Of a DNA stretch of 64,000 bases, positions 1-64,000 are shown piece after piece (the stretch's first letter is position 1; every line of letters begins with the position of its first letter). Source of the stretch: Oribacterium parvum ACB1 (GTDB lineage: Bacteria > Bacillota > Clostridia > Lachnospirales > Lachnospiraceae); assembly GCF_000238055.2 (NCBI RefSeq), contig NZ_KE148312.1:1670501-1734500 (forward strand), given 5' to 3'. The position numbers and the translations under genes are program-made. The notes below the pieces were generated by a model, which ran no database searches, had not been told where the DNA came from, and worked only from the letters and a program-made list of their open reading frames with translations.

Positions 1-680
1 CAGGAACTTCCAAGCAGGCGTCTTCCATTTCGGAACTTTCCGAAACGATGCAGGGTATCTCCGAACAGATTCACCATACGACCAAGCAGGCAGAAAAAGC
101 GCAAGAGTTGGGAGGACTGAGTGGAAATCATGTAGAAACCAGCAACCAAAAGATGCTGGATATGCAGGGTGCAATGCAAGACATCACGGAAAAATCCAAA
201 GAAATCGGGAAGATTATTAAGACAATCGATGATATTGCTTTCCAAACCAATATTCTGTCTTTAAATGCGGCTATTGAGGCCGCACGCGCAGGAGAGGCAG
301 GAAAGGGTTTTGCGGTAGTTGCAGATGAAGTAGGAAATTTGGCAAAGAAATCGCAGGAAGCAGCACAGAATACATCTATTCTTATTGAGGAAACGATAGA
401 GGCAGTGCAAAAAGGAGCAAAGTTCACGGAGGAAACTGCCACAGCTTTGAATTCGGTTTCTCAAAGTACAGAGCAGGTTAATAATTTGATATTGGAAATC
501 TCTAGAGCCTCTGAAGAAGAGTCTGAAGGCATCAACAAAATCAGTAAGGTCGTCGAAGAGATTTCTGCTGTAGTACAGGAAAATTCCGCAACGGCAGAGG
601 AGAGTGCGGCAACCTCACAAGAACTGTCAGCGCAGGCCAACATGATGAATGATCTTGTAGACAGCTTTAAGTTAAGATAA
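1..680 (+). CDS. Methyl-accepting chemotaxis protein, C-terminal part (5' truncated by window)
   Basis: Only the cytoplasmic end of a chemotaxis transducer is inside the window; the frame is open from base 3 and the true start lies upstream. The visible ~225 residues form the long coiled coil of the signalling domain. The conserved hairpin tip that docks CheW and CheA is present ([20 protein letters not shown], near 235-295), flanked by Gln/Glu/Ala/Ser-rich heptads typical of methylation helices. It binds CheA/CheW at the membrane and passes ligand information to the flagellar motor or another output. The ligand-binding and membrane parts are not visible, so the stimulus is unknown. It ends with TAA and is followed by a terminator. 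Confidence 0.95.
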
Positions 681-711
681 AAAGCAGTAATTCATATTGG
701 GAAAACGGAGA

Positions 712-742
712 GGCGGGAGGCTATACTTTCCGCCCCTTTTTT
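712..742 (+). terminator. Rho-independent terminator after the chemotaxis gene
   Basis: The arm GGCGG(GA) at 712-718 pairs with TTCCGCC ending at 734, and is followed by a run of T. It lies about 30 bases after the stop codon. Confidence 0.8.
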
Positions 743-767
743 ATTCTTAACCGCTATAGTTTATGCA

Positions 768-803
768 GCGTGCGGTTTCTCACCCTATGTGAACACCGAA
801 CGC
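768..803 (+). repeat. Imperfect hairpin with motif GCGTGCGGTTTCTCA
   Basis: GCGTGCGGT (768-776) pairs with ACCGAACGC (795-803) with one mismatch, and TCAC/GTGA pair inside it. The 15-base left part closely resembles motifs upstream of nagB (5301-5315) and downstream of pgi (56913-56928, minus). It lies in the 743-954 spacer, where I see no gene. Confidence 0.45.
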
Positions 804-884
804 AAAGCGAGGAGAATTCCTTTGGACTAGAAGAAGTCAAAGAAAATCAAAGGAAATTTTTAGGATTGTTAAAAAAAAAACTAA

Positions 885-912
885 GTGACTTTCTTAAAGA
901 AATATGTATAAT
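885..912 (+). promoter_or_regulatory. Probable pckA promoter
   Basis: GTGACT (885-890), a 16-base spacer and TATAAT (907-912), about 40 bases before the pckA start. No operator is evident. Confidence 0.6.
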
Positions 913-954
913 AAAGAGCGATGGGAAGAGTATTAAAGAAAGAAGGAGAAGAAT

Positions 955-2559
955 ATGGCAAATTTGGATTTAACAAAGTATGGCATTACAGGAACAACGG
1001 AAATTGTACACAATCCCTCTTATGAAACCTTATTCAAAGAGGAGACGGCGGATTCCTTAGTGGGGTATGAGAAGGGTACAGTTAGTGAATTAGGTGCTGT
1101 AAATGTAATGACCGGCATTTATACCGGGCGTTCTCCCAAGGATAAATATATTGTAATGGATCAGAATTCCAAGGACACGGTTTGGTGGACCAGTGAAGAG
1201 TATCCGAATGATAACCATCCTGCATCGGAAGAAGCATGGGCTTGCTGTAAAGAGCTCGCTAAGAAGGAGCTTTCCAATAAGCGTCTTTTTGTAGTGGATG
1301 CTTTCTGCGGTGCAAACAAAGATACCAGAATGGCAGTTCGTTTCATCGTGGAGGTGGCTTGGCAGGCACACTTTGTGACCAATATGTTCATTAAGCCCTC
1401 AAAAGAGGAATTAGAGAACTTTGAGCCGGACTTTATCGTATATAACGCTTCCAAGGCGAAGGTAGAGAACTATAAGGAGCTTGGACTGCATTCCGAGACT
1501 GCCGTGATGTTTAATATTACAAGTAAGGAGCAGATTATCTTGAATACCTGGTACGGCGGAGAGATGAAGAAGGGGATGTTCTCTATGATGAACTACTATC
1601 TGCCTCTTAAGGGTATTGCTTCCATGCACTGTTCTGCCAATACCGATTTGGACGGAAAGCACACCGCTATTTTCTTCGGCCTCTCCGGAACAGGAAAGAC
1701 AACCCTTTCCACCGATCCGAAGAGACTCTTAATCGGGGATGACGAGCATGGCTGGGATGATAACGGGGTATTCAACTTTGAAGGCGGATGCTATGCCAAG
1801 GTCATTAACCTGGATAAGGATTCTGAGCCGGATATTTACCGTGCGATAAGAAGAGATGCTCTTTTAGAGAATGTAACCGTAGATGCTAACGGAAAGATTG
1901 ATTTTAAAGACGGAAGCACCACGGAGAATACTCGTGTATCCTATCCGATTAACCATATTGAGAAGATTGTACGCCCTGTTTCTGCAGCACCTGATGCGGA
2001 AAATGTTATTTTCCTTTCTGCAGATGCGTTCGGCGTACTGCCTCCGATTTCCATCCTTACTCCGGAGCAGACTGAGTATTACTTCCTTTCCGGCTTTACT
2101 GCTAAGCTTGCAGGAACAGAGAGAGGTATTACCGAGCCGACACCGACCTTCTCCGCTTGTTTCGGACAGGCATTCCTCGAGCTTCCCCCCACAAAGTACG
2201 CTGAGGAGCTTGTTAAGAAGATGAAGAAGACCGGCGCTAAGGCATACCTTGTAAACACAGGTTGGAACGGTTCCGGAAAGAGAATTTCCATTAAGGATAC
2301 CAGAGGAATCATCGATGCTATCTTAAACGGCGATGTAGCAAAGGCGGAGACCAAGAACATTCCGTTCTTTGATTTTGAGGTTCCGACCGCACTTCCCGGT
2401 GTAGATCCGAAGATTCTGGATCCGAGAGATACCTATAGTGATGTTAAAGAGTGGGAAGACAAGGCAAAGGATCTTGCAGGAAGATTTGTGAAGAACTTTA
2501 AGAAGTATGAGAATTCCGAGCTTGGCAAGAGTTTAAAGAATGCCGGTCCGAAGTGCTAA
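955..2559 (+). CDS. pckA: Phosphoenolpyruvate carboxykinase (ATP)
   Basis: PckA interconverts oxaloacetate + ATP and PEP + CO2 + ADP in the cytosol; in fermenting anaerobes it often runs toward oxaloacetate. The 534-residue length is normal for the ATP-dependent family. Visible motifs are RSPKDKY (59-65), the [11 protein letters not shown] segment (197-207), the P-loop GLSGTGKTT (242-250) and the metal-binding IGDDEHGW (260-267). The ATG follows AGGAG with good spacing. It is monocistronic, with its own promoter upstream and a strong terminator at 2641-2682. Codon use matches the neighbouring housekeeping genes. Confidence in the function is very high. Confidence 0.98.
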
Positions 2560-2640
2560 TTGTAAATTTAAAATAAAGACATTTTTAATTGTGAGTGCAT
2601 GTACTTAAGATTAAGAATGAAAAGCAGAAAAGCGATTGTG

Positions 2641-2682
2641 AGAAATGGATAAGATGCTTCGCATCTGTCCATTTCTTTTTTG
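2641..2682 (+). terminator. Strong terminator after pckA
   Basis: AGAAATGGA and AGATGC pair with GCATCT and TCCATTTCT around a TTC loop, followed by T6. The rest of the 2560-2863 spacer is AT-rich and holds no gene I can support. Confidence 0.9.
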
Positions 2683-2825
2683 CACAGAAAAGAGATATAA
2701 ATGCATTTTTTCATCTTAAAGATTCGTGTTTTTTGATAAGAAGGCAGGAAAACTGTAAAAATTACATTTTTCATTGCGAATCCATGTAAATATTCTTAAG
2801 GCGTCTTTCCTAGCGAAAAGAGCTT

Positions 2826-2834
2826 TGCTATAAT
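2826..2834 (+). promoter_or_regulatory. Extended -10 promoter for the LCP gene
   Basis: TGCTATAAT (2826-2834) lies 29 bases before the TTG start. The -35 region is weak, as is common for extended -10 promoters. Confidence 0.6.
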
Positions 2835-2863
2835 GCAGAAAGAAAAAAACGGGAGGAAGAAAA

Positions 2864-4336
2864 TTGGAAAGTAGAAAGAGGCGAACCGCAAGAAGCAGAA
2901 GTTTTAGCAGAGAGAGGGAAGAGTACTCGGATTTGGATATCCCCATTAGCAGAGGGGAAGAGCAGAGAAGAACTGTAGAGAAAGGAAACGGTAGGGCTGA
3001 TACTTATGAGGAAGAAGCCTACCATCATCCGAGAAGACAGAGGGGAAGTGAAAGCAAAAGGGGGAAAAGGAAGAAAAGCAATCTTTTAAAAGGAGCTCTT
3101 TTCTTAGTTTTATTTTTATGCGGAATCTTCTTTTTATGGCGCTTTATTTCTCCATATATCGGAAGCCAATATCGTACTATTGCCATCTTCGGTTTGGATA
3201 GTCGTGACGGAACAAAAGAGGCGGGTGCCCTTTCCGATGTGATTATGCTTGCCACAATTAACAAAAGAAGCGGTGAGATAAAGTTATGCTCCGTATATAG
3301 AGATACCTATGCGGAAATCAATGGAAATGGAAAGTATCATAAGATGAATGAAGCTTATTTCCTGGGCGGACATGAGCAAGCGATAGCGGCATTGGAACGG
3401 AATCTGGATATTCATATTGACGATTATGTAAGCTTTACTTGGTCTGCTGTTGCCAAAGGCATTTCTGCGTTGGGGGGAGTGGATCTAGAACTTTCCGATG
3501 CGGAGTTTTATTACATCAATGCCTTTATCACGGAAACAGTACAGTCCACAGGGATTCCTTCCGTTCATTTAGAGCATGCGGGGGAAAATCATCTGGATGG
3601 GATTCAGGCTGTGGCGTATGGACGACTTCGTCTGATGGATACGGATTTTAATCGTACGGCAAGACAGAGAAAGGTTTTAAGTCTTGCGATGGATAAGGCG
3701 AAAAAGGCCGGACCGGTGAAAATGGTCTCCGTAGCAACGCAGGTTTTACCGGAAATCTCCACAAGTATGAGTATGGCCGACTTTACAGATTTGGCAACAC
3801 AACTTGGTCGTCTGCATCTTGGAGAGACCTCGGGCTTCCCCTTTGCAAGGACTACAATGAAGCTTAGGAAAATGGATGTGGTTATTCCGGCTACCTTGGA
3901 AAGCAATGTTGTCAGCCTCCATACCTTTTTGTACGGTGAAGAAAATTATCAGCCTAGCAGTACGGTTAAAAATATCAGTGCGCATATTGCAGAGGTGTCC
4001 GGAGTAACGAAGCCTATGGAAAATGCTGAAGAAGCGGGAACCGGGGGCGGAACGGTAAGGAAAAAGGATAAGAAGCAGGAAGGAAATTCGGAAAAGAAAA
4101 AAGAGGGAGAGAAGCAAGAATCATCCACTGAGCAAACGAAAGAATCCAAACTTGAAACGGAAGAGGAAAGCTCTTCACGAGAAGAAGAATCTTCCATAGA
4201 AGTCAAGAAAGAATCGAAAGAGTCAAAGACAGAGGAAGAAGATAAGAATACAGGCGGAAACAGCTCCTTCGGGCCTGCCGGAGATATCGGAAACAATCAG
4301 GAAGAAGGCCCTGAAGAAAATGTAGAAAATCCTTGA
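2864..4336 (+). CDS. LytR-CpsA-Psr (LCP) family cell-wall polymer ligase
   Basis: LCP enzymes transfer lipid-linked glycopolymers such as teichoic acid or capsule to peptidoglycan outside the membrane. The 490-residue protein has a basic/acidic cytoplasmic head (1-73), one membrane segment (about 74-94), then the LCP domain starting TIAIFGLDSRDG (105-116), with further conserved Arg/Asp segments (SVYRDTY; the AYGRLRLMDTDFNRTARQ region). The last ~105 residues form a low-complexity Lys/Glu/Ser tail, longer than usual. The TTG start is supported by GGGAGG (2851-2856) seven bases upstream; no ATG fits as well. The stop codon lies inside the -35 box of the following tRNA promoter. Which polymer is attached is unknown. 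Confidence 0.9.
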   Translation: MESRKRRTARSRSFSREREEYSDLDIPISRGEEQRRTVEKGNGRADTYEEEAYHHPRRQRGSESKRGKRKKSNLLKGALFLVLFLCGIFFLWRFISPYIGSQYRTIAIFGLDSRDGTKEAGALSDVIMLATINKRSGEIKLCSVYRDTYAEINGNGKYHKMNEAYFLGGHEQAIAALERNLDIHIDDYVSFTWSAVAKGISALGGVDLELSDAEFYYINAFITETVQSTGIPSVHLEHAGENHLDGIQAVAYGRLRLMDTDFNRTARQRKVLSLAMDKAKKAGPVKMVSVATQVLPEISTSMSMADFTDLATQLGRLHLGETSGFPFARTTMKLRKMDVVIPATLESNVVSLHTFLYGEENYQPSSTVKNISAHIAEVSGVTKPMENAEEAGTGGGTVRKKDKKQEGNSEKKKEGEKQESSTEQTKESKLETEEESSSREEESSIEVKKESKESKTEEEDKNTGGNSSFGPAGDIGNNQEEGPEENVENP

Positions 4337-4361
4337 CAATTTGTGAAAAATTATGTAGTAT
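4333..4361 (+). promoter_or_regulatory. tRNA-Gln promoter
   Basis: A consensus TTGACA (4333-4338), a 17-base spacer and TAGTAT (4356-4361). The TGA stop of the LCP gene (4334-4336) lies inside the -35 box. Confidence 0.8.
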
Positions 4362-4365
4362 AACT

Positions 4366-4387
4366 GAGTCGCCTTTTTTGGCGACTC
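4366..4387 (+). promoter_or_regulatory. Hairpin in the tRNA-Gln precursor leader
   Basis: GAGTCGCC (4366-4373), six T, then GGCGACTC (4380-4387): a perfect 8-bp stem just after the predicted transcription start. The leader before tRNA-Arg (from 40750) starts with the same GAGTCGC and can also fold. Confidence 0.55.
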
Positions 4388-4395
4388 AAAGATTT

Positions 4396-4467
4396 AGGGC
4401 TATCGCCAAACGGTAAGGCAACGGACTCTGACTCCGTCATTTCAAGGTTCGAATCCTTGTAGCCCTG
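4396..4467 (+). tRNA. tRNA-Gln (CTG)
   Basis: A 72-nt cloverleaf. Acceptor AGGGCTA/TAGCCCT with discriminator G; anticodon loop CTCTGAC gives anticodon CTG (codon CAG); the TTCGAAT T-loop is intact. CCA is not encoded. The other Gln isoacceptor (TTG) is at 41078-41149. Confidence 0.95.
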
Positions 4468-4470
4468 CTA

Positions 4471-4501
4471 AAAAAGACTCCTGTTTTCAGGAGTCTTTTT
4501 T
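4471..4501. terminator. Bidirectional terminator between tRNA-Gln and nagB
   Basis: AAAAAGACTCCTG pairs with CAGGAGTCTTTTT around a TTT(T) loop. It is symmetric, so it can end the tRNA transcript (plus) and nagB (minus). Confidence 0.9.
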
Positions 4502-4511
4502 GTGGCTTCAA

Positions 4512-5249
4512 TCAGACAGTTTTACAAAGAGACAGAGCTTCTTCATCCGCAATCAAAATGACATTCGGATGGAACTGTAGGATGGATGCGGGAACATCCG
4601 GCGTAACCGGGCCTTCCAGAACCTTTTGCAGAATAGAAGCCTTATCTTTTCCGGAAACCAAAAGAAGAATTTTTTCTGCATGCATGATGGTGCCGATTCC
4701 CATGGTGTAAGCTTCTGTCGGTACGTCTTCTTTTTTTGCAAAGAAACGTTGGTTCGCATTGATGGTTTCTTCCGTTAATTTTACACAGTGCGTCTTTGCG
4801 GGGAAGTGATTGCTCGGCTCGTTGAATCCGATATGTCCGTCATGCCCCAAGCCGAGAATCTGTAAATGGATTCCACCCAAGCTTTGAATCAATTCCTCAT
4901 AGCTTTCACAAGCCTCTTTAGCCTCTTTAAGGGTACCGTCCGGTACATGGGTGTTGGATATTTTGATATTTACATGGTTAAACAGTTCCTCATTCATAAA
5001 ATAGCGATAGCTGTGGGAGTCCTCCGGAGAGAGCCCTCTATACTCGTCGAGATTTACGGAACGAACAGAAGAGAAGTCCAGTCTCCCTTCCTGATAAAGT
5101 TCTCTTAATACTTTATAGGTTCCGATGGGGGTGGAACCGGTTGCCAGTCCCAGTACAGGAAGCTTTCTTTGCACAATTTCTGCTGCAATAAACATAGCTG
5201 CTTTTTTACTTAAAGCGGAGTAATCCTTTACTTTTTCAATCTGAATCAT
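4512..5249 (-). CDS. nagB: Glucosamine-6-phosphate deaminase
   Basis: NagB converts glucosamine-6-phosphate to fructose-6-phosphate and ammonia, feeding amino sugars from wall recycling or host glycans into glycolysis. The 245 residues match the compact Firmicute form without the C-terminal allosteric extension. Motifs: phosphate loop GLATGST (34-40), NLDEY with the catalytic Asp (66-70), and GLGHDGHIGFNEP (133-145) with the active-site His. AGGAGG precedes the ATG. It is a single gene on the minus strand; nagA is not adjacent. It faces the wall-binding protein gene across a divergent spacer. Confidence 0.96.
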   Translation of the reverse strand: MIQIEKVKDYSALSKKAAMFIAAEIVQRKLPVLGLATGSTPIGTYKVLRELYQEGRLDFSSVRSVNLDEYRGLSPEDSHSYRYFMNEELFNHVNIKISNTHVPDGTLKEAKEACESYEELIQSLGGIHLQILGLGHDGHIGFNEPSNHFPAKTHCVKLTEETINANQRFFAKKEDVPTEAYTMGIGTIMHAEKILLLVSGKDKASILQKVLEGPVTPDVPASILQFHPNVILIADEEALSLCKTV

Positions 5250-5282
5250 GTCATTTCCTCCTAATAAGACATTTTATGCTTG

Positions 5283-5315
5283 ACGAGTATCGCTCGAGTA
5301 GCGGGCGGAATCTCA
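5283..5315 (+). repeat. Hairpin-type repeat upstream of nagB
   Basis: ACGAGTATCGC (5283-5293) and GCGGGCGGAATCTCA (5301-5315) match the two arms of the hairpin downstream of pgi (56913-56947) and one arm of 768-782. The rest of the 287-base divergent spacer is AT-rich and holds no further gene. Confidence 0.45.
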
Positions 5316-5496
5316 TTTAGAACAAAAGTTTCTCGTATGCCGTTCAACTAATAGTTTTTGAATAGTTTATATGCGCTTGTATATTCGGATTTATTATATA
5401 TCTTTTGTGTGTTCATTATTCCTAAATATCTCGTATATAGTAGCAAAAAGCAAGAAAAAGTACAAGAAGTCGAAAGATGGTAAAAAGAAGATTTTA

Positions 5497-5505
5497 TGCT
5501 ATACT
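5497..5505 (+). promoter_or_regulatory. Extended -10 promoter for the wall-binding protein operon
   Basis: TGCTATACT (5497-5505), about 32 bases before the GTG start. The -35 is weak. Confidence 0.55.
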
Positions 5506-5536
5506 AGTGGACGAAATTGTATAGGAGGTTAGTAAA

Positions 5537-6349
5537 GTGTTTTACAAAGAAAAGAGGGAAATGAAACCGAATTATATTTTAGAAATGAGAAAGTTGCGGA
5601 ACTTGAAAATGAGGGGATACAAAATCTTCGGAGCCCTCATCCTGTTCTTTTTTATTTGTATGAATCTTCTTGCTCTTTCCTTTTCGGTAGAAGCGGAAGG
5701 GAGATGGGAGAACAAAGACAATGTCTGGTATTATTATCCGACAGAGGAAGAGCATAGCTTTACCGGTTGGGTACAGAGCCCGGAGTCTGCGCGCTGGTAT
5801 TTTATCAAAGAAGGAAAGATGCAGACCGGCTGGATGTCATGGAAGGGAAAGTGGTACTTCCTCAATGCAGACGGCGGTATGGCGGAAAAGCAGTGGGTTG
5901 GAAACTTTTATGTAGGAGAGGACGGAGCTGTTCTTACAGACAGGGAGTCTCCGGACGGTTGGAAGCTTTCTGCAAACGGATCCTATCTCTTTAAGGGAAA
6001 GCCGGTTCAGGAATTGAACGAGAAAACGGCTCGTTATATTAAGGTGCTTATGGAGCATCCGGATGCACGAGCTATTTTCGATAGCCCGAGTCAACTGACT
6101 TTGGAAAAAGGGAATAATTACCCGTTCATTATATTTAAAAAAATGAGTCTCTATGATCCGAAAACCTCTGCCCTTCTTTATGAAGGAGATGCCGGATTTC
6201 ATAATTATGCTGTGCTGGAGTATTACAACGGAACGACAACGGACTATATTCGGGCAATGGATTTGATGCAGATTCGAAGTATCTCCGGAAAGCAGGTATT
6301 TATTGATCCTGCAGGCTTTATAACCTATGTTGCGGGGGATAAACGATGA
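5537..6349 (+). CDS. Secreted protein with choline/glucan-binding type wall repeats
   Basis: A 270-residue protein with a basic N-terminus and one hydrophobic export segment (about residues 29-50, ending near VEAEG). It then has three or so aromatic repeats of the cell-wall/choline-binding type (WYYYPTEEEHSFTGWV, RWYFIKEGKMQTGWM, KWYFLNADGGMAEKQWV). The C-terminal ~120 residues match no domain I recognise. The GTG start is chosen because AGGAGG (5523-5528) sits eight bases upstream; an ATG nine codons later lacks such a site. Its stop overlaps the next start (ATGA), so it is translationally coupled to the LysR regulator. Probably surface-bound; no enzymatic motif is visible. Confidence 0.8.
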   Translation: MFYKEKREMKPNYILEMRKLRNLKMRGYKIFGALILFFFICMNLLALSFSVEAEGRWENKDNVWYYYPTEEEHSFTGWVQSPESARWYFIKEGKMQTGWMSWKGKWYFLNADGGMAEKQWVGNFYVGEDGAVLTDRESPDGWKLSANGSYLFKGKPVQELNEKTARYIKVLMEHPDARAIFDSPSQLTLEKGNNYPFIIFKKMSLYDPKTSALLYEGDAGFHNYAVLEYYNGTTTDYIRAMDLMQIRSISGKQVFIDPAGFITYVAGDKR

Positions 6350-7284
6350 CCTTACAACAACTTAGGCAGATTATCATGGTGGCTGATTCCGGTTCTATTA
6401 ATGAGGCCGCAAAGCGTCTTTTTATTACACAACCGAGTTTAAGCGCAACCATAAAAACAGTGGAAAATGAGACCGGAATCGAAATCTTTAATCGTTCCAA
6501 CAGAGGGATTATTGCGACAGCGGAGGGAGAGGAATTTTTAGGCTATGCAAGGCAGGTATCCGAGCAGTATCAGCTTATGGAGGATAAATATCTTACAGGA
6601 ACACCGTATAAGAAGAAATTCGGTGTCTCCATGCAGCATTATACCTTTGCGGTAGAGGCCTTTATTCACCTGATTCGGCAATACGAAGAAGACAATCTCT
6701 ATGAGTTTTCCATTTTTGAAGGAAGGACCATAGATGTTATAGAGAATGTGCGAAAGCAGGTCAGCGAGCTGGGCATTATCTATGAAAATGATTTCAATGA
6801 AAATGTGATTGGAAAGATTTTGCGAGAGGGGGATCTGGAATTCATCCCTCTTTTCTCCTGTAATATTTATGTATTTATGGCAAAGTCGAACCCTTTGGCA
6901 AAGAAAGAAATAATCAAAATGGAAGACCTTATGGACTATCCCTGCTGTACCTTTGATCAAGGAGAACGAAATTCCTTCTATTTTGCAGAGGAGGTTCTCA
7001 GCACTTATTCATACAGGAAATTCATCAAAGTAAACGATCGTGCCACGATTTTAAATCTCATGGTCGGCTTAAATGGTTATACACTTTGCTCCGGTATCAT
7101 CTGTCAGGAGTTAAACGGTCCGGAGTATATTGCGATTCCTCTGGATACGAAGGAAATGATGCGTATAGGCTATATTAAACACAAAAAAATGCGTCTTTCG
7201 GAGCTTGGAAAGAAATATGTAGAGGAACTGAAGAAATACGAGATGCAGGAGCCCGGACCGATTAGCAGTTCGGATCGAATCTAG
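6346..7284 (+). CDS. LysR-type transcriptional regulator
   Basis: 312 residues. The N-terminal winged helix-turn-helix (about 1-60: LQQLRQIIMVADSGSINEAA, then QPSLSATIKTVENETGIEIF) is classic LysR, followed by a periplasmic-binding-like effector domain. It binds DNA as a tetramer and responds to a small molecule; the ligand cannot be read from sequence. It overlaps the upstream wall-binding gene by four bases (ATGA), an unusual arrangement because most LysR genes are divergent from their targets. It may therefore control its own operon or distant genes. Confidence 0.93.
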   Translation: MTLQQLRQIIMVADSGSINEAAKRLFITQPSLSATIKTVENETGIEIFNRSNRGIIATAEGEEFLGYARQVSEQYQLMEDKYLTGTPYKKKFGVSMQHYTFAVEAFIHLIRQYEEDNLYEFSIFEGRTIDVIENVRKQVSELGIIYENDFNENVIGKILREGDLEFIPLFSCNIYVFMAKSNPLAKKEIIKMEDLMDYPCCTFDQGERNSFYFAEEVLSTYSYRKFIKVNDRATILNLMVGLNGYTLCSGIICQELNGPEYIAIPLDTKEMMRIGYIKHKKMRLSELGKKYVEELKKYEMQEPGPISSSDRI

Positions 7285-7385
7285 ATTGTGAAAAGGCTGT
7301 ATCCTTTTATAAATCATTCCGATTGGGACGAAATTGCATAAGACGGTCGAAGATGGAATGATTCTTCTTTAAAGATAGGAGTACT

Positions 7386-7883
7386 ATGGTATTGGATAAT
7401 ATTATACTGACAATCTTTTTTTTACGTTTGCAGACGAATATTCCTTTTATAGATCGAATACTTGAAAAGCTTTCGGAGCTTAGCGGTGGTAGAGAGGAAA
7501 TTGTGCTGCTTGCTCTTTTTATCCTTGTCTTGCTTTTCCTTCTTTTTATAAGAGGAAGAATCAAGAAGGTAAAACAAAAGAAGGCTTTGGAATACCATAT
7601 TGAGGAAAAGGATAAGTATCATATCAGTATGGAAAAAAAAGATTTATCGAGCCTTGTTTCCCTTCTTATAGAGGGACTTGGAGGAAAAGACAATATAAAG
7701 TCTGTCCGTTTCGATGCAAAAAAGCTCAAGGTAAAAATTGTGGAGTATGCGTTAGTACAGGAAAATATTTTACGTATGGCGGGTTTTCCCGGTATTGTTC
7801 GCCCCAGTAAGGATGAAGTACATCTTCTTGTCGGAGACGAGGCAGGAGGGCTTTGTGAGGCATTGCAGAATTTAAACTTGTAG
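7386..7883 (+). CDS. Membrane-anchored PTS EIIB-like protein lacking the phosphorylated cysteine
   Basis: 165 residues: an N-terminal amphipathic stretch, one strong membrane segment (about 39-56), a basic linker, then an EIIB domain of the glucose family (LLIEGLGGKDNIKSVRFDAKKLKV..., ending in VHLLVGDEAGGLCEALQNL). In active EIIB the NIKSV-xx- segment is followed by the phosphocysteine in a C-x-TRLR motif. Here that position reads Asp (D-A-K-K-L-K), so phosphotransfer cannot occur by the usual route. A regulatory or structural role is an inference. There is no EIIC or EIIA nearby. It is followed by 13-bp tandem repeats and a terminator. Confidence 0.7.
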   Translation: MVLDNIILTIFFLRLQTNIPFIDRILEKLSELSGGREEIVLLALFILVLLFLLFIRGRIKKVKQKKALEYHIEEKDKYHISMEKKDLSSLVSLLIEGLGGKDNIKSVRFDAKKLKVKIVEYALVQENILRMAGFPGIVRPSKDEVHLLVGDEAGGLCEALQNLNL

Positions 7884-7917
7884 TAAGAAAAAACAGATTC
7901 AGGTGGAGATTCAATAC

Positions 7918-7956
7918 AGGCATTCAATAAAGGCATTCAATAAAGGCATTCAATAA
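7918..7956 (+). repeat. Three tandem 13-bp repeats (AGGCATTCAATAA)
   Basis: Exact head-to-tail copies at 7918-7930, 7931-7943 and 7944-7956, 35 bases after the EIIB-like stop. Each copy contains TAA. Confidence 0.9.
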
Positions 7957-7975
7957 GTAGATGTCCTGCATAAAA

Positions 7976-8000
7976 CGAGCAGTATTCTGCTCGGCTTTTT
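7976..8000 (+). terminator. Terminator after the EIIB-like gene
   Basis: CGAGCAG (7976-7982), loop TATT, CTGCTCG (7987-7993), then GCTTTTT. Confidence 0.85.
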
Positions 8001-8036
8001 CGAAGGACTGAAAATCCAGAAAGAATAGGAGGCGGA

Positions 8037-9440
8037 ATGAAAAAAAGCTATGAAATTGATATGACGCGTGGCGTTATTTTTCCTAAAATCTTAAGCTTTA
8101 GCCTGCCTCTTATGTTTACCGGAATGCTTCAGCTGCTTTTTAATGCTGCTGATGTAGTTGTGGTGGGACGTTTTGTCGGTCCTAAGGCAATGGCTGCGGT
8201 GGGATCTACAGGGACAATTGTTTATCTTTTGGTGAACCTGTTTTTGGGATTGGCTCTTGGGGTAAATGTTTGTATTGCCCAAAGCATCGGAGCGGGAAAG
8301 CGGAAGGATACGGAAGAGGTTCTGTCTACTGCGTTTTCAGCCGCAATTCTATCCGGTATTTTTGTTTTGCTTTTGGGAAATATTGTCATTCGTCCCTTAC
8401 TCGTCATGATAAAGATTCCGGACGATGTTTTTTTGGACGCGGAGACTTATCTCCGCTACTATTTTTGGGGAGTTCCTTTTCTCATTCTCTATGATTTTTT
8501 GGCGGCTGTTTTTCGGGCTGTGGGAGATACAAAAAGACCGCTTTATACCCAGATTGTAGCCGGTGTTATCAATGTTATTTTAAATCTACTTTTTGTGATT
8601 CAATTGGGGCTTGGGGTAAAGGGAGTCGCGATTGCAACCAGCATTTCCGAGAGCTTTTCTGCTGTAGTGCTTTTTGTTTTACTTTTAAAAGAAGAGGGAG
8701 CTCTAAAGTTAAGATTGAGTAAATTAAAGATTTATCCGAAGAAGTTGTACCGGATTTTTCAGATTGGTATTCCTGCAGGAGTACAGGGGATACTCTTTTC
8801 CATTTCCAATTTGGTGATTCAATCGGCGTTAAATTCCTTTGGATCCACAGCCATGGCGGGAGCGACCATTTCCGGAAATATTGAAGGATTTGTTTACATC
8901 GCCATGAACTCGATTTCTCAGGCTATGCTTTCCTTTACCAGTCAAAATTTGGGTGCAAAGCAGTATAAAAGAATTAATGAGATACTGAAGAACTGCATTT
9001 TGGCCTTGGCTATGATTGCGGTAATCAGCAATATCTTGGTTTTCCTGTTCTCCAAAAATCTTGCTTTCCTTTTTACGGATTCGGAAGAAGTTGTGCGTTT
9101 TGCAAGAGAAAGGCTGTTTATCATTGTGGTACCCTATTGTCTCTTTGGACTAATGGATATTTTTGTGGGAGGCTTACGTGGATTTGGATATAGTTTTCAG
9201 CCAATGATTATCAGTTTAATCGGAATCTGCCTCACCAGAGTTTTTTATGTTTTTGTACTTTTCCCGATTCCTGCCTTTCACGGACTGAAGCAGCTTTATA
9301 TCAGTTATCCGGTAAGCTGGACACTGAGCGTTCTATGCTTGGGGATAATGTATAAAAAGATTAGAAGTCAATTTCCCGATGGCAATGAAGTTTTGCATCC
9401 TGTGGAAAACAGTAGGATAGGAGAGATAGGATTAAAATAA
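8037..9440 (+). CDS. MATE family efflux transporter
   Basis: 467 residues with about 12 membrane segments and the two-fold MATE repeat (first half ILSFSLPLMFTGMLQLLFNA, D-V-V-V-V-G-R-F; second half IGIPAGVQGILFSISN). MATE proteins export cationic drugs or metabolites in exchange for Na+ or H+. The start is set by AGGAGG (8027-8032) four bases before the ATG. The gene is isolated between a terminator and a block of 14-bp repeats. The substrate cannot be predicted. Confidence 0.93.
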   Translation: MKKSYEIDMTRGVIFPKILSFSLPLMFTGMLQLLFNAADVVVVGRFVGPKAMAAVGSTGTIVYLLVNLFLGLALGVNVCIAQSIGAGKRKDTEEVLSTAFSAAILSGIFVLLLGNIVIRPLLVMIKIPDDVFLDAETYLRYYFWGVPFLILYDFLAAVFRAVGDTKRPLYTQIVAGVINVILNLLFVIQLGLGVKGVAIATSISESFSAVVLFVLLLKEEGALKLRLSKLKIYPKKLYRIFQIGIPAGVQGILFSISNLVIQSALNSFGSTAMAGATISGNIEGFVYIAMNSISQAMLSFTSQNLGAKQYKRINEILKNCILALAMIAVISNILVFLFSKNLAFLFTDSEEVVRFARERLFIIVVPYCLFGLMDIFVGGLRGFGYSFQPMIISLIGICLTRVFYVFVLFPIPAFHGLKQLYISYPVSWTLSVLCLGIMYKKIRSQFPDGNEVLHPVENSRIGEIGLK

Positions 9441-9449
9441 AAAATAAAA

Positions 9450-9575
9450 TTGAATAAACAACATTGAATAAATAAAATTGAATAAATAATATTGAATAAA
9501 TAATATTGAACAAATAGCATTGAACAAACAGCATTGAACAAATAGCATTGAACAAACAACATTTTATAAACAACA
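9450..9575 (+). repeat. Nine tandem 14-bp repeats after the MATE gene
   Basis: The unit is TTGAATAAATAATA and variants (TTGAACAAATAGCA, TTGAACAAACAGCA), with nine units from 9450 in strict 14-base register; the last is degenerate. It starts ten bases after the MATE stop and ends about 45 bases before pncB. Most units carry overlapping TGA and TAA in different frames. Minus-strand open frames here are an artefact of the repeat. Confidence 0.93.
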
Positions 9576-9622
9576 TCTAATACACAAGAATACGAAATCG
9601 TATCCAGAAGAAAAGGAGTAGC

Positions 9623-11065
9623 ATGAGAAATTTAACTTTACTAACAGACTTTTATGAACTGACGATGATGCAGGGATATTTTAAAAGCGGAAAAGCACAG
9701 GAAAGAGTGATTTTTGATATGTTTTATCGGCAAAACCCCTGTGGAAACGGCTTTTCTATTTGCTGTGGACTGGAACAGGTGGTGGAGTATATCCGAAATT
9801 TAAACTTCAATGAAGAGGACATTGATTATCTCAGAAGCTTGAAAATTTTTGATGAGGATTTCATTGACTATCTCCGCGGTTTTCACTTTACGGGAGATGT
9901 ATATGCCATTACGGAGGGAACCGTGGTATTTCCGAGGGAGCCTCTCGTCAAGGTCATTGCGCCGGTTATAGAGGCGCAGCTTATCGAGAGTGCTTTACTG
10001 AATATTATCAATCACCAGTCTCTTATTGCAACGAAGGCAAGCCGTGTAGTCCATGCGGCAAATGGAGATACGGTCATGGAGTTCGGACTTCGGAGAGCAC
10101 AGGGGCCTGATGCCGGAATTTACGGGGCGAGAGCTGCCATTATTGCCGGCTGTATAGGGACGTCCAATGTATTTTCCGGAAAGAAATTCGGAGTACCTGT
10201 GATGGGGACTCATGCGCACTCCTGGATTATGTCTTTTCCGACAGAGCTGGAGGCCTTTATCACTTACGGAAGGCTTTATCCGGAAAGCTGTATTCTTTTG
10301 GTAGACACTTATGATACCTTAAAGAGCGGAGTGAAAAATGCCATTCGCTGTTTTGATACTTTAAAGGCGGAAGGGATTAAGTTAAAGCGTTATGGAATCC
10401 GTATGGATTCGGGGGACTTGGCTTATCTTTCCAAGAAGGCAAAAAAAATGCTGGATGATGCAGGCTATACGGATGCGATTATCTCTGCGTCCAATGATCT
10501 CGATGAAGACTTAATCAGCTCTTTGAAACTGCAAGGTGCGACCATCAATGCATGGGGTGTCGGAACGAAGCTCATTACTTCCGAAAACCAGCCCAGCTTT
10601 GGCGGTGTGTATAAGCTTGCGGCGATTATGGGTGAGCATGGAGAGTGGATTCCGAAGATTAAGCTTTCCGAGAATTCCGAGAAGATTACCAACCCGGGAG
10701 ACAAGCAGATTTATCGTATTGTGCAGAAAGATAGCGGAAAGGTTTTTGCGGATTATATTTGCCTCGCGGAGGAGAAGTTTTCCACTGATGAGGATTTAAC
10801 TTTGTTTGATCCGGTGGAAACCTGGAAGAAGAGCACCCTGGAAGGCGGAAGCTATACGATGGAGCCTCTGCTCAAGCCTATTTTCGAGGGAGGAAAGCTT
10901 GTATACAGTTGCCCGAGTGTGGAAGAAATTACAAAACATGCCAAAGAGGAGCTGAACAGACTCTGGGATGAGTGTAAGCGTCTGAAGAATCCGCATAATG
11001 TGCATGTGGATTTATCGGATAAGCTATACGATATGAAGATTAAGCTTTTAAATGAGTATAGATAG
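9623..11065 (+). CDS. pncB: Nicotinate phosphoribosyltransferase
   Basis: PncB joins nicotinate and PRPP (with ATP hydrolysis) to nicotinate mononucleotide in the NAD salvage (Preiss-Handler) pathway. 480 residues, normal for the Firmicute form. Recognisable segments are LLTDFYELTMMQGY (6-19), EFGLRRAQGPDAG (substrate-binding Arg), GTHAHSW (about 195-201) and RMDSGDLAYLSKKA. A ribosome site (AAAAGGAG) precedes the ATG. It stands alone, with repeats before it and a hairpin after it. Confidence 0.96.
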   Translation: MRNLTLLTDFYELTMMQGYFKSGKAQERVIFDMFYRQNPCGNGFSICCGLEQVVEYIRNLNFNEEDIDYLRSLKIFDEDFIDYLRGFHFTGDVYAITEGTVVFPREPLVKVIAPVIEAQLIESALLNIINHQSLIATKASRVVHAANGDTVMEFGLRRAQGPDAGIYGARAAIIAGCIGTSNVFSGKKFGVPVMGTHAHSWIMSFPTELEAFITYGRLYPESCILLVDTYDTLKSGVKNAIRCFDTLKAEGIKLKRYGIRMDSGDLAYLSKKAKKMLDDAGYTDAIISASNDLDEDLISSLKLQGATINAWGVGTKLITSENQPSFGGVYKLAAIMGEHGEWIPKIKLSENSEKITNPGDKQIYRIVQKDSGKVFADYICLAEEKFSTDEDLTLFDPVETWKKSTLEGGSYTMEPLLKPIFEGGKLVYSCPSVEEITKHAKEELNRLWDECKRLKNPHNVHVDLSDKLYDMKIKLLNEYR

Positions 11066-11096
11066 ACGCTATTTAAATATGCATAGAGCTTAGAAG

Positions 11097-11128
11097 AATA
11101 AGAGAAAGTGTTTTAACTTTCTCTTATT
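11097..11128. terminator. Long inverted repeat after pncB, possible terminator
   Basis: AATAAGAGAAAGT (11097-11109) pairs exactly with ACTTTCTCTTATT (11116-11128). No separate T-run follows, so termination efficiency is uncertain. Confidence 0.55.
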
Positions 11129-11153
11129 GCTGCGTAATGCATCTTAGGATTTC

Positions 11154-11182
11154 TTGCTTTATATGTTCTAAATTATTATAAT
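11154..11182 (+). promoter_or_regulatory. ileS promoter
   Basis: TTGCTT (11154-11159), a 17-base spacer and TATAAT (11177-11182). Only about 25 transcribed bases precede the start, so there is no room for a T-box leader. Confidence 0.75.
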
Positions 11183-11214
11183 AGGACGGATAATGCTTAA
11201 CGAAGGAGTGAATC

Positions 11215-14200
11215 ATGTTTAAAAAAGTAGATACCAATATGAACTTTGTGGAAAGGGAGAAAGAAGTCGAGGAGTTTTGGAAAAGGGAAGATATTTTCGA
11301 AAAATCCATCGAGGAGCATAAGGGCGATCAGTCCTATGTCTTCTATGACGGTCCTCCTACTGCAAACGGAAAACCGCATATCGGTCACGTGGAGACCAGA
11401 GCATTTAAGGACATGATTCCCCGTTACCATGCCATGAAGGGAAATATGGTTCCGAGAAAAGCCGGTTGGGATACCCACGGACTTCCGGTAGAGCTGGAAA
11501 TCGAGAAGGAAATCGGCATCAACGGGAAAGAGCAGATTGAGGCCTACGGTGTCGCTCCTTTCATTGATTTATGTAAGAAAAATGTTTGGAAGTACAAGGG
11601 AATGTGGGAGGACTTCTCCTACAAGGTAGGATTCTGGGCAAATATGGAAGATCCTTATGTGACTTATCACGACGACTTTATAGAGTCGGAGTGGTGGGCC
11701 TTAAAGGAGATTTGGAAGAGAAAGCTCTTATATAAGGGCTTTAAGGTTGTGCCCTACTGTCCCCGTTGCGGAACCCCGCTTTCCTCCCATGAGGTAGCGC
11801 AGGGCTATAAGGAGCTTACAGAGCGCTCCGCTGTGGTGCGTTTTAAAATAAAGGGTGAAGAGGGCTATTTCCTGGCTTGGACAACTACGCCTTGGACACT
11901 TCCCTCCAATGTGGCACTTTGTGTGCATCCGGACCTGGACTATGCGAAGGTCAAGGCTTCGGACGGGAATCTCTATATCCTTGCCGTAGCACGTCTTGAC
12001 GCTGTACTTTCCGGCCTTTCGAAAGAGGGCGAAGAAGCCTACTCCGTTTTGGAAACCTGTAAGGGGAAAGACCTTGTAGGACTTAGCTATGAGCCTCTTT
12101 ACGCCGGTGCAGAGAAAGAAGCGGAGAAGCAGCACAAGAAGGCTTGCATTGTGGTTTCCGACCACTATGTCAGTGCGGAAGACGGTACCGGTATCGTGCA
12201 TATTGCACCTGCATTCGGTGAAGACGACGGTCGTATCGGAAGAGAGAATGATTTGGCTCTCGTGAAGTTCGTAGACAGTGAAGGAAAACTCACGGAGGAA
12301 ACGCCTTTCTTCGGTATGCGTTGTAAGCCGACGGAGAAGGAAGTGGAAGAGGGAGCAATCAGTGCCGATCCCGAGGTTTTAAAGGACCTTGATAAGAGAG
12401 GCCTGCTTTTTGATGCACCGAAGATGACGCACAGCTACCCGCATTGCTGGCGCTGCGGAACACCGCTTATTTACTACGCAAGAGAGAGCTGGTTCATCAA
12501 GATGTCTGCCGTAAAGGATGAACTGGTTGCCAATAACAACACAATCAACTGGATTCCGGAGTCTATCGGAAAGGGACGATTCGGTGACTGGATTGAGAAC
12601 GTGCAGGACTGGAGCCTTTCCCGTGACCGTTATTGGGGAACTCCGTTAAATATCTGGGAGTGCGAGGGTTGCGGACACCAGGATGCAGTCGGTTCCATTT
12701 CCGAATTACAGGAAAGAGCAGAAAATTATCAGGACGTTTTAAACAAGTTAAAGGCGGAGGGCGATAAGGGCTATTCTTCCGACTATGTCGGCTATGAGCA
12801 TATTGAGCTCCATAAGCCCTATGTGGATATGCTTACGATTCCTTGCCCGCACTGCGGAAAGAGGATGAAGAGAGTACCGGAAGTAATTGACTGCTGGTTT
12901 GACAGCGGTGCCATGCCTTATGCGCAGCACCATTATCCTTTTGAAAACAAGGAGCTCTTTGAGTCTCAATTCCCGGCGCAGTTTATCTGTGAAGCGGTAG
13001 ACCAGACCAGAGGTTGGTTCTATTCCCTACTTGCGGAGTCTACCTTACTGTTCCATAAGGCTCCTTTTGAAAATGTTCTTGTTCTCGGCCATGTGCAGGA
13101 CGAAAACGGGCAGAAGATGAGTAAATCAAAGGGCAATGCCGTAGACCCGATGGAGGCTTTACAGAAGCACGGTGCCGATGCGATTCGCTGGTTCTTCTAT
13201 ACGAACTCCGCGCCCTGGCTTCCGAACCGTTTCCATGACGGAGCGGTAGTGGAGGGACAGAGAAAGTTCCTTTCCACTCTTTGGAACAGCTATGCTTTCT
13301 TCGTTTTATATGCCAATATTGATGATTTTGATCCGACAAAATACAGCTTAAATTACGAGAGTCTGTCTCCGATGGATAAGTGGCTGCTCAGTAAGTTGAA
13401 TACTTTGATTGCTACGGTAGACAATAATTTAGCGCAGTTTAAGATTCCTGAGGCGGCCAATGCTCTTGAGGAGTTCTGTGATGAGCTGTCCAACTGGTAT
13501 GTAAGACGTTCCAGAGAGCGTTTCTGGGCAAAGGGCATGGAAGAAGATAAGGTCAATGCCTATATGACGCTTTATGAAACACTGGTGACTTTCACAAAGC
13601 TTGCGGCACCGCTAGTGCCCTTTATTACGGAGTCCATCTATCGTAACCTTGTTTGCTCCGTGGATGCATCTGCTCCAAAGTCGGTACACCTTTGTAAATA
13701 CCCTGTTTCGAATCCTGCTTACATCATTCAGGATTTGGAGGAAAATATGGACGAAGTGCTGGCTCTTGTAAAGCTTGGAAGAGCAGCGAGAGAAAAGGCA
13801 CAGGTAAAGAACCGTCAGCCGCTTTCCGTAATGTATATTTCCGGTGGAAAGGCGCTGGAAAAACAGTATGAGAGTATTGTTAGGGAAGAGCTTAACTTAA
13901 AGTCCATTGCATTTAAGGAAGACTTATCCGACTTTACTGCTTATATCTTTAAGCCGCAGTTAAAGACGGTAGGACCGAAGTACGGTAAGCATTTACAGGA
14001 AATTCGTACTTATCTTTCAGAGCTGGACAGCAAGGCGGGAGTCAAGGCTCTCGAAGAAGGGGCTATCCGCTTTACAGCAAAGGACGGTACTGCGATAGAA
14101 CTTTCCAGAGAGGATTTATTGATTGAGTCCACGAAGAAGGACGGTTTTATCACGGAAGAGGACGGAAAGCATACCGTGGTATTGGATACAAACCTTAGTG

Positions 14201-14463
14201 ATGAACTGAAGGAAGAGGGCTTCTTAAGAGAAATTATTTCCAAGGTACAGACCATGAGAAAGGAAGCCGGTTTCGAGGTTATGGACCGTATTCATCTTTC
14301 TGCGAAGGGCAATGAAAAGCTGATTGCTCTTATGCAGAAGTTTGAGAAGGAGCTTTGCAAGACTGTTCTTGCTGATGCGCTTTCCTTTGAGGAATTAAAG
14401 GGCTATGTAAAGGACTGGGATATTAACGGAGAAACTTTAAGTCTTTCCGTGGAAAAATGCTAA
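11215..14463 (+). CDS. ileS: Isoleucyl-tRNA synthetase, type 2 (IleS2-like)
   Basis: Charges tRNA-Ile with isoleucine in the cytosol. 1082 residues, longer than the ~930 of the common bacterial type 1. Motifs are HIGH (55-58, in PPTANGKPHIGHVETRAFKD), the editing-domain segment AWTTTPWTLPSN, DQTRGWFYSLL and KMSKSKGN (634-641). The DQTRGWF and HVETRAFKD segments are, as I remember them, typical of the eukaryote-like type 2 enzymes associated with natural mupirocin tolerance. Cys pairs (CPRCG, CPHCG and others) suggest zinc sites. It has its own promoter and no T-box. Confidence 0.97.
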   Translation: MFKKVDTNMNFVEREKEVEEFWKREDIFEKSIEEHKGDQSYVFYDGPPTANGKPHIGHVETRAFKDMIPRYHAMKGNMVPRKAGWDTHGLPVELEIEKEIGINGKEQIEAYGVAPFIDLCKKNVWKYKGMWEDFSYKVGFWANMEDPYVTYHDDFIESEWWALKEIWKRKLLYKGFKVVPYCPRCGTPLSSHEVAQGYKELTERSAVVRFKIKGEEGYFLAWTTTPWTLPSNVALCVHPDLDYAKVKASDGNLYILAVARLDAVLSGLSKEGEEAYSVLETCKGKDLVGLSYEPLYAGAEKEAEKQHKKACIVVSDHYVSAEDGTGIVHIAPAFGEDDGRIGRENDLALVKFVDSEGKLTEETPFFGMRCKPTEKEVEEGAISADPEVLKDLDKRGLLFDAPKMTHSYPHCWRCGTPLIYYARESWFIKMSAVKDELVANNNTINWIPESIGKGRFGDWIENVQDWSLSRDRYWGTPLNIWECEGCGHQDAVGSISELQERAENYQDVLNKLKAEGDKGYSSDYVGYEHIELHKPYVDMLTIPCPHCGKRMKRVPEVIDCWFDSGAMPYAQHHYPFENKELFESQFPAQFICEAVDQTRGWFYSLLAESTLLFHKAPFENVLVLGHVQDENGQKMSKSKGNAVDPMEALQKHGADAIRWFFYTNSAPWLPNRFHDGAVVEGQRKFLSTLWNSYAFFVLYANIDDFDPTKYSLNYESLSPMDKWLLSKLNTLIATVDNNLAQFKIPEAANALEEFCDELSNWYVRRSRERFWAKGMEEDKVNAYMTLYETLVTFTKLAAPLVPFITESIYRNLVCSVDASAPKSVHLCKYPVSNPAYIIQDLEENMDEVLALVKLGRAAREKAQVKNRQPLSVMYISGGKALEKQYESIVREELNLKSIAFKEDLSDFTAYIFKPQLKTVGPKYGKHLQEIRTYLSELDSKAGVKALEEGAIRFTAKDGTAIELSREDLLIESTKKDGFITEEDGKHTVVLDTNLSDELKEEGFLREIISKVQTMRKEAGFEVMDRIHLSAKGNEKLIALMQKFEKELCKTVLADALSFEELKGYVKDWDINGETLSLSVEKC

Positions 14464-14632
14464 AACGCTTTTTTAATATAATTTAAAGAGACATTTTGTC
14501 GCTTTATAAAGAAGAAGCTGTTTTGTTGATGGGTCTTAGAAAAAAGAAAAACATAACAGAAAAAAGTTGGGGACCGAGGAAGGCATATAAAAACAGCTAT
14601 AAAAAATGGTAGAGGGAGTTTAAGGAGGCGCA

Positions 14633-17086
14633 ATGCAAAAGTTTGATAAAGCCATGTTGAAAAAGGAAATAGAAAACAATGCCAGAAAGCTTTTCAGACG
14701 AGAACTTACAGAACTAAATGAGAAAGAAGCTTTTCATGCTGTAGCTGCAGCAATACAGAATCAGATTATTGATGACTGGATTCTTACCACAAAGCGTGCG
14801 GAAGAGGAAGATCGAAAAAGAGTTTACTATCTTTCGATGGAGTTTTTGATGGGAAGAGCTCTTGGAAATAATATCTTAAATCTTTCCGCTCACGAAGAAA
14901 TAAAGGAGGTCATTGAGGAGCTTGGATTGAATCTTTCCGCATTGGAAGATGCGGAGCCGGACTGGGCTCTTGGAAATGGAGGCCTTGGAAGACTGGCTGC
15001 CTGCTTCTTAGATAGTCTTGCAACTCTCGGATATTGGGCGTGTGGCTGCGGTATCCGTTATAAGTACGGTTTTTTTAAACAGCAAATCGTAGACGGATAC
15101 CAGAAGGAAGTTGCCGATGACTGGTTAAAGGACGGAAATCCCTTTGAAATCCGTAGAGCGGAGCTTGCCAAGGAAGTGCGCTTTGGCGGATGGGTAGAAA
15201 CCGTACAGGAGGCGGACGGAAGACTTCGCTTCGTACATAAGGGCTATCAGTCTGTAGAAGCTATACCTTATGATACACCGGTAGTCGGCTATGACAATCA
15301 TATTGTAGACACTCTTCGCGTATGGGATGCCAAGGCAAAGGAAACCTTTAGCCTCGATGAGTTTGATAAGGGAAATTATCAGAAGGCGGTGGAATCCGCC
15401 AATATGGCAAGAAATATCGTAGAAGTGCTTTATCCGAACGACAACCACTATGCGGGTAAGGAATTAAGACTTCGTCAGCAGTATTTCTTTATTTCCGCGT
15501 CCGTCCAGACTGCGGTGGATTCCTATGTGAAAAAGCACGACGGTGATGTCAAGCATCTTGCGGATAAGCTTGCTTTCCAGTTAAATGACACCCATCCCAC
15601 TGTGGCGGTTGCAGAGCTTATGCGTGTTTTGATGGACGATTATCATCTGACTTGGGATGAGGCATGGGAGATTACTGTAAATACCTGTGCTTACACGAAC
15701 CATACCATTATGGCGGAGGCTTTAGAGAAGTGGCCGATTGAGCTGTTCTCCAAGCTTCTTCCCCGAATCTATCAGATTGTGGAAGAGATTAATCGTCGTT
15801 TCTGTGAAGATGTACGAAAGAAGTATGAAGGAAACGCCGAAGCAAAGATTGCCAAGATGGCAATCATCTACGATGGACAGGTTAAGATGGCGCATCTTGC
15901 GATTATCGGGAGCCATGCGGTAAACGGTGTTGCAGCCCTTCATACGGAAATTCTGAAAAAGCAGGAATTGAAGGATTTTTATGAAATGTACCCGGAGAAG
16001 TTCTCCAATAAGACCAACGGTATTACCCAGAGAAGATGGCTGCTTCATGCGAATCCGGAGCTTGCCGAGTGGGTAACGGAGAAAATCGGAGACCGGTGGA
16101 TTACCGACTTATCTCAAATTGAGAAACTCGCAGTCTATGCAGAGGATAAAAAGGCGCAGTCGGAGTTTATGGCGATTAAGCGCCATAACAAGGAAAGGCT
16201 TGCTCGTTATATCTTTGAGCATAACGGCATTAAGGTGAATGTAGACTCTGTCTTTGATGTAATGGTAAAGCGTCTCCACGAGTATAAGAGACAGCTTATG
16301 AATATCCTGCATGTGATGTACCTTTACAACCAGATCAAGGATCACCCGGAGAGAGAGTTCTATCCGCATACCTTTATCTTCGGAGCAAAGGCGGCAGCAG
16401 GATATAAGACGGCGAAGCTTACGATTAAGTTGATCAATAGTGTAGCCGAGGTCATCAATAACGATGCTTCGATTAAGGACAAGATTAAGGTCGTATTTAT
16501 TGAGGATTACAAGGTTTCTTCCGCAGAGGTTATCATCCCGGCAGCGGACTTCTCCGAGCAGATTTCCACCGCCTCGAAAGAGGCTTCCGGTACTTCCAAC
16601 ATGAAGCTGATGTTAAACGGTGCTTTAACCATCGGTACGATGGATGGGGCGAATGTGGAGATTGTCAAAGAAGTCGGCGTGGAAAATGCCTTTATCTTCG
16701 GAATGAGCAGTGATGAAGTAATAGAGCTGGAGCACAACAGAAGCTATAAGCCCATGGACATTTTCAACAATGACCAGGAAATCAGAAGAGTACTTATGCA
16801 GCTTGTGAACGGCTTCTACAGTCCGGAGGATCCGGAGCTTTTCCGCCCTCTTTACGATTCCTTACTGAATACCAAGGAGTCTGACGTGGCAGATCGTTAT
16901 TTCATCTTAAAGGATCTTCGCGCGTATATGCAGGCGCAAGAAGAGGCGGTAAAGCATTTCCAAGATAGAGAATGGTGGGCAAGAGCCGCCATCCTAAACA
17001 CCGCACATGCCGGAAAGTTCTCTTCGGACAGAACGATTGAAGAGTATGTTAAGGATATTTGGCATCTGGATAAGATTGAAATGTAA
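14633..17086 (+). CDS. glgP: Glycogen/starch alpha-glucan phosphorylase
   Basis: Releases glucose-1-phosphate from storage glucan using PLP and phosphate. 817 residues, a full-length family member. Visible: GNGGLGRLAACFLDSLAT in the N-half, NDTHPTVAVAELMR, KRLHEYKRQLMN, and the PLP-binding EASGTSNMKLMLNGALTIGT with the Schiff-base Lys near 658. AAGGAGG precedes the ATG. No glycogen synthesis genes flank it. The 169-base spacer upstream (14464-14632) holds no other gene; a possible TATAAA lies near 14588. Confidence 0.97.
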   Translation: MQKFDKAMLKKEIENNARKLFRRELTELNEKEAFHAVAAAIQNQIIDDWILTTKRAEEEDRKRVYYLSMEFLMGRALGNNILNLSAHEEIKEVIEELGLNLSALEDAEPDWALGNGGLGRLAACFLDSLATLGYWACGCGIRYKYGFFKQQIVDGYQKEVADDWLKDGNPFEIRRAELAKEVRFGGWVETVQEADGRLRFVHKGYQSVEAIPYDTPVVGYDNHIVDTLRVWDAKAKETFSLDEFDKGNYQKAVESANMARNIVEVLYPNDNHYAGKELRLRQQYFFISASVQTAVDSYVKKHDGDVKHLADKLAFQLNDTHPTVAVAELMRVLMDDYHLTWDEAWEITVNTCAYTNHTIMAEALEKWPIELFSKLLPRIYQIVEEINRRFCEDVRKKYEGNAEAKIAKMAIIYDGQVKMAHLAIIGSHAVNGVAALHTEILKKQELKDFYEMYPEKFSNKTNGITQRRWLLHANPELAEWVTEKIGDRWITDLSQIEKLAVYAEDKKAQSEFMAIKRHNKERLARYIFEHNGIKVNVDSVFDVMVKRLHEYKRQLMNILHVMYLYNQIKDHPEREFYPHTFIFGAKAAAGYKTAKLTIKLINSVAEVINNDASIKDKIKVVFIEDYKVSSAEVIIPAADFSEQISTASKEASGTSNMKLMLNGALTIGTMDGANVEIVKEVGVENAFIFGMSSDEVIELEHNRSYKPMDIFNNDQEIRRVLMQLVNGFYSPEDPELFRPLYDSLLNTKESDVADRYFILKDLRAYMQAQEEAVKHFQDREWWARAAILNTAHAGKFSSDRTIEEYVKDIWHLDKIEM

Positions 17087-17225
17087 GGTGGAAATATAAG
17101 TTTGCAATCCGAAGTTGTTTTCTTTTACAAAAGAAAAGGGGCAGTTTTTTGAAAGCGGAAATATGACTTTGCCTACAGTCTTATATGCAAAATGAGAAAG
17201 TAGCTCGTTTCACAATGGAGAAGGT

Positions 17226-17954
17226 ATGGATGTTCAGCTGCAACTGGATTTAAACGAAGAGGAGGAAAGGGGATTTAAAGACCTGATTCTCCTCTGTAAT
17301 CAAGAAGATAAAACAAACTATGATACAGCGCTGGATTATGACTTTTTCTATAGTATTCGGAATGAAGAGAAGAAGGAAAGCGGCTTAAAGGAAGACTATC
17401 TTGCAATCCTCATGGGATATAAGCTTGGGGAACAGGAGGAGGGGAAGGATATTCTGCTTTGTACTGTGTTTATACATCCCTTTATGCGAGGGCAAGGACT
17501 TTTTACCATGCTTAGCGAAAGTCTTTACGATGACTTTCGGGAGAAGAGAATTCGTTTTATTAGGAAGACCAAAGAAGAGTCCTTTCTTCATTTTCCTTAC
17601 CTCTATTCTGAATATTTTCTGGAAAAAACGCTGGAGCATCCTGTTGTTTTTCCGGGAGAGAGAAAGAGTTATCCTTTTGGAGAGGTATTTTTTTCTGCTT
17701 ACAATGAAAAAACACTTTACCTTTACGGGCTTATGGTAGAGAATAGGTTCAGAGGACAGGGAAAGGGAGAAGAAATACTTAGAGATTGCCTGGAACAGGG
17801 AGAGTACGGGCAGTACGAGAAGGTCATTTTACAGGTTGATTCCCGGAATATGCCGGCTATGAAGCTTTATACAAAAATGGGCTTTGCTGTGCAGGATTGT
17901 CTATCTTATTACAGCGTGGAAAGAAAGAGGAGAAGAGATGGAAAAGATATATAA
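17226..17954 (+). CDS. GNAT acetyltransferase with two GNAT-like halves
   Basis: 242 residues. The C-terminal half has the acetyl-CoA loop (VENRFRGQGKGEEILRDCL) and the DSRNMPAMKLYTKMGF tail typical of GNAT enzymes. The N-terminal half also carries a GNAT-like segment (VFIHPFMRGQGLFTMLSESL), so this looks like a fused tandem GNAT in which one half may be inactive. The substrate is unknown. A GGAGAAGG site precedes the ATG. The 3' end overlaps the next small gene by 17 bases, suggesting one operon through 18928. Confidence 0.8.
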   Translation: MDVQLQLDLNEEEERGFKDLILLCNQEDKTNYDTALDYDFFYSIRNEEKKESGLKEDYLAILMGYKLGEQEEGKDILLCTVFIHPFMRGQGLFTMLSESLYDDFREKRIRFIRKTKEESFLHFPYLYSEYFLEKTLEHPVVFPGERKSYPFGEVFFSAYNEKTLYLYGLMVENRFRGQGKGEEILRDCLEQGEYGQYEKVILQVDSRNMPAMKLYTKMGFAVQDCLSYYSVERKRRRDGKDI

Positions 17955-18087
17955 GGTTATGAGAAATGCAGGTGGAGCTTCTATTGCTATGGGTGTGGTG
18001 CTTATCACAATCGGACTTGTTACCGGTATTTTGTCTATTATTGAAGGAGCAATTCTCCTTAGAAGAAAAGAAGATTTGACATTTTAG
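17938..18087 (+). CDS. Small single-pass membrane protein
   Basis: 49 residues starting MEKIYKVMRNAG, one membrane helix (about 14-38, ASIAMGVVLITIGLVTGILSII), then a basic RRKED tail. The ATG at 17938 follows an AGAGGAGA ribosome site inside the end of the GNAT gene. I do not recognise a function; small proteins of this layout are common in Clostridia. Confidence 0.65.
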   Translation: MEKIYKVMRNAGGASIAMGVVLITIGLVTGILSIIEGAILLRRKEDLTF

Positions 18088-18099
18088 GAAGAAGAGAGT

Positions 18100-18579
18100 A
18101 TGCGTGCAAGGGAAATGACCAGGAACAGATGGGCAGCTGTGTTGTTTTTTGCGCTCTATATTCTTCTCCTTTTTTATTTGCTGTTCTTTTCCGAGTTGAA
18201 TGGAAGAGGTCTCTTAAACAGGGAGCACATGAGCTATAATCTCTATCCGTTTCGAGAAATCAAACGTTATATTTTTCACTGGAAGCAGATTGGTTTGCTC
18301 AGCTCGTTTTTGAATCTTTTTGGAAATATCATCGGTTTTGCGCCTTTGGGCTTTTTGCTTCCATCCTTCTCCGGACGTTGCAGGAAGTATTGGTATAATA
18401 CGGTTATGGCAGGATATCTCTTATCTTTTGGGGTAGAGCTGGTTCAACTGCTTTTAAGAGCGGGCAGCTGTGATATAGATGACGTTATCTTGAACACAAC
18501 GGGAACCTTGCTCGGGTATTGTTGCTTCCGTTTGGTGCAAAGAAAAAGGAAGAAGAGAAGGCAGAAAAGAGAACTGTAG
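18100..18579 (+). CDS. VanZ-like family membrane protein
   Basis: 159 residues with four membrane segments and the VanZ-type signature: N-x-Y-P-F-R (YNLYPFREI), NLFGNIIGFAPLGFLLP and FGVELVQLLLRAGSCDIDDVILNTTGTLLGY. VanZ proteins affect teicoplanin tolerance in some hosts, but most homologues have no known role. It starts 12 bases after the preceding small gene, so it is probably in the same operon. Confidence 0.9.
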   Translation: MRAREMTRNRWAAVLFFALYILLLFYLLFFSELNGRGLLNREHMSYNLYPFREIKRYIFHWKQIGLLSSFLNLFGNIIGFAPLGFLLPSFSGRCRKYWYNTVMAGYLLSFGVELVQLLLRAGSCDIDDVILNTTGTLLGYCCFRLVQRKRKKRRQKREL

Positions 18580-18607
18580 TCCGGACTTCACAATCGGGAG
18601 AAAGACA

Positions 18608-18928
18608 TTGGAGAAAGAAAAGAGATATTCCTATATCAGAAAGAAATTGGCAAGAGGTACTGTGGGAGCTTGTATCCTTTCCGGATTGGCTCTCCTTCTT
18701 TTTTTATTCTGTATTTCCTATTCTTTTTACAGACATGGAGAGGCAGGTATGGTGATTGCTGCGATTGCGCTCCTTTCTGTTCATTTTTCCGCCTTTTCAC
18801 TTCGCTTTGCTATTCCTTTGGAGAGGGGAAAATTTTTAGAAAAACGACCGATATATCTTGCGATAGGATTGGATATCCTTCTTCTGTTCTGTTGGCTGTT
18901 TTTCTTATTTTTGGGAATCAGAGGCTGA
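18608..18928 (+). CDS. Three-helix membrane protein of unknown function
   Basis: 106 residues starting at TTG (18608) behind GGGAG; about three membrane segments (27-45, 50-70, 83-104). The layout recalls DUF6142-type proteins of Lachnospiraceae, but I am not certain of that family. It is the last gene of the 17226-18928 group, followed by a hairpin. Confidence 0.6.
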   Translation: MEKEKRYSYIRKKLARGTVGACILSGLALLLFLFCISYSFYRHGEAGMVIAAIALLSVHFSAFSLRFAIPLERGKFLEKRPIYLAIGLDILLLFCWLFFLFLGIRG

Positions 18929-18930
18929 TT

Positions 18931-18958
18931 CTTACGAAAAAAAACTTTTTTTCGTAAG
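18931..18958. terminator. Hairpin terminator after 18928
   Basis: CTTACGAAAAAAA (18931-18943) pairs with TTTTTTTCGTAAG (18946-18958); the A/T runs are inside the stem, so it may work in both directions. Confidence 0.7.
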
Positions 18959-18976
18959 GCTTGTTTAATGTGATTT

Positions 18977-18985
18977 TGCTATAAT
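18977..18985 (+). promoter_or_regulatory. Extended -10 very close to the next start
   Basis: TGCTATAAT (18977-18985) ends nine bases before the ATG at 18995, so the transcript could be almost leaderless. Confidence 0.45.
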
Positions 18986-18994
18986 GAGGAGCAT

Positions 18995-19771
18995 ATGGGA
19001 GAGAGATTACAGCTTTCATTAGAACGAATCAAAGCGATTCCGGATGAAGTGGATCAAAACAGCTCTTACGGCATTTTTTTTGCGTCCTTAAGTAAGTTTT
19101 TTTGCGGAAATAAAAGAGAAATGCCTTCGCTTCTTCAGGAATGTATGGAGTTCTGTGATAAATATTTATTTCCAAAGGAAGCGTTGGAAAAGGATGAGCT
19201 GGGAGATATTCTTTCTGTTCTACTGTATACTTCCCTTGGACTAGTATATGAGCAGGAAGAAAGAGCAATCTGTCGGGTGTTGGAGCTTTTTATCGAGCTG
19301 TATTTACAGTTTAAAAACAGTTCCGCACCGGACAGGAAGTGCCTAAAAGATATTCTCTACGCTCATTTTTATGATTATACCGGAGAGTTCTTGGAGGAAT
19401 GGAAGGACTATATTCAAGGAGTATCCTGCAAAGAAAGCGATATTCCCGGAAGGCATAATTTGCTTTTCCCCCTTTTCTTTTTAGGAAGCCCGGCTTCTTC
19501 TTATTTCTCGGAGGAGTACGAAGATGCACATCGAAACGATATTGCGCTCATTTTGGGGAATCGCTTACTTTCTCATATAGAACGGGAGTGGAGACGTCTG
19601 GACAGTAAAAAGCACTGTCTTTTTGGAAATCATTCTCCGGTGTCGGAAGGCTTGGGTGAGTCGGAAAAAGAAAGAGAGACGGGAGAAGTGACGTGGAAGT
19701 CTTCTCCACATGCGTTGTCCTTTCATGAGCATCAGAAAAAAATTTTAAAGATTTTTTTGAAAGAACTATAG
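18995..19771 (+). CDS. Unknown cytosolic protein
   Basis: 258 residues, mostly helical, no signal peptide or membrane segment. It is rich in Glu and Leu, with a charged C-terminal region (SEGLGESEKERETGEV). I recognise no domain. AGGAG at 18987-18991 is only three bases from the ATG, and the -10 above is very near. Another start (Met43) would remove conserved-looking helical sequence. It lies between the VanZ group and the carboxypeptidase gene. Confidence 0.6.
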   Translation: MGERLQLSLERIKAIPDEVDQNSSYGIFFASLSKFFCGNKREMPSLLQECMEFCDKYLFPKEALEKDELGDILSVLLYTSLGLVYEQEERAICRVLELFIELYLQFKNSSAPDRKCLKDILYAHFYDYTGEFLEEWKDYIQGVSCKESDIPGRHNLLFPLFFLGSPASSYFSEEYEDAHRNDIALILGNRLLSHIEREWRRLDSKKHCLFGNHSPVSEGLGESEKERETGEVTWKSSPHALSFHEHQKKILKIFLKEL

Positions 19772-19822
19772 AGTAATAAAACGAGATGTTTATTATGTAT
19801 TTGTTTAGACTAGGAGGAAAGT

Positions 19823-21310
19823 TTGCGTAATAAGGGAAGAATAGTATATAGCATCCTTTGCTTCCTTCTATTTTTCTTGCTTCCACTTTCTGACAGCATA
19901 AAAGTTTATGCAGCTACATGGGGAAGTGTAGAACTTACCGGAGAATCGGCTGTTCTGATGGATGCCGATACAGGAGCAATCCTCTTTTCTAAAAATGGGG
20001 AAGAGAAGGGATACCCTGCGAGTATTACCAAAGTGCTAACGGCACTTGTGGTACTGGATCATTGTAATCTAGATGAGAAAGTAACTTTTTCTCATGATGC
20101 TGTCTACAATGTGGACGCAGGTTCATCCAATGCGCAGATTGAGGCAGGAGATGTACTAACGGTCAATGATTGCTTGCATGCTTTACTGCTAAAGTCTGCA
20201 AATGAGTCTGCAAATGCTCTGGCAGAACATGTGGCAGGCTCAAGAGAAGCCTTTGCGGAAATGATGAATGATAAAGCAAAGGAGCTGGGATGCACAGGAA
20301 GTCATTTTGATAATCCCTCCGGACTTTTTTCGGAAAATCATTACACTACGGCAAAGGATATGGCTCTTATCGCAGTAGCCGCCTTTCACAATGAAAAGTT
20401 TTTGGATATAGAAAAGAATCTTCGCCATACTTTAAACGGACTCCAGAGACTTCCCGAGGGAAATACCATTTATATGGAGCATAAGATGATGCTTCCTGAT
20501 TCCCGTTTTTATGATAAGCGTGTCGTAGCAGGGAAAACAGGATTTACGAAGAATAGCGGAAATACTCTCCTTACTCTTGCAAAAGAGGGCGACAGAAGAC
20601 TGGTTACGGTTGTGTTAGGGGATAAAACACCTTATCATTATATAGACACAAAAGCGCTTTTGGATTTGGGATTTTTGGAAACAGAACAGCAGGAATTGGA
20701 AGATTCCGCTAATTATCTGGAAAGAATCCGTCTGGAAGCAGTGAAGCAGGGCTATATTACGGTCGAGGATAAGTTGCATTTTTCCGGAAAGGTACTTCTT
20801 TCTTTACCGAAGGAGGCAAGTCAGGAGGGGCTTGAATTTCAATTTTTATTGCCTAAGACGGAAGAAACGGAAGATACGTCTGCGGATGATATGACTGCCA
20901 ATGAAGAAAGTCCAACTACGGGAGCGGATGCTTCCGTAAGTAGCGGCAGCTCTATACGTCGTCTAAAGGAAAATGCTTTACCCGAACTGGTATTTCTTCT
21001 AGACGGAAGAATGGTTGGTAAGGCGAGTCTATATAAGGAACAAAATATTCGTGTGATGTTCGAAGAGGCGAGTCCTAAAACAAAAGCTGCTTTTTTTGCA
21101 GTGACGATTAGTGGAGTTACTGTGATTATTGCAATTCTGGCCTTTCTTTTTGGAGGGGGAGCTCTCTACGGTGCAAAGAATATCGTGGATGAACGAAAAA
21201 GGAGAAAGAAGTGGAAGGAACGGAGAAAGAAGAGATTGGAAGAGATGAAGATTTCGGAGGAAGAATTCCGAAAGCTCATGGAAGAACGAAAGAAGAGAAA
21301 GAAACATTAA
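19823..21310 (+). CDS. dacF: D-alanyl-D-alanine carboxypeptidase (DacF type)
   Basis: Trims the terminal D-Ala of peptidoglycan stem peptides outside the membrane. 495 residues: signal peptide (1-31, ending VYAA), penicillin-binding serine peptidase domain with SITK (67-70), SAN (125-127) and KTG (238-240), a linker, a membrane segment near 415-440 and a very basic tail. The extra C-terminal anchor differs from the amphipathic helix of classical PBP5. The TTG start is supported by AGGAGG at 19812-19817. The last 100 bases overlap the next gene. Confidence 0.93.
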   Translation: MRNKGRIVYSILCFLLFFLLPLSDSIKVYAATWGSVELTGESAVLMDADTGAILFSKNGEEKGYPASITKVLTALVVLDHCNLDEKVTFSHDAVYNVDAGSSNAQIEAGDVLTVNDCLHALLLKSANESANALAEHVAGSREAFAEMMNDKAKELGCTGSHFDNPSGLFSENHYTTAKDMALIAVAAFHNEKFLDIEKNLRHTLNGLQRLPEGNTIYMEHKMMLPDSRFYDKRVVAGKTGFTKNSGNTLLTLAKEGDRRLVTVVLGDKTPYHYIDTKALLDLGFLETEQQELEDSANYLERIRLEAVKQGYITVEDKLHFSGKVLLSLPKEASQEGLEFQFLLPKTEETEDTSADDMTANEESPTTGADASVSSGSSIRRLKENALPELVFLLDGRMVGKASLYKEQNIRVMFEEASPKTKAAFFAVTISGVTVIIAILAFLFGGGALYGAKNIVDERKRRKKWKERRKKRLEEMKISEEEFRKLMEERKKRKKH

Positions 21311-22590
21311 AAAAAGAAGCCGCACAGAAAAAAATCCAAAACAACTTTGAAAAAACGGAACTATCCGATGATGATGCGGAACTTATGAAGGAAAGGGAGA
21401 GGCTTCGTAAGGAAAGAAAGGATCGTTCTACAAAACGACTGGAAAAGAGAAAAAAAGAATTTCGGAAAAAGCTCTATATTGCCTGTGGAGGAATAGCCAT
21501 TCTTCTACTCTCTTTATTGTGCCTAATTCGTTTCAAAGCCGCTTCTCCAAATCGTATTCTGAAACAGAATGAGAATACTACAGCAGAAAGTGTACAGCTT
21601 ACCCTCGTAAAGCAATTGTCCGAAGAAGAGAAGACAAAGCTTGAAAGCTATGCAAAAGAAGAGGGCGGGATAGAACTGCATTTCTTAAATCCGGAAATAG
21701 GAGAGGAAAAAATAAAAAGCGAGATTCTAAGCCTGAAAACGGACTTGATTCTTGGAGGGGAAGAGCAAAACGTGAACTTCCTTTCTAAGTTAAGTGAAGA
21801 AGAGAAGATTCCTTACCTTGCTACTACATTTGTTCCCAAAGATTCTTTGCGGGAGCACAGTTTTTGTTTAAGCAGGTCGGCGGAGGATCAAGCGGTGGAT
21901 CTCTCCTTCTTTGCCTACAACGAGGCATTTCGTTCCATGGGAATTTTGCTGCCTGAAGGGAAGGCGGATCTCTTATCAAAGGAAATAACGGAAGCCTTTC
22001 AGGAGTTGGGAGGAGTTGTGACAGTTTATAGCTATACTTCCGAAGATGATTTTAGGGCAAAGTTGAGTGAGCTGGAAACGGCAGGAATCGATATTCTTTT
22101 TTTGGAATATTACAATGAAGAAGCAAATACTATTCTGGCAGAAGAACATAATTTTACCGCTTTACTTGGGAATGACTGGGATAGGGCTGATTTTCCGGGA
22201 GATACGGAACGGAAGACCAATTGTCTTTTGTATGGAAAGAATACAAAGAATGAAACAGTTTCAGATAGTGAAATAAGTGAGATGGAAACATCTTCTCCCG
22301 AACAGGAAAGCATAAGCTCGACACAAGTGGAGGAAGAGTCGGAAGCAACAAGCAGTGCAGATTCTGTTTTATCGATTGTGGAAGATGAGCAAGTCGGAAG
22401 AGAAAAGGATGCCATAGCAATCCTCCAGATAGCCTTAAAAAACAAAGGAAAAAGTCTGATGGAAAAGCTTTCCGATTTACAGTATCAGGGAATAGACGGA
22501 ACATATGAGTTAAAAGCCGGAGACTACGCTCTGAAAGGAAAGGCTGTATTCTATGAGATTATAGACAATAAGCGAGTAGAACTATCTTAA
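21211..22590 (+). CDS. Membrane-anchored periplasmic-binding-protein-like protein
   Basis: 459 residues: a highly charged cytoplasmic part (1-90), one membrane segment (about 91-107, YIACGGIAILLLSLLCLI), then an extracellular region that looks like the type 1 periplasmic binding fold of amino-acid/amide ABC receptors (DLILGGEEQNVNFLSKL, SMGILLPEGKADLLSKEITE, AGIDILFLEYYNEEANTIL). No transporter genes are adjacent, so a sensing or wall-related role is an inference. The GTG start lies inside dacF with AAAGGAG in front, giving a 100-base out-of-frame overlap. Met59 (21385) is an alternative start but lacks a ribosome site. Confidence 0.65.
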   Translation: MEGTEKEEIGRDEDFGGRIPKAHGRTKEEKETLKKEAAQKKIQNNFEKTELSDDDAELMKERERLRKERKDRSTKRLEKRKKEFRKKLYIACGGIAILLLSLLCLIRFKAASPNRILKQNENTTAESVQLTLVKQLSEEEKTKLESYAKEEGGIELHFLNPEIGEEKIKSEILSLKTDLILGGEEQNVNFLSKLSEEEKIPYLATTFVPKDSLREHSFCLSRSAEDQAVDLSFFAYNEAFRSMGILLPEGKADLLSKEITEAFQELGGVVTVYSYTSEDDFRAKLSELETAGIDILFLEYYNEEANTILAEEHNFTALLGNDWDRADFPGDTERKTNCLLYGKNTKNETVSDSEISEMETSSPEQESISSTQVEEESEATSSADSVLSIVEDEQVGREKDAIAILQIALKNKGKSLMEKLSDLQYQGIDGTYELKAGDYALKGKAVFYEIIDNKRVELS

Positions 22591-22715
22591 AGCTTGGATT
22601 TCTATAAGTAGATTTACTTTTACAGGCGTCACTTTGGAATCCGAAATCGTTTGCAAATCTAGTGAAAATCTACTTCTAGCTTAGAGTAGACTGGATATAA
22701 AAAGAAGGAGAGGAT

Positions 22716-23543
22716 ATGCAATTTACCAAGATGGAAGGTGCAGGAAACGACTATATTTACATCAATTGTTTTAAAGAGAAGGTAGAGAATCCGGAAGAGC
22801 TGGCAATGAAAATGTCCGACCGTCATTTTGGTGTCGGAGGAGATGGCATTATCCTGATTGAGCCGAGTGATAAAGCGGATGCCTTTATGCATATGTTCAA
22901 TGCGGACGGTTCCGAGGGAGCCATGTGTGGCAACGGTATTCGCTGCACAGCAAAGTATATTTATGACCATGGTATGGTGAAACCGGATATTCCTATGATG
23001 AAAATAGAAACAAAGTCCGGAGTAAAAGAAATCCGTTATGAAGTAAAAGACGGGAAGCTCTTTAAGGCAACTGTCGATATGGGCGAGGTAAAGTTGGATA
23101 GTACTTTACCGGAGATGATTGAGATTGCTGATTTTAAATTATCCTTTGTGGGAATCGATGTCGGAAATCCGCATGCAGTCTATTTCTTAGAGGATAATGC
23201 CGTGTTGGGTGAGAGTATTTATGAAATTGATTTTGCACGCTACGGAAAGGACTTTGAAACCCATTCCCGCTTTCCGAACAGAGTAAACAGCGAGTTTATT
23301 GAGATAAAGAATAGAAAGGAAATCAATTTCCGGGTTTATGAAAGAGGTTCAGGAGAAACATTTGCCTGCGGAACGGGAGCGACTGCCGCGGTTGTTGCGG
23401 GAAATCTCTTAGGAAAACTGGATGAAGAGGTACTTGTGCACCTTTTAGGCGGTGAGCTCAAGATTTTCTACGATAAAGAAAGTAAACACGCCTTTATGAC
23501 CGGAGAAGCGAGAGAGGTTTTTAGCGGAATTTGGGAGGAATAA
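22716..23543 (+). CDS. dapF: Diaminopimelate epimerase
   Basis: Interconverts LL- and meso-diaminopimelate for lysine and peptidoglycan synthesis. 275 residues, normal length. Both catalytic cysteines are present: Cys71 in MCGNGIRC and Cys218 in ACGTGATA; GNDYIY is the N-terminal signature. AAGGAG precedes the ATG. The 125-base spacer before it contains an inverted AAGTAGATTT/AAATCTACTT pair but no gene. lysA is about 10 kb downstream. Confidence 0.97.
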   Translation: MQFTKMEGAGNDYIYINCFKEKVENPEELAMKMSDRHFGVGGDGIILIEPSDKADAFMHMFNADGSEGAMCGNGIRCTAKYIYDHGMVKPDIPMMKIETKSGVKEIRYEVKDGKLFKATVDMGEVKLDSTLPEMIEIADFKLSFVGIDVGNPHAVYFLEDNAVLGESIYEIDFARYGKDFETHSRFPNRVNSEFIEIKNRKEINFRVYERGSGETFACGTGATAAVVAGNLLGKLDEEVLVHLLGGELKIFYDKESKHAFMTGEAREVFSGIWEE

Positions 23544-23560
23544 TAAAATCAAAACTTCTT

Positions 23561-23699
23561 TATACTGTGAAGGTCCGTTGCAGGGCACGCTCTCGCTAAC
23601 CTCGCCACGTAGGGGATACTAAGCGAAAAACAGCATTTCATTTGTTTTTCGCAAGTACCCACGGGCTCAGATTACCCTGCAACGGACCTCCACAGTATA
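23561..23699 (+). repeat. Long-stem hairpin element, copy 1
   Basis: Terminal arms of 25 bases (23561-23585 and 23675-23699) pair with one mismatch. Inside, GCGAAAAACA pairs with TGTTTTTCGC as a second stem. The core carries GCTCTCGCT, TACTAAGC and GCAAGTACC, which recur in the same order in copy 2 (24506-24648, minus), although the outer arms are unrelated. It lies between dapF and deoC in a 254-base spacer with no gene. Confidence 0.85.
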
Positions 23700-23710
23700 A
23701 AAATGGTATC

Positions 23711-23734
23711 TTTGATTTTTTTACAGCCCCTTTT
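23711..23734 (-). repeat. Half copy of a shared terminator sequence
   Basis: On the minus strand it reads GGGGCTGTAAAAAAATCAAA, nearly the same as the left arm of the pgi terminator (56957 onward) and that at 60250. Here the matching second arm is missing. Confidence 0.5.
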
Positions 23735-23797
23735 CTGCTAACGCCCTTTTTCTATGTAAGAGTCTCGCTTGAATTAAATTTCATACATATTTCAAGC

Positions 23798-24433
23798 TTA
23801 GAGCAGAAGCAGTCCGTTTCCGACTCCCAGTCTGTCCGCACCGGCAGCGAGAAGTTCTTCCGCAAACTCCCTGCTTCTGATTCCACCGCTTGCCTTAATC
23901 TGCATCTTATCTGAAACGGATTCTTTCATGAGCTTCACATCTTCCACAGTGGCTCCTCCTGTAGAAAATCCGGTAGAGGTTTTTACAAAGTCTGCACCGG
24001 CTTCTTCGGAAAGCGCGGAGGCTTTTTTGATTTCTTCTTTTGTAAGGAGGCAGGTTTCGATAATAACCTTTACGATAGCCGGCTTGGAAGCTTCTACCAC
24101 AGCTTTGATATCTTCTCTTACATAGTCATAGTCCTTGTCCTTCAAGGCTCCAATCTGAATAACCATATCCACTTCGTCGGCACCGTCCGCTACAGCCTGT
24201 TTTGCTTCAAAAGCCTTTGCCTTTGTAGACATCGCTCCCAAAGGAAAGCCCACCACACAGCAGGTCTTTACACCGGAGCCGGAAAGAGCCTTCGCAACGA
24301 GCGGAACATAAGAAGTGTTAACGCAAACCGAAGCAAAATGATTTGCCTTTGCTTCCTCGCAGTAGCGGAGAATACTGTCTTTCCCTGCCTCCGCCTTTAA
24401 CATCGTGTGGTCAATTTTTTTTGCAATATCCAT
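23798..24433 (-). CDS. deoC: Deoxyribose-phosphate aldolase
   Basis: Splits 2-deoxyribose-5-phosphate to glyceraldehyde-3-phosphate and acetaldehyde, the last step of deoxynucleoside breakdown; deoB and the nucleoside phosphorylase are elsewhere in the window (42-44 kb). 211 residues, the short bacterial form. The Schiff-base Lys151 in VKTSTGF and the DEVDMV segment are present. TAAGGAGG precedes the ATG. The gene sits alone, between two related long-hairpin elements in opposite orientation. Confidence 0.96.
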
Positions 24434-24505
24434 AGCTCCTCCTTATAAATGATACTTTTGTTTTAACAAAATGCAGTAAAAATGAAAGCAATATTTCCTA
24501 AAGAA

Positions 24506-24648
24506 AAATTCTCCCGATATTAACTCAGACAAAGCGTGTGGAGACGCCGGCACTTGCAGCTTTCGAGCAAAGCGAAGAAAGATGCTTAGTACCGCTGCGT
24601 CGTAACCGAGCGAGAGCGCCTTTGGAAGAGTCAATATCGGGAGAATTT
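24506..24648 (-). repeat. Long-stem hairpin element, copy 2 (minus orientation)
   Basis: 21-base arms (24506-24526 and 24628-24648) pair with one mismatch. Read on the minus strand, its core has GCTCTCGCT, then GGTACTAAGC, a small stem and GCAAGTGCC, matching copy 1. The arms (AAATTCTCCCGATATT type) do not match copy 1. It lies upstream of deoC. Confidence 0.85.
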
Positions 24649-24667
24649 AACTATATTCAATTGAATG

Positions 24668-24816
24668 AGGACGACTTTCCTGATGGAAGGTTCGTCCTTT
24701 TCACTTCGTTGACTGAGCGTGGACTTGTAGTCCACCGCTCACTTTGCTCCGCAAAGCAAGTCCCTGCAGGCCTTGGTCTTGTACAGGACGACTTTCCTGA
24801 TGGAAAGTTCGTCCTT
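24668..24816 (-). repeat. Pair of 32-bp hairpin repeats after the activase gene
   Basis: Near-identical 32-base units at 24668-24699 and 24785-24816 (31/32). Each folds on itself: AGGACGA and CTTTCC pair with GGAAAG and TCGTCCT. Between them lie the hairpin GAGCG..CGCTC (24715-24740) and a smaller TTTGC/GCAAA hairpin. The second unit begins at the TAA of the activase gene. No T-run follows, so these may protect the mRNA 3' end rather than terminate. The whole 24434-24814 spacer is made of these elements and copy 2. Confidence 0.8.
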
Positions 24817-27800
24817 AGGCCTTATCCCGTATCTTGTTTTGGGCTACGGTCAGCATTAACTTGATTCGATTTAACTGGTTTACTTCCGATGCGCCGGCAT
24901 CATAGTCCACGGCAATGATGTTCGCTGTGGGATTATGCCGCTTCAGCTCTTTGATGACACCCTTTCCGACAATGTGGTTCGGGAGACATCCGAAAGGCTG
25001 GGTACATACGATATTATCTACCCCTTCAGACAAAAGTTCAAGCATTTCTCCGGTTAAGAACCAACCTTCTCCGGTCTGGTTTCCGAGAGAGACATATTCT
25101 CTGGCAAGGGAAGCAAGCTCTCGGATATCGCTTGGTGCGGTAAAGTGCTTGGATTTCTGTAATTCCTTCTTCGCCGTCTTTCGGAAAGACTCCAGTAAGC
25201 TGATTGCAATATTGCAAAGGGTTTTTCCCTTCCAGGAAGCCCCTAAGTTCTCGTGCTTAAAGTTCTGGTTATAGAAGCAGTAGAGTAGGAAGTCCATAAG
25301 ATCCGGCATCACGGCTTCAGCCCCCTCTTTTTCCAGAAGCTCCACAATATGGTTGTTGGCAAGCGGAGAGAATTTTACAAGGATTTCTCCTACGATTCCA
25401 ACCTTCGGCTTTTCTTCCGAGGAGAGCGGAATATTGTCAAAGTCACGGATAATGCCCTTTACATTTTTACCAAACTCGAAGAGCGGGATGCTCTTCTTGG
25501 AAAGGCTTTCCTGACAGATTTTCTTCCATTTCTGATGTACCGCTTCCGCGGCACCGGCCTGCAATTCATAAGGTCTTGTGGCATAGAGAAGACGCATAAA
25601 GAGGTCTCCGTAAACTACACCTTGCAAAGCTCTTGTAAGAAGCGGAATCGTCATTTTAAAGCCCGGAGTGGATTCCATGCCGTTGGCATTTAAGGAAATA
25701 ACGGGGATTTGTCCCATTTCCGCCTTATCCAAGGCTCTACGAATAAAGCCGATATAGTTTGAGGCACGGCAACCGCCTCCGGTTTGCGACATGATGACAG
25801 CAGTCTTATTTAAGTCATATTTTCCGGAAAGAAGCGCTTCCATAACCTGTCCTACCACAATGATGGAAGGGTAGCAGGAATCGTTGTTTACATACTGCAG
25901 TCCCGTGTCGATAGCGGAGCGGTTATCGTTATCCAGCACCACAAGATTGTAGCCCTCCGCACGAATTGCCGGCTCAATAAGCTCGAAGTGCAGCGGAGAC
26001 ATCTGCGGACAAAGGATGGTGTAGCCTTCTTCCTTCATATCCTTGGTAAAGAGGGTTCTCTTATATTGCTCGGAACGAATCTTTCTTCTGTATTTCTTCT
26101 CGGAACGCACGCGGATAGCGGCGAGGAGAGAACGGATACGGATTCTTGCGGCACCGAGGTTATTGACCTCGTCAATCTTTAATACGGTGAAAATCTTATC
26201 GGAGCCGTTCAAGATGTCTTTTGCCTGATCCACTGTTACGGCGTCCAAGCCGCAGCCGAAGGAGTTTAACTGGATAAAGTCCAGATTTTCCTGTGTTTTC
26301 GTAAAGGCTGCCGCGCGGTAAAGACGGGAGTGATACATCCACTGGTCGGTTACAATAATCGGACGCTCCACTTCCGCAAGGTGGGAAATGGAATCTTCTG
26401 TCAGCACGGCAAAATTGTAGGAGCTAATCAGCTCCGGGATACCGTGGTGAATTTCCGGATCGGCGTGATAAGGACGACCGGCAAGGACAATCCCTCTGTG
26501 CCCGGTCTGCTCCATCCATAGTAGGGTTTCTTCTCCCTTTTCCTCTATATCTCTTCTCGATTGAAGAAGCTCTTCCCAAGCAAGGTGAGCGGCATTTCGG
26601 ATTTCCTTTTCCGTAAAATTCCATTCCTTAAACTGTTCGCCGATTTTCTCCATCGTCCAGTCTCCGGCAGGTTTCACGGAATCTTTAATCTGCTTCGGGT
26701 GAACAAAAACCTTGGTCAGCTGATCTGTTAGAATCTTCTCATTGGTAAAGGCGAGGAAGGGCTTCATAAAGAAAATGCTCTTTTCCTCAAGGTTTTCCAC
26801 ATTATTCTTAATATTCTCCGCATAGGAAGTCACCATGGGGCAGTTGTAGTGATTGCCCGCACTTGGAGTTTCGTTTCTTTCATAAGGAATACAGGGATAG
26901 AAAATGAACTTCTGTCCCTTGTTAATCAGCCACTCGATATGTCCGTGAACAAGCTTTGCGGGATAACACTCGGACTCGGAGGGAATGGACTCGATACCCA
27001 TTTCGTAAATCTTCTTGTTGGAAGAGGGGGAGAGCACTGTACGGAAGCCGAGTTCCTTAAAGAAAATGGCCCAGAAGGGATAATTTTCGTACATGTTTAA
27101 TACTCTCGGAATGCCGACCTCGCCTCTTTTGGCTTCTTCCGGAGAAAGCGGCTCATAACCGAAGATTCTCTTTACCTTATACTTAAAGAGATTTGGAATT
27201 TCGGACTTTGCTTTCGGAAGTCCCGCACCGCGTTCACAGCGGTTTCCGGAGATAAACTTTCTGCCGTGACCGAAATCGTTTATTGTCAGCACACACTTGT
27301 TACTGCAAAGCCCGCAGCGACTCATGGTGTTCTCATACTGTAAGTCTAAGATTTCATCCAAAGGAAGCATGGAAGTTTTTTTGTAGCCTGCCGCATCAAG
27401 AAGAGCCTTATCTTCTTCACCGGCAAGAATCTCGTCTTCCAGCTTTTCCGTTTCGATATAGTAACGCTCTCTTGCAATAAGAGCGGCACCGAAGGCCCCC
27501 ATGATACCGGCAATATCCGGACGGATTACATCCTGCCCGAGGGTTTCCTCCAAGGCACGAAGCACGGCATTATTGTAGAAGGTTCCGCCCTGTACCACGA
27601 TATGCTTTCCGAGGTCCTTGGGATTGGTCACCTTAATGACCTTATATAAGGCATTCTTAATCACGGAGTAAGCAAGACCGGAGGAAATGTCGGCAACGGT
27701 AGCACCTTCCTTTTGGGCCTGCTTTACATTGGAATTCATGAAAACGGTACAGCGGGATCCGAGGTCTGTCGGATTTTCCGCAAAGAGTGCCTCTTTGGCA

Positions 27801-29200
27801 AAGTCTTCTACGGAATAGCTTAAGGACTTGGCAAAGGTCTCTAAGAAAGAACCGCATCCGGAGGAGCAGGCCTCATTTAACTGCACATTGTCTACCGTGC
27901 CGTCCTTAATATGAATGCACTTCATGTCCTGTCCGCCGATGTCCAGGATACAGTCCACATCGGGCTCAAAGAACGAAGCCGCATAGTAGTGGGCAATGGT
28001 CTCTACCTCACCCTCATCCAGCTGAAAGGCGGACTTAAGAAGAGCTTCTCCATAACCGGTGGAGCAGGAGTAAGCAATTTCCGCATCGGGGGGAAGCTGT
28101 TCCTTAATCTCGGCTACCGCTCTCATGGCTGTCTTAATGGGAGAACCCTCATTTCCGGAATAAAAGGTATAGAGCAGTTCTCCGTCTTCGGAGATTAAAG
28201 CGAGCTTTGTAGTGGTAGAGCCTGCATCGATTCCGAAGAAGGCTTTTCCATGATAATCCTTTAAATCTCTTCTCTTAACCTTTGCTTTTTCGTGCCTTTT
28301 TACAAATTCCGCATATTCCTCTTCGGAAGAGAAGAGAGAGTGCATTCTTTTAATCTCACTATCCATCTGAATTCCTGCTCGAAGGCGGGGAATCATTTCG
28401 GAGAGGCGGATAGGCGCATTTTTTTCCTCTGCATTCAAGGCGGATCCCATAGCTGCGTAGAGGTGGGAATTTTCCGGATTGATAATTTCCTCGTCTGTGA
28501 GCTTTAAGGTGCGGATAAAGCTGTTCCGAAGCTCAGGCATGAAGTGAAGCGGACCGCCGAGGAAGGCAACATGACCGCGGATGGGCTTTCCTTGTGCCAA
28601 ACCGGAAATGGTCTGGTTGCATACTGCCTGGAAAATGGAAGCGGCAAGGTCTTCACGAGCCGCACCCTCGTTAATCAAAGGCTGAATGTCGGTCTTCGCA
28701 AAAACACCGCAACGCGCTGCGATAGGATAAATCATCTGGTAGTTCTTTGCGAGCTCATTTAAGCCGGCTGCATCGGTATCGAGAAGAGATGCCATCTGGT
28801 CGATAAAAGAACCTGTACCGCCGGCACAGATGCCGTTCATTCTCTGGTCGATTCCGCCCTTAAAATAAATAATTTTTGCATCTTCTCCGCCAAGCTCAAT
28901 GGCAACATCCGTCATGGGATAGTTTTCCTTTAAGGCCGCCGCCACGGCAACCACTTCCTGACAGAAGGGCTGTCCCATGTGCTTTGCGAGGGTTAAACCG
29001 CCGGAACCGGTCACAACAATACGACAAGAGAGCTCACCATGTGCCTCTCTGGCTTCTTCTAAAAGATCTGCTAAGGTTTCTTGGATATTGGCGAAATGCC
29101 TGCGATAGTCTGAAAAAATAAGATGATTATCCTGATCAAGGATAGCTACCTTTACGGTAGTAGAACCGATGTCAATGCCCAGTCTGTAAGTTTCTGTCAT
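24815..29200 (-). CDS. Giant 2-hydroxyacyl-CoA dehydratase activase-related protein
   Basis: About 1461 residues. Two ASKHA ATPase modules in tandem ([17 protein letters not shown] with [27 protein letters not shown] with [13 protein letters not shown]), a Cys cluster (CGLCSNKC, then a further Cys) likely to bind an Fe-S cluster, a DUF2229-like region, and a C-terminal part resembling the dehydratase subunit HgdB. Activases use ATP to push one electron into 2-hydroxyacyl-CoA dehydratases; the role of these long fused versions is not established. The start is placed at the ATG at 29200 ([12 protein letters not shown]) with a weak GGGTG site; an in-frame TTG at 29260 would add 20 hydrophobic residues. 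There are no dehydratase genes alongside. Confidence 0.85.
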
Positions 29201-29349
29201 AAATACACCCAATATATACTTTCTAAGTCTTAACAAATACTGTATAATTTTAATAACCAACAGTTTGTAACTCTAGCACAGATAGGGGGGAGCAACAAGA
29301 AAGGCTTTCTAAAAAAAGAATAAAAGTTTACTTGAGCTACATTACCGCT

Positions 29350-29415
29350 AAAAAAGGATATTACGCTATGAACGTCAATCTATGGGGATTTACCAACTTA
29401 GATCCAAAGACTAAG
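29350..29415 (+). pseudogene. Deleted remnant of an XRE regulator gene
   Basis: The left part (AAAAAGGATATTACGCTATG, 29351-29370) resembles the start region of the XRE gene at 30037 (AAAAAGGAGATTAGGCTATG). It runs at once into an exact 36-base copy (29379-29414) of that gene's last codons and stop (30397-30432). About 360 internal bases are missing and the joined frame differs. It is best read as an internal deletion of a duplicated regulator. Confidence 0.65.
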
Positions 29416-29491
29416 CATTAAAATAGGGATATACAGCTCAGCAAATCCACATAGAAAGTTATTGAAGATTTCCAGAAGGAGGAGAGAATTT

Positions 29492-29869
29492 ATGAGATTT
29501 TCAATTGATTATAAGATGACTTTATATGTATTAGTGGTTGGCTGTGCTTGTATAGTTTTCAGAATGGCAACATCACCTTCGTTCCCCCAGATATTAGGAC
29601 TTGCGGTTGGTGTTGGGTTATGTCTCATTAGTGTAGCTTTGACTGTATTTGAGATTATGAAAGGTCTCGATTTTTTCTATGGCTATGCAGAGAATTGGAA
29701 TGGATACGGTATTGTAAATAGTGGTTTTATTGCCGGAATGTCTGCGTTCTTTTTTTCGAGAGATTGGCGAACTGGTATTATCATAGTCATTTTACTGGGT
29801 ATTTGCACACTTATTGAACGATTTTGCGTACGGTATATTATCTCGTTAATTAAGAATGATCAAAAATAA
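29492..29869 (+). CDS. Small membrane protein, unknown
   Basis: 125 residues with about four membrane segments. The ATG at 29492 is chosen because AGGAGG (29477-29482) is nine bases before it. I recognise no family. It is located in a small accessory patch between the regulator remnant and the intact XRE gene. The 29201-29491 spacer otherwise holds only the remnant. Confidence 0.6.
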   Translation: MRFSIDYKMTLYVLVVGCACIVFRMATSPSFPQILGLAVGVGLCLISVALTVFEIMKGLDFFYGYAENWNGYGIVNSGFIAGMSAFFFSRDWRTGIIIVILLGICTLIERFCVRYIISLIKNDQK

Positions 29870-29995
29870 CATGGTTATTTCCTCATTTTATTTAAAGTCT
29901 TCTCTTCTCACCTTAGTAGGTGTAAATAATTCTCTGTAAACCTCCGGTTTACTAAACTCTACCACGCTTCGGTTCCCTCTTTTTCAGAACATAGC

Positions 29996-30001
29996 TATAA
30001 T
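29996..30001 (+). promoter_or_regulatory. -10 box for the XRE regulator
   Basis: TATAAT at 29996-30001, about 36 bases before the ATG; no clear -35. Confidence 0.5.
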
Positions 30002-30036
30002 ATAGGCAAGAATTAATTAAAAAAGGAGATTAGGCT

Positions 30037-30432
30037 ATGAATAATCAATCGATGGGTGATATGATCAGTACACTAAGAAAAGAAAAAGGAATGACCCAAA
30101 AAGACTTGGCGGATAGACTAAATATAACCGATAAAGCTGTTTCCAAATGGGAACGAAATCTTGCTTTCCCGGACACGGCAACGATCCCTAAGCTGGCTGA
30201 AATGCTTGGTATATCCGTCGAAGAACTGATGAACGCGAAGTCCATTCCCGAAACCGGACACAAGGGTGCTTCTTTCTTGATCAATATCATCTTAAAAGCA
30301 TTACCTACGGCAATGGGTATTGCTGTTGTTGTAATTTCTATATTGGGCGAACTTGACCGGAAATCCGCTTTTACCATGCTTGGCATCGGTCTTACTTCTA
30401 TGGGGATTTACCAACTTAGATCCAAAGACTAA
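30037..30432 (+). CDS. XRE-family regulator with C-terminal membrane segments
   Basis: 131 residues. N-terminal Cro/CI-type helix-turn-helix (about 8-62; MTQKDLADRLNITDKAVSKW, then PDTATIPKLAEMLGISVEEL), then two hydrophobic segments (about 79-103 and 113-125). Small membrane-tethered XRE regulators of this layout are frequent in Clostridia and often work with adjacent small membrane proteins; here 29492-29869 would be the partner (inference). AAAAGGAG precedes the ATG. A strong terminator follows. Confidence 0.88.
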   Translation: MNNQSMGDMISTLRKEKGMTQKDLADRLNITDKAVSKWERNLAFPDTATIPKLAEMLGISVEELMNAKSIPETGHKGASFLINIILKALPTAMGIAVVVISILGELDRKSAFTMLGIGLTSMGIYQLRSKD

Positions 30433-30458
30433 AGTTTGAAACGGAATAGGGAAATGCG

Positions 30459-30497
30459 GACCGCCGATAGTTTTGAAATGTATCGGCGGTCTTTTTT
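30459..30497 (+). terminator. Terminator after the XRE regulator
   Basis: GACCGCCGATA (30459-30469) pairs with TATCGGCGGTC (30481-30491), then T6. Confidence 0.92.
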
Positions 30498-30650
30498 ATG
30501 TCGAAAACAGAATAAAAAATCCTTAAACAAGAATAAAAACCCCGGGGCAACTCTTGAAAAACAAGGAGAGTACAAGTATACTTTCAGCGTGTTTGCAAGA
30601 AAATACACTGTGATTTTATCTTAATAGTCGGATATTAAGAAAGGTGGAAA

Positions 30651-31307
30651 ATGAGCATTTTAGAACGATTGGAAAGAAAGCTGGGACGTTTTGCTGTTCC
30701 AAATTTAATGAAATATATCTGTGTGATGTATGCTTTGGGCTTTATGATTCAGATTTCCGCACCGGAGTTTTACTATTACTATCTTGATTTGGATCCGGAA
30801 GCGATTCTCCACGGGCATATTTGGAGGATTTTGACCTTCCTTATTTTTTATCCCGCGTCAACTGGCTTCGGCTCTATTTTCTGGGCAGTTATCGGAATCA
30901 TGGTTTACTATAGTATAGGAAGGACCTTGGAGTACCTTTGGGGGAATTTTCGTTATAATTTCTTCTTTTTCTCCGGTGTGCTTCTTTACAATGTGGCAGG
31001 AATCCTCATTTACCTTGTAACGGGAGTTTCTCTTCAGTTGAATCCCACCTATATGGGCTTCAGTATATTCCTAGCTTATGCGTTGACTCTGCCGGATACG
31101 GTATTTTACCTCTATTTCTTTATTCCGATTAAGGCAAAATATCTGGCAGTTTTGGAGACTTTACTGTATCTCTACTTATTAGTGGTGAGCCCGAGTTTGG
31201 GTGGAAAGCTGTCGATTGTTTTGTCTTTTGCGAATGTTCTCCTGTTTTTCATCCTGATGAACCAGGGGAAGAGAAAGAACATTTTCAATATCAGAAATTA
31301 CAGGTAA
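30651..31307 (+). CDS. Rhomboid-like membrane protein, probably inactive
   Basis: 218 residues, six or so membrane segments. The HGHIWRILTFLIFYP loop and GNFRYNFFFFSGVLLYN resemble the rhomboid/Derlin fold. The usual protease motif GxSG is replaced (MGFSIFLAYA), and no His occurs in the last membrane segment (LSIVLSFANVLLFFILMN), so peptidase activity is unlikely. Role unknown. A GAAAGGTGG site precedes the ATG. Confidence 0.7.
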   Translation: MSILERLERKLGRFAVPNLMKYICVMYALGFMIQISAPEFYYYYLDLDPEAILHGHIWRILTFLIFYPASTGFGSIFWAVIGIMVYYSIGRTLEYLWGNFRYNFFFFSGVLLYNVAGILIYLVTGVSLQLNPTYMGFSIFLAYALTLPDTVFYLYFFIPIKAKYLAVLETLLYLYLLVVSPSLGGKLSIVLSFANVLLFFILMNQGKRKNIFNIRNYR

Positions 31308-31419
31308 GAATGAGCACTTCATAAGAGTAAGGGTACTTGTGATAGTTAATTCGATAGATTTTTTGGGACGATGTTTTATATGGTTTAATACAGAGTTTAG
31401 ATGATTTAAGGAGATGAAT

Positions 31420-32853
31420 ATGAGAAGAACAAAAATGGTATGCACAATGGGACCGAATGAGAATGATTATGAGTTAATGAAGACTTTGGCGGAGATTATG
31501 GATGTTGCCCGCTTTAATTTTTCTCACGGAGACCATGAGGAGCACCTTGGAAGATTGGAGCTTCTTCGAAAGGCGAGAAAAGAAGTGGGAAGACCGATTG
31601 CAGCGCTTCTTGACACCAAGGGACCGGAAATCAGAACAGGCCTTTTAGAGGGCGGACAGAAGATTACCCTAGTAGAGGGAGAGAAGATTATCCTGACTAC
31701 GGAAGAAGTTGTCGGTACAAAGGATAAGATTTTCATCAATTATGATAAGCTTCATGAGGATGTAAAACCCGGTAATGTTATTTTGATTGATGACGGTCTT
31801 ATTGGTTTAGAGGTAGAAACTGTAAAGGGTGTAGAGATTTTATGTAAGGTAACAAATGGAGGAGAGCTTGGAGAGAGAAAGGGTGTGAATGTACCCGGTG
31901 TGCCCATTCAGCTTCCGTCCATTACCGACAAGGATATTGAGGACATCAAGTTCGGTATCACGGAGGACTTTGACTTTGTGGCGGCTTCCTTCATTCGTTC
32001 CGCAGATGCGGTAAGACAGATTCGGGCCATTATTGATGAAGCCGGTTCTCAAATGAAGATTATCTCCAAGATTGAGTCTCAGGAAGCACTTGACAATATT
32101 GATGCGATTATAGAGGCTTCCGACGGAATTATGCTGGCAAGAGGAGACCTCGGTGTGGAAATCGAGGCAAAGCGGATTCCGCAGTTGCAGAAGGAAATCA
32201 TTCATAAGTGTAATTATCATGGAAAACTGGTTATTACTGCAACACAGATGCTGGATTCCATGATTAGAAATCCCCGTCCGACAAGGGCGGAGGTGACCGA
32301 TGTGGCGAATGCAGTGTATAACGGAACGGATGCAGTGATGCTTTCCGGAGAATCCGCAAACGGAAAATATCCGGTGGAAGCGGCAAAGACCATGGCTTCT
32401 ATTGTGGAGTATACGGAGCAGTTCTTGGACTATAAGCAGTTCAAGACCAGAATGGTGGAGAAGACTGTTTACGAGAGCATCGGAAATGCCATGTGTGCGG
32501 CTTCCGTAACAACGGCTTCCGAACTGAAGGCGGCAGCGATTGTGGCATCCACTCTTTCCGGGATTACGGCATCCATGATTTCGAAGTACCGTCCGATTAC
32601 TCCGATCTATGCACTTTCTCCGAGTCAGGTTGTGACGAGACAGATGATGCTGTTCTGGGGTGTGACTCCTATTTGGGCAAGAAGGGCGGAGACCACGGAT
32701 GAGCTTTTTGAAAGCTCCATTGAGGAGTTAAAGGACCGGAAATTGGTGAAAAGTAAGGATATCTGCGTCATTACGGCAGGCGTTTTGTCTCGTTTACAGA
32801 GAAAACAGGCTCCGACCGGCACAAACATCATGCGTGTTATCGAAGTAGATTAA
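31420..32853 (+). CDS. pyk: Pyruvate kinase
   Basis: Converts PEP + ADP to pyruvate + ATP. 477 residues from this start: the short form without the C-terminal PEP-utiliser domain. Motifs: RRTKMVCTMGP at the N-terminus, ARFNFSHG, LDTKGPEIRTG, the catalytic-Lys region MKIISKIES, and MLARGDLGVE. AAGGAG (31408-31413) touches an ATG at 31414; the in-frame ATG at 31420 has proper spacing, so I use it. The last codons (VIEVD-stop) are repeated twice more downstream. It follows the rhomboid-like gene by about 110 bases. Confidence 0.97.
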   Translation: MRRTKMVCTMGPNENDYELMKTLAEIMDVARFNFSHGDHEEHLGRLELLRKARKEVGRPIAALLDTKGPEIRTGLLEGGQKITLVEGEKIILTTEEVVGTKDKIFINYDKLHEDVKPGNVILIDDGLIGLEVETVKGVEILCKVTNGGELGERKGVNVPGVPIQLPSITDKDIEDIKFGITEDFDFVAASFIRSADAVRQIRAIIDEAGSQMKIISKIESQEALDNIDAIIEASDGIMLARGDLGVEIEAKRIPQLQKEIIHKCNYHGKLVITATQMLDSMIRNPRPTRAEVTDVANAVYNGTDAVMLSGESANGKYPVEAAKTMASIVEYTEQFLDYKQFKTRMVEKTVYESIGNAMCAASVTTASELKAAAIVASTLSGITASMISKYRPITPIYALSPSQVVTRQMMLFWGVTPIWARRAETTDELFESSIEELKDRKLVKSKDICVITAGVLSRLQRKQAPTGTNIMRVIEVD

Positions 32854-32904
32854 GATTTGTGATAGAAGTGGATTAGGAATTGTTATTGAAGTAGACTAGG
32901 ATTT
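32836..32904 (+). repeat. Three 23-bp tandem repeats spanning the pyk stop codon
   Basis: Units 32836-32858, 32859-32881 and 32882-32904. Each encodes V-I-E-V-D-stop followed by GATTT or GAATT. Differences within the codons (GTT/GTG, ATC/ATA/ATT, GTA/GTG, GAT/GAC, TAA/TAG) are all synonymous. Confidence 0.93.
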
Positions 32905-32910
32905 TACTTG

Positions 32911-32952
32911 AAAAGTCCCTCTGGCTTGTTTAAGATAGAGTGGACTTTTTTT
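32911..32952 (+). terminator. Terminator after pyk
   Basis: AAAAGTCC and CTCT pair with AGAG and GGACTTTT around a 14-base loop; the T-run continues to 32952. Confidence 0.8.
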
Positions 32953-33009
32953 AATATTTTTAAAAACTGTAGAGTGGGTTTATAAGGTGATAAAATCGAA
33001 GGAGAAGAA

Positions 33010-34287
33010 ATGAAGAAAGCATTTGTGGATTATCGGAAAGCAAAGGAAATTGCAGAAAATTATCCGACTCCCTTCTATCTTTACGATGAGGAGGGAATTC
33101 GGGAGACGGTTAGAAATCTCTATAAGGCCTTTTCTTGGAATGAAGGCTACAGAGAGTATTTTGCGATTAAGGCCACACCGAATCCGGCTATTCTTAGGAT
33201 ACTGAAGGAAGAGGGCTGCGGGGTGGATTGCTCTTCCGCAGCGGAACTCAGTCTTGCAGAGGCTTGCGGTTTCTCCGGATCGGAAATCATGTTTTCTTCC
33301 AATGATACACCGGATGAAGAGTATGGATTTGCGAATCGCTTAGGCGGAATCATCAATCTTGATGATTTTACAAATATTGATGAAGTAACGGAGATTCTTA
33401 CCACTCTTCCAAAGACCATGAGTCTTCGCTTTAATCCGGGCGGTTATTTCAGCATCGGAAACACCATTATGGACAATCCCGAGGAAGCTAAATACGGGAT
33501 GACTGAGGCACAGATTTTGGAAGGCTACCGTATTTTAAAGGAGAGAGGGGTAGAGCATTTCGGTATTCATGCTTTCCTTGCATCCAATACCATTAGCAAT
33601 GGCTATTATCCGGAGCTTGCAAGACAGCTATTTTCCTTGGTTGTGAAAATCAAGGAAGAATGCGGTATTGCTCTCGAATTTGTGAACCTTTCCGGCGGCG
33701 TGGGAATTCCTTACCGTCCGGAGCAGGAGGCGACCGACATTTTCCTGATCGGAGAAAAGGTGAGAGAGGTTTATGAGGAAATCCTTGTAAAGAATGGACT
33801 CGGTCATATTCGTCTTTGCTCGGAGCTGGGGCGCTATGTTTTAGGGCCGCACGGGGCATTGATTACGAAGGTTATTCATTTTAAGAATACCTATCGGCAT
33901 TATGCAGGAGTGGATGCCTGCGCAGCGAATCTTATGCGCCCGGCTATGTACAATGCATATCATCATATTACGGTTCTTGGAAAGGAAGATGCGAAGGAGA
34001 AGGAAGTTTACGACGTTGTCGGTTCTCTTTGTGAAAACAATGATAAGTTTGCGAAAGAAAGGGAGCTTCCGAAGCTGGAAAAGGGAGACCTGCTCTTTAT
34101 TCATGATACCGGGGCACACGGCTTTGCTATGGGCTACAACTATAACGGAAAACTTTGGTCTTCCGAGCTTCTCCTGCAAAGGGATGGAAGCGTGAAGATG
34201 ATTCGCCGGGCAGAGAGGGATACGGATTACTTTGCCACCTTGGATATTGACGAAGGACTGAGCAAGTATTTACAAAGCAGGAAATAG
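33010..34287 (+). CDS. lysA: Diaminopimelate decarboxylase
   Basis: Decarboxylates meso-DAP to lysine, using PLP. 425 residues, alanine-racemase-fold decarboxylase. Visible: the PLP lysine in FAIKATPNP (Lys54), NLSGGVGIPYRPE (glycine-rich phosphate loop), CSELGRYVLGPHG, and LCENNDKFAKER with the CEN-type Cys of the dimer partner. It starts behind AAGGAGAAG. It has an apparently separate transcript between the pyk terminator and hisS. Group IV decarboxylases overlap in sequence, so another substrate is possible but less likely. Confidence 0.9.
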   Translation: MKKAFVDYRKAKEIAENYPTPFYLYDEEGIRETVRNLYKAFSWNEGYREYFAIKATPNPAILRILKEEGCGVDCSSAAELSLAEACGFSGSEIMFSSNDTPDEEYGFANRLGGIINLDDFTNIDEVTEILTTLPKTMSLRFNPGGYFSIGNTIMDNPEEAKYGMTEAQILEGYRILKERGVEHFGIHAFLASNTISNGYYPELARQLFSLVVKIKEECGIALEFVNLSGGVGIPYRPEQEATDIFLIGEKVREVYEEILVKNGLGHIRLCSELGRYVLGPHGALITKVIHFKNTYRHYAGVDACAANLMRPAMYNAYHHITVLGKEDAKEKEVYDVVGSLCENNDKFAKERELPKLEKGDLLFIHDTGAHGFAMGYNYNGKLWSSELLLQRDGSVKMIRRAERDTDYFATLDIDEGLSKYLQSRK

Positions 34288-34386
34288 AATCCGGAAGATT
34301 GCAATTTGTTTTCAGAAGAAATGCTGTGGCTTTATGCATGTTATTCGGTTAATAAAAGTGATATTGAAAAAGTAAAGAGAGGCAGT

Positions 34387-35646
34387 ATGGCATTAAAGAA
34401 AAAGGCCGTTACCGGCATGAAGGACATTTTACCGAGAGAAATGGCAGTGAGACAAAGGGTATTATCCACAATTCGAAGGGTGTACGGGGGCTTTGGTTTT
34501 ACCGAGATTGAGACTCCCATTGTGGAGCATCTTTCCAATCTCCTCAGTAAGCAGGGAGGAGATAATGAGAAGCTCATTTTCAAGGTGGAAAAAAGAGGAG
34601 AGAAGCTGAAAGAGGCTTTGGAAAAAGGCGATTTTGAGAATCTTTCCGATTCCGGACTGCGCTATGACCTAACCCTTCCGCTTTCCCGTTTTTATGCGGA
34701 AAATCAAGGGAATCTTCCTTCCCCCTTTAAGGCTTTACAAATCGGACCGGTTTTCCGTGCGGATCGTCCGCAGAAGGGACGCTTTCGAGAGTTTTGGCAG
34801 TGTGACATCGATATTTTCGGGGACGCAAGCTATCTTTCAGAGATTGATCTGCTTCTTGCTATGGGGACTGTCTTACAGGAAATCGGTTTCGGAGAAAAGT
34901 ATCCCTTTTATATCGTATTAAATGACCGCGCTATCTTAAAGGCCATGCAGAGCTATGCGGGCTTTCCGGAGAAGGATTTTTCGGAGATTTCCATCGTTCT
35001 AGATAAAGAGGATAAAATCGGAAGAGAGGGCGTTCGCGAGGAATTGCTTTCCCTTTCCTACACGGAGGAGCAGATTTCCCGATATGAGGACTGCTTAAAT
35101 CTCGTGAAGGGCGATAAGGAAGATATTCTGAAATTGCAGGAAAAGCTCGGCGCGCATCTTCACGAAGAGGTCGGAAAGAATCTGTATCGGATTATGAAAA
35201 TGGTGGAGGAGAGTGGAAAGGGTTCTATCCCCCTTCGCTTTGATCCCACTTTGGTTCGCGGAATGGGATACTACACGGGCCCCATCTTCGAAGTGTGTTC
35301 CACCCTGTTCTCCGGCTCTATCGGAGGTGGAGGGCGATATGATAAGATGGTAGGAAAGTTTATCGGTGTGGATACTCCTGCAGTAGGATTTTCCATAGGT
35401 TTTGAAAGAATCATCGGCATCCTTTTGGAGGGAGAAGAGGAGGAGCAGTCGGAAGGAAAGATTGCTTATTTGGTAGAGAAGAAAGTTTCCGAAGAGAAGC
35501 TTTCCGTCTGTCTTTCCGAAGTTATGGAAAGAAGAGCCAAGGGAGAAACCGTGCTTCTTACGCAGATGAATAAGAATAAGAAGTTCCAAAAGGAAAAGCT
35601 CAGTGTGGAAGGCTATAAGGAATTTGTAGAAATCTACGGAGACTAA
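34387..35646 (+). CDS. hisS: Histidyl-tRNA synthetase
   Basis: Charges tRNA-His. 419 residues from the ATG at 34387 (MALKKKAVTGMKDILPREM). An upstream TTG (34306) would add 27 residues with no family resemblance. Class II motifs: motif 2 region ALQIGPVFRADRPQKGRFREFWQCDIDIFG, substrate segment RGMGYYTGPIFEV, motif 3 GFSIGFERI. A GAGAGG site lies four bases before the start. It pairs with aspS downstream, a frequent Firmicute arrangement. tRNA-His is at 40931. No T-box is seen. Confidence 0.95.
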   Translation: MALKKKAVTGMKDILPREMAVRQRVLSTIRRVYGGFGFTEIETPIVEHLSNLLSKQGGDNEKLIFKVEKRGEKLKEALEKGDFENLSDSGLRYDLTLPLSRFYAENQGNLPSPFKALQIGPVFRADRPQKGRFREFWQCDIDIFGDASYLSEIDLLLAMGTVLQEIGFGEKYPFYIVLNDRAILKAMQSYAGFPEKDFSEISIVLDKEDKIGREGVREELLSLSYTEEQISRYEDCLNLVKGDKEDILKLQEKLGAHLHEEVGKNLYRIMKMVEESGKGSIPLRFDPTLVRGMGYYTGPIFEVCSTLFSGSIGGGGRYDKMVGKFIGVDTPAVGFSIGFERIIGILLEGEEEEQSEGKIAYLVEKKVSEEKLSVCLSEVMERRAKGETVLLTQMNKNKKFQKEKLSVEGYKEFVEIYGD

Positions 35647-35696
35647 AGCTGCATTACAAATTCCTTCAGTAAATAGAGAGTGAAAGAACTGTGCAC

Positions 35697-35744
35697 GATA
35701 AGCAAGTGCTTAGCTTAAGAAAAAGCCAAAGATAAGCAAGCGCT
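35697..35744 (+). repeat. Two 14-bp direct repeats between hisS and aspS
   Basis: GATAAGCAAG[T/C]GCT at 35697-35710 and 35731-35744, 34 bases apart, just before the aspS promoter. They resemble the tandem duplications seen after other genes here. Confidence 0.7.
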
Positions 35745-35753
35745 ACTTTATTA

Positions 35754-35784
35754 TTGACAAAAGAATAAAATAGAATTTTAGAAT
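35754..35784 (+). promoter_or_regulatory. aspS promoter
   Basis: Consensus TTGACA (35754-35759); the best -10 is TAGAAT (35779-35784) with a long 19-base spacer. Confidence 0.55.
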
Positions 35785-35823
35785 AAAAAGACAATATAAA
35801 ACGGAAAAGAAAAGAGGGAAATT

Positions 35824-37629
35824 ATGGCAGAGTCAATGAAGGGTTTACATAGAACGGCCAGATGTGCCGAGCTGGGAGAAAGCTATATCGGAAAAACGGT
35901 TTGCATGATGGGCTGGGTACAGAAGTCCAGAAATAAGGGCGGTCTTATTTTTACAGACCTTCGTGACCGTTCCGGTATTCTGCAGATTCTTTTTGAAGAG
36001 CAGGAATGCGGTACCGAGGTCTTTCAGAAGGCAAGCGAGTTAAAGCAGGAGTATGTCATTGCCGTAGAAGGAGAAGTGAGAAGCCGCGGCAAAGACAGTA
36101 ATGCGGCACTTTCTACCGGCTCCATTGAGCTTGTGGCAAAAAGCCTTCGTATCCTTGCCGAAGCGGAGACCCCTCCCTTCCCGATTGAGGCGGATTCCAA
36201 GACAAAAGAGGATCTTCGCTTAAAGTATCGTTATCTGGACTTAAGAAGACCGGATCTTGCGAAGAAAATCATGACGCGTGCCAGACTTTCCCAGTTGATT
36301 CGTCATTTTCTTTCCGAGGAAGGATTTTTGGAGATTGAAACTCCGACACTCATTAAGTCCACACCGGAGGGAGCAAGAGACTTCCTTGTGCCGTCGAGAC
36401 TCCATAGAGGCGCTTTCTATGCGCTTCCCCAGTCTCCGCAGCTTTTAAAGCAGCTTCTTATGGTTTCCGGTATGGACCGTTATTTTCAGCTCGCAAGATG
36501 CTATAGAGATGAGGATTTAAGAGCGGACAGACAGCCGGAGTTCACCCAGGTGGATATGGAGCTTTCTTTCGTGGATATCGAGGATGTTCTTACCGTAAAT
36601 GAGCGTCTGTTAAAGTATGTCTTTAAGGAAGTTTGCAATGTGGATATTGCCCTTCCCTTACAGAGGATGACCTGGGACTATGCGATGAATCACTACGGAT
36701 CTGACAAACCGGATCTTCGCTTTGACATGCCTCTTATTGAACTTACGGATGCCGTAAGGGACTGCGGATTTTCCGTGTTTTCCGACTGTGCAAAAGCAGG
36801 CGGAACCGTGAAAGGACTGTTAGTTAAAGGACAGGCGGAGATGCCGAGAAAGAAGCTCGATTCCTATGTGGAGCTGGTTAAGGGCTATCATGCAAAGGGG
36901 CTTGCCTGGTACGGTTTAAATGAGGACGGTACGGTAAAGTCCTCTTTTGCAAAGTTTCTTTCGGAAGAAGATGCAAAGAGACTTGTGGAAGTATCGGGAC
37001 TGGAAAAGGGAGACATTCTTCTCCTCGTTTCCGACTTAAAGAGAAATGTGGTTTGGGATTCTTTGGGAGCACTGAGGCTTGCGCTTGGAAAGGAACTCGA
37101 CTTAATCGATAAGACACAGTGGAAGTTCCTTTGGATTACGGAGTTCCCGATGTTCGAGTATTCCGAGGAGCTGGGACGCTATCAGGCTATGCACCATCCC
37201 TTCACCATGCCGATGGAAGAAGACTTGCACTATTTAGATACTGACCTTTCCCGTGTTCGCGCCAAGGCTTATGACATTGTTTTAAACGGAACAGAGCTTG
37301 GAGGCGGGTCCGTGCGTATTCATCAGAGTGATGTGCAGGAGAAGATGCTCGAGAAGCTTGGTTTTACACCGGAGAGAGCGAATGAGCAGTTTGGATTCTT
37401 AATGCAGGCTTTCCGCTACGGAGTTCCTCCACACGCAGGTCTTGCCTACGGCTTGGACAGATTGGCGATGTGGATGGTCGGTGCGGAAACGATTCGTGAT
37501 GTGATTGCCTTCCCGAAGGGGAAAGACGGATCGGATGCCATGATGGATGCCCCTGCAGAAGTATTTGACCCGCAGCAGCTTCTGGATTTGAATATTGCTG
37601 TGATAGCCGAGGAAGAAAAGAGTGAATAA
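35824..37629 (+). CDS. aspS: Aspartyl-tRNA synthetase
   Basis: Charges tRNA-Asp. 601 residues, bacterial type with the N-terminal OB anticodon-binding domain (GWVQKSRNKGGLIFTDLRDR), class II core (GARDFLVPSRL, YALPQSPQLLKQLLM, FQLARCYRDEDLRADRQPEFTQVDMEL) and the bacterial GAD insertion. Whether it is discriminating or also charges tRNA-Asn cannot be decided here. It overlaps the next gene by eight bases. Confidence 0.97.
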   Translation: MAESMKGLHRTARCAELGESYIGKTVCMMGWVQKSRNKGGLIFTDLRDRSGILQILFEEQECGTEVFQKASELKQEYVIAVEGEVRSRGKDSNAALSTGSIELVAKSLRILAEAETPPFPIEADSKTKEDLRLKYRYLDLRRPDLAKKIMTRARLSQLIRHFLSEEGFLEIETPTLIKSTPEGARDFLVPSRLHRGAFYALPQSPQLLKQLLMVSGMDRYFQLARCYRDEDLRADRQPEFTQVDMELSFVDIEDVLTVNERLLKYVFKEVCNVDIALPLQRMTWDYAMNHYGSDKPDLRFDMPLIELTDAVRDCGFSVFSDCAKAGGTVKGLLVKGQAEMPRKKLDSYVELVKGYHAKGLAWYGLNEDGTVKSSFAKFLSEEDAKRLVEVSGLEKGDILLLVSDLKRNVVWDSLGALRLALGKELDLIDKTQWKFLWITEFPMFEYSEELGRYQAMHHPFTMPMEEDLHYLDTDLSRVRAKAYDIVLNGTELGGGSVRIHQSDVQEKMLEKLGFTPERANEQFGFLMQAFRYGVPPHAGLAYGLDRLAMWMVGAETIRDVIAFPKGKDGSDAMMDAPAEVFDPQQLLDLNIAVIAEEEKSE

Positions 37630-38218
37630 AAACGAATTTTTACAGGCCTTAAAAGGAGAACTCACAAACTCCGTTTCAGGAGAAGTAATAGAGGAACAGC
37701 TCCGTTTTTATAGCGACTACATTAACACGGAAATAGCTAAAGGAAGAAGAGAGGAGGAGGTAGTAGCCGAGCTCTCCGCTCCGAACCTTTTAGCGCGAAG
37801 TATTATTGAAGCGGCAGAGGCAGGAGGGGACCGTGTGGCAAGAACCACACCCTTCCGTTATGAGGAGAAGGACATTAATTATGCTTCCGATGAAGAAGAC
37901 CTTAAGTACAAGGGAACATCTTCGGAGGAAAGAGCTTCTTATGATAGAGCGGAAAGCCCTCGTTACGAAAGACGAGAGAGTAGTTCGAGCGGAAGCGGTA
38001 ATGGTACTTATGGAAATAGCGGGGAAAACCGCGGCTACAGACCTTATGTCCCGGTAAGCAGTGCCGGATGTCTACTTTTTGCCATTGTTGTGATTGCACT
38101 TTTGGTACTGGTGGCCTTGGTGTTCGTAGGGATTCTATCCTTCCTTGCCCCTGTGCTTTTTCCCGTTCTCAGTATTGCCGTGATATTATGGTTGCTTTCC
38201 GGAATATTCAATCGATAA
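37622..38218 (+). CDS. DUF1700-like membrane protein
   Basis: 198 residues. The N-terminal ~65 residues (NKNEFLQALKGEL..., EEQLRFYSDYINTEIAKGRREEEVV) match the DUF1700 pattern of helical proteins often found with PadR regulators or DUF4097 proteins. A Ser/Gly/Arg-rich linker follows, then two membrane segments (about 147-195). It begins at GTG inside the end of aspS. No PadR gene is adjacent, so its usual partner is missing. Confidence 0.75.
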   Translation: MNKNEFLQALKGELTNSVSGEVIEEQLRFYSDYINTEIAKGRREEEVVAELSAPNLLARSIIEAAEAGGDRVARTTPFRYEEKDINYASDEEDLKYKGTSSEERASYDRAESPRYERRESSSSGSGNGTYGNSGENRGYRPYVPVSSAGCLLFAIVVIALLVLVALVFVGILSFLAPVLFPVLSIAVILWLLSGIFNR

Positions 38219-38291
38219 AGCTCTCTTCAATTCATGGAAAAAATGTTTTTGCCCGGCAGGTTTTGTCGGTGTGAAGCAATAAAGGAGAAAA

Positions 38292-39446
38292 ATGCAAAGA
38301 TTTGAATTGATTGTGCCCTGCCACTTCGGCTTGGAGTCTATTTGCAAAAAAGAAATTCACGACCTCGGCTATGAGGTTTCTTCCGTGAGCGATGGGAAGG
38401 TACAATTTATCGGGGATGCGGAAGCTATCGTGCGGGCCAATATTTTCCTGCGCACCGGAGAAAGGGTACTTTTGAAAGTCGGCTCCTTTCATGCGGAAAG
38501 CTATGAGGATTTATTTCAAGGAACAATGGCGCTTCCCCTAGAGGACTACCTTCCTGTCGATGCCTCCTTTTGGGTAACAAAGGCCAGCTCCGTAAAGTCC
38601 AAGCTCTTTTCTCCGAGAGATATTCAGGCGGTGATGAAGAAAGCAATGGTAGACAGGCTTTCCTCGGTTTATCATCAGAGTACTTTTTCGGAGCACGGAG
38701 CAAAGTATCCCTTCCGTGTTTCGCTCTATAAGGATGAAGTTTTGGTCTGCCTGGATACTAGCGGAGAGTCTCTTCATAAGAGAGGATATCGTTTGAAAAT
38801 GGGAAAGGCGCCCATTAAAGAAACACTTGCCGCAGCCCTCATTCTCCTCAGTAAGTGGAGAGACGATGCCCCTCTCGTGGACCCGATGTGCGGTGCAGGA
38901 ACCTTTCCGATTGAGGCTGCCATGATTGCGGCAAATATTGCACCGGGGATGGAACGAAGCTTCACGGCGGAGGAATGGGTGAATCTCATCCCGAAGAAAG
39001 AATGGTACAGCGCGCTGGAAGAAGCGGAAGACAACATTGACCGACATCTACTGGAAACAAAGGAAAACAGATTTGGAAAAATGGTGGATATCCAAGGCTA
39101 TGACATTGATCCCGCGATGATTCCCGTATGTAGAGAGAATGCGGAAAGAGCGGGCGTTGCAAACATTATCCATTTTCAGGAAAGGGAAGTGGCGAAAATG
39201 TCCCATAGCAAGAAGCATGGCTATATTCTTACGAATCCGCCCTATGGAGAGAGAATCGAGGACAAGCGAAATCTTCCCCTGCTCTATACGGAGCTAAGAG
39301 AGGCTTTCGAAGGACTTTCCGAGTGGCAGCTTTGCCTGATTACGGCCTATGAACAGGCGGAAAAGTACCTCGGTAAGGCGGATAAGAATAGAAAAATCTA
39401 CAACGGAATGATGAAGACATATTTTTACCAGTATAAAGGTAAATAG
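38292..39446 (+). CDS. THUMP-domain 23S rRNA guanine-N2-methyltransferase (RlmL/YpsC type)
   Basis: 384 residues: N-terminal ferredoxin-like/THUMP region, then a Rossmann methyltransferase with the SAM loop DPMCGAGTFPIEAAMIA and catalytic NPPYGERI. Family members methylate G2445-type positions of 23S rRNA. AAAGGAG precedes the ATG. It probably heads an operon with the RdgB fusion gene ten bases downstream. Confidence 0.9.
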   Translation: MQRFELIVPCHFGLESICKKEIHDLGYEVSSVSDGKVQFIGDAEAIVRANIFLRTGERVLLKVGSFHAESYEDLFQGTMALPLEDYLPVDASFWVTKASSVKSKLFSPRDIQAVMKKAMVDRLSSVYHQSTFSEHGAKYPFRVSLYKDEVLVCLDTSGESLHKRGYRLKMGKAPIKETLAAALILLSKWRDDAPLVDPMCGAGTFPIEAAMIAANIAPGMERSFTAEEWVNLIPKKEWYSALEEAEDNIDRHLLETKENRFGKMVDIQGYDIDPAMIPVCRENAERAGVANIIHFQEREVAKMSHSKKHGYILTNPPYGERIEDKRNLPLLYTELREAFEGLSEWQLCLITAYEQAEKYLGKADKNRKIYNGMMKTYFYQYKGK

Positions 39447-39455
39447 GAGCGTGAG

Positions 39456-40652
39456 ATGCGAATTATATTTGCAACGCATAATGAAGATAAATTACGGGAA
39501 ATTCGAGAGATACTGCGGGAGTTTCCCGGAGAAATCATAAGTAAAAAAGAAATAGGAGAATGGGAGGATGCCGTGGAAGACGGCAGCTCCTTTTTGGAAA
39601 ATGCCGAAATAAAGGCCTATGACTTATATGTAAGACTGAAAAAGAAGGAACTTTTGCAGGATGGAGACATCATTATGGCAGATGATTCCGGTCTGTCTAT
39701 TGAGGCACTTTCCTTTGGCCCGGGGATTTATTCCGCGCGCTTTTTAGGGGAAAACACACCTTACCCTGAGAAAAACAAGCGAATTCTTGAAATGATGAAG
39801 GAAGCTTCCAGCAAAAGCCGTTATGCTTATTTTACCTGTGCCATTGTTGCGGTTCTTTCCGACGGCAGATCTTTAAAAACGGAAGCTCGCTGTGAGGGGG
39901 AAATCGCGAAGGAAATAAGAGGTGAGGCGGGTTTTGGCTATGATCCGATCTTTTTTATTCCGGAATGCGGCAAAACTGCGGCAGAGCTTTCTGAAGAAGA
40001 GAAGAACAAGGTATCTCATAGAGGAAAGGCACTCCGCAAGATGGAACGCATCCTGAAAGAAGAGATAGCCAAGTCTAAAAAGACAGCAGAGGAGAAAAAA
40101 TCGAAATCAAAAAATTCTGCTGAACGGAAAAAAGAAGAACATTCGGCAAGTGATTTTAAAGGAGAGAAAAAAATACTTGTGGTTTCCGATAATCATAGAA
40201 AGCTGGATAATATTTATCAGCTCTTGGAAGAGAATCCGGATATTTCCTATTTTATTCATTTGGGTGATAGCGAAGGATCTGAGGATGCAATTCGGACCCA
40301 TCTTCCAAAGGGCTGTGAAAGCTACTTTGTGCAGGGAAATAATGATTTCTTTGCTTACTTACCCAAGGAAATTGAAATGAGATTGGGAAAAGAGAGGCTT
40401 TTCCTGACCCATGGGCATCTTTACGGGGTGGGATTTGACTTACAAGGCTTAGCGGATGAAGCAAGAGCAAGAAATTGCAGTATGGCTCTTTTCGGACATA
40501 CACATAGACCCTTTAGTCGGATGGTAAATGGGGTGCTCTGTATCAATCCCGGCTCCATAAACTTCCCCAGACAGGAGAACAGAAAGCCGAGCTATGCGAT
40601 GTTCTACCTGGATAAGAAGGGAAATCTTCGTACAGAAGCGAAGTATATATAA
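39456..40652 (+). CDS. Fusion of RdgB/HAM1 nucleotide pyrophosphatase and YfcE-type phosphodiesterase
   Basis: 398 residues. Residues 1-~205 are a full RdgB/HAM1 enzyme (FATHNEDKLREIREIL, DDSGLSIEALSFGPGIYSAR, GFGYDPIFFIP, SHRGKAL), which hydrolyses ITP/XTP-like bases before they enter DNA. A Lys/Glu/Ser linker (~205-235) joins it to a metallophosphoesterase (VVSDNHRKLDNI, HLGDSEG, VQGNNDF, FLTHGHLYG, ALFGHTHRP), the YfcE/MJ0936 family. In many Firmicutes these are adjacent genes, so fusion is natural. It has a single continuous frame with no internal ribosome site that I can see. The substrate of the second half is uncertain. Confidence 0.93.
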   Translation: MRIIFATHNEDKLREIREILREFPGEIISKKEIGEWEDAVEDGSSFLENAEIKAYDLYVRLKKKELLQDGDIIMADDSGLSIEALSFGPGIYSARFLGENTPYPEKNKRILEMMKEASSKSRYAYFTCAIVAVLSDGRSLKTEARCEGEIAKEIRGEAGFGYDPIFFIPECGKTAAELSEEEKNKVSHRGKALRKMERILKEEIAKSKKTAEEKKSKSKNSAERKKEEHSASDFKGEKKILVVSDNHRKLDNIYQLLEENPDISYFIHLGDSEGSEDAIRTHLPKGCESYFVQGNNDFFAYLPKEIEMRLGKERLFLTHGHLYGVGFDLQGLADEARARNCSMALFGHTHRPFSRMVNGVLCINPGSINFPRQENRKPSYAMFYLDKKGNLRTEAKYI

Positions 40653-40715
40653 GGTAAGCGAAAGCGAACTTCTTTTTGCAGAAATATTTTTGCCTATCTT
40701 TTTAGATAAAAATTC

Positions 40716-40744
40716 TTGACAAACAAAATGAAATTCGCTACTAT
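40716..40744 (+). promoter_or_regulatory. Promoter of the tRNA cluster
   Basis: TTGACA (40716-40721), a 17-base spacer and TACTAT (40739-40744); the leader begins GAGTCGC and can form a small hairpin. Confidence 0.8.
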
Positions 40745-40770
40745 AAACGAGTCGCATCTGATGTGACCTT

Positions 40771-40844
<74 letters not shown>

Positions 40845-40930
40845 TTAACAAGTGTGCACGACTACGTGTGGCATCTTGTTCAAAACGAGTCTTTTGCTTT
40901 AGAGTAACAGCTTGTTTGCGAGAATAGCAT

Positions 40931-41005
40931 GGTGGCCATAGCGTAGTTGGTTATCGCGCCAGATTGTGGTTCTGGAGGTCCCGGGTTCGACTCCCGGTGG
41001 CCACC
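40931..41005 (+). tRNA. tRNA-His (GTG)
   Basis: Anticodon loop TTGTGGT gives GTG. The extra 5' G typical of tRNA-His (40931) faces C41005. Confidence 0.95.
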
Positions 41006-41077
41006 CTTTTTATGTAGGGAGATATTTCTCGTTCTCGCTTTCCTACGGGCGACGCGGAGCGTCAACTCGTTTGACCT

Positions 41078-41149
41078 AGGGCCATCGCCAAGCGGTAAGG
41101 CACAGGCCTTTGACGCCTGCAGTCGTTGGTTCGAATCCAACTGGCCCTG
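41078..41149 (+). tRNA. tRNA-Gln (TTG)
   Basis: Acceptor AGGGCCA/TGGCCCT, anticodon loop CTTTGAC gives TTG. Closely similar to the CTG isoacceptor at 4396. Confidence 0.95.
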
Positions 41150-41153
41150 TTAT

Positions 41154-41226
41154 GAGACACTAGCTCAGTCGGTAGAGCACTTGACTTTTAATCAAGTTGT
41201 CGCGGGTTCGATTCCCGCGTGTCTCA
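41154..41226 (+). tRNA. tRNA-Lys (TTT)
   Basis: Acceptor GAGACAC/GTGTCTC, anticodon loop CTTTTAA gives TTT. Confidence 0.95.
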
Positions 41227-41244
41227 TTCCTTTTTTAAAGGTAT

Positions 41245-41324
41245 GCGGATGTGGCGGAATTGGCAGACGCGCCAGATTTAGGTTCTGGTGGGCGACCGTG
41301 CAGGTTCAAGTCCTGTCATCCGCA
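41245..41324 (+). tRNA. tRNA-Leu (TAG)
   Basis: Acceptor GCGGATG/CATCCGC, anticodon loop TTTAGGT gives TAG, with a variable arm longer than in class I tRNAs. Last tRNA of the cluster. Confidence 0.95.
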
Positions 41325-41354
41325 GTATAAGAAAATAGAGATGGAAATCTGTAA

Positions 41355-41391
41355 CGAGTACAACTCAATTCGAGTATACTCGCTATTTTTT
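41355..41391 (+). terminator. Terminator of the tRNA cluster
   Basis: CGAGTA (41355-41360) can pair with TACTCG (41377-41382), which also forms a short palindrome with its neighbour; a T-run follows. Confidence 0.7.
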
Positions 41392-41518
41392 TATTTTTAT
41401 TGAAGCTTGCCTTCGTTTGGATTTTCATGATTTACCAAATCTGTATCATAGACTTTTTTTCCTTTTGACCTTATGCTAGAGGAAAGGTTGTTTTGGAAGG
41501 AAAATAAGGAGAAGGACC

Positions 41519-41944
41519 ATGCATAAGGAAGCGGAAGAAAGACATCTGATTGAAAAAGCTTTTGAGGCAAGAGAAAGGGCCTATGTGCCTTACTCGCATT
41601 TTCGTGTAGGAGCAGCCCTGGAGTCGGAGACAGGTGAAATCTTTTTAGGTTGCAATATTGAAAATGCCTCTTACGGAGCAACGAATTGTGCGGAGAGAAC
41701 TGCGTTTTTTAAGGCAGTGAGTGAGGGCTGTAAGAAATTTCGAAGAATTGCGATTGTGGGCGGTCTTATCGGAAAGGAAGAGACGGAATACTGTGCCCCC
41801 TGTGGTATATGCAGACAGGTTATGGCGGAATTTACGGATATTCATGATTTTCAGGTAATACTCGCAAAATCGACGGACGATTATCATGTATATAGCTTAG
41901 AGGAATTGTTGCCTCACGCTTTTTTACCGTCTGCATTGGACTAA
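41519..41944 (+). CDS. cdd: Cytidine deaminase
   Basis: Deaminates cytidine/deoxycytidine to uridine forms. 141 residues, homotetrameric zinc type: NIENASYGATNCAERTA (zinc Cys and catalytic Glu) and CAPCGICRQVMAEF (two zinc Cys). It heads a probable salvage operon with the nucleoside phosphorylase (36 bases later), deoB, tadA and thiN. AAGGAGAAGG precedes the ATG. Confidence 0.96.
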   Translation: MHKEAEERHLIEKAFEARERAYVPYSHFRVGAALESETGEIFLGCNIENASYGATNCAERTAFFKAVSEGCKKFRRIAIVGGLIGKEETEYCAPCGICRQVMAEFTDIHDFQVILAKSTDDYHVYSLEELLPHAFLPSALD

Positions 41945-41980
41945 GGCGGAAGTTGGAAATCTTTGGAAAGGAGATTGCTT

Positions 41981-42760
41981 ATGATTAATTATTCGGAAGA
42001 CGAGAGATGTTATCATATCGGTGTGCGCCCCGGTGAGGTAGGGAAGTATATTATTTTACCGGGAGATCCGAAGCGCTGCGCAAAGATTGCCAAGTATTTT
42101 GACAATCCCGTACAGGTTGCGGACAATAGGGAGTATGTAACAATCAGCGGAACGCTCCTTGGAGAGAAGGTGAGTGTTTGCTCTACGGGTATCGGTGGTC
42201 CATCCGCATCCATTGCCCTGGAAGAGCTTTCACAATGCGGAGGAGAGGTCTTTATCCGAGTAGGTACAGCAGGCGGTATGGAGCTTTCCGTAGAGTCGGG
42301 AGATGTGGTTATCGCAGAGTCTGCAATTCGCATGGAAGGGACTTCCAAGGAGTATGCTCCTATCGAGTGGCCCGCTACGGCGGATTTCTTTGTGACAAAG
42401 GAATTGTATGATGCGGCCAATCGTCTCGGCTTTAAAAATCATGTGGGGGTTGTACAGTGTAAGGATGCCTTTTACGGACAACATAAGCCGGAAGACTTGC
42501 CGGTTTCTTATGAACTTTTAGATAAATGGCAGGCTTGGCTGAAGCTGGGATGTAAGGCATCGGAGATGGAAAGTGCGGCACTTTTTACGGTTGCGGCATA
42601 TTTGAAGAAGAAAATCGGAACGGTGCTCTTTATTGTTTCGAATCAGGAGAGAGTCAAGGCGGGGATGTCCAATCCGATATATCATGATACGGATAAGGCA
42701 ATTCAGGTGGCAATCGAGGCCATTAAGGAAATGATACGAAGAGAACAGGCTTCCTCCTAA
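41981..42760 (+). CDS. udp: Uridine phosphorylase-type nucleoside phosphorylase
   Basis: 259 residues from the ATG at 41981, which has AAGGAG eight bases upstream; an in-frame TTG at 41963 lies before that site. PNP/UDP family: [42 protein letters not shown] and the [13 protein letters not shown] ribose-binding segment. Cleaves uridine (or related) with phosphate to ribose-1-phosphate, which deoB next door isomerises. Exact base specificity is not proven. Confidence 0.9.
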
Positions 42761-42882
42761 AAGGAAATAGAGCAGTCTGCGGAGCTTTGCGCTGAAAAGC
42801 CCGCAGGGTTCGGTGCTATGAATAAAAGCTTAAAACAGTAAAAGCGAAAAGGCCGGATAAATATAGTGTAGAAAGGATGCGT

Positions 42883-44079
42883 ATGAAATTCAAAAGAGTA
42901 TTTCTCATCGTTTTGGATTCGCTGGGAATCGGAAACGCTAAGGATGCAGCGCTTTTTGGGGACAGTGGTGCGGATACCTGGGGACATATCTCGGAAAAGA
43001 TGGAAAGTTTCCGTATTCCCAATCTGCAAAAGCTCGGAATCGGGAATTTTAAAAAATTAAAGGGCGTTGCTCCGGTAGAAGCTCCGGAAGGGAAGTTTTT
43101 CCGTTTAAATGAGGCCAGTAGTGGAAAGGATACCATGACCGGACACTGGGAAATGATGGGAATCAAGACCGAAGTTCCTTTTGTTACCTTTACCGACACC
43201 GGATTCCCGAAGGAATTGATTGAGGAATTAGAGAAAAGGACGGGGAGGAAGGTCATTGGCAATAAGTCGGCTTCCGGTACGGAAATACTGGACGAATTGG
43301 GAGAAGAGCAATGGAGAACCGGAGATATGATTGTTTATACCTCGGCGGATTCCGTATTGCAGATTGCCGCTCCCGAGGATGAGAAGATTTTCGGTTTAGA
43401 GGAACTGTATCGTTGTTGTGAAATTGCCAGAGAAATCTGCATGAAGCCCGAATGGAAGGTGGGAAGAATTATCGCAAGACCCTATGTCGGGACGAAAAAA
43501 GGAGAGTTTAAAAGAACTTCCAATCGGCACGACTTGGCCGTAAAGCCGCCACGGGATACTGTCTTAAATGCTCTGGAAAAAGCCGGCTACTCTGTAATAT
43601 CCATTGGGAAAATAGCGGATATTTTTGTAAATGAGGGGATTACCGAGGCGGAGCATTCGAATTCTTCCGTTCATGGTATGGAGCAATGCATTGCTGTGGC
43701 AAAAGAGAAGGACTTTACCGGTCTTTGCTTTGTAAATTTAGTGGATTTTGATGCCATTTACGGGCATAGAAGGGATCCCGTCGGCTATGGAGAGGAGATT
43801 CAGCGTTTTGACGAAAAGCTGGGAGAACTTTTGTCTGTTTTAAAAGACGATGATTTGCTTCTTCTTACTGCAGATCATGGAAATGACCCGACCTATAGCG
43901 GTACGGATCATACGAGAGAACAGGTACCTCTTCTTGTGTATTACAAGGGAATTCAGGGTGGAGAAGGAGCGGAGCAGGACAGCTTTGCCGTTCTTGGTGC
44001 GAGTATAGCGGAGAACTTCTCCGTAAAAATGCCGGAAGGTCTGATAGGAAAGTCTATTTTAGCTGAGCTTACAAGATAG
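42883..44079 (+). CDS. deoB: Phosphopentomutase
   Basis: Converts (deoxy)ribose-1-phosphate to the 5-phosphate. 398 residues, alkaline-phosphatase fold with Mn sites ([64 protein letters not shown]). GAAAGG touches an ATG at 42877; the in-frame ATG at 42883 is correctly spaced and is used. The 122-base gap before it contains a CTGCGG/CCGCAG hairpin (42777-42806). Its products feed deoC and the pentose phosphate pathway. Confidence 0.96.
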
Positions 44080-44083
44080 GCTT

Positions 44084-44653
44084 ATGAATAAAATTACTTT
44101 AAATCGGGGGAGTATGGAGGAAAATATAAATTTCACGGATGCTGAGCGTACTGCAATGAATCTTGCTTTAGAACTTGCCGGAAAAGCGAGAGAAAGAGGA
44201 GATGTACCGATTGGAGCAGTTATCCTTTATGATGGATTAAAGCCCGATTCTCCAATGGGAAGACTTTGTAGGGAAAAAGGAATCTTTCCGGGAGAAATTC
44301 TCGGAACAGGCTTTAATCAAAGAAATTTTCACGGAAATGCTTTGTGCCATGCTGAGATTTTGGCAATAGAGGAGGCTTGTAAGAAGATAGGGGACTGGAG
44401 GCTGGAGGATTGCACCTTGTATGTCAATCTCGAACCCTGCCCGATGTGCGCCGGAGCAATTTTACAGGCAAGGATCCCTCGGCTTCAGATGTCTGTTCGA
44501 AATCCCAAGGCGGGTTTTTGCGGTTCTGTTATGAACATCTTACAGATGAAGGAGCTGAATCATCGGGTGGAGATTACAGAAGGTCTTCAAGCGGAAGAAG
44601 CAAGAAAACTTTTACAGGATTTTTTTGCAAAACTTCGGCTGAAAGAAGAGTAG
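44084..44653 (+). CDS. tadA: tRNA adenosine(34) deaminase with an internal insertion
   Basis: Makes inosine at the wobble base of tRNA-Arg(ACG). 189 residues from this start; Met11 (44114) is an alternative. Zinc deaminase motifs CHAEIL and EPCPMCAGA are intact. Compared with usual TadA (~150-165 aa), about 20 residues (LKPDSPMGRLCREKGIFPGE) are inserted between AVILYDG and GTGFNQRN, in the first beta-hairpin. It follows deoB by four bases. Confidence 0.92.
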   Translation: MNKITLNRGSMEENINFTDAERTAMNLALELAGKARERGDVPIGAVILYDGLKPDSPMGRLCREKGIFPGEILGTGFNQRNFHGNALCHAEILAIEEACKKIGDWRLEDCTLYVNLEPCPMCAGAILQARIPRLQMSVRNPKAGFCGSVMNILQMKELNHRVEITEGLQAEEARKLLQDFFAKLRLKEE

Positions 44654-44676
44654 AATTGTCTGAAAAAGGAAGAAGG

Positions 44677-45435
44677 ATGAAAGAATTTGCAGAAAAAAAA
44701 TACAAAAGATCCATTCTTATCGGGGCGGGAAGCTTTTTCGGGCTTCCTTTTTCTATAGGAGAAGAGGACTTTGTCATTGCTATAGACGGGGGAATGAAGC
44801 ATTGTGAAAAAGAGGGTATCAGAACAAACCTGCTTTTGGGAGATTTTGACTCTTATTCCATAAGAGAGGAAAAGCCCACGGCTCCTTTTTCTGCCCAAGA
44901 GAAGCACGGTATTGCAAAACAATATTCTATTTTTGGAGAAAACTGTATGTCGGAAGCATTTTTGGAAAGGAATAAGCAAGTCTCTCTTCCTACGATTTCC
45001 CTTCCTGCAATCAAAAATGACACTGACCTTCATGCGGCAGTGAAGCTTTCGCTGGAGATGGGAATCAAAGAAATGCATATTTTAGGAGCGTTGGGGGGAG
45101 AACGCATGGATCACAGCTATGCTGCTTTACAGAGTTTAGCCTTCCTTACAGAAAAGGGAGGAGAGGGCTACCTTTATGGAAAAAGGCAGGTATTTACGGC
45201 GTTACGGAATGGGATAAAATGCTTCTCCAAGGAATACAAAGGCTACTTTTCAGCCTTTTCCTTCAGTGATTCTTGTAGCGGTGTTTCCGAAAAAGGATTT
45301 AAGTATCTGATTGAAAATGTCTGTTTGCGAAATACGGAGCCGGTAGGAGTGAGTAACGAATTTATCGGGGAAGAAGCGGAAATAGAAGTGAAAAACGGAA
45401 TCTTGATTTTATCTTATGAACTCTTGCAAGCCTAA
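44677..45435 (+). CDS. thiN: Thiamine pyrophosphokinase
   Basis: Forms TPP from thiamine and ATP. 252 residues, starting at the ATG at 44677 behind AAGGA/AGAAGG; the frame stays open upstream inside tadA, but that part has no family resemblance. Motifs: VIAIDGGMKHCEKEGI, LLLGDFDSY, NDTDLHAAVKLSLEMG, LGALGGERMDHSYAAL. Longer than the ~210-residue norm because of a middle insertion (~60-100). Last gene of the salvage operon; its 3' end carries the -35 of the next RNA gene. Confidence 0.88.
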   Translation: MKEFAEKKYKRSILIGAGSFFGLPFSIGEEDFVIAIDGGMKHCEKEGIRTNLLLGDFDSYSIREEKPTAPFSAQEKHGIAKQYSIFGENCMSEAFLERNKQVSLPTISLPAIKNDTDLHAAVKLSLEMGIKEMHILGALGGERMDHSYAALQSLAFLTEKGGEGYLYGKRQVFTALRNGIKCFSKEYKGYFSAFSFSDSCSGVSEKGFKYLIENVCLRNTEPVGVSNEFIGEEAEIEVKNGILILSYELLQA

Positions 45436-45452
45436 TTTGCCTTTGCTATAAT
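45424..45452 (+). promoter_or_regulatory. Promoter of the probable 6S RNA
   Basis: TTGCAA (45424-45429, inside the last thiN codons), a 17-base spacer ending TGC, and TATAAT (45447-45452). Confidence 0.8.
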
Positions 45453-45458
45453 TTAGAC

Positions 45459-45683
45459 GAGAAAGACAAATACCTTTGTATTATCTCATACAGACTTCTG
45501 CTGGGACGTACGAGGCCACACAATTTGAACCTACAAATATGACATACGGGATTCCAAGATTTGTGATAAGGAAAGCATGCCTTCCGTCCGCGGTAAAGGA
45601 TCCTTGAGCTATCCGTGAGGTTACCCACCTGGCTGAGTGCTAGGAGTCAAACGTGTGGTACGGCGTTTCGGTAGTCTGTTTTT
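45459..45683 (+). ncRNA. ssrS: Probable 6S RNA (SsrS)
   Basis: A stand-alone RNA gene with its own strong promoter and no open frame. The core 45491-45678 (188 nt) is closed by CAGACT (45491-45496) and AGTCTG (45673-45678), then CCACAC with GTGTGG, leaving an open bubble near the middle and a branched far end (GGAAAGC..CCTTCC, GAGGTTACCCACCTG). The closing stem is followed by T5. Length, elongated fold and solitary setting fit 6S RNA, which traps housekeeping RNA polymerase. I rule out RNase P, tmRNA and SRP RNA by missing signatures; no covariance model was run. Confidence 0.6.
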
Positions 45684-45826
45684 ATCTGGTGCTTTTGCTT
45701 CATATCGTTTGATGTGGAGCTTTTTTTATAATATGCCCTTGGTGGAGAGAGTGAAGAGTTCATATAGGGGGATAATCGAGGGAGAGAAGGGATTCCGAGC
45801 TGGGAGCTTAGAATAGAGGAAGAAGG

Positions 45827-47170
45827 ATGAAACACGAGGATTGGAAGGAACAGATTAAATGGGGAATAACCGCATTTTCCGTATTGGCTGCAGTATCTTT
45901 AGTCTATGTTTTGGTCAATAATTTTTATGCCGTAAAACAGAATCTTGCCGTTTTTTTACAGATTTTGATGCCGATTATATATGGTGCGGTTTTGGCCTAT
46001 TTAATGAGTCCTGTGTATAATTTTGTTGTGAAAATTCTTGGAAAAGTATACTACTTTTTCCTGGGGGAAAAAGCATCTCAACGTTTCCTGGGATTTTTTG
46101 GTACAGTAGCAAGCATTCTTTTCCTTTTTTTTCTGACAAGCGGTTTAGTGTCCATGCTTATTCCGGAGTTAACCAAGTCGGTTTTAAGTCTCTACTTCAG
46201 TCTTCCCGATACGATTAACCGTTCCTATAATAATTTGGCGGTTATATTGGAAAAGTTTCCGGACTTGCGTCCTTATGCGGAAAAAGCCTATGAAGAAATC
46301 AGCAGTTTTTTTACGGGAAAACCGGATAATACGCAGGCAATTTTTGCTCATCTGCAGAATCTCGCTACATTCTTTACAAACGGAATATGGAGTACCTTGA
46401 CAATTGTAAAGAATATTTTAATCGGCCTCATTGTTATGGTATATCTTCTAAACATGAAGGACCTTTTAAGACGACAGTTCAGAAAACTGCTCTTTGCTTT
46501 GTTTTCTCAGAAAAAAGCCAAGGGAATCATTGAGGAAATGCAGTATGTACACCGGGTTTTCGGCGGATTTATTCTCGGGAAAATCATTGACAGTATCATT
46601 ATCGGTATTCTTACATTTTTTGTCTTAAGCCTGATGAAGATGCCGTACACCTTACTCGTATCCGTGATTGTCGGGGTAACCAATGTCATTCCTTTTTTCG
46701 GCCCGTTTATTGGCGCGATTCCCTGCTTCATTTTGATTTTATTGACCAGTCCCATACAGAGCTTGTATTTTGCCATAGCAATCTTGATTATTCAGCAAAT
46801 TGACGGAAATATCATCGGACCGAAGGTTCTTGGAGATTCTACGGGTCTCTCCAGCTTCTGGGTTCTTTTCTCCATTCTTCTTTTTGGCGGTCTGTTCGGT
46901 TTTGTAGGAATGATTATTGCGGTTCCCTTCTGGGCGGTCATTATGAACACTCTTCGACGCTATATGGACAGACGTTTACAGAAAAAGAACCTACCGATTT
47001 CTTCTTCAGAGTACGAAGACTTTGAGAAATTTTCAGGAAAGAAATCGGATAAAGTAGCGGAACCTAAGGGAAAAGAGTATGCGAAAGATACGGATGAGCT
47101 TTCTAAGGCACAGATAATCAAGGACATAGAAGCTGCAGCGGATGAAGTGGAGCTATCGGGGGAATTGTAA
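45827..47170 (+). CDS. AI-2E family permease (PF01594 type)
   Basis: 447 residues, seven to eight membrane helices, with the conserved PFFGPFIGAIPCFILILLTS and QQIDGNIIGPKVLGDSTGLSSFWVLFSILLFGGLFG segments of the family. Family members export varied small solutes or act as Na+/H+ antiporters; AI-2 export is proven only for a few. The C-terminal tail is charged. GGAAGAAGG precedes the ATG. Confidence 0.92.
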   Translation: MKHEDWKEQIKWGITAFSVLAAVSLVYVLVNNFYAVKQNLAVFLQILMPIIYGAVLAYLMSPVYNFVVKILGKVYYFFLGEKASQRFLGFFGTVASILFLFFLTSGLVSMLIPELTKSVLSLYFSLPDTINRSYNNLAVILEKFPDLRPYAEKAYEEISSFFTGKPDNTQAIFAHLQNLATFFTNGIWSTLTIVKNILIGLIVMVYLLNMKDLLRRQFRKLLFALFSQKKAKGIIEEMQYVHRVFGGFILGKIIDSIIIGILTFFVLSLMKMPYTLLVSVIVGVTNVIPFFGPFIGAIPCFILILLTSPIQSLYFAIAILIIQQIDGNIIGPKVLGDSTGLSSFWVLFSILLFGGLFGFVGMIIAVPFWAVIMNTLRRYMDRRLQKKNLPISSSEYEDFEKFSGKKSDKVAEPKGKEYAKDTDELSKAQIIKDIEAAADEVELSGEL

Positions 47171-47266
47171 AAATACTTTAACTCCGCTATAATAATACGG
47201 TTTAAATGAAATAAGAGCCGGAATACAGCATAGAGCTTTTGGCGAAATCTATAAGGAGAAAGAAAA

Positions 47267-47815
47267 ATGGCAACATTATTAGAAAATTGGAGAAATGCGG
47301 CGTACGGAAACGGAATGAATAAGACAGAGCAGGAAGCGCTTTGGCAGAAGTATTTTACGTTGGAGAAGGGCTTCTATGAGAAGGTACTTTCCGATCCGAA
47401 GAAGGTTTACGAGGGAAGCGTAAAGGAGCTTGCCGAGCAGTTCGGTATTGAAGAGTTTATCTTTGTCGGTATCTTGGATGGTATCGATGATTCTTTAGCG
47501 GGCTTCCACAATCCGATTGACAGCATGGAGTCGGATACGAAGGTAAAGATTCAGGTTGATCCGGAGAAGCTCTACTACAATATGGTAGAGGCGAAGGCTT
47601 CCTGGCTCTATGATCTTCCGCAGTGGAACGACATTTTAACGGAAGAAAGAAGAAAAGAGCTATATAAGGAGCAGAAGAAGTCCGGTACGGTAAGAAGAGA
47701 GGGAAAGAAGCTGTACCCGAACGACCTTTGTCATTGCGGTTCCGGAAAGAAGTACAAGAAGTGCTGCATGAGAAAAGATGAAGAGAGAGAGAAGGAACTT
47801 TCCGCAAATGAGTAG
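47267..47815 (+). CDS. SEC-C motif protein
   Basis: 182 residues. A helical N-terminal region, then a C-terminal SEC-C zinc motif (NDLCHCGSGKKYKKCC) as found at the end of SecA. Stand-alone proteins of this kind are common in Lachnospiraceae with unknown function. Overlaps hslO by eight bases. Confidence 0.85.
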   Translation: MATLLENWRNAAYGNGMNKTEQEALWQKYFTLEKGFYEKVLSDPKKVYEGSVKELAEQFGIEEFIFVGILDGIDDSLAGFHNPIDSMESDTKVKIQVDPEKLYYNMVEAKASWLYDLPQWNDILTEERRKELYKEQKKSGTVRREGKKLYPNDLCHCGSGKKYKKCCMRKDEEREKELSANE

Positions 47816-48686
47816 TAGAGATTATTTACTGAGGGCAACTGCGGCAGAGGGACAGATTCGTGCGTTTGTCTGTACGACAAGGGACACGGCGGAGGAACAG
47901 AGGAAGCTCCACAATACCTCCCCTATTGCAACGGCGGCCATGGGAAGGCTTATGAGTGCCGCTCTTATGATGGGAGTGGATTTAAAGGGGGATAAGGACC
48001 TGATTACCCTTTCCGTTAAGGGGGACGGTCCGATGAAAAGTTTGGTAGCCACAGCCGATTCGCACGGGACAGTGAAAGCTGCCTGTGCCAATCCCTATGT
48101 CATCCTTCCTGCGAAGGCAGACGGACACTTGGATGTTGGAGGAGCTGTCGGAAAGGGCATTCTTTCCGTGATTCGAGACAATGGATTGGGGGAGCCCTAT
48201 GTGGGGCAGACTCAGCTTTTAAGCGGAGAAATTGCCGAAGATGTCAATGCCTACTTTAGCATCAGTGAGCAGATTCCTTCTTCTGTCGGGCTTGGGGTAC
48301 TGTTGAACAAGGAAAATACGGTAGAGGCTTCGGGTGGCTTTATTATTCAGCTTTTACCCTTTGCCGAGGAGAGTTTACTCGACAAGCTGGAAGAGAAGCT
48401 GAAAACGGTACATTCCGTAACGGACCTTTTAAAGGATGGACATACGCCGGAGAGTCTTTTGGAATTTCTGCTTGGTGATTTTTCTCCTGAAATACATGAA
48501 AAGAGAGAGCTGTCTTATTTTTGCAATTGCAGCAGAGAAAGAGTGGAAAAGGCCTTGATTTCTCTTGGTAAAAAGGAAATAGAGTCTTTGATTTCCGATC
48601 ACAAGGCGCAGGAGGTTCGTTGCGATTTTTGCAATAAGCGTTATGTCTTCACGGAAAAGGAATTGGAAGAACTGCTAAAGCGGTAG
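47808..48686 (+). CDS. hslO: Redox-regulated chaperone Hsp33
   Basis: 292 residues from the ATG at 47808 (MSSRDYLLRATAAEGQIRAF). Holdase activated by oxidation when its zinc is released. The C-terminal switch has both Cys pairs: CNC in FCNCSRERVE and CDFC in RCDFCNKRYVF. The first Cys pair follows the standard C-x-C / C-x-x-C pattern. Coupled to the SEC-C gene. Confidence 0.96.
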   Translation: MSSRDYLLRATAAEGQIRAFVCTTRDTAEEQRKLHNTSPIATAAMGRLMSAALMMGVDLKGDKDLITLSVKGDGPMKSLVATADSHGTVKAACANPYVILPAKADGHLDVGGAVGKGILSVIRDNGLGEPYVGQTQLLSGEIAEDVNAYFSISEQIPSSVGLGVLLNKENTVEASGGFIIQLLPFAEESLLDKLEEKLKTVHSVTDLLKDGHTPESLLEFLLGDFSPEIHEKRELSYFCNCSRERVEKALISLGKKEIESLISDHKAQEVRCDFCNKRYVFTEKELEELLKR

Positions 48687-48736
48687 AAAATATGGGAAAA
48701 TCGACTAAAACCCATGTGTTTTCACAAGAAAATTAG

Positions 48737-48765
48737 TTGACTATGATGAAATGGTATGCTATCCT
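48737..48765 (+). promoter_or_regulatory. Cold-shock gene promoter
   Basis: TTGACT (48737-48742), a 17-base spacer ending TGC, and TATCCT (48760-48765). Confidence 0.75.
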
Positions 48766-48772
48766 TAACCCA

Positions 48773-48803
48773 TTGTAATCAATTTCGGTTACAATCGTTT
48801 TTT
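48773..48803 (+). promoter_or_regulatory. Hairpin plus T-run in the cold-shock leader
   Basis: ATTGTAA pairs with TTACAAT across a ten-base loop and is followed by CG and a run of T immediately before GGAGGA. It resembles a small intrinsic terminator placed in front of the ribosome site. Confidence 0.55.
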
Positions 48804-48817
48804 TGGAGGATACAGTA

Positions 48818-49015
48818 ATGAAAGGTACAGTTAAGTGGTTTAACAACCAAAAGGGATACGGATTCATCTCTGATGAGACAGGAAAGGATGTATTCGTACA
48901 CTACTCTGGTTTGTCCGGAGACGGATTCAAGTCTTTAGAAGAAGGACAGGCAGTAGAGTTTGAAGTAGTTGATGGTGCTAAAGGACCTCAGGCTACCAAT
49001 GTAGTAAAGCTTTAA
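48818..49015 (+). CDS. Cold-shock protein (CspA family)
   Basis: 65 residues, a single OB fold with both RNA-binding motifs (KGYGFI and VFVHYS). The start is the ATG before AAAGGTACA, with GGAGGA seven bases upstream. Binds single-stranded RNA and melts structure in the cold. Monocistronic. Confidence 0.96.
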
Positions 49016-49388
49016 GAGATACGATAAGCTTTGCGTACATAAGCTGAGAAGTGCAGTGCACAGCCCGGATAGACAGACACAAAGCATCAATCATCTCACT
49101 TTCTCTTTAGTTTTGTACCGTATTGTAATATAGATTTCTTTCTCTGTAGCAAACAGTATTGTTTTCTTTGAGAAAGGGACAGCATTGCAAGAAGTGTCAA
49201 GTTAAAAGAAAAGAAGCAGGACGGCGTGAAGCCGTCCTTTTTTTGTATTCGTACAGACTAATTCGTGAGAAGCTTTAAATATAAAGAAAAATTGTCATCA
49301 CGGCATAGAGAAAAATAGATTTTTTTATAGTGCATAACATGTTAAACTAAGGACTGATTTACACGATTGAATATTTAAAGGGAGGAAA
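49016..49388 (+). other. Spacer without a gene
   Basis: Between the cold-shock gene and the Gx transporter I see only the terminator at 49219-49244 and AT-rich DNA before the next gene; no open frame with a ribosome site. Confidence 0.6.
49219..49244 (+). terminator. Terminator of the cold-shock transcript
   Basis: GGACGGC (49219-49225), loop GTGAA, GCCGTCC (49231-49237), then T7. It lies about 200 bases after the stop, giving a long 3' UTR. Confidence 0.93.
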
Positions 49389-49901
49389 ATGGATAAAGAT
49401 ACTAGAAAAATGACGTCTTATGCGATGCTGCTCGCGCTTTCCATGATTCTGGGTTATCTGGAATCGATGATTCCTACGCCTTTTCCGATTCCGGGAATCA
49501 AGCTGGGCCTTGCCAATATTGTCAATATCATCGGTCTCTTTTCACTGGGCATACTGCCGACGGGAATCATCAGTTTTCTTCGTGTGTTACTTCTATCCAT
49601 GCTCTTCGGAAACCTGATGACCTTGAGCTATTCCATGGCGGGATTTTTCCTGAGTTTTTTTGTGATGATTCTTGCGAAACAATGTTTCAAGTTATCCTTC
49701 ATTTCCGTAAGCCTTTTAGGCGGTATTTTCCATAATGTCGGACAAATCCTGATGGCGGCCCTTCTTCTTCGTAATCCTGTTCTTTTTGCTTACCTGCCCC
49801 TGCTTTTACTTGCCGGAATGGCAGCAGGAATCGTGATGGGAGTTTTAGCGTCTATAGTAGCGAAACGTTTATCGAAATTTTTCAGAGAATTAAGGGGATA
49901 G
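49389..49901 (+). CDS. Gx transporter family protein (heptaprenyl diphosphate synthase component I-like)
   Basis: 170 residues, five membrane segments, PF07456-type signature (MIPTPFPIPGIKLGLANIVNIIGLFSLG and GGIFHNVGQI). Despite the old name it is an integral membrane protein, probably a small-molecule uptake component. GGGAGG precedes the ATG. Confidence 0.88.
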   Translation: MDKDTRKMTSYAMLLALSMILGYLESMIPTPFPIPGIKLGLANIVNIIGLFSLGILPTGIISFLRVLLLSMLFGNLMTLSYSMAGFFLSFFVMILAKQCFKLSFISVSLLGGIFHNVGQILMAALLLRNPVLFAYLPLLLLAGMAAGIVMGVLASIVAKRLSKFFRELRG

Positions 49902-49902
49902 C

Positions 49903-49931
49903 TTGCAAGAAGAGTAGTTCGGTGCTATCCT
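49903..49931 (+). promoter_or_regulatory. uvrA promoter
   Basis: TTGCAA (49903-49908), a 17-base spacer ending TGC, and TATCCT (49926-49931). Confidence 0.7.
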
Positions 49932-49935
49932 ATAA

Positions 49936-49951
49936 AAGAACAAACGTTCTT
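49936..49951. promoter_or_regulatory. lexA box: LexA box at uvrA
   Basis: AAGAACAAACGTTCTT is a perfect palindrome matching the Firmicute GAACnnnnGTTC consensus, placed at the predicted uvrA transcription start. Confidence 0.85.
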
Positions 49952-50122
49952 ATATGTAAACGACTTTCATTTATTTCAAGGCTTGCTCATTTTCTTTTTC
50001 CGACATTTTAGGAAAAGAAAAAGCGGAAAGCGGAAGAAGACAGAAGTAAAAGTAGGAAGAAAGTCGAAATAGATAGAAAATAGCAACAGATAGAAGGTAA
50101 AAAATTAGAATAGAGATAGAAA

Positions 50123-50158
50123 AGGGGCAAATTTTGGAAAAAGGGCAGATTTTGGAAA
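50123..50158 (+). repeat. Duplicated translation start of uvrA
   Basis: Two 18-base units (about 50123-50140 and 50141-50158), each with a GGGC ribosome-site-like stretch, ATTTTGGAAA and the TTG start codon. Both TTGs (50134 and 50152) are in the uvrA frame. Confidence 0.8.
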
Positions 50159-52980
50159 AGAAGTGGATCAAAATTCGAGGTGCCAATGAGCACAATTTAA
50201 AGCATGTCAATCTGGATATTCCGAGAGATTCTTTGGTGGTGCTTACGGGACTCTCGGGCTCCGGAAAGTCCTCTCTTGCCTTCGATACGATTTATGCGGA
50301 GGGTCAGAGGCGTTATATGGAGTCGCTCTCTTCTTATGCAAGACAGTTCCTCGGACAGATGGAAAAGCCGGATGTGGAGCTCATAGAGGGACTTTCTCCC
50401 GCGATTTCCATTGATCAGAAATCGACAAACCGAAATCCGCGTTCCACGGTAGGAACCGTCACAGAAATCTATGATTATATGCGTCTTCTCTATGCAAGAG
50501 TGGGGCTGCCCCATTGTCCGGAGTGCGGAAGAGAGATTAAGAAGCAGACCGTGGACGAGATGGTGGATCTCCTCATGAAGAAGGAGGAGGGGACGAAGAT
50601 GCAGCTTTTTGCTCCTGTTGTACGGGGAAAAAAGGGTATGCATGAAAAGCTCCTGCAGAGCCTTCGCCGTTCCGGTTATGTTCGTGTACGAATTGACGGC
50701 AATCTCTATGAGCTCGAAGAGGAGATTTCCTTAGAGAAAAATATAAAGCATACGATTGAAGTTCTGGTGGATCGTCTGGTTGTGCGTAAGGGAATAGAGA
50801 AGAGGCTTACGGATTCGATTGAGCAGGTGCTCTCCCTTAGTAACGGTCTCCTTCTTGTAGACTTTTTAAACGGAGAAGAGCTTCAGCTCTCCACGAATTT
50901 TGCCTGTCCCTTTGACGGCACCAGTATTGAAGAAATTGAGCCGAGAAGCTTCTCCTTCAACAATCCCTTTGGAGCCTGTCCGACCTGCTTCGGTATTGGC
51001 TATAAGATGGAATTTGACGTGAAGCTGATGATTCCGGATGAGAGCCTCTCCTTGAATGAAGGAGCTATTTCCGTACTGGGCTGGATGAACTCGAAGGATG
51101 AGGGAAGCTTTACTCATGCCATGCTTGTGGCCATGAGTGAGAAGTACGGTTTCTCATTGGATACACCTTTTCAGGAGCTTTCGGAAAAGGTGAAAAATCT
51201 AATCATTAACGGAACAAACGGGGAGAGAGTCACGGTACATTATCAGTCGCAGTACGGGAAGGGCGCAGTGCATCAGGTGGCCTTTGAGGGCTTACTTGCC
51301 AACATTGAGCGCCGATATAAGGAGTGCTTTTCCGAGAAGATGAAGATAGAGTATGAGCAGTTTATGCGCATTACTCCCTGTCCGAGCTGCCACGGGGCGA
51401 GACTGAAGCCCTCATCTTTAGGCGTGACTGTCGGAGAGAAAAATATTCATGAAGCGACCATGCTTTCCATGGATGAGTTCTTTGACTGGATAAGCTCTGT
51501 AAAGCTAAAGCCCATGGAGGCGAAGATTGCGGAGCAGATTCTTCGAGAAATCAAGGCAAGATCCAGGTTTATGCTGGATGTCGGATTAAACTACTTAAGC
51601 CTTGCCCGTTCCGCGGGAACCCTCTCCGGAGGAGAGTCACAGAGAATTCGTCTGGCCACTCAGATCGGATCCGGTCTTGTGGGGGTTGCCTATATTTTGG
51701 ATGAGCCGAGCATCGGTCTTCATCAAAGAGATAATGATAAGCTGATTGCGACCTTAAAACGGCTTCGGGATCTTGGAAACTCCGTTATCGTCGTGGAGCA
51801 CGATGAGGATACCATGCGGGAAGCGGATATGATTGTGGATATCGGCCCCGGTGCGGGAGAGCACGGAGGAGAGGTGGTTGCCGTAGGTACGGCGGAAGAA
51901 ATCATGCAAAATCCGGCTTCCATAACGGGACAGTATTTAAGCGGGAAAAAGAAGATTCCACTCCCGAAAAGCAGAAGACCCTATATCCATACCTTGGATG
52001 TTTACGGTGCGGAGGAGAACAACTTAAAGAATGTCGATGTACGGATTCCGCTTTCAGTCTTTACCTGTGTGACCGGGGTTTCGGGTTCCGGAAAATCCTC
52101 CCTCGTAAATGAAATCGTGCACAAGTACTGCGCAAAAACTTTAAATAAGGCGAGATTGGTACCGGGCAAGTTCCGTAAAATCACGGGAACGGAGCACTTG
52201 GATAAGGTGATTGATATAGACCAAAGTCCGATTGGAAGGACGCCCCGTTCGAATCCGGCAACCTATACCGGGGTCTTTGACCTCATTCGTGACCTCTTTG
52301 CGAGTTCCAAGGATGCCAAGGAAAGAGGATACAACAAGGGAAGATTCTCCTTTAATGTAAAAGGCGGCCGTTGTGAAGCCTGCAGCGGAGACGGCATCGT
52401 AAAGATAGAGATGCACTTCCTGCCGGATGTCTATGTGCCCTGTGAAGTTTGCGGAGGGAAACGCTACAACAGAGAAACTCTGGAAGTAAAATACAAGGGA
52501 AAGAACATCTATGATGTTTTAAACATGACGGTGGAAGAGGCATTGACATTTTTTGAAAACATCCCTAGCATTAGTCGTAAGATGCAGACTTTGATGGACG
52601 TGGGACTATCCTATATCCGTCTGGGACAGCCCAGCACCGAGCTTTCCGGAGGAGAGGCGCAGCGAATCAAGCTGGCTTCGGAGCTGAGCCGAAGAGGTAC
52701 CGGAAAGACACTGTATATCTTGGATGAGCCGACTACGGGACTACATTTTGAGGATGTACGGAAGCTGGTGGAAATGCTGCAAAGACTCGCCGACGGCGGA
52801 AATACCGTGTTGGTTATCGAACATAATTTAGATGTGATTAAATGTGCCGATTATATTATCGATATGGGACCCGAGGGTGGCTCCGGCGGCGGAACGGTGC
52901 TTTGTACCGGAACTCCGGAAGAAGTGGCAAAGAATCCGAAGTCTTATACCGGACAGTATTTGAAGAAGTATTTACAGTAG
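50134..52980 (+). CDS. uvrA: UvrABC excinuclease subunit A
   Basis: Damage-recognition ATPase of nucleotide excision repair. 948 residues with two ABC modules: Walker [10 protein letters not shown] and GVSGSGKSS, signatures LSGGESQRI and LSGGEAQRI. Three zinc modules are visible (CPECG.., [28 protein letters not shown]). The start is TTG at 50134 or, equally well, TTG at 50152, because the initiation region is duplicated. SOS-type control is indicated by the LexA box. The leader is long (~195 bases) and purine-rich. Followed by hit, murG and mtnN. Confidence 0.98.
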
Positions 52981-53011
52981 TCTTTATAGAAGTATTTGCA
53001 GTAGTCTTTGT
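52964..53011 (+). repeat. Two 24-bp tandem repeats spanning the uvrA stop codon
   Basis: Units 52964-52987 and 52988-53011. Both encode K-Y-L-Q-stop; the differences are TTA/TTG (synonymous Leu) and one base after the stop. Confidence 0.9.
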
Positions 53012-53062
53012 AGTAGATTAACTTGGAAACGGTAAAAATCCAGCGATGATAAGGAGGCAAAA

Positions 53063-53482
53063 ATGAGTGCGGATTGTATTTTTTGTAAGATTGCAAACGG
53101 AGAAATTCCTGCAAAGACGATTTATGAGGATGCGGATTTTCGGGTGATTTTGGATATTGCACCGGGCACACCCGGTCATGCTCTTATTTTACCGAAGAGC
53201 CACGGAGAGGATCTCTTTAGTCTGGATGATGCAGTGCTTCAGAAGGTCTTTCCTCTGGCAAAAAGAGTGGCGAAGGCAATCATGAAGGCAACGGGGGCAA
53301 AGGGCTGCAATATCGTGCAGAATAACGGCGAAGTAGCCGGACAGACCGTGCATCACTTTCATGTGCACATTATTCCGCGTTTCGGGACGGAAGGAAATAT
53401 TGTCTCTTGGAACCCTTCCGGATATGCTGATGGAGAAATGGAAGTTTTGCAGGAAAAGATGGTAAAGGAGCTTCATGGCTAA
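53063..53482 (+). CDS. HIT-family nucleotide hydrolase
   Basis: 139 residues with the histidine triad HHFHVHIIPR and the N-terminal CIFCKIANGEIP zinc-type signature of the HINT branch. Hydrolyses AMP-lysine-type or dinucleoside substrates; the in vivo role is unclear. AAGGAGG precedes the ATG. Overlaps murG by eight bases. Confidence 0.95.
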   Translation: MSADCIFCKIANGEIPAKTIYEDADFRVILDIAPGTPGHALILPKSHGEDLFSLDDAVLQKVFPLAKRVAKAIMKATGAKGCNIVQNNGEVAGQTVHHFHVHIIPRFGTEGNIVSWNPSGYADGEMEVLQEKMVKELHG

Positions 53483-54551
53483 GATATTGTTAACCGGCGG
53501 AGGAACGGCGGGGCATGTGACCGCGAATCTCGCCTTACTCGGGGAATTAAGAGAAAAGCATACAATTTACTACATGGGGTCAAAGGACGGCATAGAGAAG
53601 GAGCTTGCGGAAAAGGCGGGACTCCCTTATTTCGGGATTTCGACAGGGAAGTTGCGTCGTTATTTTTCTTTGCGGAATCTCACAGATCCCTTCCGGGTAA
53701 TCGGCGGATTTTTTCAGGCAAGAAAGCAGATTCAGGCTTGGAAGATTGATCTGGTCTTTTCCAAAGGAGGCTTTGTGGCGGTGCCGGTTATCTTTGCGGC
53801 GGCAAGCCTTGGAATCCCGATTATTTGCCATGAGTCGGATTTTACTCCCGGACTGGCAAACAAGCTGACCATTCCTTTCACGAAGAAAATCTGCTGTAAT
53901 TTCCAGGAAACGGTTTCCCTTCTCCCCAAGGGAAAGGCAGTTTGTACCGGTGCACCGATTAGAGAAGAGCTCTTACAGGGAAGCCGGGAAGAGGGCTTAA
54001 GTCTTTGCAGCTTCTCCGGAGAAAAGCCGGTGCTCATGGTGATCGGCGGAAGTCTGGGATCCGTGGCAATCAACACCGCCGTTCGGGAGAATATAGAGAG
54101 CCTCGGACAAAACTACGATATCATCCATATCTGCGGGAAGAAGAATGAGGACAAGTCTCTTTCCGATTTAGCGTATTACAGGCAGTTCCCTTATGTGAAT
54201 GAGGAGCTCGCCGACCTCTATCAGGCGGCGGATTTTGTGATTTCCCGTGCAGGGGCAAATGTTATTTATGAGATTCTTGCTCTTAAGAAGCCGAATATTC
54301 TAATCCCTTTACCGAAAAAGGCTTCCCGAGGAGACCAGATATTAAATGCGGAGTCCTTCTCTGCGCAGGGATTTTCCGTAGTGCTTCCTCAGGAAGAGCT
54401 GGAGGAGAATCCGGCGGTACTCCCGGACTGTCTTGAAAAGCTTCATGAGAACAAGGAGAAGTATATAAAAGCGATGGAAGCTTCTAAGGAAAGAGACGGC
54501 AGAAAGAATGTGTTGGCTGTTATTCAGTCGGTTCTGGATGGAAAATCGTAG
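53475..54551 (+). CDS. murG: UDP-GlcNAc transferase for lipid II synthesis
   Basis: Adds GlcNAc to lipid I on the inner membrane face. 358 residues, GT-B fold: GGGTAGHVTANLAL at the N-terminus, HESDFTPGLANK, IGGSLGSVAIN, SRAGANVIYEILALKKPNILIPLP. It is away from the usual mur/fts cluster and coupled to the HIT gene. The sequence is divergent in places (HVTANLAL instead of the more usual HVxPALAL), but the active-site segments are intact. Confidence 0.92.
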   Translation: MAKILLTGGGTAGHVTANLALLGELREKHTIYYMGSKDGIEKELAEKAGLPYFGISTGKLRRYFSLRNLTDPFRVIGGFFQARKQIQAWKIDLVFSKGGFVAVPVIFAAASLGIPIICHESDFTPGLANKLTIPFTKKICCNFQETVSLLPKGKAVCTGAPIREELLQGSREEGLSLCSFSGEKPVLMVIGGSLGSVAINTAVRENIESLGQNYDIIHICGKKNEDKSLSDLAYYRQFPYVNEELADLYQAADFVISRAGANVIYEILALKKPNILIPLPKKASRGDQILNAESFSAQGFSVVLPQEELEENPAVLPDCLEKLHENKEKYIKAMEASKERDGRKNVLAVIQSVLDGKS

Positions 54552-54626
54552 TGTAGAAAAAAGAAACGTAGTGTAGAAAAAAGAAGCGTAGTGTAGAAAA
54601 AAGAAGCGTAGTATAGAAAAAAAGGA
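54547..54626 (+). repeat. Four 20-bp tandem repeats from the murG stop codon
   Basis: The unit CGTAGTGTAGAAAAAAGAAA occurs at 54547, 54567 and 54587 with a fourth, slightly altered copy at 54607. The first unit contains the murG TAG; the last runs into the mtnN ribosome site. Confidence 0.92.
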
Positions 54627-54632
54627 GAGAAA

Positions 54633-55325
54633 ATGATTGGAATCATCGGTGCCATGGAGGAAGAGGTTGCCCATTTGGTTAAGCTCTGCGAAGAGCGGGA
54701 AGAAATCGTACAGGGTCCCTATCGTTTTTATAAGGGGAGACTCTCCGGAAAGGATGTCGTGCTGGTTCGTGCAGGGGTTGGAAAGTGCAATGCAGCAGCC
54801 TGTACCCAAGCCTTGATTGACCGTTTTCAACCGAGCTATATTTTTAATACCGGAATTGCCGGAGCGATTTCTCCGGAGGTGCATATCCTAGACCTCGTGA
54901 TTTCAAGGGATGCCTTGCAGTACGATGTAGATGTGACACGCTTTGATTATCCCCTCGGGAAGGTGCCGGGAGATGAGAAGCTGGGATATGATGCGGACCC
55001 GCGTCTTTTGGAAATTGCAGTAGAGGTAAATCAGGAAATCAATCCTGAACATAATAGTTATATAGGACGGGTAGTTACCGGAGACCGCTTTGTGTCTTCT
55101 CATGAAACAAAGGAGTATTTGAAGAAGACCTTTGATGCCACCTGCTGTGAAATGGAGGGTGCCGCTATAGCGCAGATTGCGACAAAGAACGGCATTCCTT
55201 TTGTGATTCTTCGCTTCATTTCCGATGAGGCAAATGATGAGGCAAGCATGGTGTATGAGGAATTTGAAGCAAAGGCCATAGAGAAAACGGTAGATTTTAT
55301 GCTGGAGTTTTTGCGAAGGGTTTAA
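54633..55325 (+). CDS. mtnN: 5'-methylthioadenosine/S-adenosylhomocysteine nucleosidase
   Basis: Cleaves adenine from MTA and SAH, recycling methylation by-products. 230 residues: IGIIGAMEEEVAHL, TGIAGAISPEVHILDLVIS, and CCEMEGAAIAQIA with the ribose-binding MEG. AAAGGAGAG precedes the ATG. The 3' end is the first unit of a tandem repeat. Confidence 0.96.
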   Translation: MIGIIGAMEEEVAHLVKLCEEREEIVQGPYRFYKGRLSGKDVVLVRAGVGKCNAAACTQALIDRFQPSYIFNTGIAGAISPEVHILDLVISRDALQYDVDVTRFDYPLGKVPGDEKLGYDADPRLLEIAVEVNQEINPEHNSYIGRVVTGDRFVSSHETKEYLKKTFDATCCEMEGAAIAQIATKNGIPFVILRFISDEANDEASMVYEEFEAKAIEKTVDFMLEFLRRV

Positions 55326-55410
55326 TCTGCATCAGAATAAAATTTTGCGAAGGGTTTGGGCTGAATTAGAATAAGATTTTGCGAAGAGTTTGGGCAGAAT
55401 TAGAATTCAT
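55308..55410 (+). repeat. Three ~34-bp tandem repeats from the mtnN 3' end
   Basis: Copies begin TTTTGCGAAGGGTTT (inside mtnN), TTTTGCGAAGGGTTTGGG and TTTTGCGAAGAGTTTGGG. The last codons L-R-R-V recur in each, with AGG/AGA differing synonymously; copies 2 and 3 are closest to each other. Confidence 0.85.
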
Positions 55411-55572
55411 TTTTTGCTTTAGGCTTTTAATGTACTTTTAAGATAAGTTTTCTAAAACAGGGAAGAAAGACTTGCGTGTCCTCTTGCCTGTTTTTATAAT
55501 AACGGAAGTTGTGTATTTTATATTTTTTATGATAGAAGCTATTTTAGGATAATAGGAGAAAAGGAGAAGAAT

Positions 55573-56910
55573 ATGCTGAAGTTGGATTTGTCGAAGGCAA
55601 GACAGTTTGTTTCCGAAGAGGAGATGGCGAATTTTAAAGCACAGACTCTCTTGGCAAAAGAGATTTTAGTAAAGAGGAGCGGTGCCGGAAATGATTTTCT
55701 CGGCTGGGTAGACCTTCCGGAGAATTACGATAAAGAGGAGTTTAAAAGGATTCAGGCAGCGGCAAAGAAGATTCAGGAGGATTCGGATGTCTTACTGGTC
55801 ATCGGTATTGGCGGGTCTTATCTTGGAGCAAGAGCAGCCAATGAGTTTTTGAATCACAGCTTCTACAATGAGCTTCCGAAGGAAGAGAGAAAGACACCGG
55901 AGATTTACTATGTAGGAAACAATATTTCTTCCAAGTACATTGCCGATTTAAAGCAGATTTTAAAGGGAAAGGATTTTTCCGTAAATATCATTTCCAAGTC
56001 CGGAACCACTACCGAGCCGGCCATTGCCTTCCGCGTGTTTAAGGCTATGCTGGAAGAAAAGTACGGAAAAGAAGGAGCCGCAAAGAGAATTTATGCGACA
56101 ACCGACAAGGCAAGAGGGGCTTTGAAGAGCCTTGCCGATGAGATGGGCTATGAAGAATTTGTGGTACCCGATGATGTAGGGGGAAGATACTCCGTGCTGA
56201 CCGCGGTTGGACTTCTTCCCATTGCCGTTACCGGAGCCGATATCTGCGAACTGATGGAGGGTGCCGCTTCCATGAGAAAGGCTCTTTTAGAGCAGGATTA
56301 CGAAGTAAACCCGGCATTGCAGTATGCTGCGGCAAGAAATATCATGCTTCGTAAGGATAAGAAGATTGAGATTTTTGTAAACTATGAGCCATCCTGCCAT
56401 TATATTTCCGAGTGGTGGAAGCAGCTCTACGGAGAGTCTGAAGGAAAGGACCAGAGAGGCATTTTCCCGGCTTCCGTAGACTTTACAACAGACCTGCACT
56501 CTATGGGACAGTTTATTCAGGAGGGTGCAAGACTGCACTTTGAGACGGTTTTAGAGGTCATGGAAAGTGCAGCGGAACTTGTGCTGGAGAAAGAGGAGAT
56601 TGATACGGACGGCATGAACTACCTTGCCGGAAAGACCGTGGATTTTGTCAATAAGGCTGCTATGCAGGGAACAATCCTGGCGCACACGGACGGAAATGTA
56701 CCGAACTTCCTTCTGCAGATTGATAAGCAGTGTGAGAGAACGCTCGGAGAGCTTTTCTACTTCTTTGAGTTTGCCTGCGGTGTCTCCGCTTATATAAACG
56801 GCGTGAATCCTTTCAACCAGCCCGGTGTAGAGAGCTACAAGAGAAATATGTTTGCACTTCTCGGAAAGCCCGGTTATGAGGAACTCGCAAAGGAACTGGC
56901 AAAGAAGTAA
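55573..56910 (+). CDS. pgi: Glucose-6-phosphate isomerase
   Basis: Interconverts glucose- and fructose-6-phosphate. 445 residues, the compact Firmicute form. Motifs: [57 protein letters not shown], and the C-terminal [14 protein letters not shown] with the active-site Lys. AAAGGAG precedes the ATG. A promoter is likely in the 247-base spacer (TATAAT at 55496-55501 in the hairpin-rich DNA). Confidence 0.97.
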
Positions 56911-56912
56911 AA

Positions 56913-56947
56913 GCGAGATACCGCACGCTTTGCGTGTGATACTCGTT
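56913..56947 (-). repeat. Perfect-type hairpin of the GCGTGCGGTATCTC family
   Basis: On the minus strand AACGAGTATCACACGC, AAA, GCGTGCGGTATCTCGC; arms pair along most of their length. Related to 5283-5315 and 768-782. Confidence 0.6.
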
Positions 56948-56952
56948 ATGAG

Positions 56953-57004
56953 AAAAAGGGGCTGTAAAAAATCAAAATTATTTTGATGTTTACAGCCCCT
57001 TTTA
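56953..57004. terminator. Bidirectional terminator after pgi
   Basis: AAAAAGGGGCTGTAAA pairs with TTTACAGCCCCTTTT, with ATCAAAA/TTTTGAT inside. It ends pgi (plus) and the small minus-strand gene, whose stop lies in it. Confidence 0.92.
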
Positions 57005-57271
57005 TTCTTCAATCACCTGAATCTCCAATCCGTCAAAGGAAATCTCCTCCATAAAGGAGTCGGAAAGGAAGGTCGTTTTGGAACGAGTTTGAAACTCCCG
57101 AATTCTTGCCGGAAGCCAGATGGGAACCGGCAAATCAAAGTGATGACAGATTTCTTCCAAGGCGGTATAGACCTTTTTAGTTCTGTTTTCCGCTCCTTCC
57201 TGTCTGGAGACGCAGGAAGCAATCACTTTTCCGTTTTTCCATATTTGTCCGCTTAATCGAAACATATTCAT
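57002..57271 (-). CDS. Conserved Lachnospiraceae hypothetical protein
   Basis: 89 residues (87 if Met3 is used: AAAGG touches the first ATG and is correctly spaced for the second). The pattern RxSGQIWKNGKVI, then KKVYTALEEICHHFDLPVPIWLP, then EEISFDGLEIQVIEE is one I recognise as a widespread small protein of unknown function in this family of bacteria. No membrane segment. Monocistronic. Confidence 0.75.
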   Translation of the reverse strand: MNMFRLSGQIWKNGKVIASCVSRQEGAENRTKKVYTALEEICHHFDLPVPIWLPARIREFQTRSKTTFLSDSFMEEISFDGLEIQVIEE

Positions 57272-57477
57272 CCTTTATCTGAAAATAAAAAATATCGTTC
57301 TTTTTTCTTTAATCCAAATGTAGTAAAAAAAAGCCTGATTTGTCCTTATCAAAGCTTTCCTAGCTTAGCTTGAAATGGAATATTTGTCAAAAGGGAGAAG
57401 AAGGTATTCTTAAGACGCCATTTTTTGAGAGCTATGAGATAGTTTGTTTTGCATATAAAGAGATTTATGAAAAACTG

Positions 57478-57506
57478 TTTACAAAACAAATGTTCTGTTA
57501 TATACT
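57478..57506 (+). promoter_or_regulatory. Y-polymerase promoter with LexA-like box in the spacer
   Basis: TTTACA (57478-57483), 17 bases, TATACT (57501-57506). The spacer holds AAACAAATGTTC (57484-57495), seven of eight fixed positions of GAACnnnnGTTC. Confidence 0.75.
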
Positions 57507-57526
57507 CCGGGAAAAGGAGAGGAGAG

Positions 57527-59068
57527 ATGGAGAGGAAAGAGTCTTGCGGAATTATGGCAATCGATTTGAAGTCGTTTTACGCTTCCTGTGAGTGTGTAGA
57601 GCGAGGTCTGGATCCCATGGATGCTTATCTGGTTGTGGCAGATGGGGGAAGGACGGAGAAGACTATTTGCCTTGCGGTCAGTCCGGCATTGAAGGCCTTC
57701 GGTGTTCCCGGAAGAGCGAGACTTTTTCAAGTGATTGAGAGGGTAAAGGAGGTCAATTACCGCAGGAAGAAGGAAGCAAAGGAGGGCAGATTGGTCGGTA
57801 GTTCCTGCCTGGACTCGGATTTAAGAGCTTATTCCTTTTTGGCTCTGTCTTATATTACAGCGCCTCCCCGGATGGCTCTATATATGGAATATAGCAGACG
57901 TATCTATGAAATTTATCTGCATTTTGTATCTAAAGAGGATATCCATGTCTACTCCATTGATGAGGTTTTTATAGATTTACGCCCCTACCGAGAGATTTAT
58001 CGAATGTCTTCGGAGAGTCTGGCGAGAGAGATTGCGGAGAAGGTCTATACGGAGATGGGAATCGTTGCCACTGTGGGACTTGGAGAGAATCTCTATCTGG
58101 CTAAGGTGGCCATGGATATTTTGGCGAAGAAGGTGAAAGTAGAGGGGCAGGAAGTAAGGCTTGCTTCGCTTACGGAGGAGTCTTATAGAAGGAGACTCTG
58201 GAGTCATCAACCGCTTCATGATTTCTGGCAAATCGGAAGGGGAACAGAAGAACGACTCCGACGATACGGAATCTATACTATGGGAGATATTGCTCTGGTA
58301 TCCCGTGCCGGTGTGAAGGAGAAAGTGAACCAGCTTTTATTATATAAGCTCTTCGGAATACAGGCGGAATATTTGATTGACCATGCCTGGGGGTACGAGC
58401 CTTGCAGAATTGCGGACATTCATAGCCTCAGTGCAAAGAAAAAGAGTATATCTTCCGGACAGGTCTTGCCCTATCCCTATAATGCCAACTTGGGCAGAGT
58501 TGTGGTGGAGGAGATGGCATCTTCCCTTTCCTATGAGCTTAGAGAGAAGAATTTGGACACAGAGATGCTACAGCTCTATCTTTCTTTTGACGAGGAAAAT
58601 ATAGGAGGGTCTTACAGCGGAGAGACAAGAAGAAACTATTACGGGAAAATAGTACCAAGAAGTGCCCATGGATTACGACATTTGGAGAAAAAAACCAATG
58701 GAGAGTCGGAAATTGTAGAGGCGATTTTGTCCATCTATGATGAAATTATGGATGCAAGGCTGTCACTTCGGAAGATATCTTTGTCAGCGGAGGATGTACA
58801 AGACTTTAGCGAGGAAAAGGTAGGGCAGATTGCACTTTTCGACTATCTTAGAGAAAAAAATGAGGCGGAGCAGAGCGATAAAGGAAAAAACACCGCGACA
58901 GAAGGTTTGCAGCGTGATAAGCTGAAAAAAGACAAAGCGAGAGATGCTTCCCTTCAGGTCATGCAGAAGTACGGAAGGAATTCTATCCTAAAGGCATATC
59001 AATATATAGAGGGGAGTCGGGGGAGAGAAAGAAACAGACAGATAGGGGGGCATAGTAGTGGAGAGTGA
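57527..59068 (+). CDS. Y-family DNA polymerase (UmuC/UvrX type)
   Basis: 513 residues from the ATG at 57527 behind AAAGGAGAGG. Translesion polymerase: catalytic segment MAIDLKSFYASCECVERG, then IHVYSIDEVFIDL with the Asp-Glu pair, TVGLGENLYLAKVA, and the little-finger region. It belongs to the Firmicute UvrX/YqjW-like group that usually travels with YolD proteins, and a YolD-like gene follows. The C-terminal tail (after ~455) is charged and variable. SOS control is suggested by the promoter. Confidence 0.93.
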   Translation: MERKESCGIMAIDLKSFYASCECVERGLDPMDAYLVVADGGRTEKTICLAVSPALKAFGVPGRARLFQVIERVKEVNYRRKKEAKEGRLVGSSCLDSDLRAYSFLALSYITAPPRMALYMEYSRRIYEIYLHFVSKEDIHVYSIDEVFIDLRPYREIYRMSSESLAREIAEKVYTEMGIVATVGLGENLYLAKVAMDILAKKVKVEGQEVRLASLTEESYRRRLWSHQPLHDFWQIGRGTEERLRRYGIYTMGDIALVSRAGVKEKVNQLLLYKLFGIQAEYLIDHAWGYEPCRIADIHSLSAKKKSISSGQVLPYPYNANLGRVVVEEMASSLSYELREKNLDTEMLQLYLSFDEENIGGSYSGETRRNYYGKIVPRSAHGLRHLEKKTNGESEIVEAILSIYDEIMDARLSLRKISLSAEDVQDFSEEKVGQIALFDYLREKNEAEQSDKGKNTATEGLQRDKLKKDKARDASLQVMQKYGRNSILKAYQYIEGSRGRERNRQIGGHSSGE

Positions 59069-59249
59069 AGAAAGAAGAACATTGTCAAAGTACGAAAGAA
59101 TTTTGTATTGTGAATATCCTTTTAGCCTTTGCAGAAAGAGAAGCAGTTTGTCCCACAGGGCTGTACAGTTTTTCTCTTTTGCGGCATTAAAAGGCTATGA
59201 GGAGATGATAGAGGAAGGAGAAGAAAATCATGCAATATCAGAACATTAA
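59058..59249 (+). CDS. Short YolD-like protein
   Basis: 63 residues starting at GTG behind AGGGGGG inside the end of the polymerase gene. RAVQFFSFAALKGYEEMIEE matches the core of YolD-like proteins (RAAQFAPFAALxGYDExIEE). Usual members are ~110 residues; this one lacks the C-terminal half and overlaps the aldo/keto reductase start by 20 bases. Thought to assist Y-family polymerases. Confidence 0.7.
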   Translation: MESEERRTLSKYERILYCEYPFSLCRKRSSLSHRAVQFFSFAALKGYEEMIEEGEENHAISEH

Positions 59250-60156
59250 AAACGGTCCGTCAGAGGTATCCCGCATCATCTTAGGTTGTATGCGTATGCC
59301 CTCTTTATCTGTGCAGGAAGTGGCAAGGCAGATAGAGAAAGCGGTGGAAGGCGGAATCAATTTTTTTGATCATGCGACCTGCTACGGTAGAGGAGAGGCG
59401 GAAAAGCGTTTTGGTGATGCCCTTAGGGAGACATCCATAAAAAGAGAAGATTTACGGATTCAAAGTAAGTGTGGACTTTGCTTTGAGAGAAATGAGTTCG
59501 ACTGGACAAAGGAGAATATTCTGACAAGTGTGGATGAGAGCCTCCAACGTTTAAAAATGGACTATTTGGATGTTCTCCTTTTGCATAGACCCGACCTGAT
59601 TTATGATCCGGAGGAAGTAGCGGAGGCCTTTGAAGCTTTGGAAAAGAGCGGAAAGGTTCGTTTCTTCGGTGTCAGCAATGTCCCGATGATGCAGCTGAAA
59701 GTCTTAAAGAAGTTTGTGAAGCAGCCCCTTAGTATCAATCAGTTACAGCTCTCCATTACAGCATCCCAGCTGATTGACCAGACACTTTATGTAAATGATT
59801 TGACAACGGACTTATCCCTTGATCGGGACAACGGGCTTTTAGACTATTGTCGTCTGGAGGATATTACGATTCAGGCTTGGTCTCCTCTGCAGTTTGGTAA
59901 GTTTGAGGGATGTTTCGTGGATCATCCTGACTTTCCGGAGTTAAATCAGGCACTTTCCGAGCTTGCGGAAAAATATAAAGTATCCAAGACCGCTATTGCG
60001 ATTGCCTGGATATTACGGCATCCGGCGAAGATGCAGGTCATTGCAGGTACGATGAATCCAAAGCATTTAGAGGATTACTGCGAGGCAACGAAGGTGGAAC
60101 TGACCCATCATGAGTGGTATCAGCTCTATCTTGCGTCCGGAAAGAAATTACCATAG
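59230..60156 (+). CDS. Aldo/keto reductase (YdhF type)
   Basis: 308 residues, NADPH-dependent TIM barrel: LGCMRMPSL, GINFFDHATCYGRGEAEKRFG (catalytic Asp/Tyr region), LDVLLLHRPD, WSPLQFGKF, AIAIAWILRHPAKMQVIAGTMNP. Substrate unknown. AAGGAGAAG precedes the ATG inside the YolD-like gene. Confidence 0.92.
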   Translation: MQYQNIKNGPSEVSRIILGCMRMPSLSVQEVARQIEKAVEGGINFFDHATCYGRGEAEKRFGDALRETSIKREDLRIQSKCGLCFERNEFDWTKENILTSVDESLQRLKMDYLDVLLLHRPDLIYDPEEVAEAFEALEKSGKVRFFGVSNVPMMQLKVLKKFVKQPLSINQLQLSITASQLIDQTLYVNDLTTDLSLDRDNGLLDYCRLEDITIQAWSPLQFGKFEGCFVDHPDFPELNQALSELAEKYKVSKTAIAIAWILRHPAKMQVIAGTMNPKHLEDYCEATKVELTHHEWYQLYLASGKKLP

Positions 60157-60246
60157 TGCTATAGTGTGGCAGCATAGTATCGTATGAAAACCTAGCAAAA
60201 CAACTAAGATTCCGCTTTTTTATAGTATAGATAAAGCAATGAAAAA

Positions 60247-60297
60247 AATGGGGATATAAAAAATCAAAACATCCGCTTTGTTTTTTACATCCCCATT
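60247..60297. terminator. Bidirectional terminator between 60156 and the OB-fold gene
   Basis: AATGGGGATATAAAAAA pairs with TTTTTTACATCCCCATT with one mismatch. The left arm resembles that of the pgi terminator. Confidence 0.85.
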
Positions 60298-60325
60298 ATA
60301 CAATTATTCTATTTTACAAGAATAC

Positions 60326-60769
60326 TTATCCAATGCTGTCAATATTCAGAGTATATCCCAGAATTTCTCCCACATCGGTACATTTTCCTTTTAAGGTAAT
60401 AGTGTCCCCTTTATTCATGGTCTTAATGGCTTCTTTTTGCTCATCTGTTTTTATGAAACATTGAACACTTAAAAGGGTAAAATCATTGGCTTCTTTCGAT
60501 AGTGAGATATAAGAGCCCTGTGCATCAATGTTACTTAGTTTACCGGTGACTTGAATATATTTTCCTTTATACTTATCTGTTGCATTCATTGCATTGGCTT
60601 CCAAATCATCAATCATTTCATCTGTGGTATATGCTGTATATTCGATTTGCGCTTCAGTGGGCACTTCCGTTTCTACTGCTTGTTCGTTACTGACCGTTTC
60701 TGTTTTTGGAGAACTCTTATCATTTGAAGACTCGCCTTCAGTACCTTTCTTTCCCATGACAGCTCCCAA
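60326..60769 (-). CDS. OB-fold (tRNA_anti-like) protein with damaged start
   Basis: 147 residues from the first ATG. A Ser/Thr/Glu-rich linker is followed by an OB-fold region (IQVTGKLSNIDAQGSYISLS, MNKGDTITLKGKCTDV, GYTLNIDSIG), the tRNA_anti-like pattern of secreted Firmicute proteins. In-frame sequence upstream encodes KKGHLIRN then a hydrophobic stretch (IVIAIIVIGVLGAVMG), an obvious membrane anchor. The codon where it should start, five bases after AGGAGG, is TAG (60826-60824). The intact gene would have spanned 60326-60826. Today it is either broken or made without its anchor. Confidence 0.65.
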   Translation of the reverse strand: MGAVMGKKGTEGESSNDKSSPKTETVSNEQAVETEVPTEAQIEYTAYTTDEMIDDLEANAMNATDKYKGKYIQVTGKLSNIDAQGSYISLSKEANDFTLLSVQCFIKTDEQKEAIKTMNKGDTITLKGKCTDVGEILGYTLNIDSIG

Positions 60770-61182
60770 TACACCAATAACAATAATGGCAATAACGATA
60801 TTTCTGATTAAATGTCCTTTTTTCTATGCTTCCTCCTCCATGTAAAAATATTTTTGTTATAGAATTCGTATATTGCGATTATATATATATATATATATAT
60901 AGTAAAGAGATATGAAATAAAAATTGTTCAAATAGCACAAATTTGAAAATGTATTGCTTTGATATTATTAAATGGAATCTATTTTTTTCAAAAAACAAGA
61001 AATCACCCGGATGTATCATGATATAGAAAAAGCTAAACGATGGAAGAAGAAAATAGCGTATTTTTGAGAAATAAAGCTATGAGGCATTGACATATACCCT
61101 ACAGGGGTATATTATTCTCTCCGAAAGAGGAGTTTATAAGACAGTCTCATAAACTGCTTTATCTTAAGAGTAGGAGGGTTAA
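60770..61182 (+). other. Spacer with TA microsatellite and copper promoter
   Basis: Contains the lost N-terminus of the OB-fold gene (to 60826), a pure TA run (about 60879-60902), AT-rich DNA without a gene, and the copA control region from 61087. An AGTTTAT/ATAAACT hairpin sits in the copA leader (about 61131-61155). Confidence 0.6.
61087..61115 (+). promoter_or_regulatory. copA promoter with CsoR-type operator
   Basis: TTGACA (61087-61092), 17 bases, TATTAT (61110-61115). The palindrome ATATACCC-TACAG-GGGTATAT (61092-61112) fills the spacer, as in known CsoR operators. Confidence 0.85.
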
Positions 61183-63804
61183 ATGAAAAAATATACGGTA
61201 ACAGGTATGTCCTGTGCAGCTTGTCAGGCAAGGGTGGAGAAGGCAGTGGGAAAGCTTCCCGGCGTAACGTCCTGCTCGGTTTCTCTCCTTACGAACAGCT
61301 TAATCGTGGAAGGAGAGGCCTCAGAGACGACCATTCAGGAAGCAGTGGAGAAAGCCGGCTACGGCTTTGTATCCGAAGAAAATCAGAGCAAGACCAAGGA
61401 TTATCAGAACGGTAATAGAAGTAGTGCGGGTCAAAATAATCGAGGGCAGGCTTCCTTTTCAGATCAGGAAACGGCAGCATTAAAAAAGCGTTTTCTGCAC
61501 TCACTGCTCTTCCTCGTTTTACTTATGTCTTTATCCATGGGACCGATGCTTTTCCATTTTTCGTTGCCTACAGTTTTACAATATCCGGGAATTTTGGCAC
61601 TTACGGAAATGTTACTTGCCATTATTGTCATGTTGATTAACAAGAAGTTTTTTACTTCCGGCTTTTCTGCCCTGTTTCATCTCTCCCCCAATATGGATAG
61701 TCTTGTGGCACTTGGCTCTACGGCATCCTTCTTGTATTCACTGGGAGTTTTATACGGGATAAATTATTACTTGGAGATTGGAAATCAAGAAATGGCGCAT
61801 CATATCGGGCATCATCTCTACTTTGAGACGGCGGCAATGATTCCGACTCTGATTACCCTCGGGAAGATGCTGGAATCTATTTCCAAAGGAAGAACCACGA
61901 GTGCCTTGCAGGGGCTTATGAATTTAAGTCCAAAGACCGCTGTGGTAGTAAGAGACGGAGTGGAAAGCACTGTTCCGATTGAAGAAGTGGAAGTGAACGA
62001 TACGTTTCTGGTGAAGCCCGGCGAGCAGATTCCGGTAGACGGCATCGTTCTTTCCGGAAGAACGGCGGTAGACGAGTCGGCACTTACCGGAGAATCCATT
62101 CCGGTAGATAAAGAAGAGGGAGCAAAGCTTTCTGCAGGCACTTTGAATCGTTCCGGTTTTATCACAGGAAGGGCGGTCCGTGTCGGGAAGGATACGAGCC
62201 TTTCACAGATTATCGAAATGGTTTCCAATGCCGCGGCAACGAAGGCACCGATTTCCCGTATTGCGGATAAGATTTCCGCTGTTTTTGTTCCTTTTGTAAT
62301 GGGAGTGGCTTTACTTACGTTCTTCATTGTGCTGGGAAGCGGAGCGGAGTTTTCTTCCGCACTTTCTCGGGGAGTGGCGGTTTTGGTTATCAGTTGTCCC
62401 TGCGCTTTGGGGCTTGCAACACCGGTTGCAATCATGGTCGGAAACGGTGTTGGAGCAAAAAACGGGATTCTTTTTAAGACGGCATCTTCTCTGGAGGAAG
62501 CCGGAAAGATAGAAATTCTTGCTCTCGATAAAACCGGGACACTTACGAACGGTAGCCCTATAGTGACGGACATTTCTCCTGTGAAGGAAGAAAAGAGAGA
62601 GGTACTTTTGCAGCTTGCGGTCTCCATTGAAAAAAACTCCGAGCACCCGCTTGCGAAGGCGATAGAAGTCTATGGAGAGGAGCATCATATCAGTCCTTAT
62701 CCGGTGGAGGATTTTCAGGCCATGACGGGACACGGTGTGTCGGCAAGCTATCAGGGAGAAAGACTTTTTGCCTGCTCTGAAGGCTATGTGCGGGAGCATT
62801 TTTCTGTGGAAGAGGGATTTTTGGAAAGACTGGATTCTCTTTCCAAAGAGGGAAAGACCAATCTCTTTTTCGTAAAAGGAGAGGAAGTCTTGGGTGCCAT
62901 TTCCGTAGCGGACAGCTTAAAGGAAGATGCAAAGGATGCGATAGCGGAACTGAAAAAGCAGGGTATTTTTACCGTGATGCTGACAGGAGACCGGAAGAGT
63001 ACGGCGGAAGCTATCGCAAAAGAAGCCGGCGTAGACTTGGTGGTTAGTGAAGTGCTTCCTGATGGAAAGGAAAAAGTGATTAAGAGGCTGCAGGCTTACG
63101 GAAAAGTAGCTATGGTGGGAGACGGAATCAATGATGCCGTAGCCTTAACAAGGGCGGATCTCGGTATTGCTATCGGGGCCGGAACGGATGTCGCCATCGA
63201 TGCTGCGGACATCGTGCTCATGAAGTCGAAGGTTTTGGATATTCCGAGAAGTATTCGTCTCTCTCGTGCCACGATTCGAAATATTCATGAAAATTTGTTC
63301 TGGGCCTTTTTCTACAATGTGATCTGTATTCCGCTTGCGGCAGGCTTTTACTCTGCGGTCTTCCACTGGAATTTTGAGATGAATCCGATGGTAGGGGCTC
63401 TTGCCATGAGCCTTTCTAGTGTCACGGTTTGTCTCAATGCTCTTCGACTGAATCTATTTTCCGTAAAAGAGGCTAAAGGAGACAGAAAAAGAGGAATCGG
63501 AAAAGAGAAGGAAGTAAAGCTTTTGGCGGAATTTTCCCAAAGAGGAACAGTGATAAACAATCTAAATGAAAACAAAAAACAGGAGGAAAAAAGAATGGAA
63601 AAGAAGATGAATATTACAGGAATGATGTGCGGGCATTGTGAGGCCAGAGTAAAGAAGGCACTGGAGGCCGTGGAAGGGGTGGATCATGCGGAAGTGAGCC
63701 ATGAGAGCGGGACGGCGACCGTTTTCTTAAAGAAAGAAGTGGATAATGCTACACTAAAAGCGGCAGTAGAGAAAGAGGACTACGTCGTGACAAACATAGA
63801 ATAA
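61183..63804 (+). CDS. copA: Copper-exporting P1B-type ATPase with C-terminal CopZ domain
   Basis: Pumps Cu+ out of the cell. 873 residues: N-terminal metal-binding domain (Cys11, Cys14 in GMSCAACQ), eight membrane helices, TGES (302-305), the ion site CPC (405-407), phosphorylation Asp449 in DKTGT, SEHPLAKA, and GDGIND (646-651). After the last helix comes a second metal-binding domain (Cys816, Cys819 in GMMCGHCE). The joining segment (about 780-805) reads like a translated spacer and includes an AGGAGG ribosome site before Met805. In relatives copZ is usually separate. Controlled by the CsoR-type operator. Confidence 0.97.
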   Translation: MKKYTVTGMSCAACQARVEKAVGKLPGVTSCSVSLLTNSLIVEGEASETTIQEAVEKAGYGFVSEENQSKTKDYQNGNRSSAGQNNRGQASFSDQETAALKKRFLHSLLFLVLLMSLSMGPMLFHFSLPTVLQYPGILALTEMLLAIIVMLINKKFFTSGFSALFHLSPNMDSLVALGSTASFLYSLGVLYGINYYLEIGNQEMAHHIGHHLYFETAAMIPTLITLGKMLESISKGRTTSALQGLMNLSPKTAVVVRDGVESTVPIEEVEVNDTFLVKPGEQIPVDGIVLSGRTAVDESALTGESIPVDKEEGAKLSAGTLNRSGFITGRAVRVGKDTSLSQIIEMVSNAAATKAPISRIADKISAVFVPFVMGVALLTFFIVLGSGAEFSSALSRGVAVLVISCPCALGLATPVAIMVGNGVGAKNGILFKTASSLEEAGKIEILALDKTGTLTNGSPIVTDISPVKEEKREVLLQLAVSIEKNSEHPLAKAIEVYGEEHHISPYPVEDFQAMTGHGVSASYQGERLFACSEGYVREHFSVEEGFLERLDSLSKEGKTNLFFVKGEEVLGAISVADSLKEDAKDAIAELKKQGIFTVMLTGDRKSTAEAIAKEAGVDLVVSEVLPDGKEKVIKRLQAYGKVAMVGDGINDAVALTRADLGIAIGAGTDVAIDAADIVLMKSKVLDIPRSIRLSRATIRNIHENLFWAFFYNVICIPLAAGFYSAVFHWNFEMNPMVGALAMSLSSVTVCLNALRLNLFSVKEAKGDRKRGIGKEKEVKLLAEFSQRGTVINNLNENKKQEEKRMEKKMNITGMMCGHCEARVKKALEAVEGVDHAEVSHESGTATVFLKKEVDNATLKAAVEKEDYVVTNIE
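63595..63804 (+). other. copZ: Nested CopZ-like chaperone start inside copA
   Basis: AGGAGG (63581-63586) stands eight bases before an in-frame ATG (63595). Initiation there would give a free 69-residue copper chaperone (MEKKMNITGMMCGHCEARV...) with the same sequence as the CopA C-terminus. Confidence 0.5.
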
Positions 63805-63816
63805 GACAGGTGCTTC

Positions 63817-64000
63817 ATGGAAAAATGTCACTGTGCCGAAAGAAAAAAACTGCATCCTCGGGATGAAGCGGAGAAAAAGGCTTTAATCTCTCGTCTAAAC
63901 CGCATGGAAGGCCAGATTAAGGGGATTCGGAATATGCTCCTTGAAGATCGCTACTGCGTGGATATTATTACGCAGGTCAGTTCCGTATCTTCCGCACTAA
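63817..64000 (+). CDS. csoR: Copper-sensing repressor CsoR (3' end beyond window)
   Basis: First 61 residues of a CsoR/FrmR family repressor: HCAERKKLHPRDEAEKKALI, then RLNRMEGQIKGIRNMLLEDRYCVDIITQVSSVSSAL. The Cys in DRYCVDI is the conserved ligand; the later His and Cys are beyond the window. Cu+ binding releases it from the copA operator. It is 12 bases after copA, in the same operon. Confidence 0.93.
   Translation, partial: MEKCHCAERKKLHPRDEAEKKALISRLNRMEGQIKGIRNMLLEDRYCVDIITQVSSVSSAL

Follow-up and report, generated by a model that had tools for sequence, protein, structure and literature searches.

The two long hairpins that flank deoC in the genome of Oribacterium parvum belong to a family of structured elements, which we read as probably being, on balance, a small, non-coding and non-autonomous dispersed palindromic repeat of the Lachnospiraceae, with a head that is moved or maintained as a folded DNA strand. 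Here we present the copy number and distribution of this family, its structure, the co-variation of its arms in place, and the inverted doublets formed by neighbouring copies. If this reading holds, a repeat missing from Rfam would be present in over a third (113 of 298) of the genera sampled from the Lachnospiraceae, a main family of gut bacteria that also includes oral ones, with dozens to more than 100 copies in several genomes, and the covariance model used here would make many long unexplained intergenic hairpins of the Lachnospiraceae annotatable.

The window, a stretch of 64 kb of the O. parvum chromosome that was analysed at its full length, contains one copy on the plus strand (23559-23701), which follows dapF, and one on the minus strand (24499-24655), where it lies downstream of a gene for a BadF/BadG-type ATPase on that strand (genes were assigned by Pfam). 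As the original prediction had it, the two hairpins stand in opposite orientation on either side of deoC, and the outer stems of the two copies are unrelated to each other. The arms measure 27 nt (96%) in the plus copy and 36 nt (81%) in the minus copy. Against 200 shuffles, RNA folding gives z = -11.4 for the plus copy and z = -7.0 for the minus copy. A scan that moved along the 64 kb in steps of 5 bases, each time comparing the 45-nt ends around the 55-nt centre of a 145-nt segment, places the pair as the two best long inverted arms of their size (24.5 and 19.0, each in its own register), and the next unrelated place scores 11.0. The features of both copies are collected in Table 1.

Table 1. 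Features of the two hairpin elements in the window, in order of position.
Feature	Position	Strand	Basis
Left arm (P1, 5' side), A-type	23559..23585	+	inverted repeat I2, 96% over 27 nt with 23675-23701
Mini-hairpin P3, CGCTCTCGCT, stem GC/GC, loop TCTC (other strand GAGA)	23588..23597	+	nearly invariant in own-genome alignments
Long hairpin P2, A-type core; conserved TACTAAGC / GCAAGTACC around AA/A internal loop; AG bulge	23604..23666	+	folding, covariation
Right arm (P1, 3' side), A-type	23675..23701	+	inverted repeat with 23559-23585
Right outer end TTTTACAGCCCC, then T-run; common to other A-type copies	23719..23730	+	sequence
Arm (3' side in element orientation), B-type	24499..24534	-	inverted repeat I1, 81% over 36 nt with 24620-24655
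Long hairpin P2, B-type core	24543..24601	-	folding, covariation
Mini-hairpin P3, B-type, AGCGAGAGCG on + strand	24609..24618	-	own-genome alignments
Arm (5' side in element orientation), B-type	24620..24655	-	inverted repeat I1

Taken alone, the similarity between the cores of the two window copies appears modest: the best local alignment of both whole elements lies in the core and has a score of 29, which is reached by 5 of 1000 dinucleotide shuffles. This modest score speaks for chance, or for ordinary terminator hairpins with unrelated centres, an explanation that is extremely improbable and is refuted by the further copies. The search with a covariance model that had been proposed as a check was run on the genome itself and on relatives: a model built from 25 own copies (R1) finds 58 matches in the O. 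parvum genome, and matches in 113 of the 299 sampled Lachnospiraceae genomes, in a family scan that used stricter filters and scored at most 12 matches per genome. At the level of plain similarity, blastn within the own genome returns 48 pieces with the first element (its own arms included) and 14 with the second, from which 55 core starts were extracted at 54 places, one of these being composite. The window copies represent two subtypes of one family, A having the core of the plus copy and B that of the minus copy. At L041 (G000:C1:199684-199856), a composite, one A-type element is seemingly inserted in the P2 region of another.

Read in its own orientation, an element consists of an arm, the mini-hairpin CGCTCTCGCT, a linker, the long hairpin P2 with its AG bulge and internal loop (TACT-AA-GC / GC-A-AGTA), another linker, and the second arm. 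Across the sets in which copies with enough flank and arm score could be measured, median spans are 137-212 nt, and in fourteen A copies an extra block of about 110 nt with hairpins of its own sits at one linker point. Beside the B copy (window 24660-24816) lies a further repeat, about 110-150 nt long, which has several hairpins and ends in GTACAGGACAACTTTTCTGATGAAAAGTTTGTCCTT; it recurs as the block in those 14 A-type copies, where it stands at a fixed point (e.g. L021, L043, L046-L051), and may be an independent structured repeat.

The ends of the two window copies had been taken to differ, and for the arms this holds; further out than the ends first assigned, however, 24 of 41 A-type copies share both GGGGCTGTAAAA and TTTTACAGCCCC (at most 3 mismatches each), with the right one alone in 6 and the left one alone in 3, against a background for the left motif of 36 in 1100 shuffled 95-mers. 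The shared outer ends occur in 0 of 14 B-type copies. At the A copy of the window the left partner was not found, its place being occupied by the stop region of dapF, and by eye no direct repeats were seen beside the shared outer ends. In the own genome many A copies end in GGGGCTGT...ACAGCCCC and then T, and many are enclosed by a terminator-like outer stem with a T-run, at which transcription may end.

That the element is structured and keeps its centre, as originally proposed, is borne out by alignments and covariation. In the alignment of the 25 own copies, pairing holds in 88.1% of cells and two-sided change is seen in 25 of 31 pairs; of 500 shuffles, none does as well in four of the five measures, and 115 do so in the remaining one, the count of further pair types. 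The 58 copies from relatives, whose rows were aligned to the covariance model and so favour its own structure, pair in 94.0% of cells and show two-sided changes in 29 of 31 pairs, with 0 of 500 shuffles as high in four measures and 3 of 500 in the fifth, while structures slid along the alignment pair in 33-43%. Support for the mini-hairpin is slight, because the P3 stem does not vary in own copies and changes in few relatives (T-A replaces the inner C-G in 5 of 58).

The original prediction had also suggested a structured RNA, of which the structure stands; the covarying pairs, however, are nearly all Watson-Crick, which fits a DNA hairpin or pairing on both strands better. In the 58 copies, rows chosen by the model, the covarying cells comprise 1560 Watson-Crick, 39 G-T and 22 A-C: the inner helices contribute 956, 19 and 7, with 13 of the 19 G-T cells at one pair, and the arms 604, 20 and 15. 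The G-T share is 2.4%, versus 7.9% in the acceptor and T stems of 15 tRNAs (p = 0.0004, with cells that are not independent). At individual pairs T-A exchanges with C-G (30:27) or G-C with A-T (24:24), with no G-T, and of the single changes in orthologous arms 48 produce G-T and 34 A-C, which are not clearly different. Since G-T is rare and G-T and A-C are about equally frequent, pairing that acts on DNA, or on both strands, would fit these sequences better than pairing in one RNA strand, and the repeats are probably selected as folded DNA. One core pair is T-G in 13 of the 58 copies and C-A in none, a possible hint that the strand read here is the one that folds. The loop of the mini-hairpin is TYNC in 56 of 58 copies and TATC in the other 2, and on the other strand it reads GNRA; this GNRA loop would suggest that an RNA is the reverse strand, an idea countered by the T-G without C-A at the one core pair.

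The position of the copies relative to genes, established with simple ORF calls and after leaving out 4 of 184 model matches that were weak or cut, bears on the same question. An upstream gene was called for 53 copies of the own genome, and 42 of these stand behind a gene that reads in their own direction (p = 2e-5), as do 10 of 12 in O. sinus; the wider family is weakly polar, at 63:51 and 18:11. Among 152 elements with genes called on both sides, summed over four sets, convergent genes flank 42 and divergent genes 11. A fixed place in the 3' UTR, strong in the own genome and weak elsewhere, was rejected as a family rule. Among the copies measured, the right end carries TTTT in 24 of 40 A-type and 2 of 12 B-type copies of the own genome, and elsewhere in 4 of 78 in the sister genomes G335 and G336, 10 of 123 in named loci and 6 of 27 in family loci; insertion into terminator loops was likewise rejected as a general rule, T-runs after the right arm being common in own A-type copies alone.

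Neighbouring copies are arranged in a consistent way. Of 41 such neighbours at most 700 nt apart, 40 stand in (+,-) order (all 30 in the G335/G336 loci and 10 of 11 elsewhere), a count from which 4 of 85 matches were also left out and whose members are not independent, some G335/G336 loci being the same orthologous site in both species. The strands of the genes around such doublets are mixed, and most copies in the own genome are single. The window pair is in the same (+,-) order, and may be a coincidence because it encloses deoC and joins an A copy with a B copy.

It is against these observations that a cis-acting structured RNA of mRNA 3' regions has to be weighed, which would be transcribed with the upstream gene and act in termination, RNase III processing or stability, its head binding a protein. 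Strong folding and covariation, the excess of own copies past co-oriented genes, the T-runs of own A-type copies and the T-G without C-A at one conserved pair are all what such an RNA would be expected to leave. However, orientation to genes is little fixed across the family, TTTT is infrequent in the other three sets, the inverted doublets would put one copy antisense, and the G-T share is about a third of that in tRNA stems, so that we consider a 3' regulatory RNA doubtful as an account of the family, though a rival to be taken seriously.

Along the O. parvum chromosome, 12 of the 58 copies fall within 80 kb (G000:C1:1180000-1260000, loci L312-L315; binomial p = 3e-7, for a window picked after the data had been seen), and few lie near either contig end; the clustering is possibly a terminus effect. 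Strand use by contig half is 18/18 versus 16/6 (p = 0.11). Two further observations concern the surroundings of individual elements. Several loci, among them L116/L137, downstream of the element, and L219 at about 1980-2150, contain a different hairpin repeat, whose GGGCGACTT..GGAGCCC-like centre precedes T-runs and which varies between sister species. In L160, where some stretches are N, partial tandem duplications of the right half of the element adjoin it.

In the genus Oribacterium, 5 of 17 genomes have matches (58, 133, 8, 4 and 4) and 12 have none, the top count being that of Oribacterium sinus DSM 17245 (G012, Lachnospiraceae). Higher up, a class-wide draw of 291 genomes gives 7 with a match, the own genome included, and all of them are Lachnospiraceae; the sister genomes G335 and G336 hold 123 and 125 matches. 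In a scan of GTDB genomes, most titles among the 80 listed of at least 118 stretches name Lachnospiraceae, Butyrivibrio, Blautia or uncultured Clostridiales. Some others in the list name Muribaculaceae, Bacteroides, Selenomonadaceae or Mogibacterium (L134, L145, L146, L147, L151, L153), at odds with a distribution that is otherwise confined to the family; these few may be mislabelled bins. Among viral contigs, one has the sequence pattern, and there is no model match there. On the element in the window no Rfam family reaches its gathering score or comes close to it, the sole overlap having 19.8 bits versus 90, and none does on 20 loci of relatives searched at a permissive threshold. In the titles and the beginnings of abstracts of open-licence papers, no such Lachnospiraceae element is named, which does not imply that it is unpublished.

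Across genomes the arms have no common sequence, yet they are still complementary, over up to 66 of 67 nt. How this comes about can be followed at orthologous sites, for which the sample consists of G335/G336 and a few other close pairs; the mispaired element L263:601 was left out of the arm-pair test, and the locus pair L128/L184 was dropped because its flanks are not orthologous. Over 1211 arm pairs in 30 orthologous elements, pairing is preserved by 21 double changes, versus 3.6 +/- 1.7 expected when the right-hand changes are permuted within elements, and 0 of 2000 permutations are as high. Double changes that break pairing number 3 versus 3.3 expected, and single changes that break a pair 54 versus 79.7. 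At orthologous elements, here including L263:601, the core has diverged by 6.6% and the flank by 11.7%. Arm pairing is thus maintained in place, either by selection or because one arm serves as template for correcting the other. The proposal that the element captures or copies flanking DNA into both arms was not upheld where it could be examined, since at orthologous sites the arms persist and co-vary.

The strongest point in favour of capture, with one genome per species compared, comes from copies 1161248, 1225315 and 2146766, which agree with the core of the window copy at 98-99% over 95 nt and have unrelated arms. Arms can thus turn over independently of the core, and either the cores are homogenised among copies or the arms are replaced on spread. 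An element that re-makes its arms on moving, by fold-back copying of adjoining DNA or by insertion into inverted repeats, so that new arms surround an old head, would explain these three copies, as well as the near-perfect arms of 66 of 67 nt and the arms that run into the 3' end of a neighbouring gene, e.g. at 1226014 and 1033168. The overlaps with genes, however, come from uncontrolled local alignments, gene conversion of the core would account equally well for the three copies, the outer ends beyond the variable arms are common to many A copies, and orthologous sites show compensation, not replacement; we therefore regard arms re-made on movement as unlikely. We give still less credence to a mobile DNA hairpin that carries its head alone, in which the stem would be rebuilt at each new place as an inverted copy of local DNA, leaving near-identical heads on unrelated, self-complementary arms, the element would multiply as inverted doublets, and the three-way-junction DNA would be recognised by a putative protein.

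Sites with a match in one genome often have none in another. In O. sinus, 7 of 9 regions orthologous to own loci have no match, and L231 has a weak one (E = 8e-5); of the 9, 4 alignments were viewed, and at 725161 the downstream sequence is unrelated. At L229:200-800, where the model match is strong, A-type pieces and a full A copy lie past the same gene end at which own L062:1800-2300 has a B copy with other arms, so the site may have been reused or replaced. Regions from five other species of the genus are without a match in 11 of 11 cases. Between G335 and G336, 12 of 19 orthologous regions have a match, 6 have none and 1 has a weak one; three of the 6 regions without a match do not align past the site, one holds unrelated sequence, and two align on both sides. 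In L263/L294 and L271/L298, arm remnants remain, and because they are kept these sites look like deletions, not empty sites; the suggested comparison of arms with empty target sites thus yields two core-less sister sites that give capture no support. In L294 one copy of a doublet has been lost, one absence (L283/L302) cannot be polarised, and no empty site with a target duplication was seen among the sister-genome comparisons.

The element is a three-way-junction hairpin, made up of long arms whose sequence is free, the mini-hairpin P3, and the long hairpin P2 with its two fixed internal loops. Under the preferred reading of a repeat handled as folded DNA, the conserved head would be the recognition site of a trans-acting protein that moves or maintains the folded DNA strand, and the arms would need pairing alone, in order to present the head. 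Copies would settle between genes, mostly past gene ends, and would be kept for a time until deletion removes them. Such a repeat would be a clean case of a folded strand recognised by its structure rather than its sequence, and a case for asking how inverted arms stay paired without sequence constraint.

Among known systems, the attC sites of integrons are a folded DNA strand with free stem sequence, a fixed structure and few fixed bases; their ends are conserved, and they belong to cassettes handled by the integron integrase. The Lachnospiraceae repeat is like attC in its presumed folded strand, free stem and fixed structure, and differs in its constant head and in copies scattered over the chromosome. 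In behaviour the repeat would best be likened to ERIC and REPIN repeats, with the difference that its head is the constant part. ERIC, NEMIS (Correia) and other MITE-like repeats are described, in part of the text of PMC2229807, as small, non-coding, intergenic, palindromic and dispersed, the NEMIS being about 107 and 155 bp long with an optional internal block in some. They have similar sequence along the element and, for most of those tabulated in that part (PMC2229807), terminal inverted repeats, whereas in the Lachnospiraceae repeat the head is constant and includes a covarying three-way junction, and the arms are free. REPINs, as outlined in a portion of PMC3116915, are inverted doublets that form a hairpin in single-stranded DNA or mRNA, show compensatory changes and are scattered over extragenic space. 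The (+,-) order of 40 of 41 close neighbours is a likeness to REPINs; the layout is the reverse, since REPINs have conserved REPs at their ends and a spacer that varies (PMC3116915, same portion) and the Lachnospiraceae repeat has a fixed head and free arms. According to that portion of PMC3116915, REPINs are also accompanied by RAYTs, whereas the present repeat is not tracked by transposases with a Y1 domain.

This last difference rests on PF01797 (Y1), which matches in 62 of 113 element-bearing and 113 of 186 element-free genomes (p = 0.33); a Y1 transposase was therefore rejected as a tracking partner. In 51 of the 113 element-bearing genomes, some of them incomplete, a PF01797 match is missing, and the 4 matches in the own genome are putative RAYTs at most. 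The abiF RNA of type III toxin-antitoxin systems, as far as it is characterised in part of PMC12373285, was ruled out, since PF07751 (Abi_2) has no match in G000 (O. parvum) or G012, the two richest of the 17 genomes of the genus. By eye, in the first 60 residues of the 63 ORFs in the densest 80 kb of the own genome, the genes look ordinary and no mobiliser was seen. The repeat also raises the question of which protein mobilises elements of this kind in genomes that show no Y1 transposase. The ORFs that lie between neighbouring copies, likewise inspected by eye, are mostly ordinary genes; in a single case, at L139:2420-3424, a gene of the phage integrase family (PF00589) lies between two copies that are 3 kb apart in (-,+) order, and it offers a lead towards a recombinase that would act on folded DNA.
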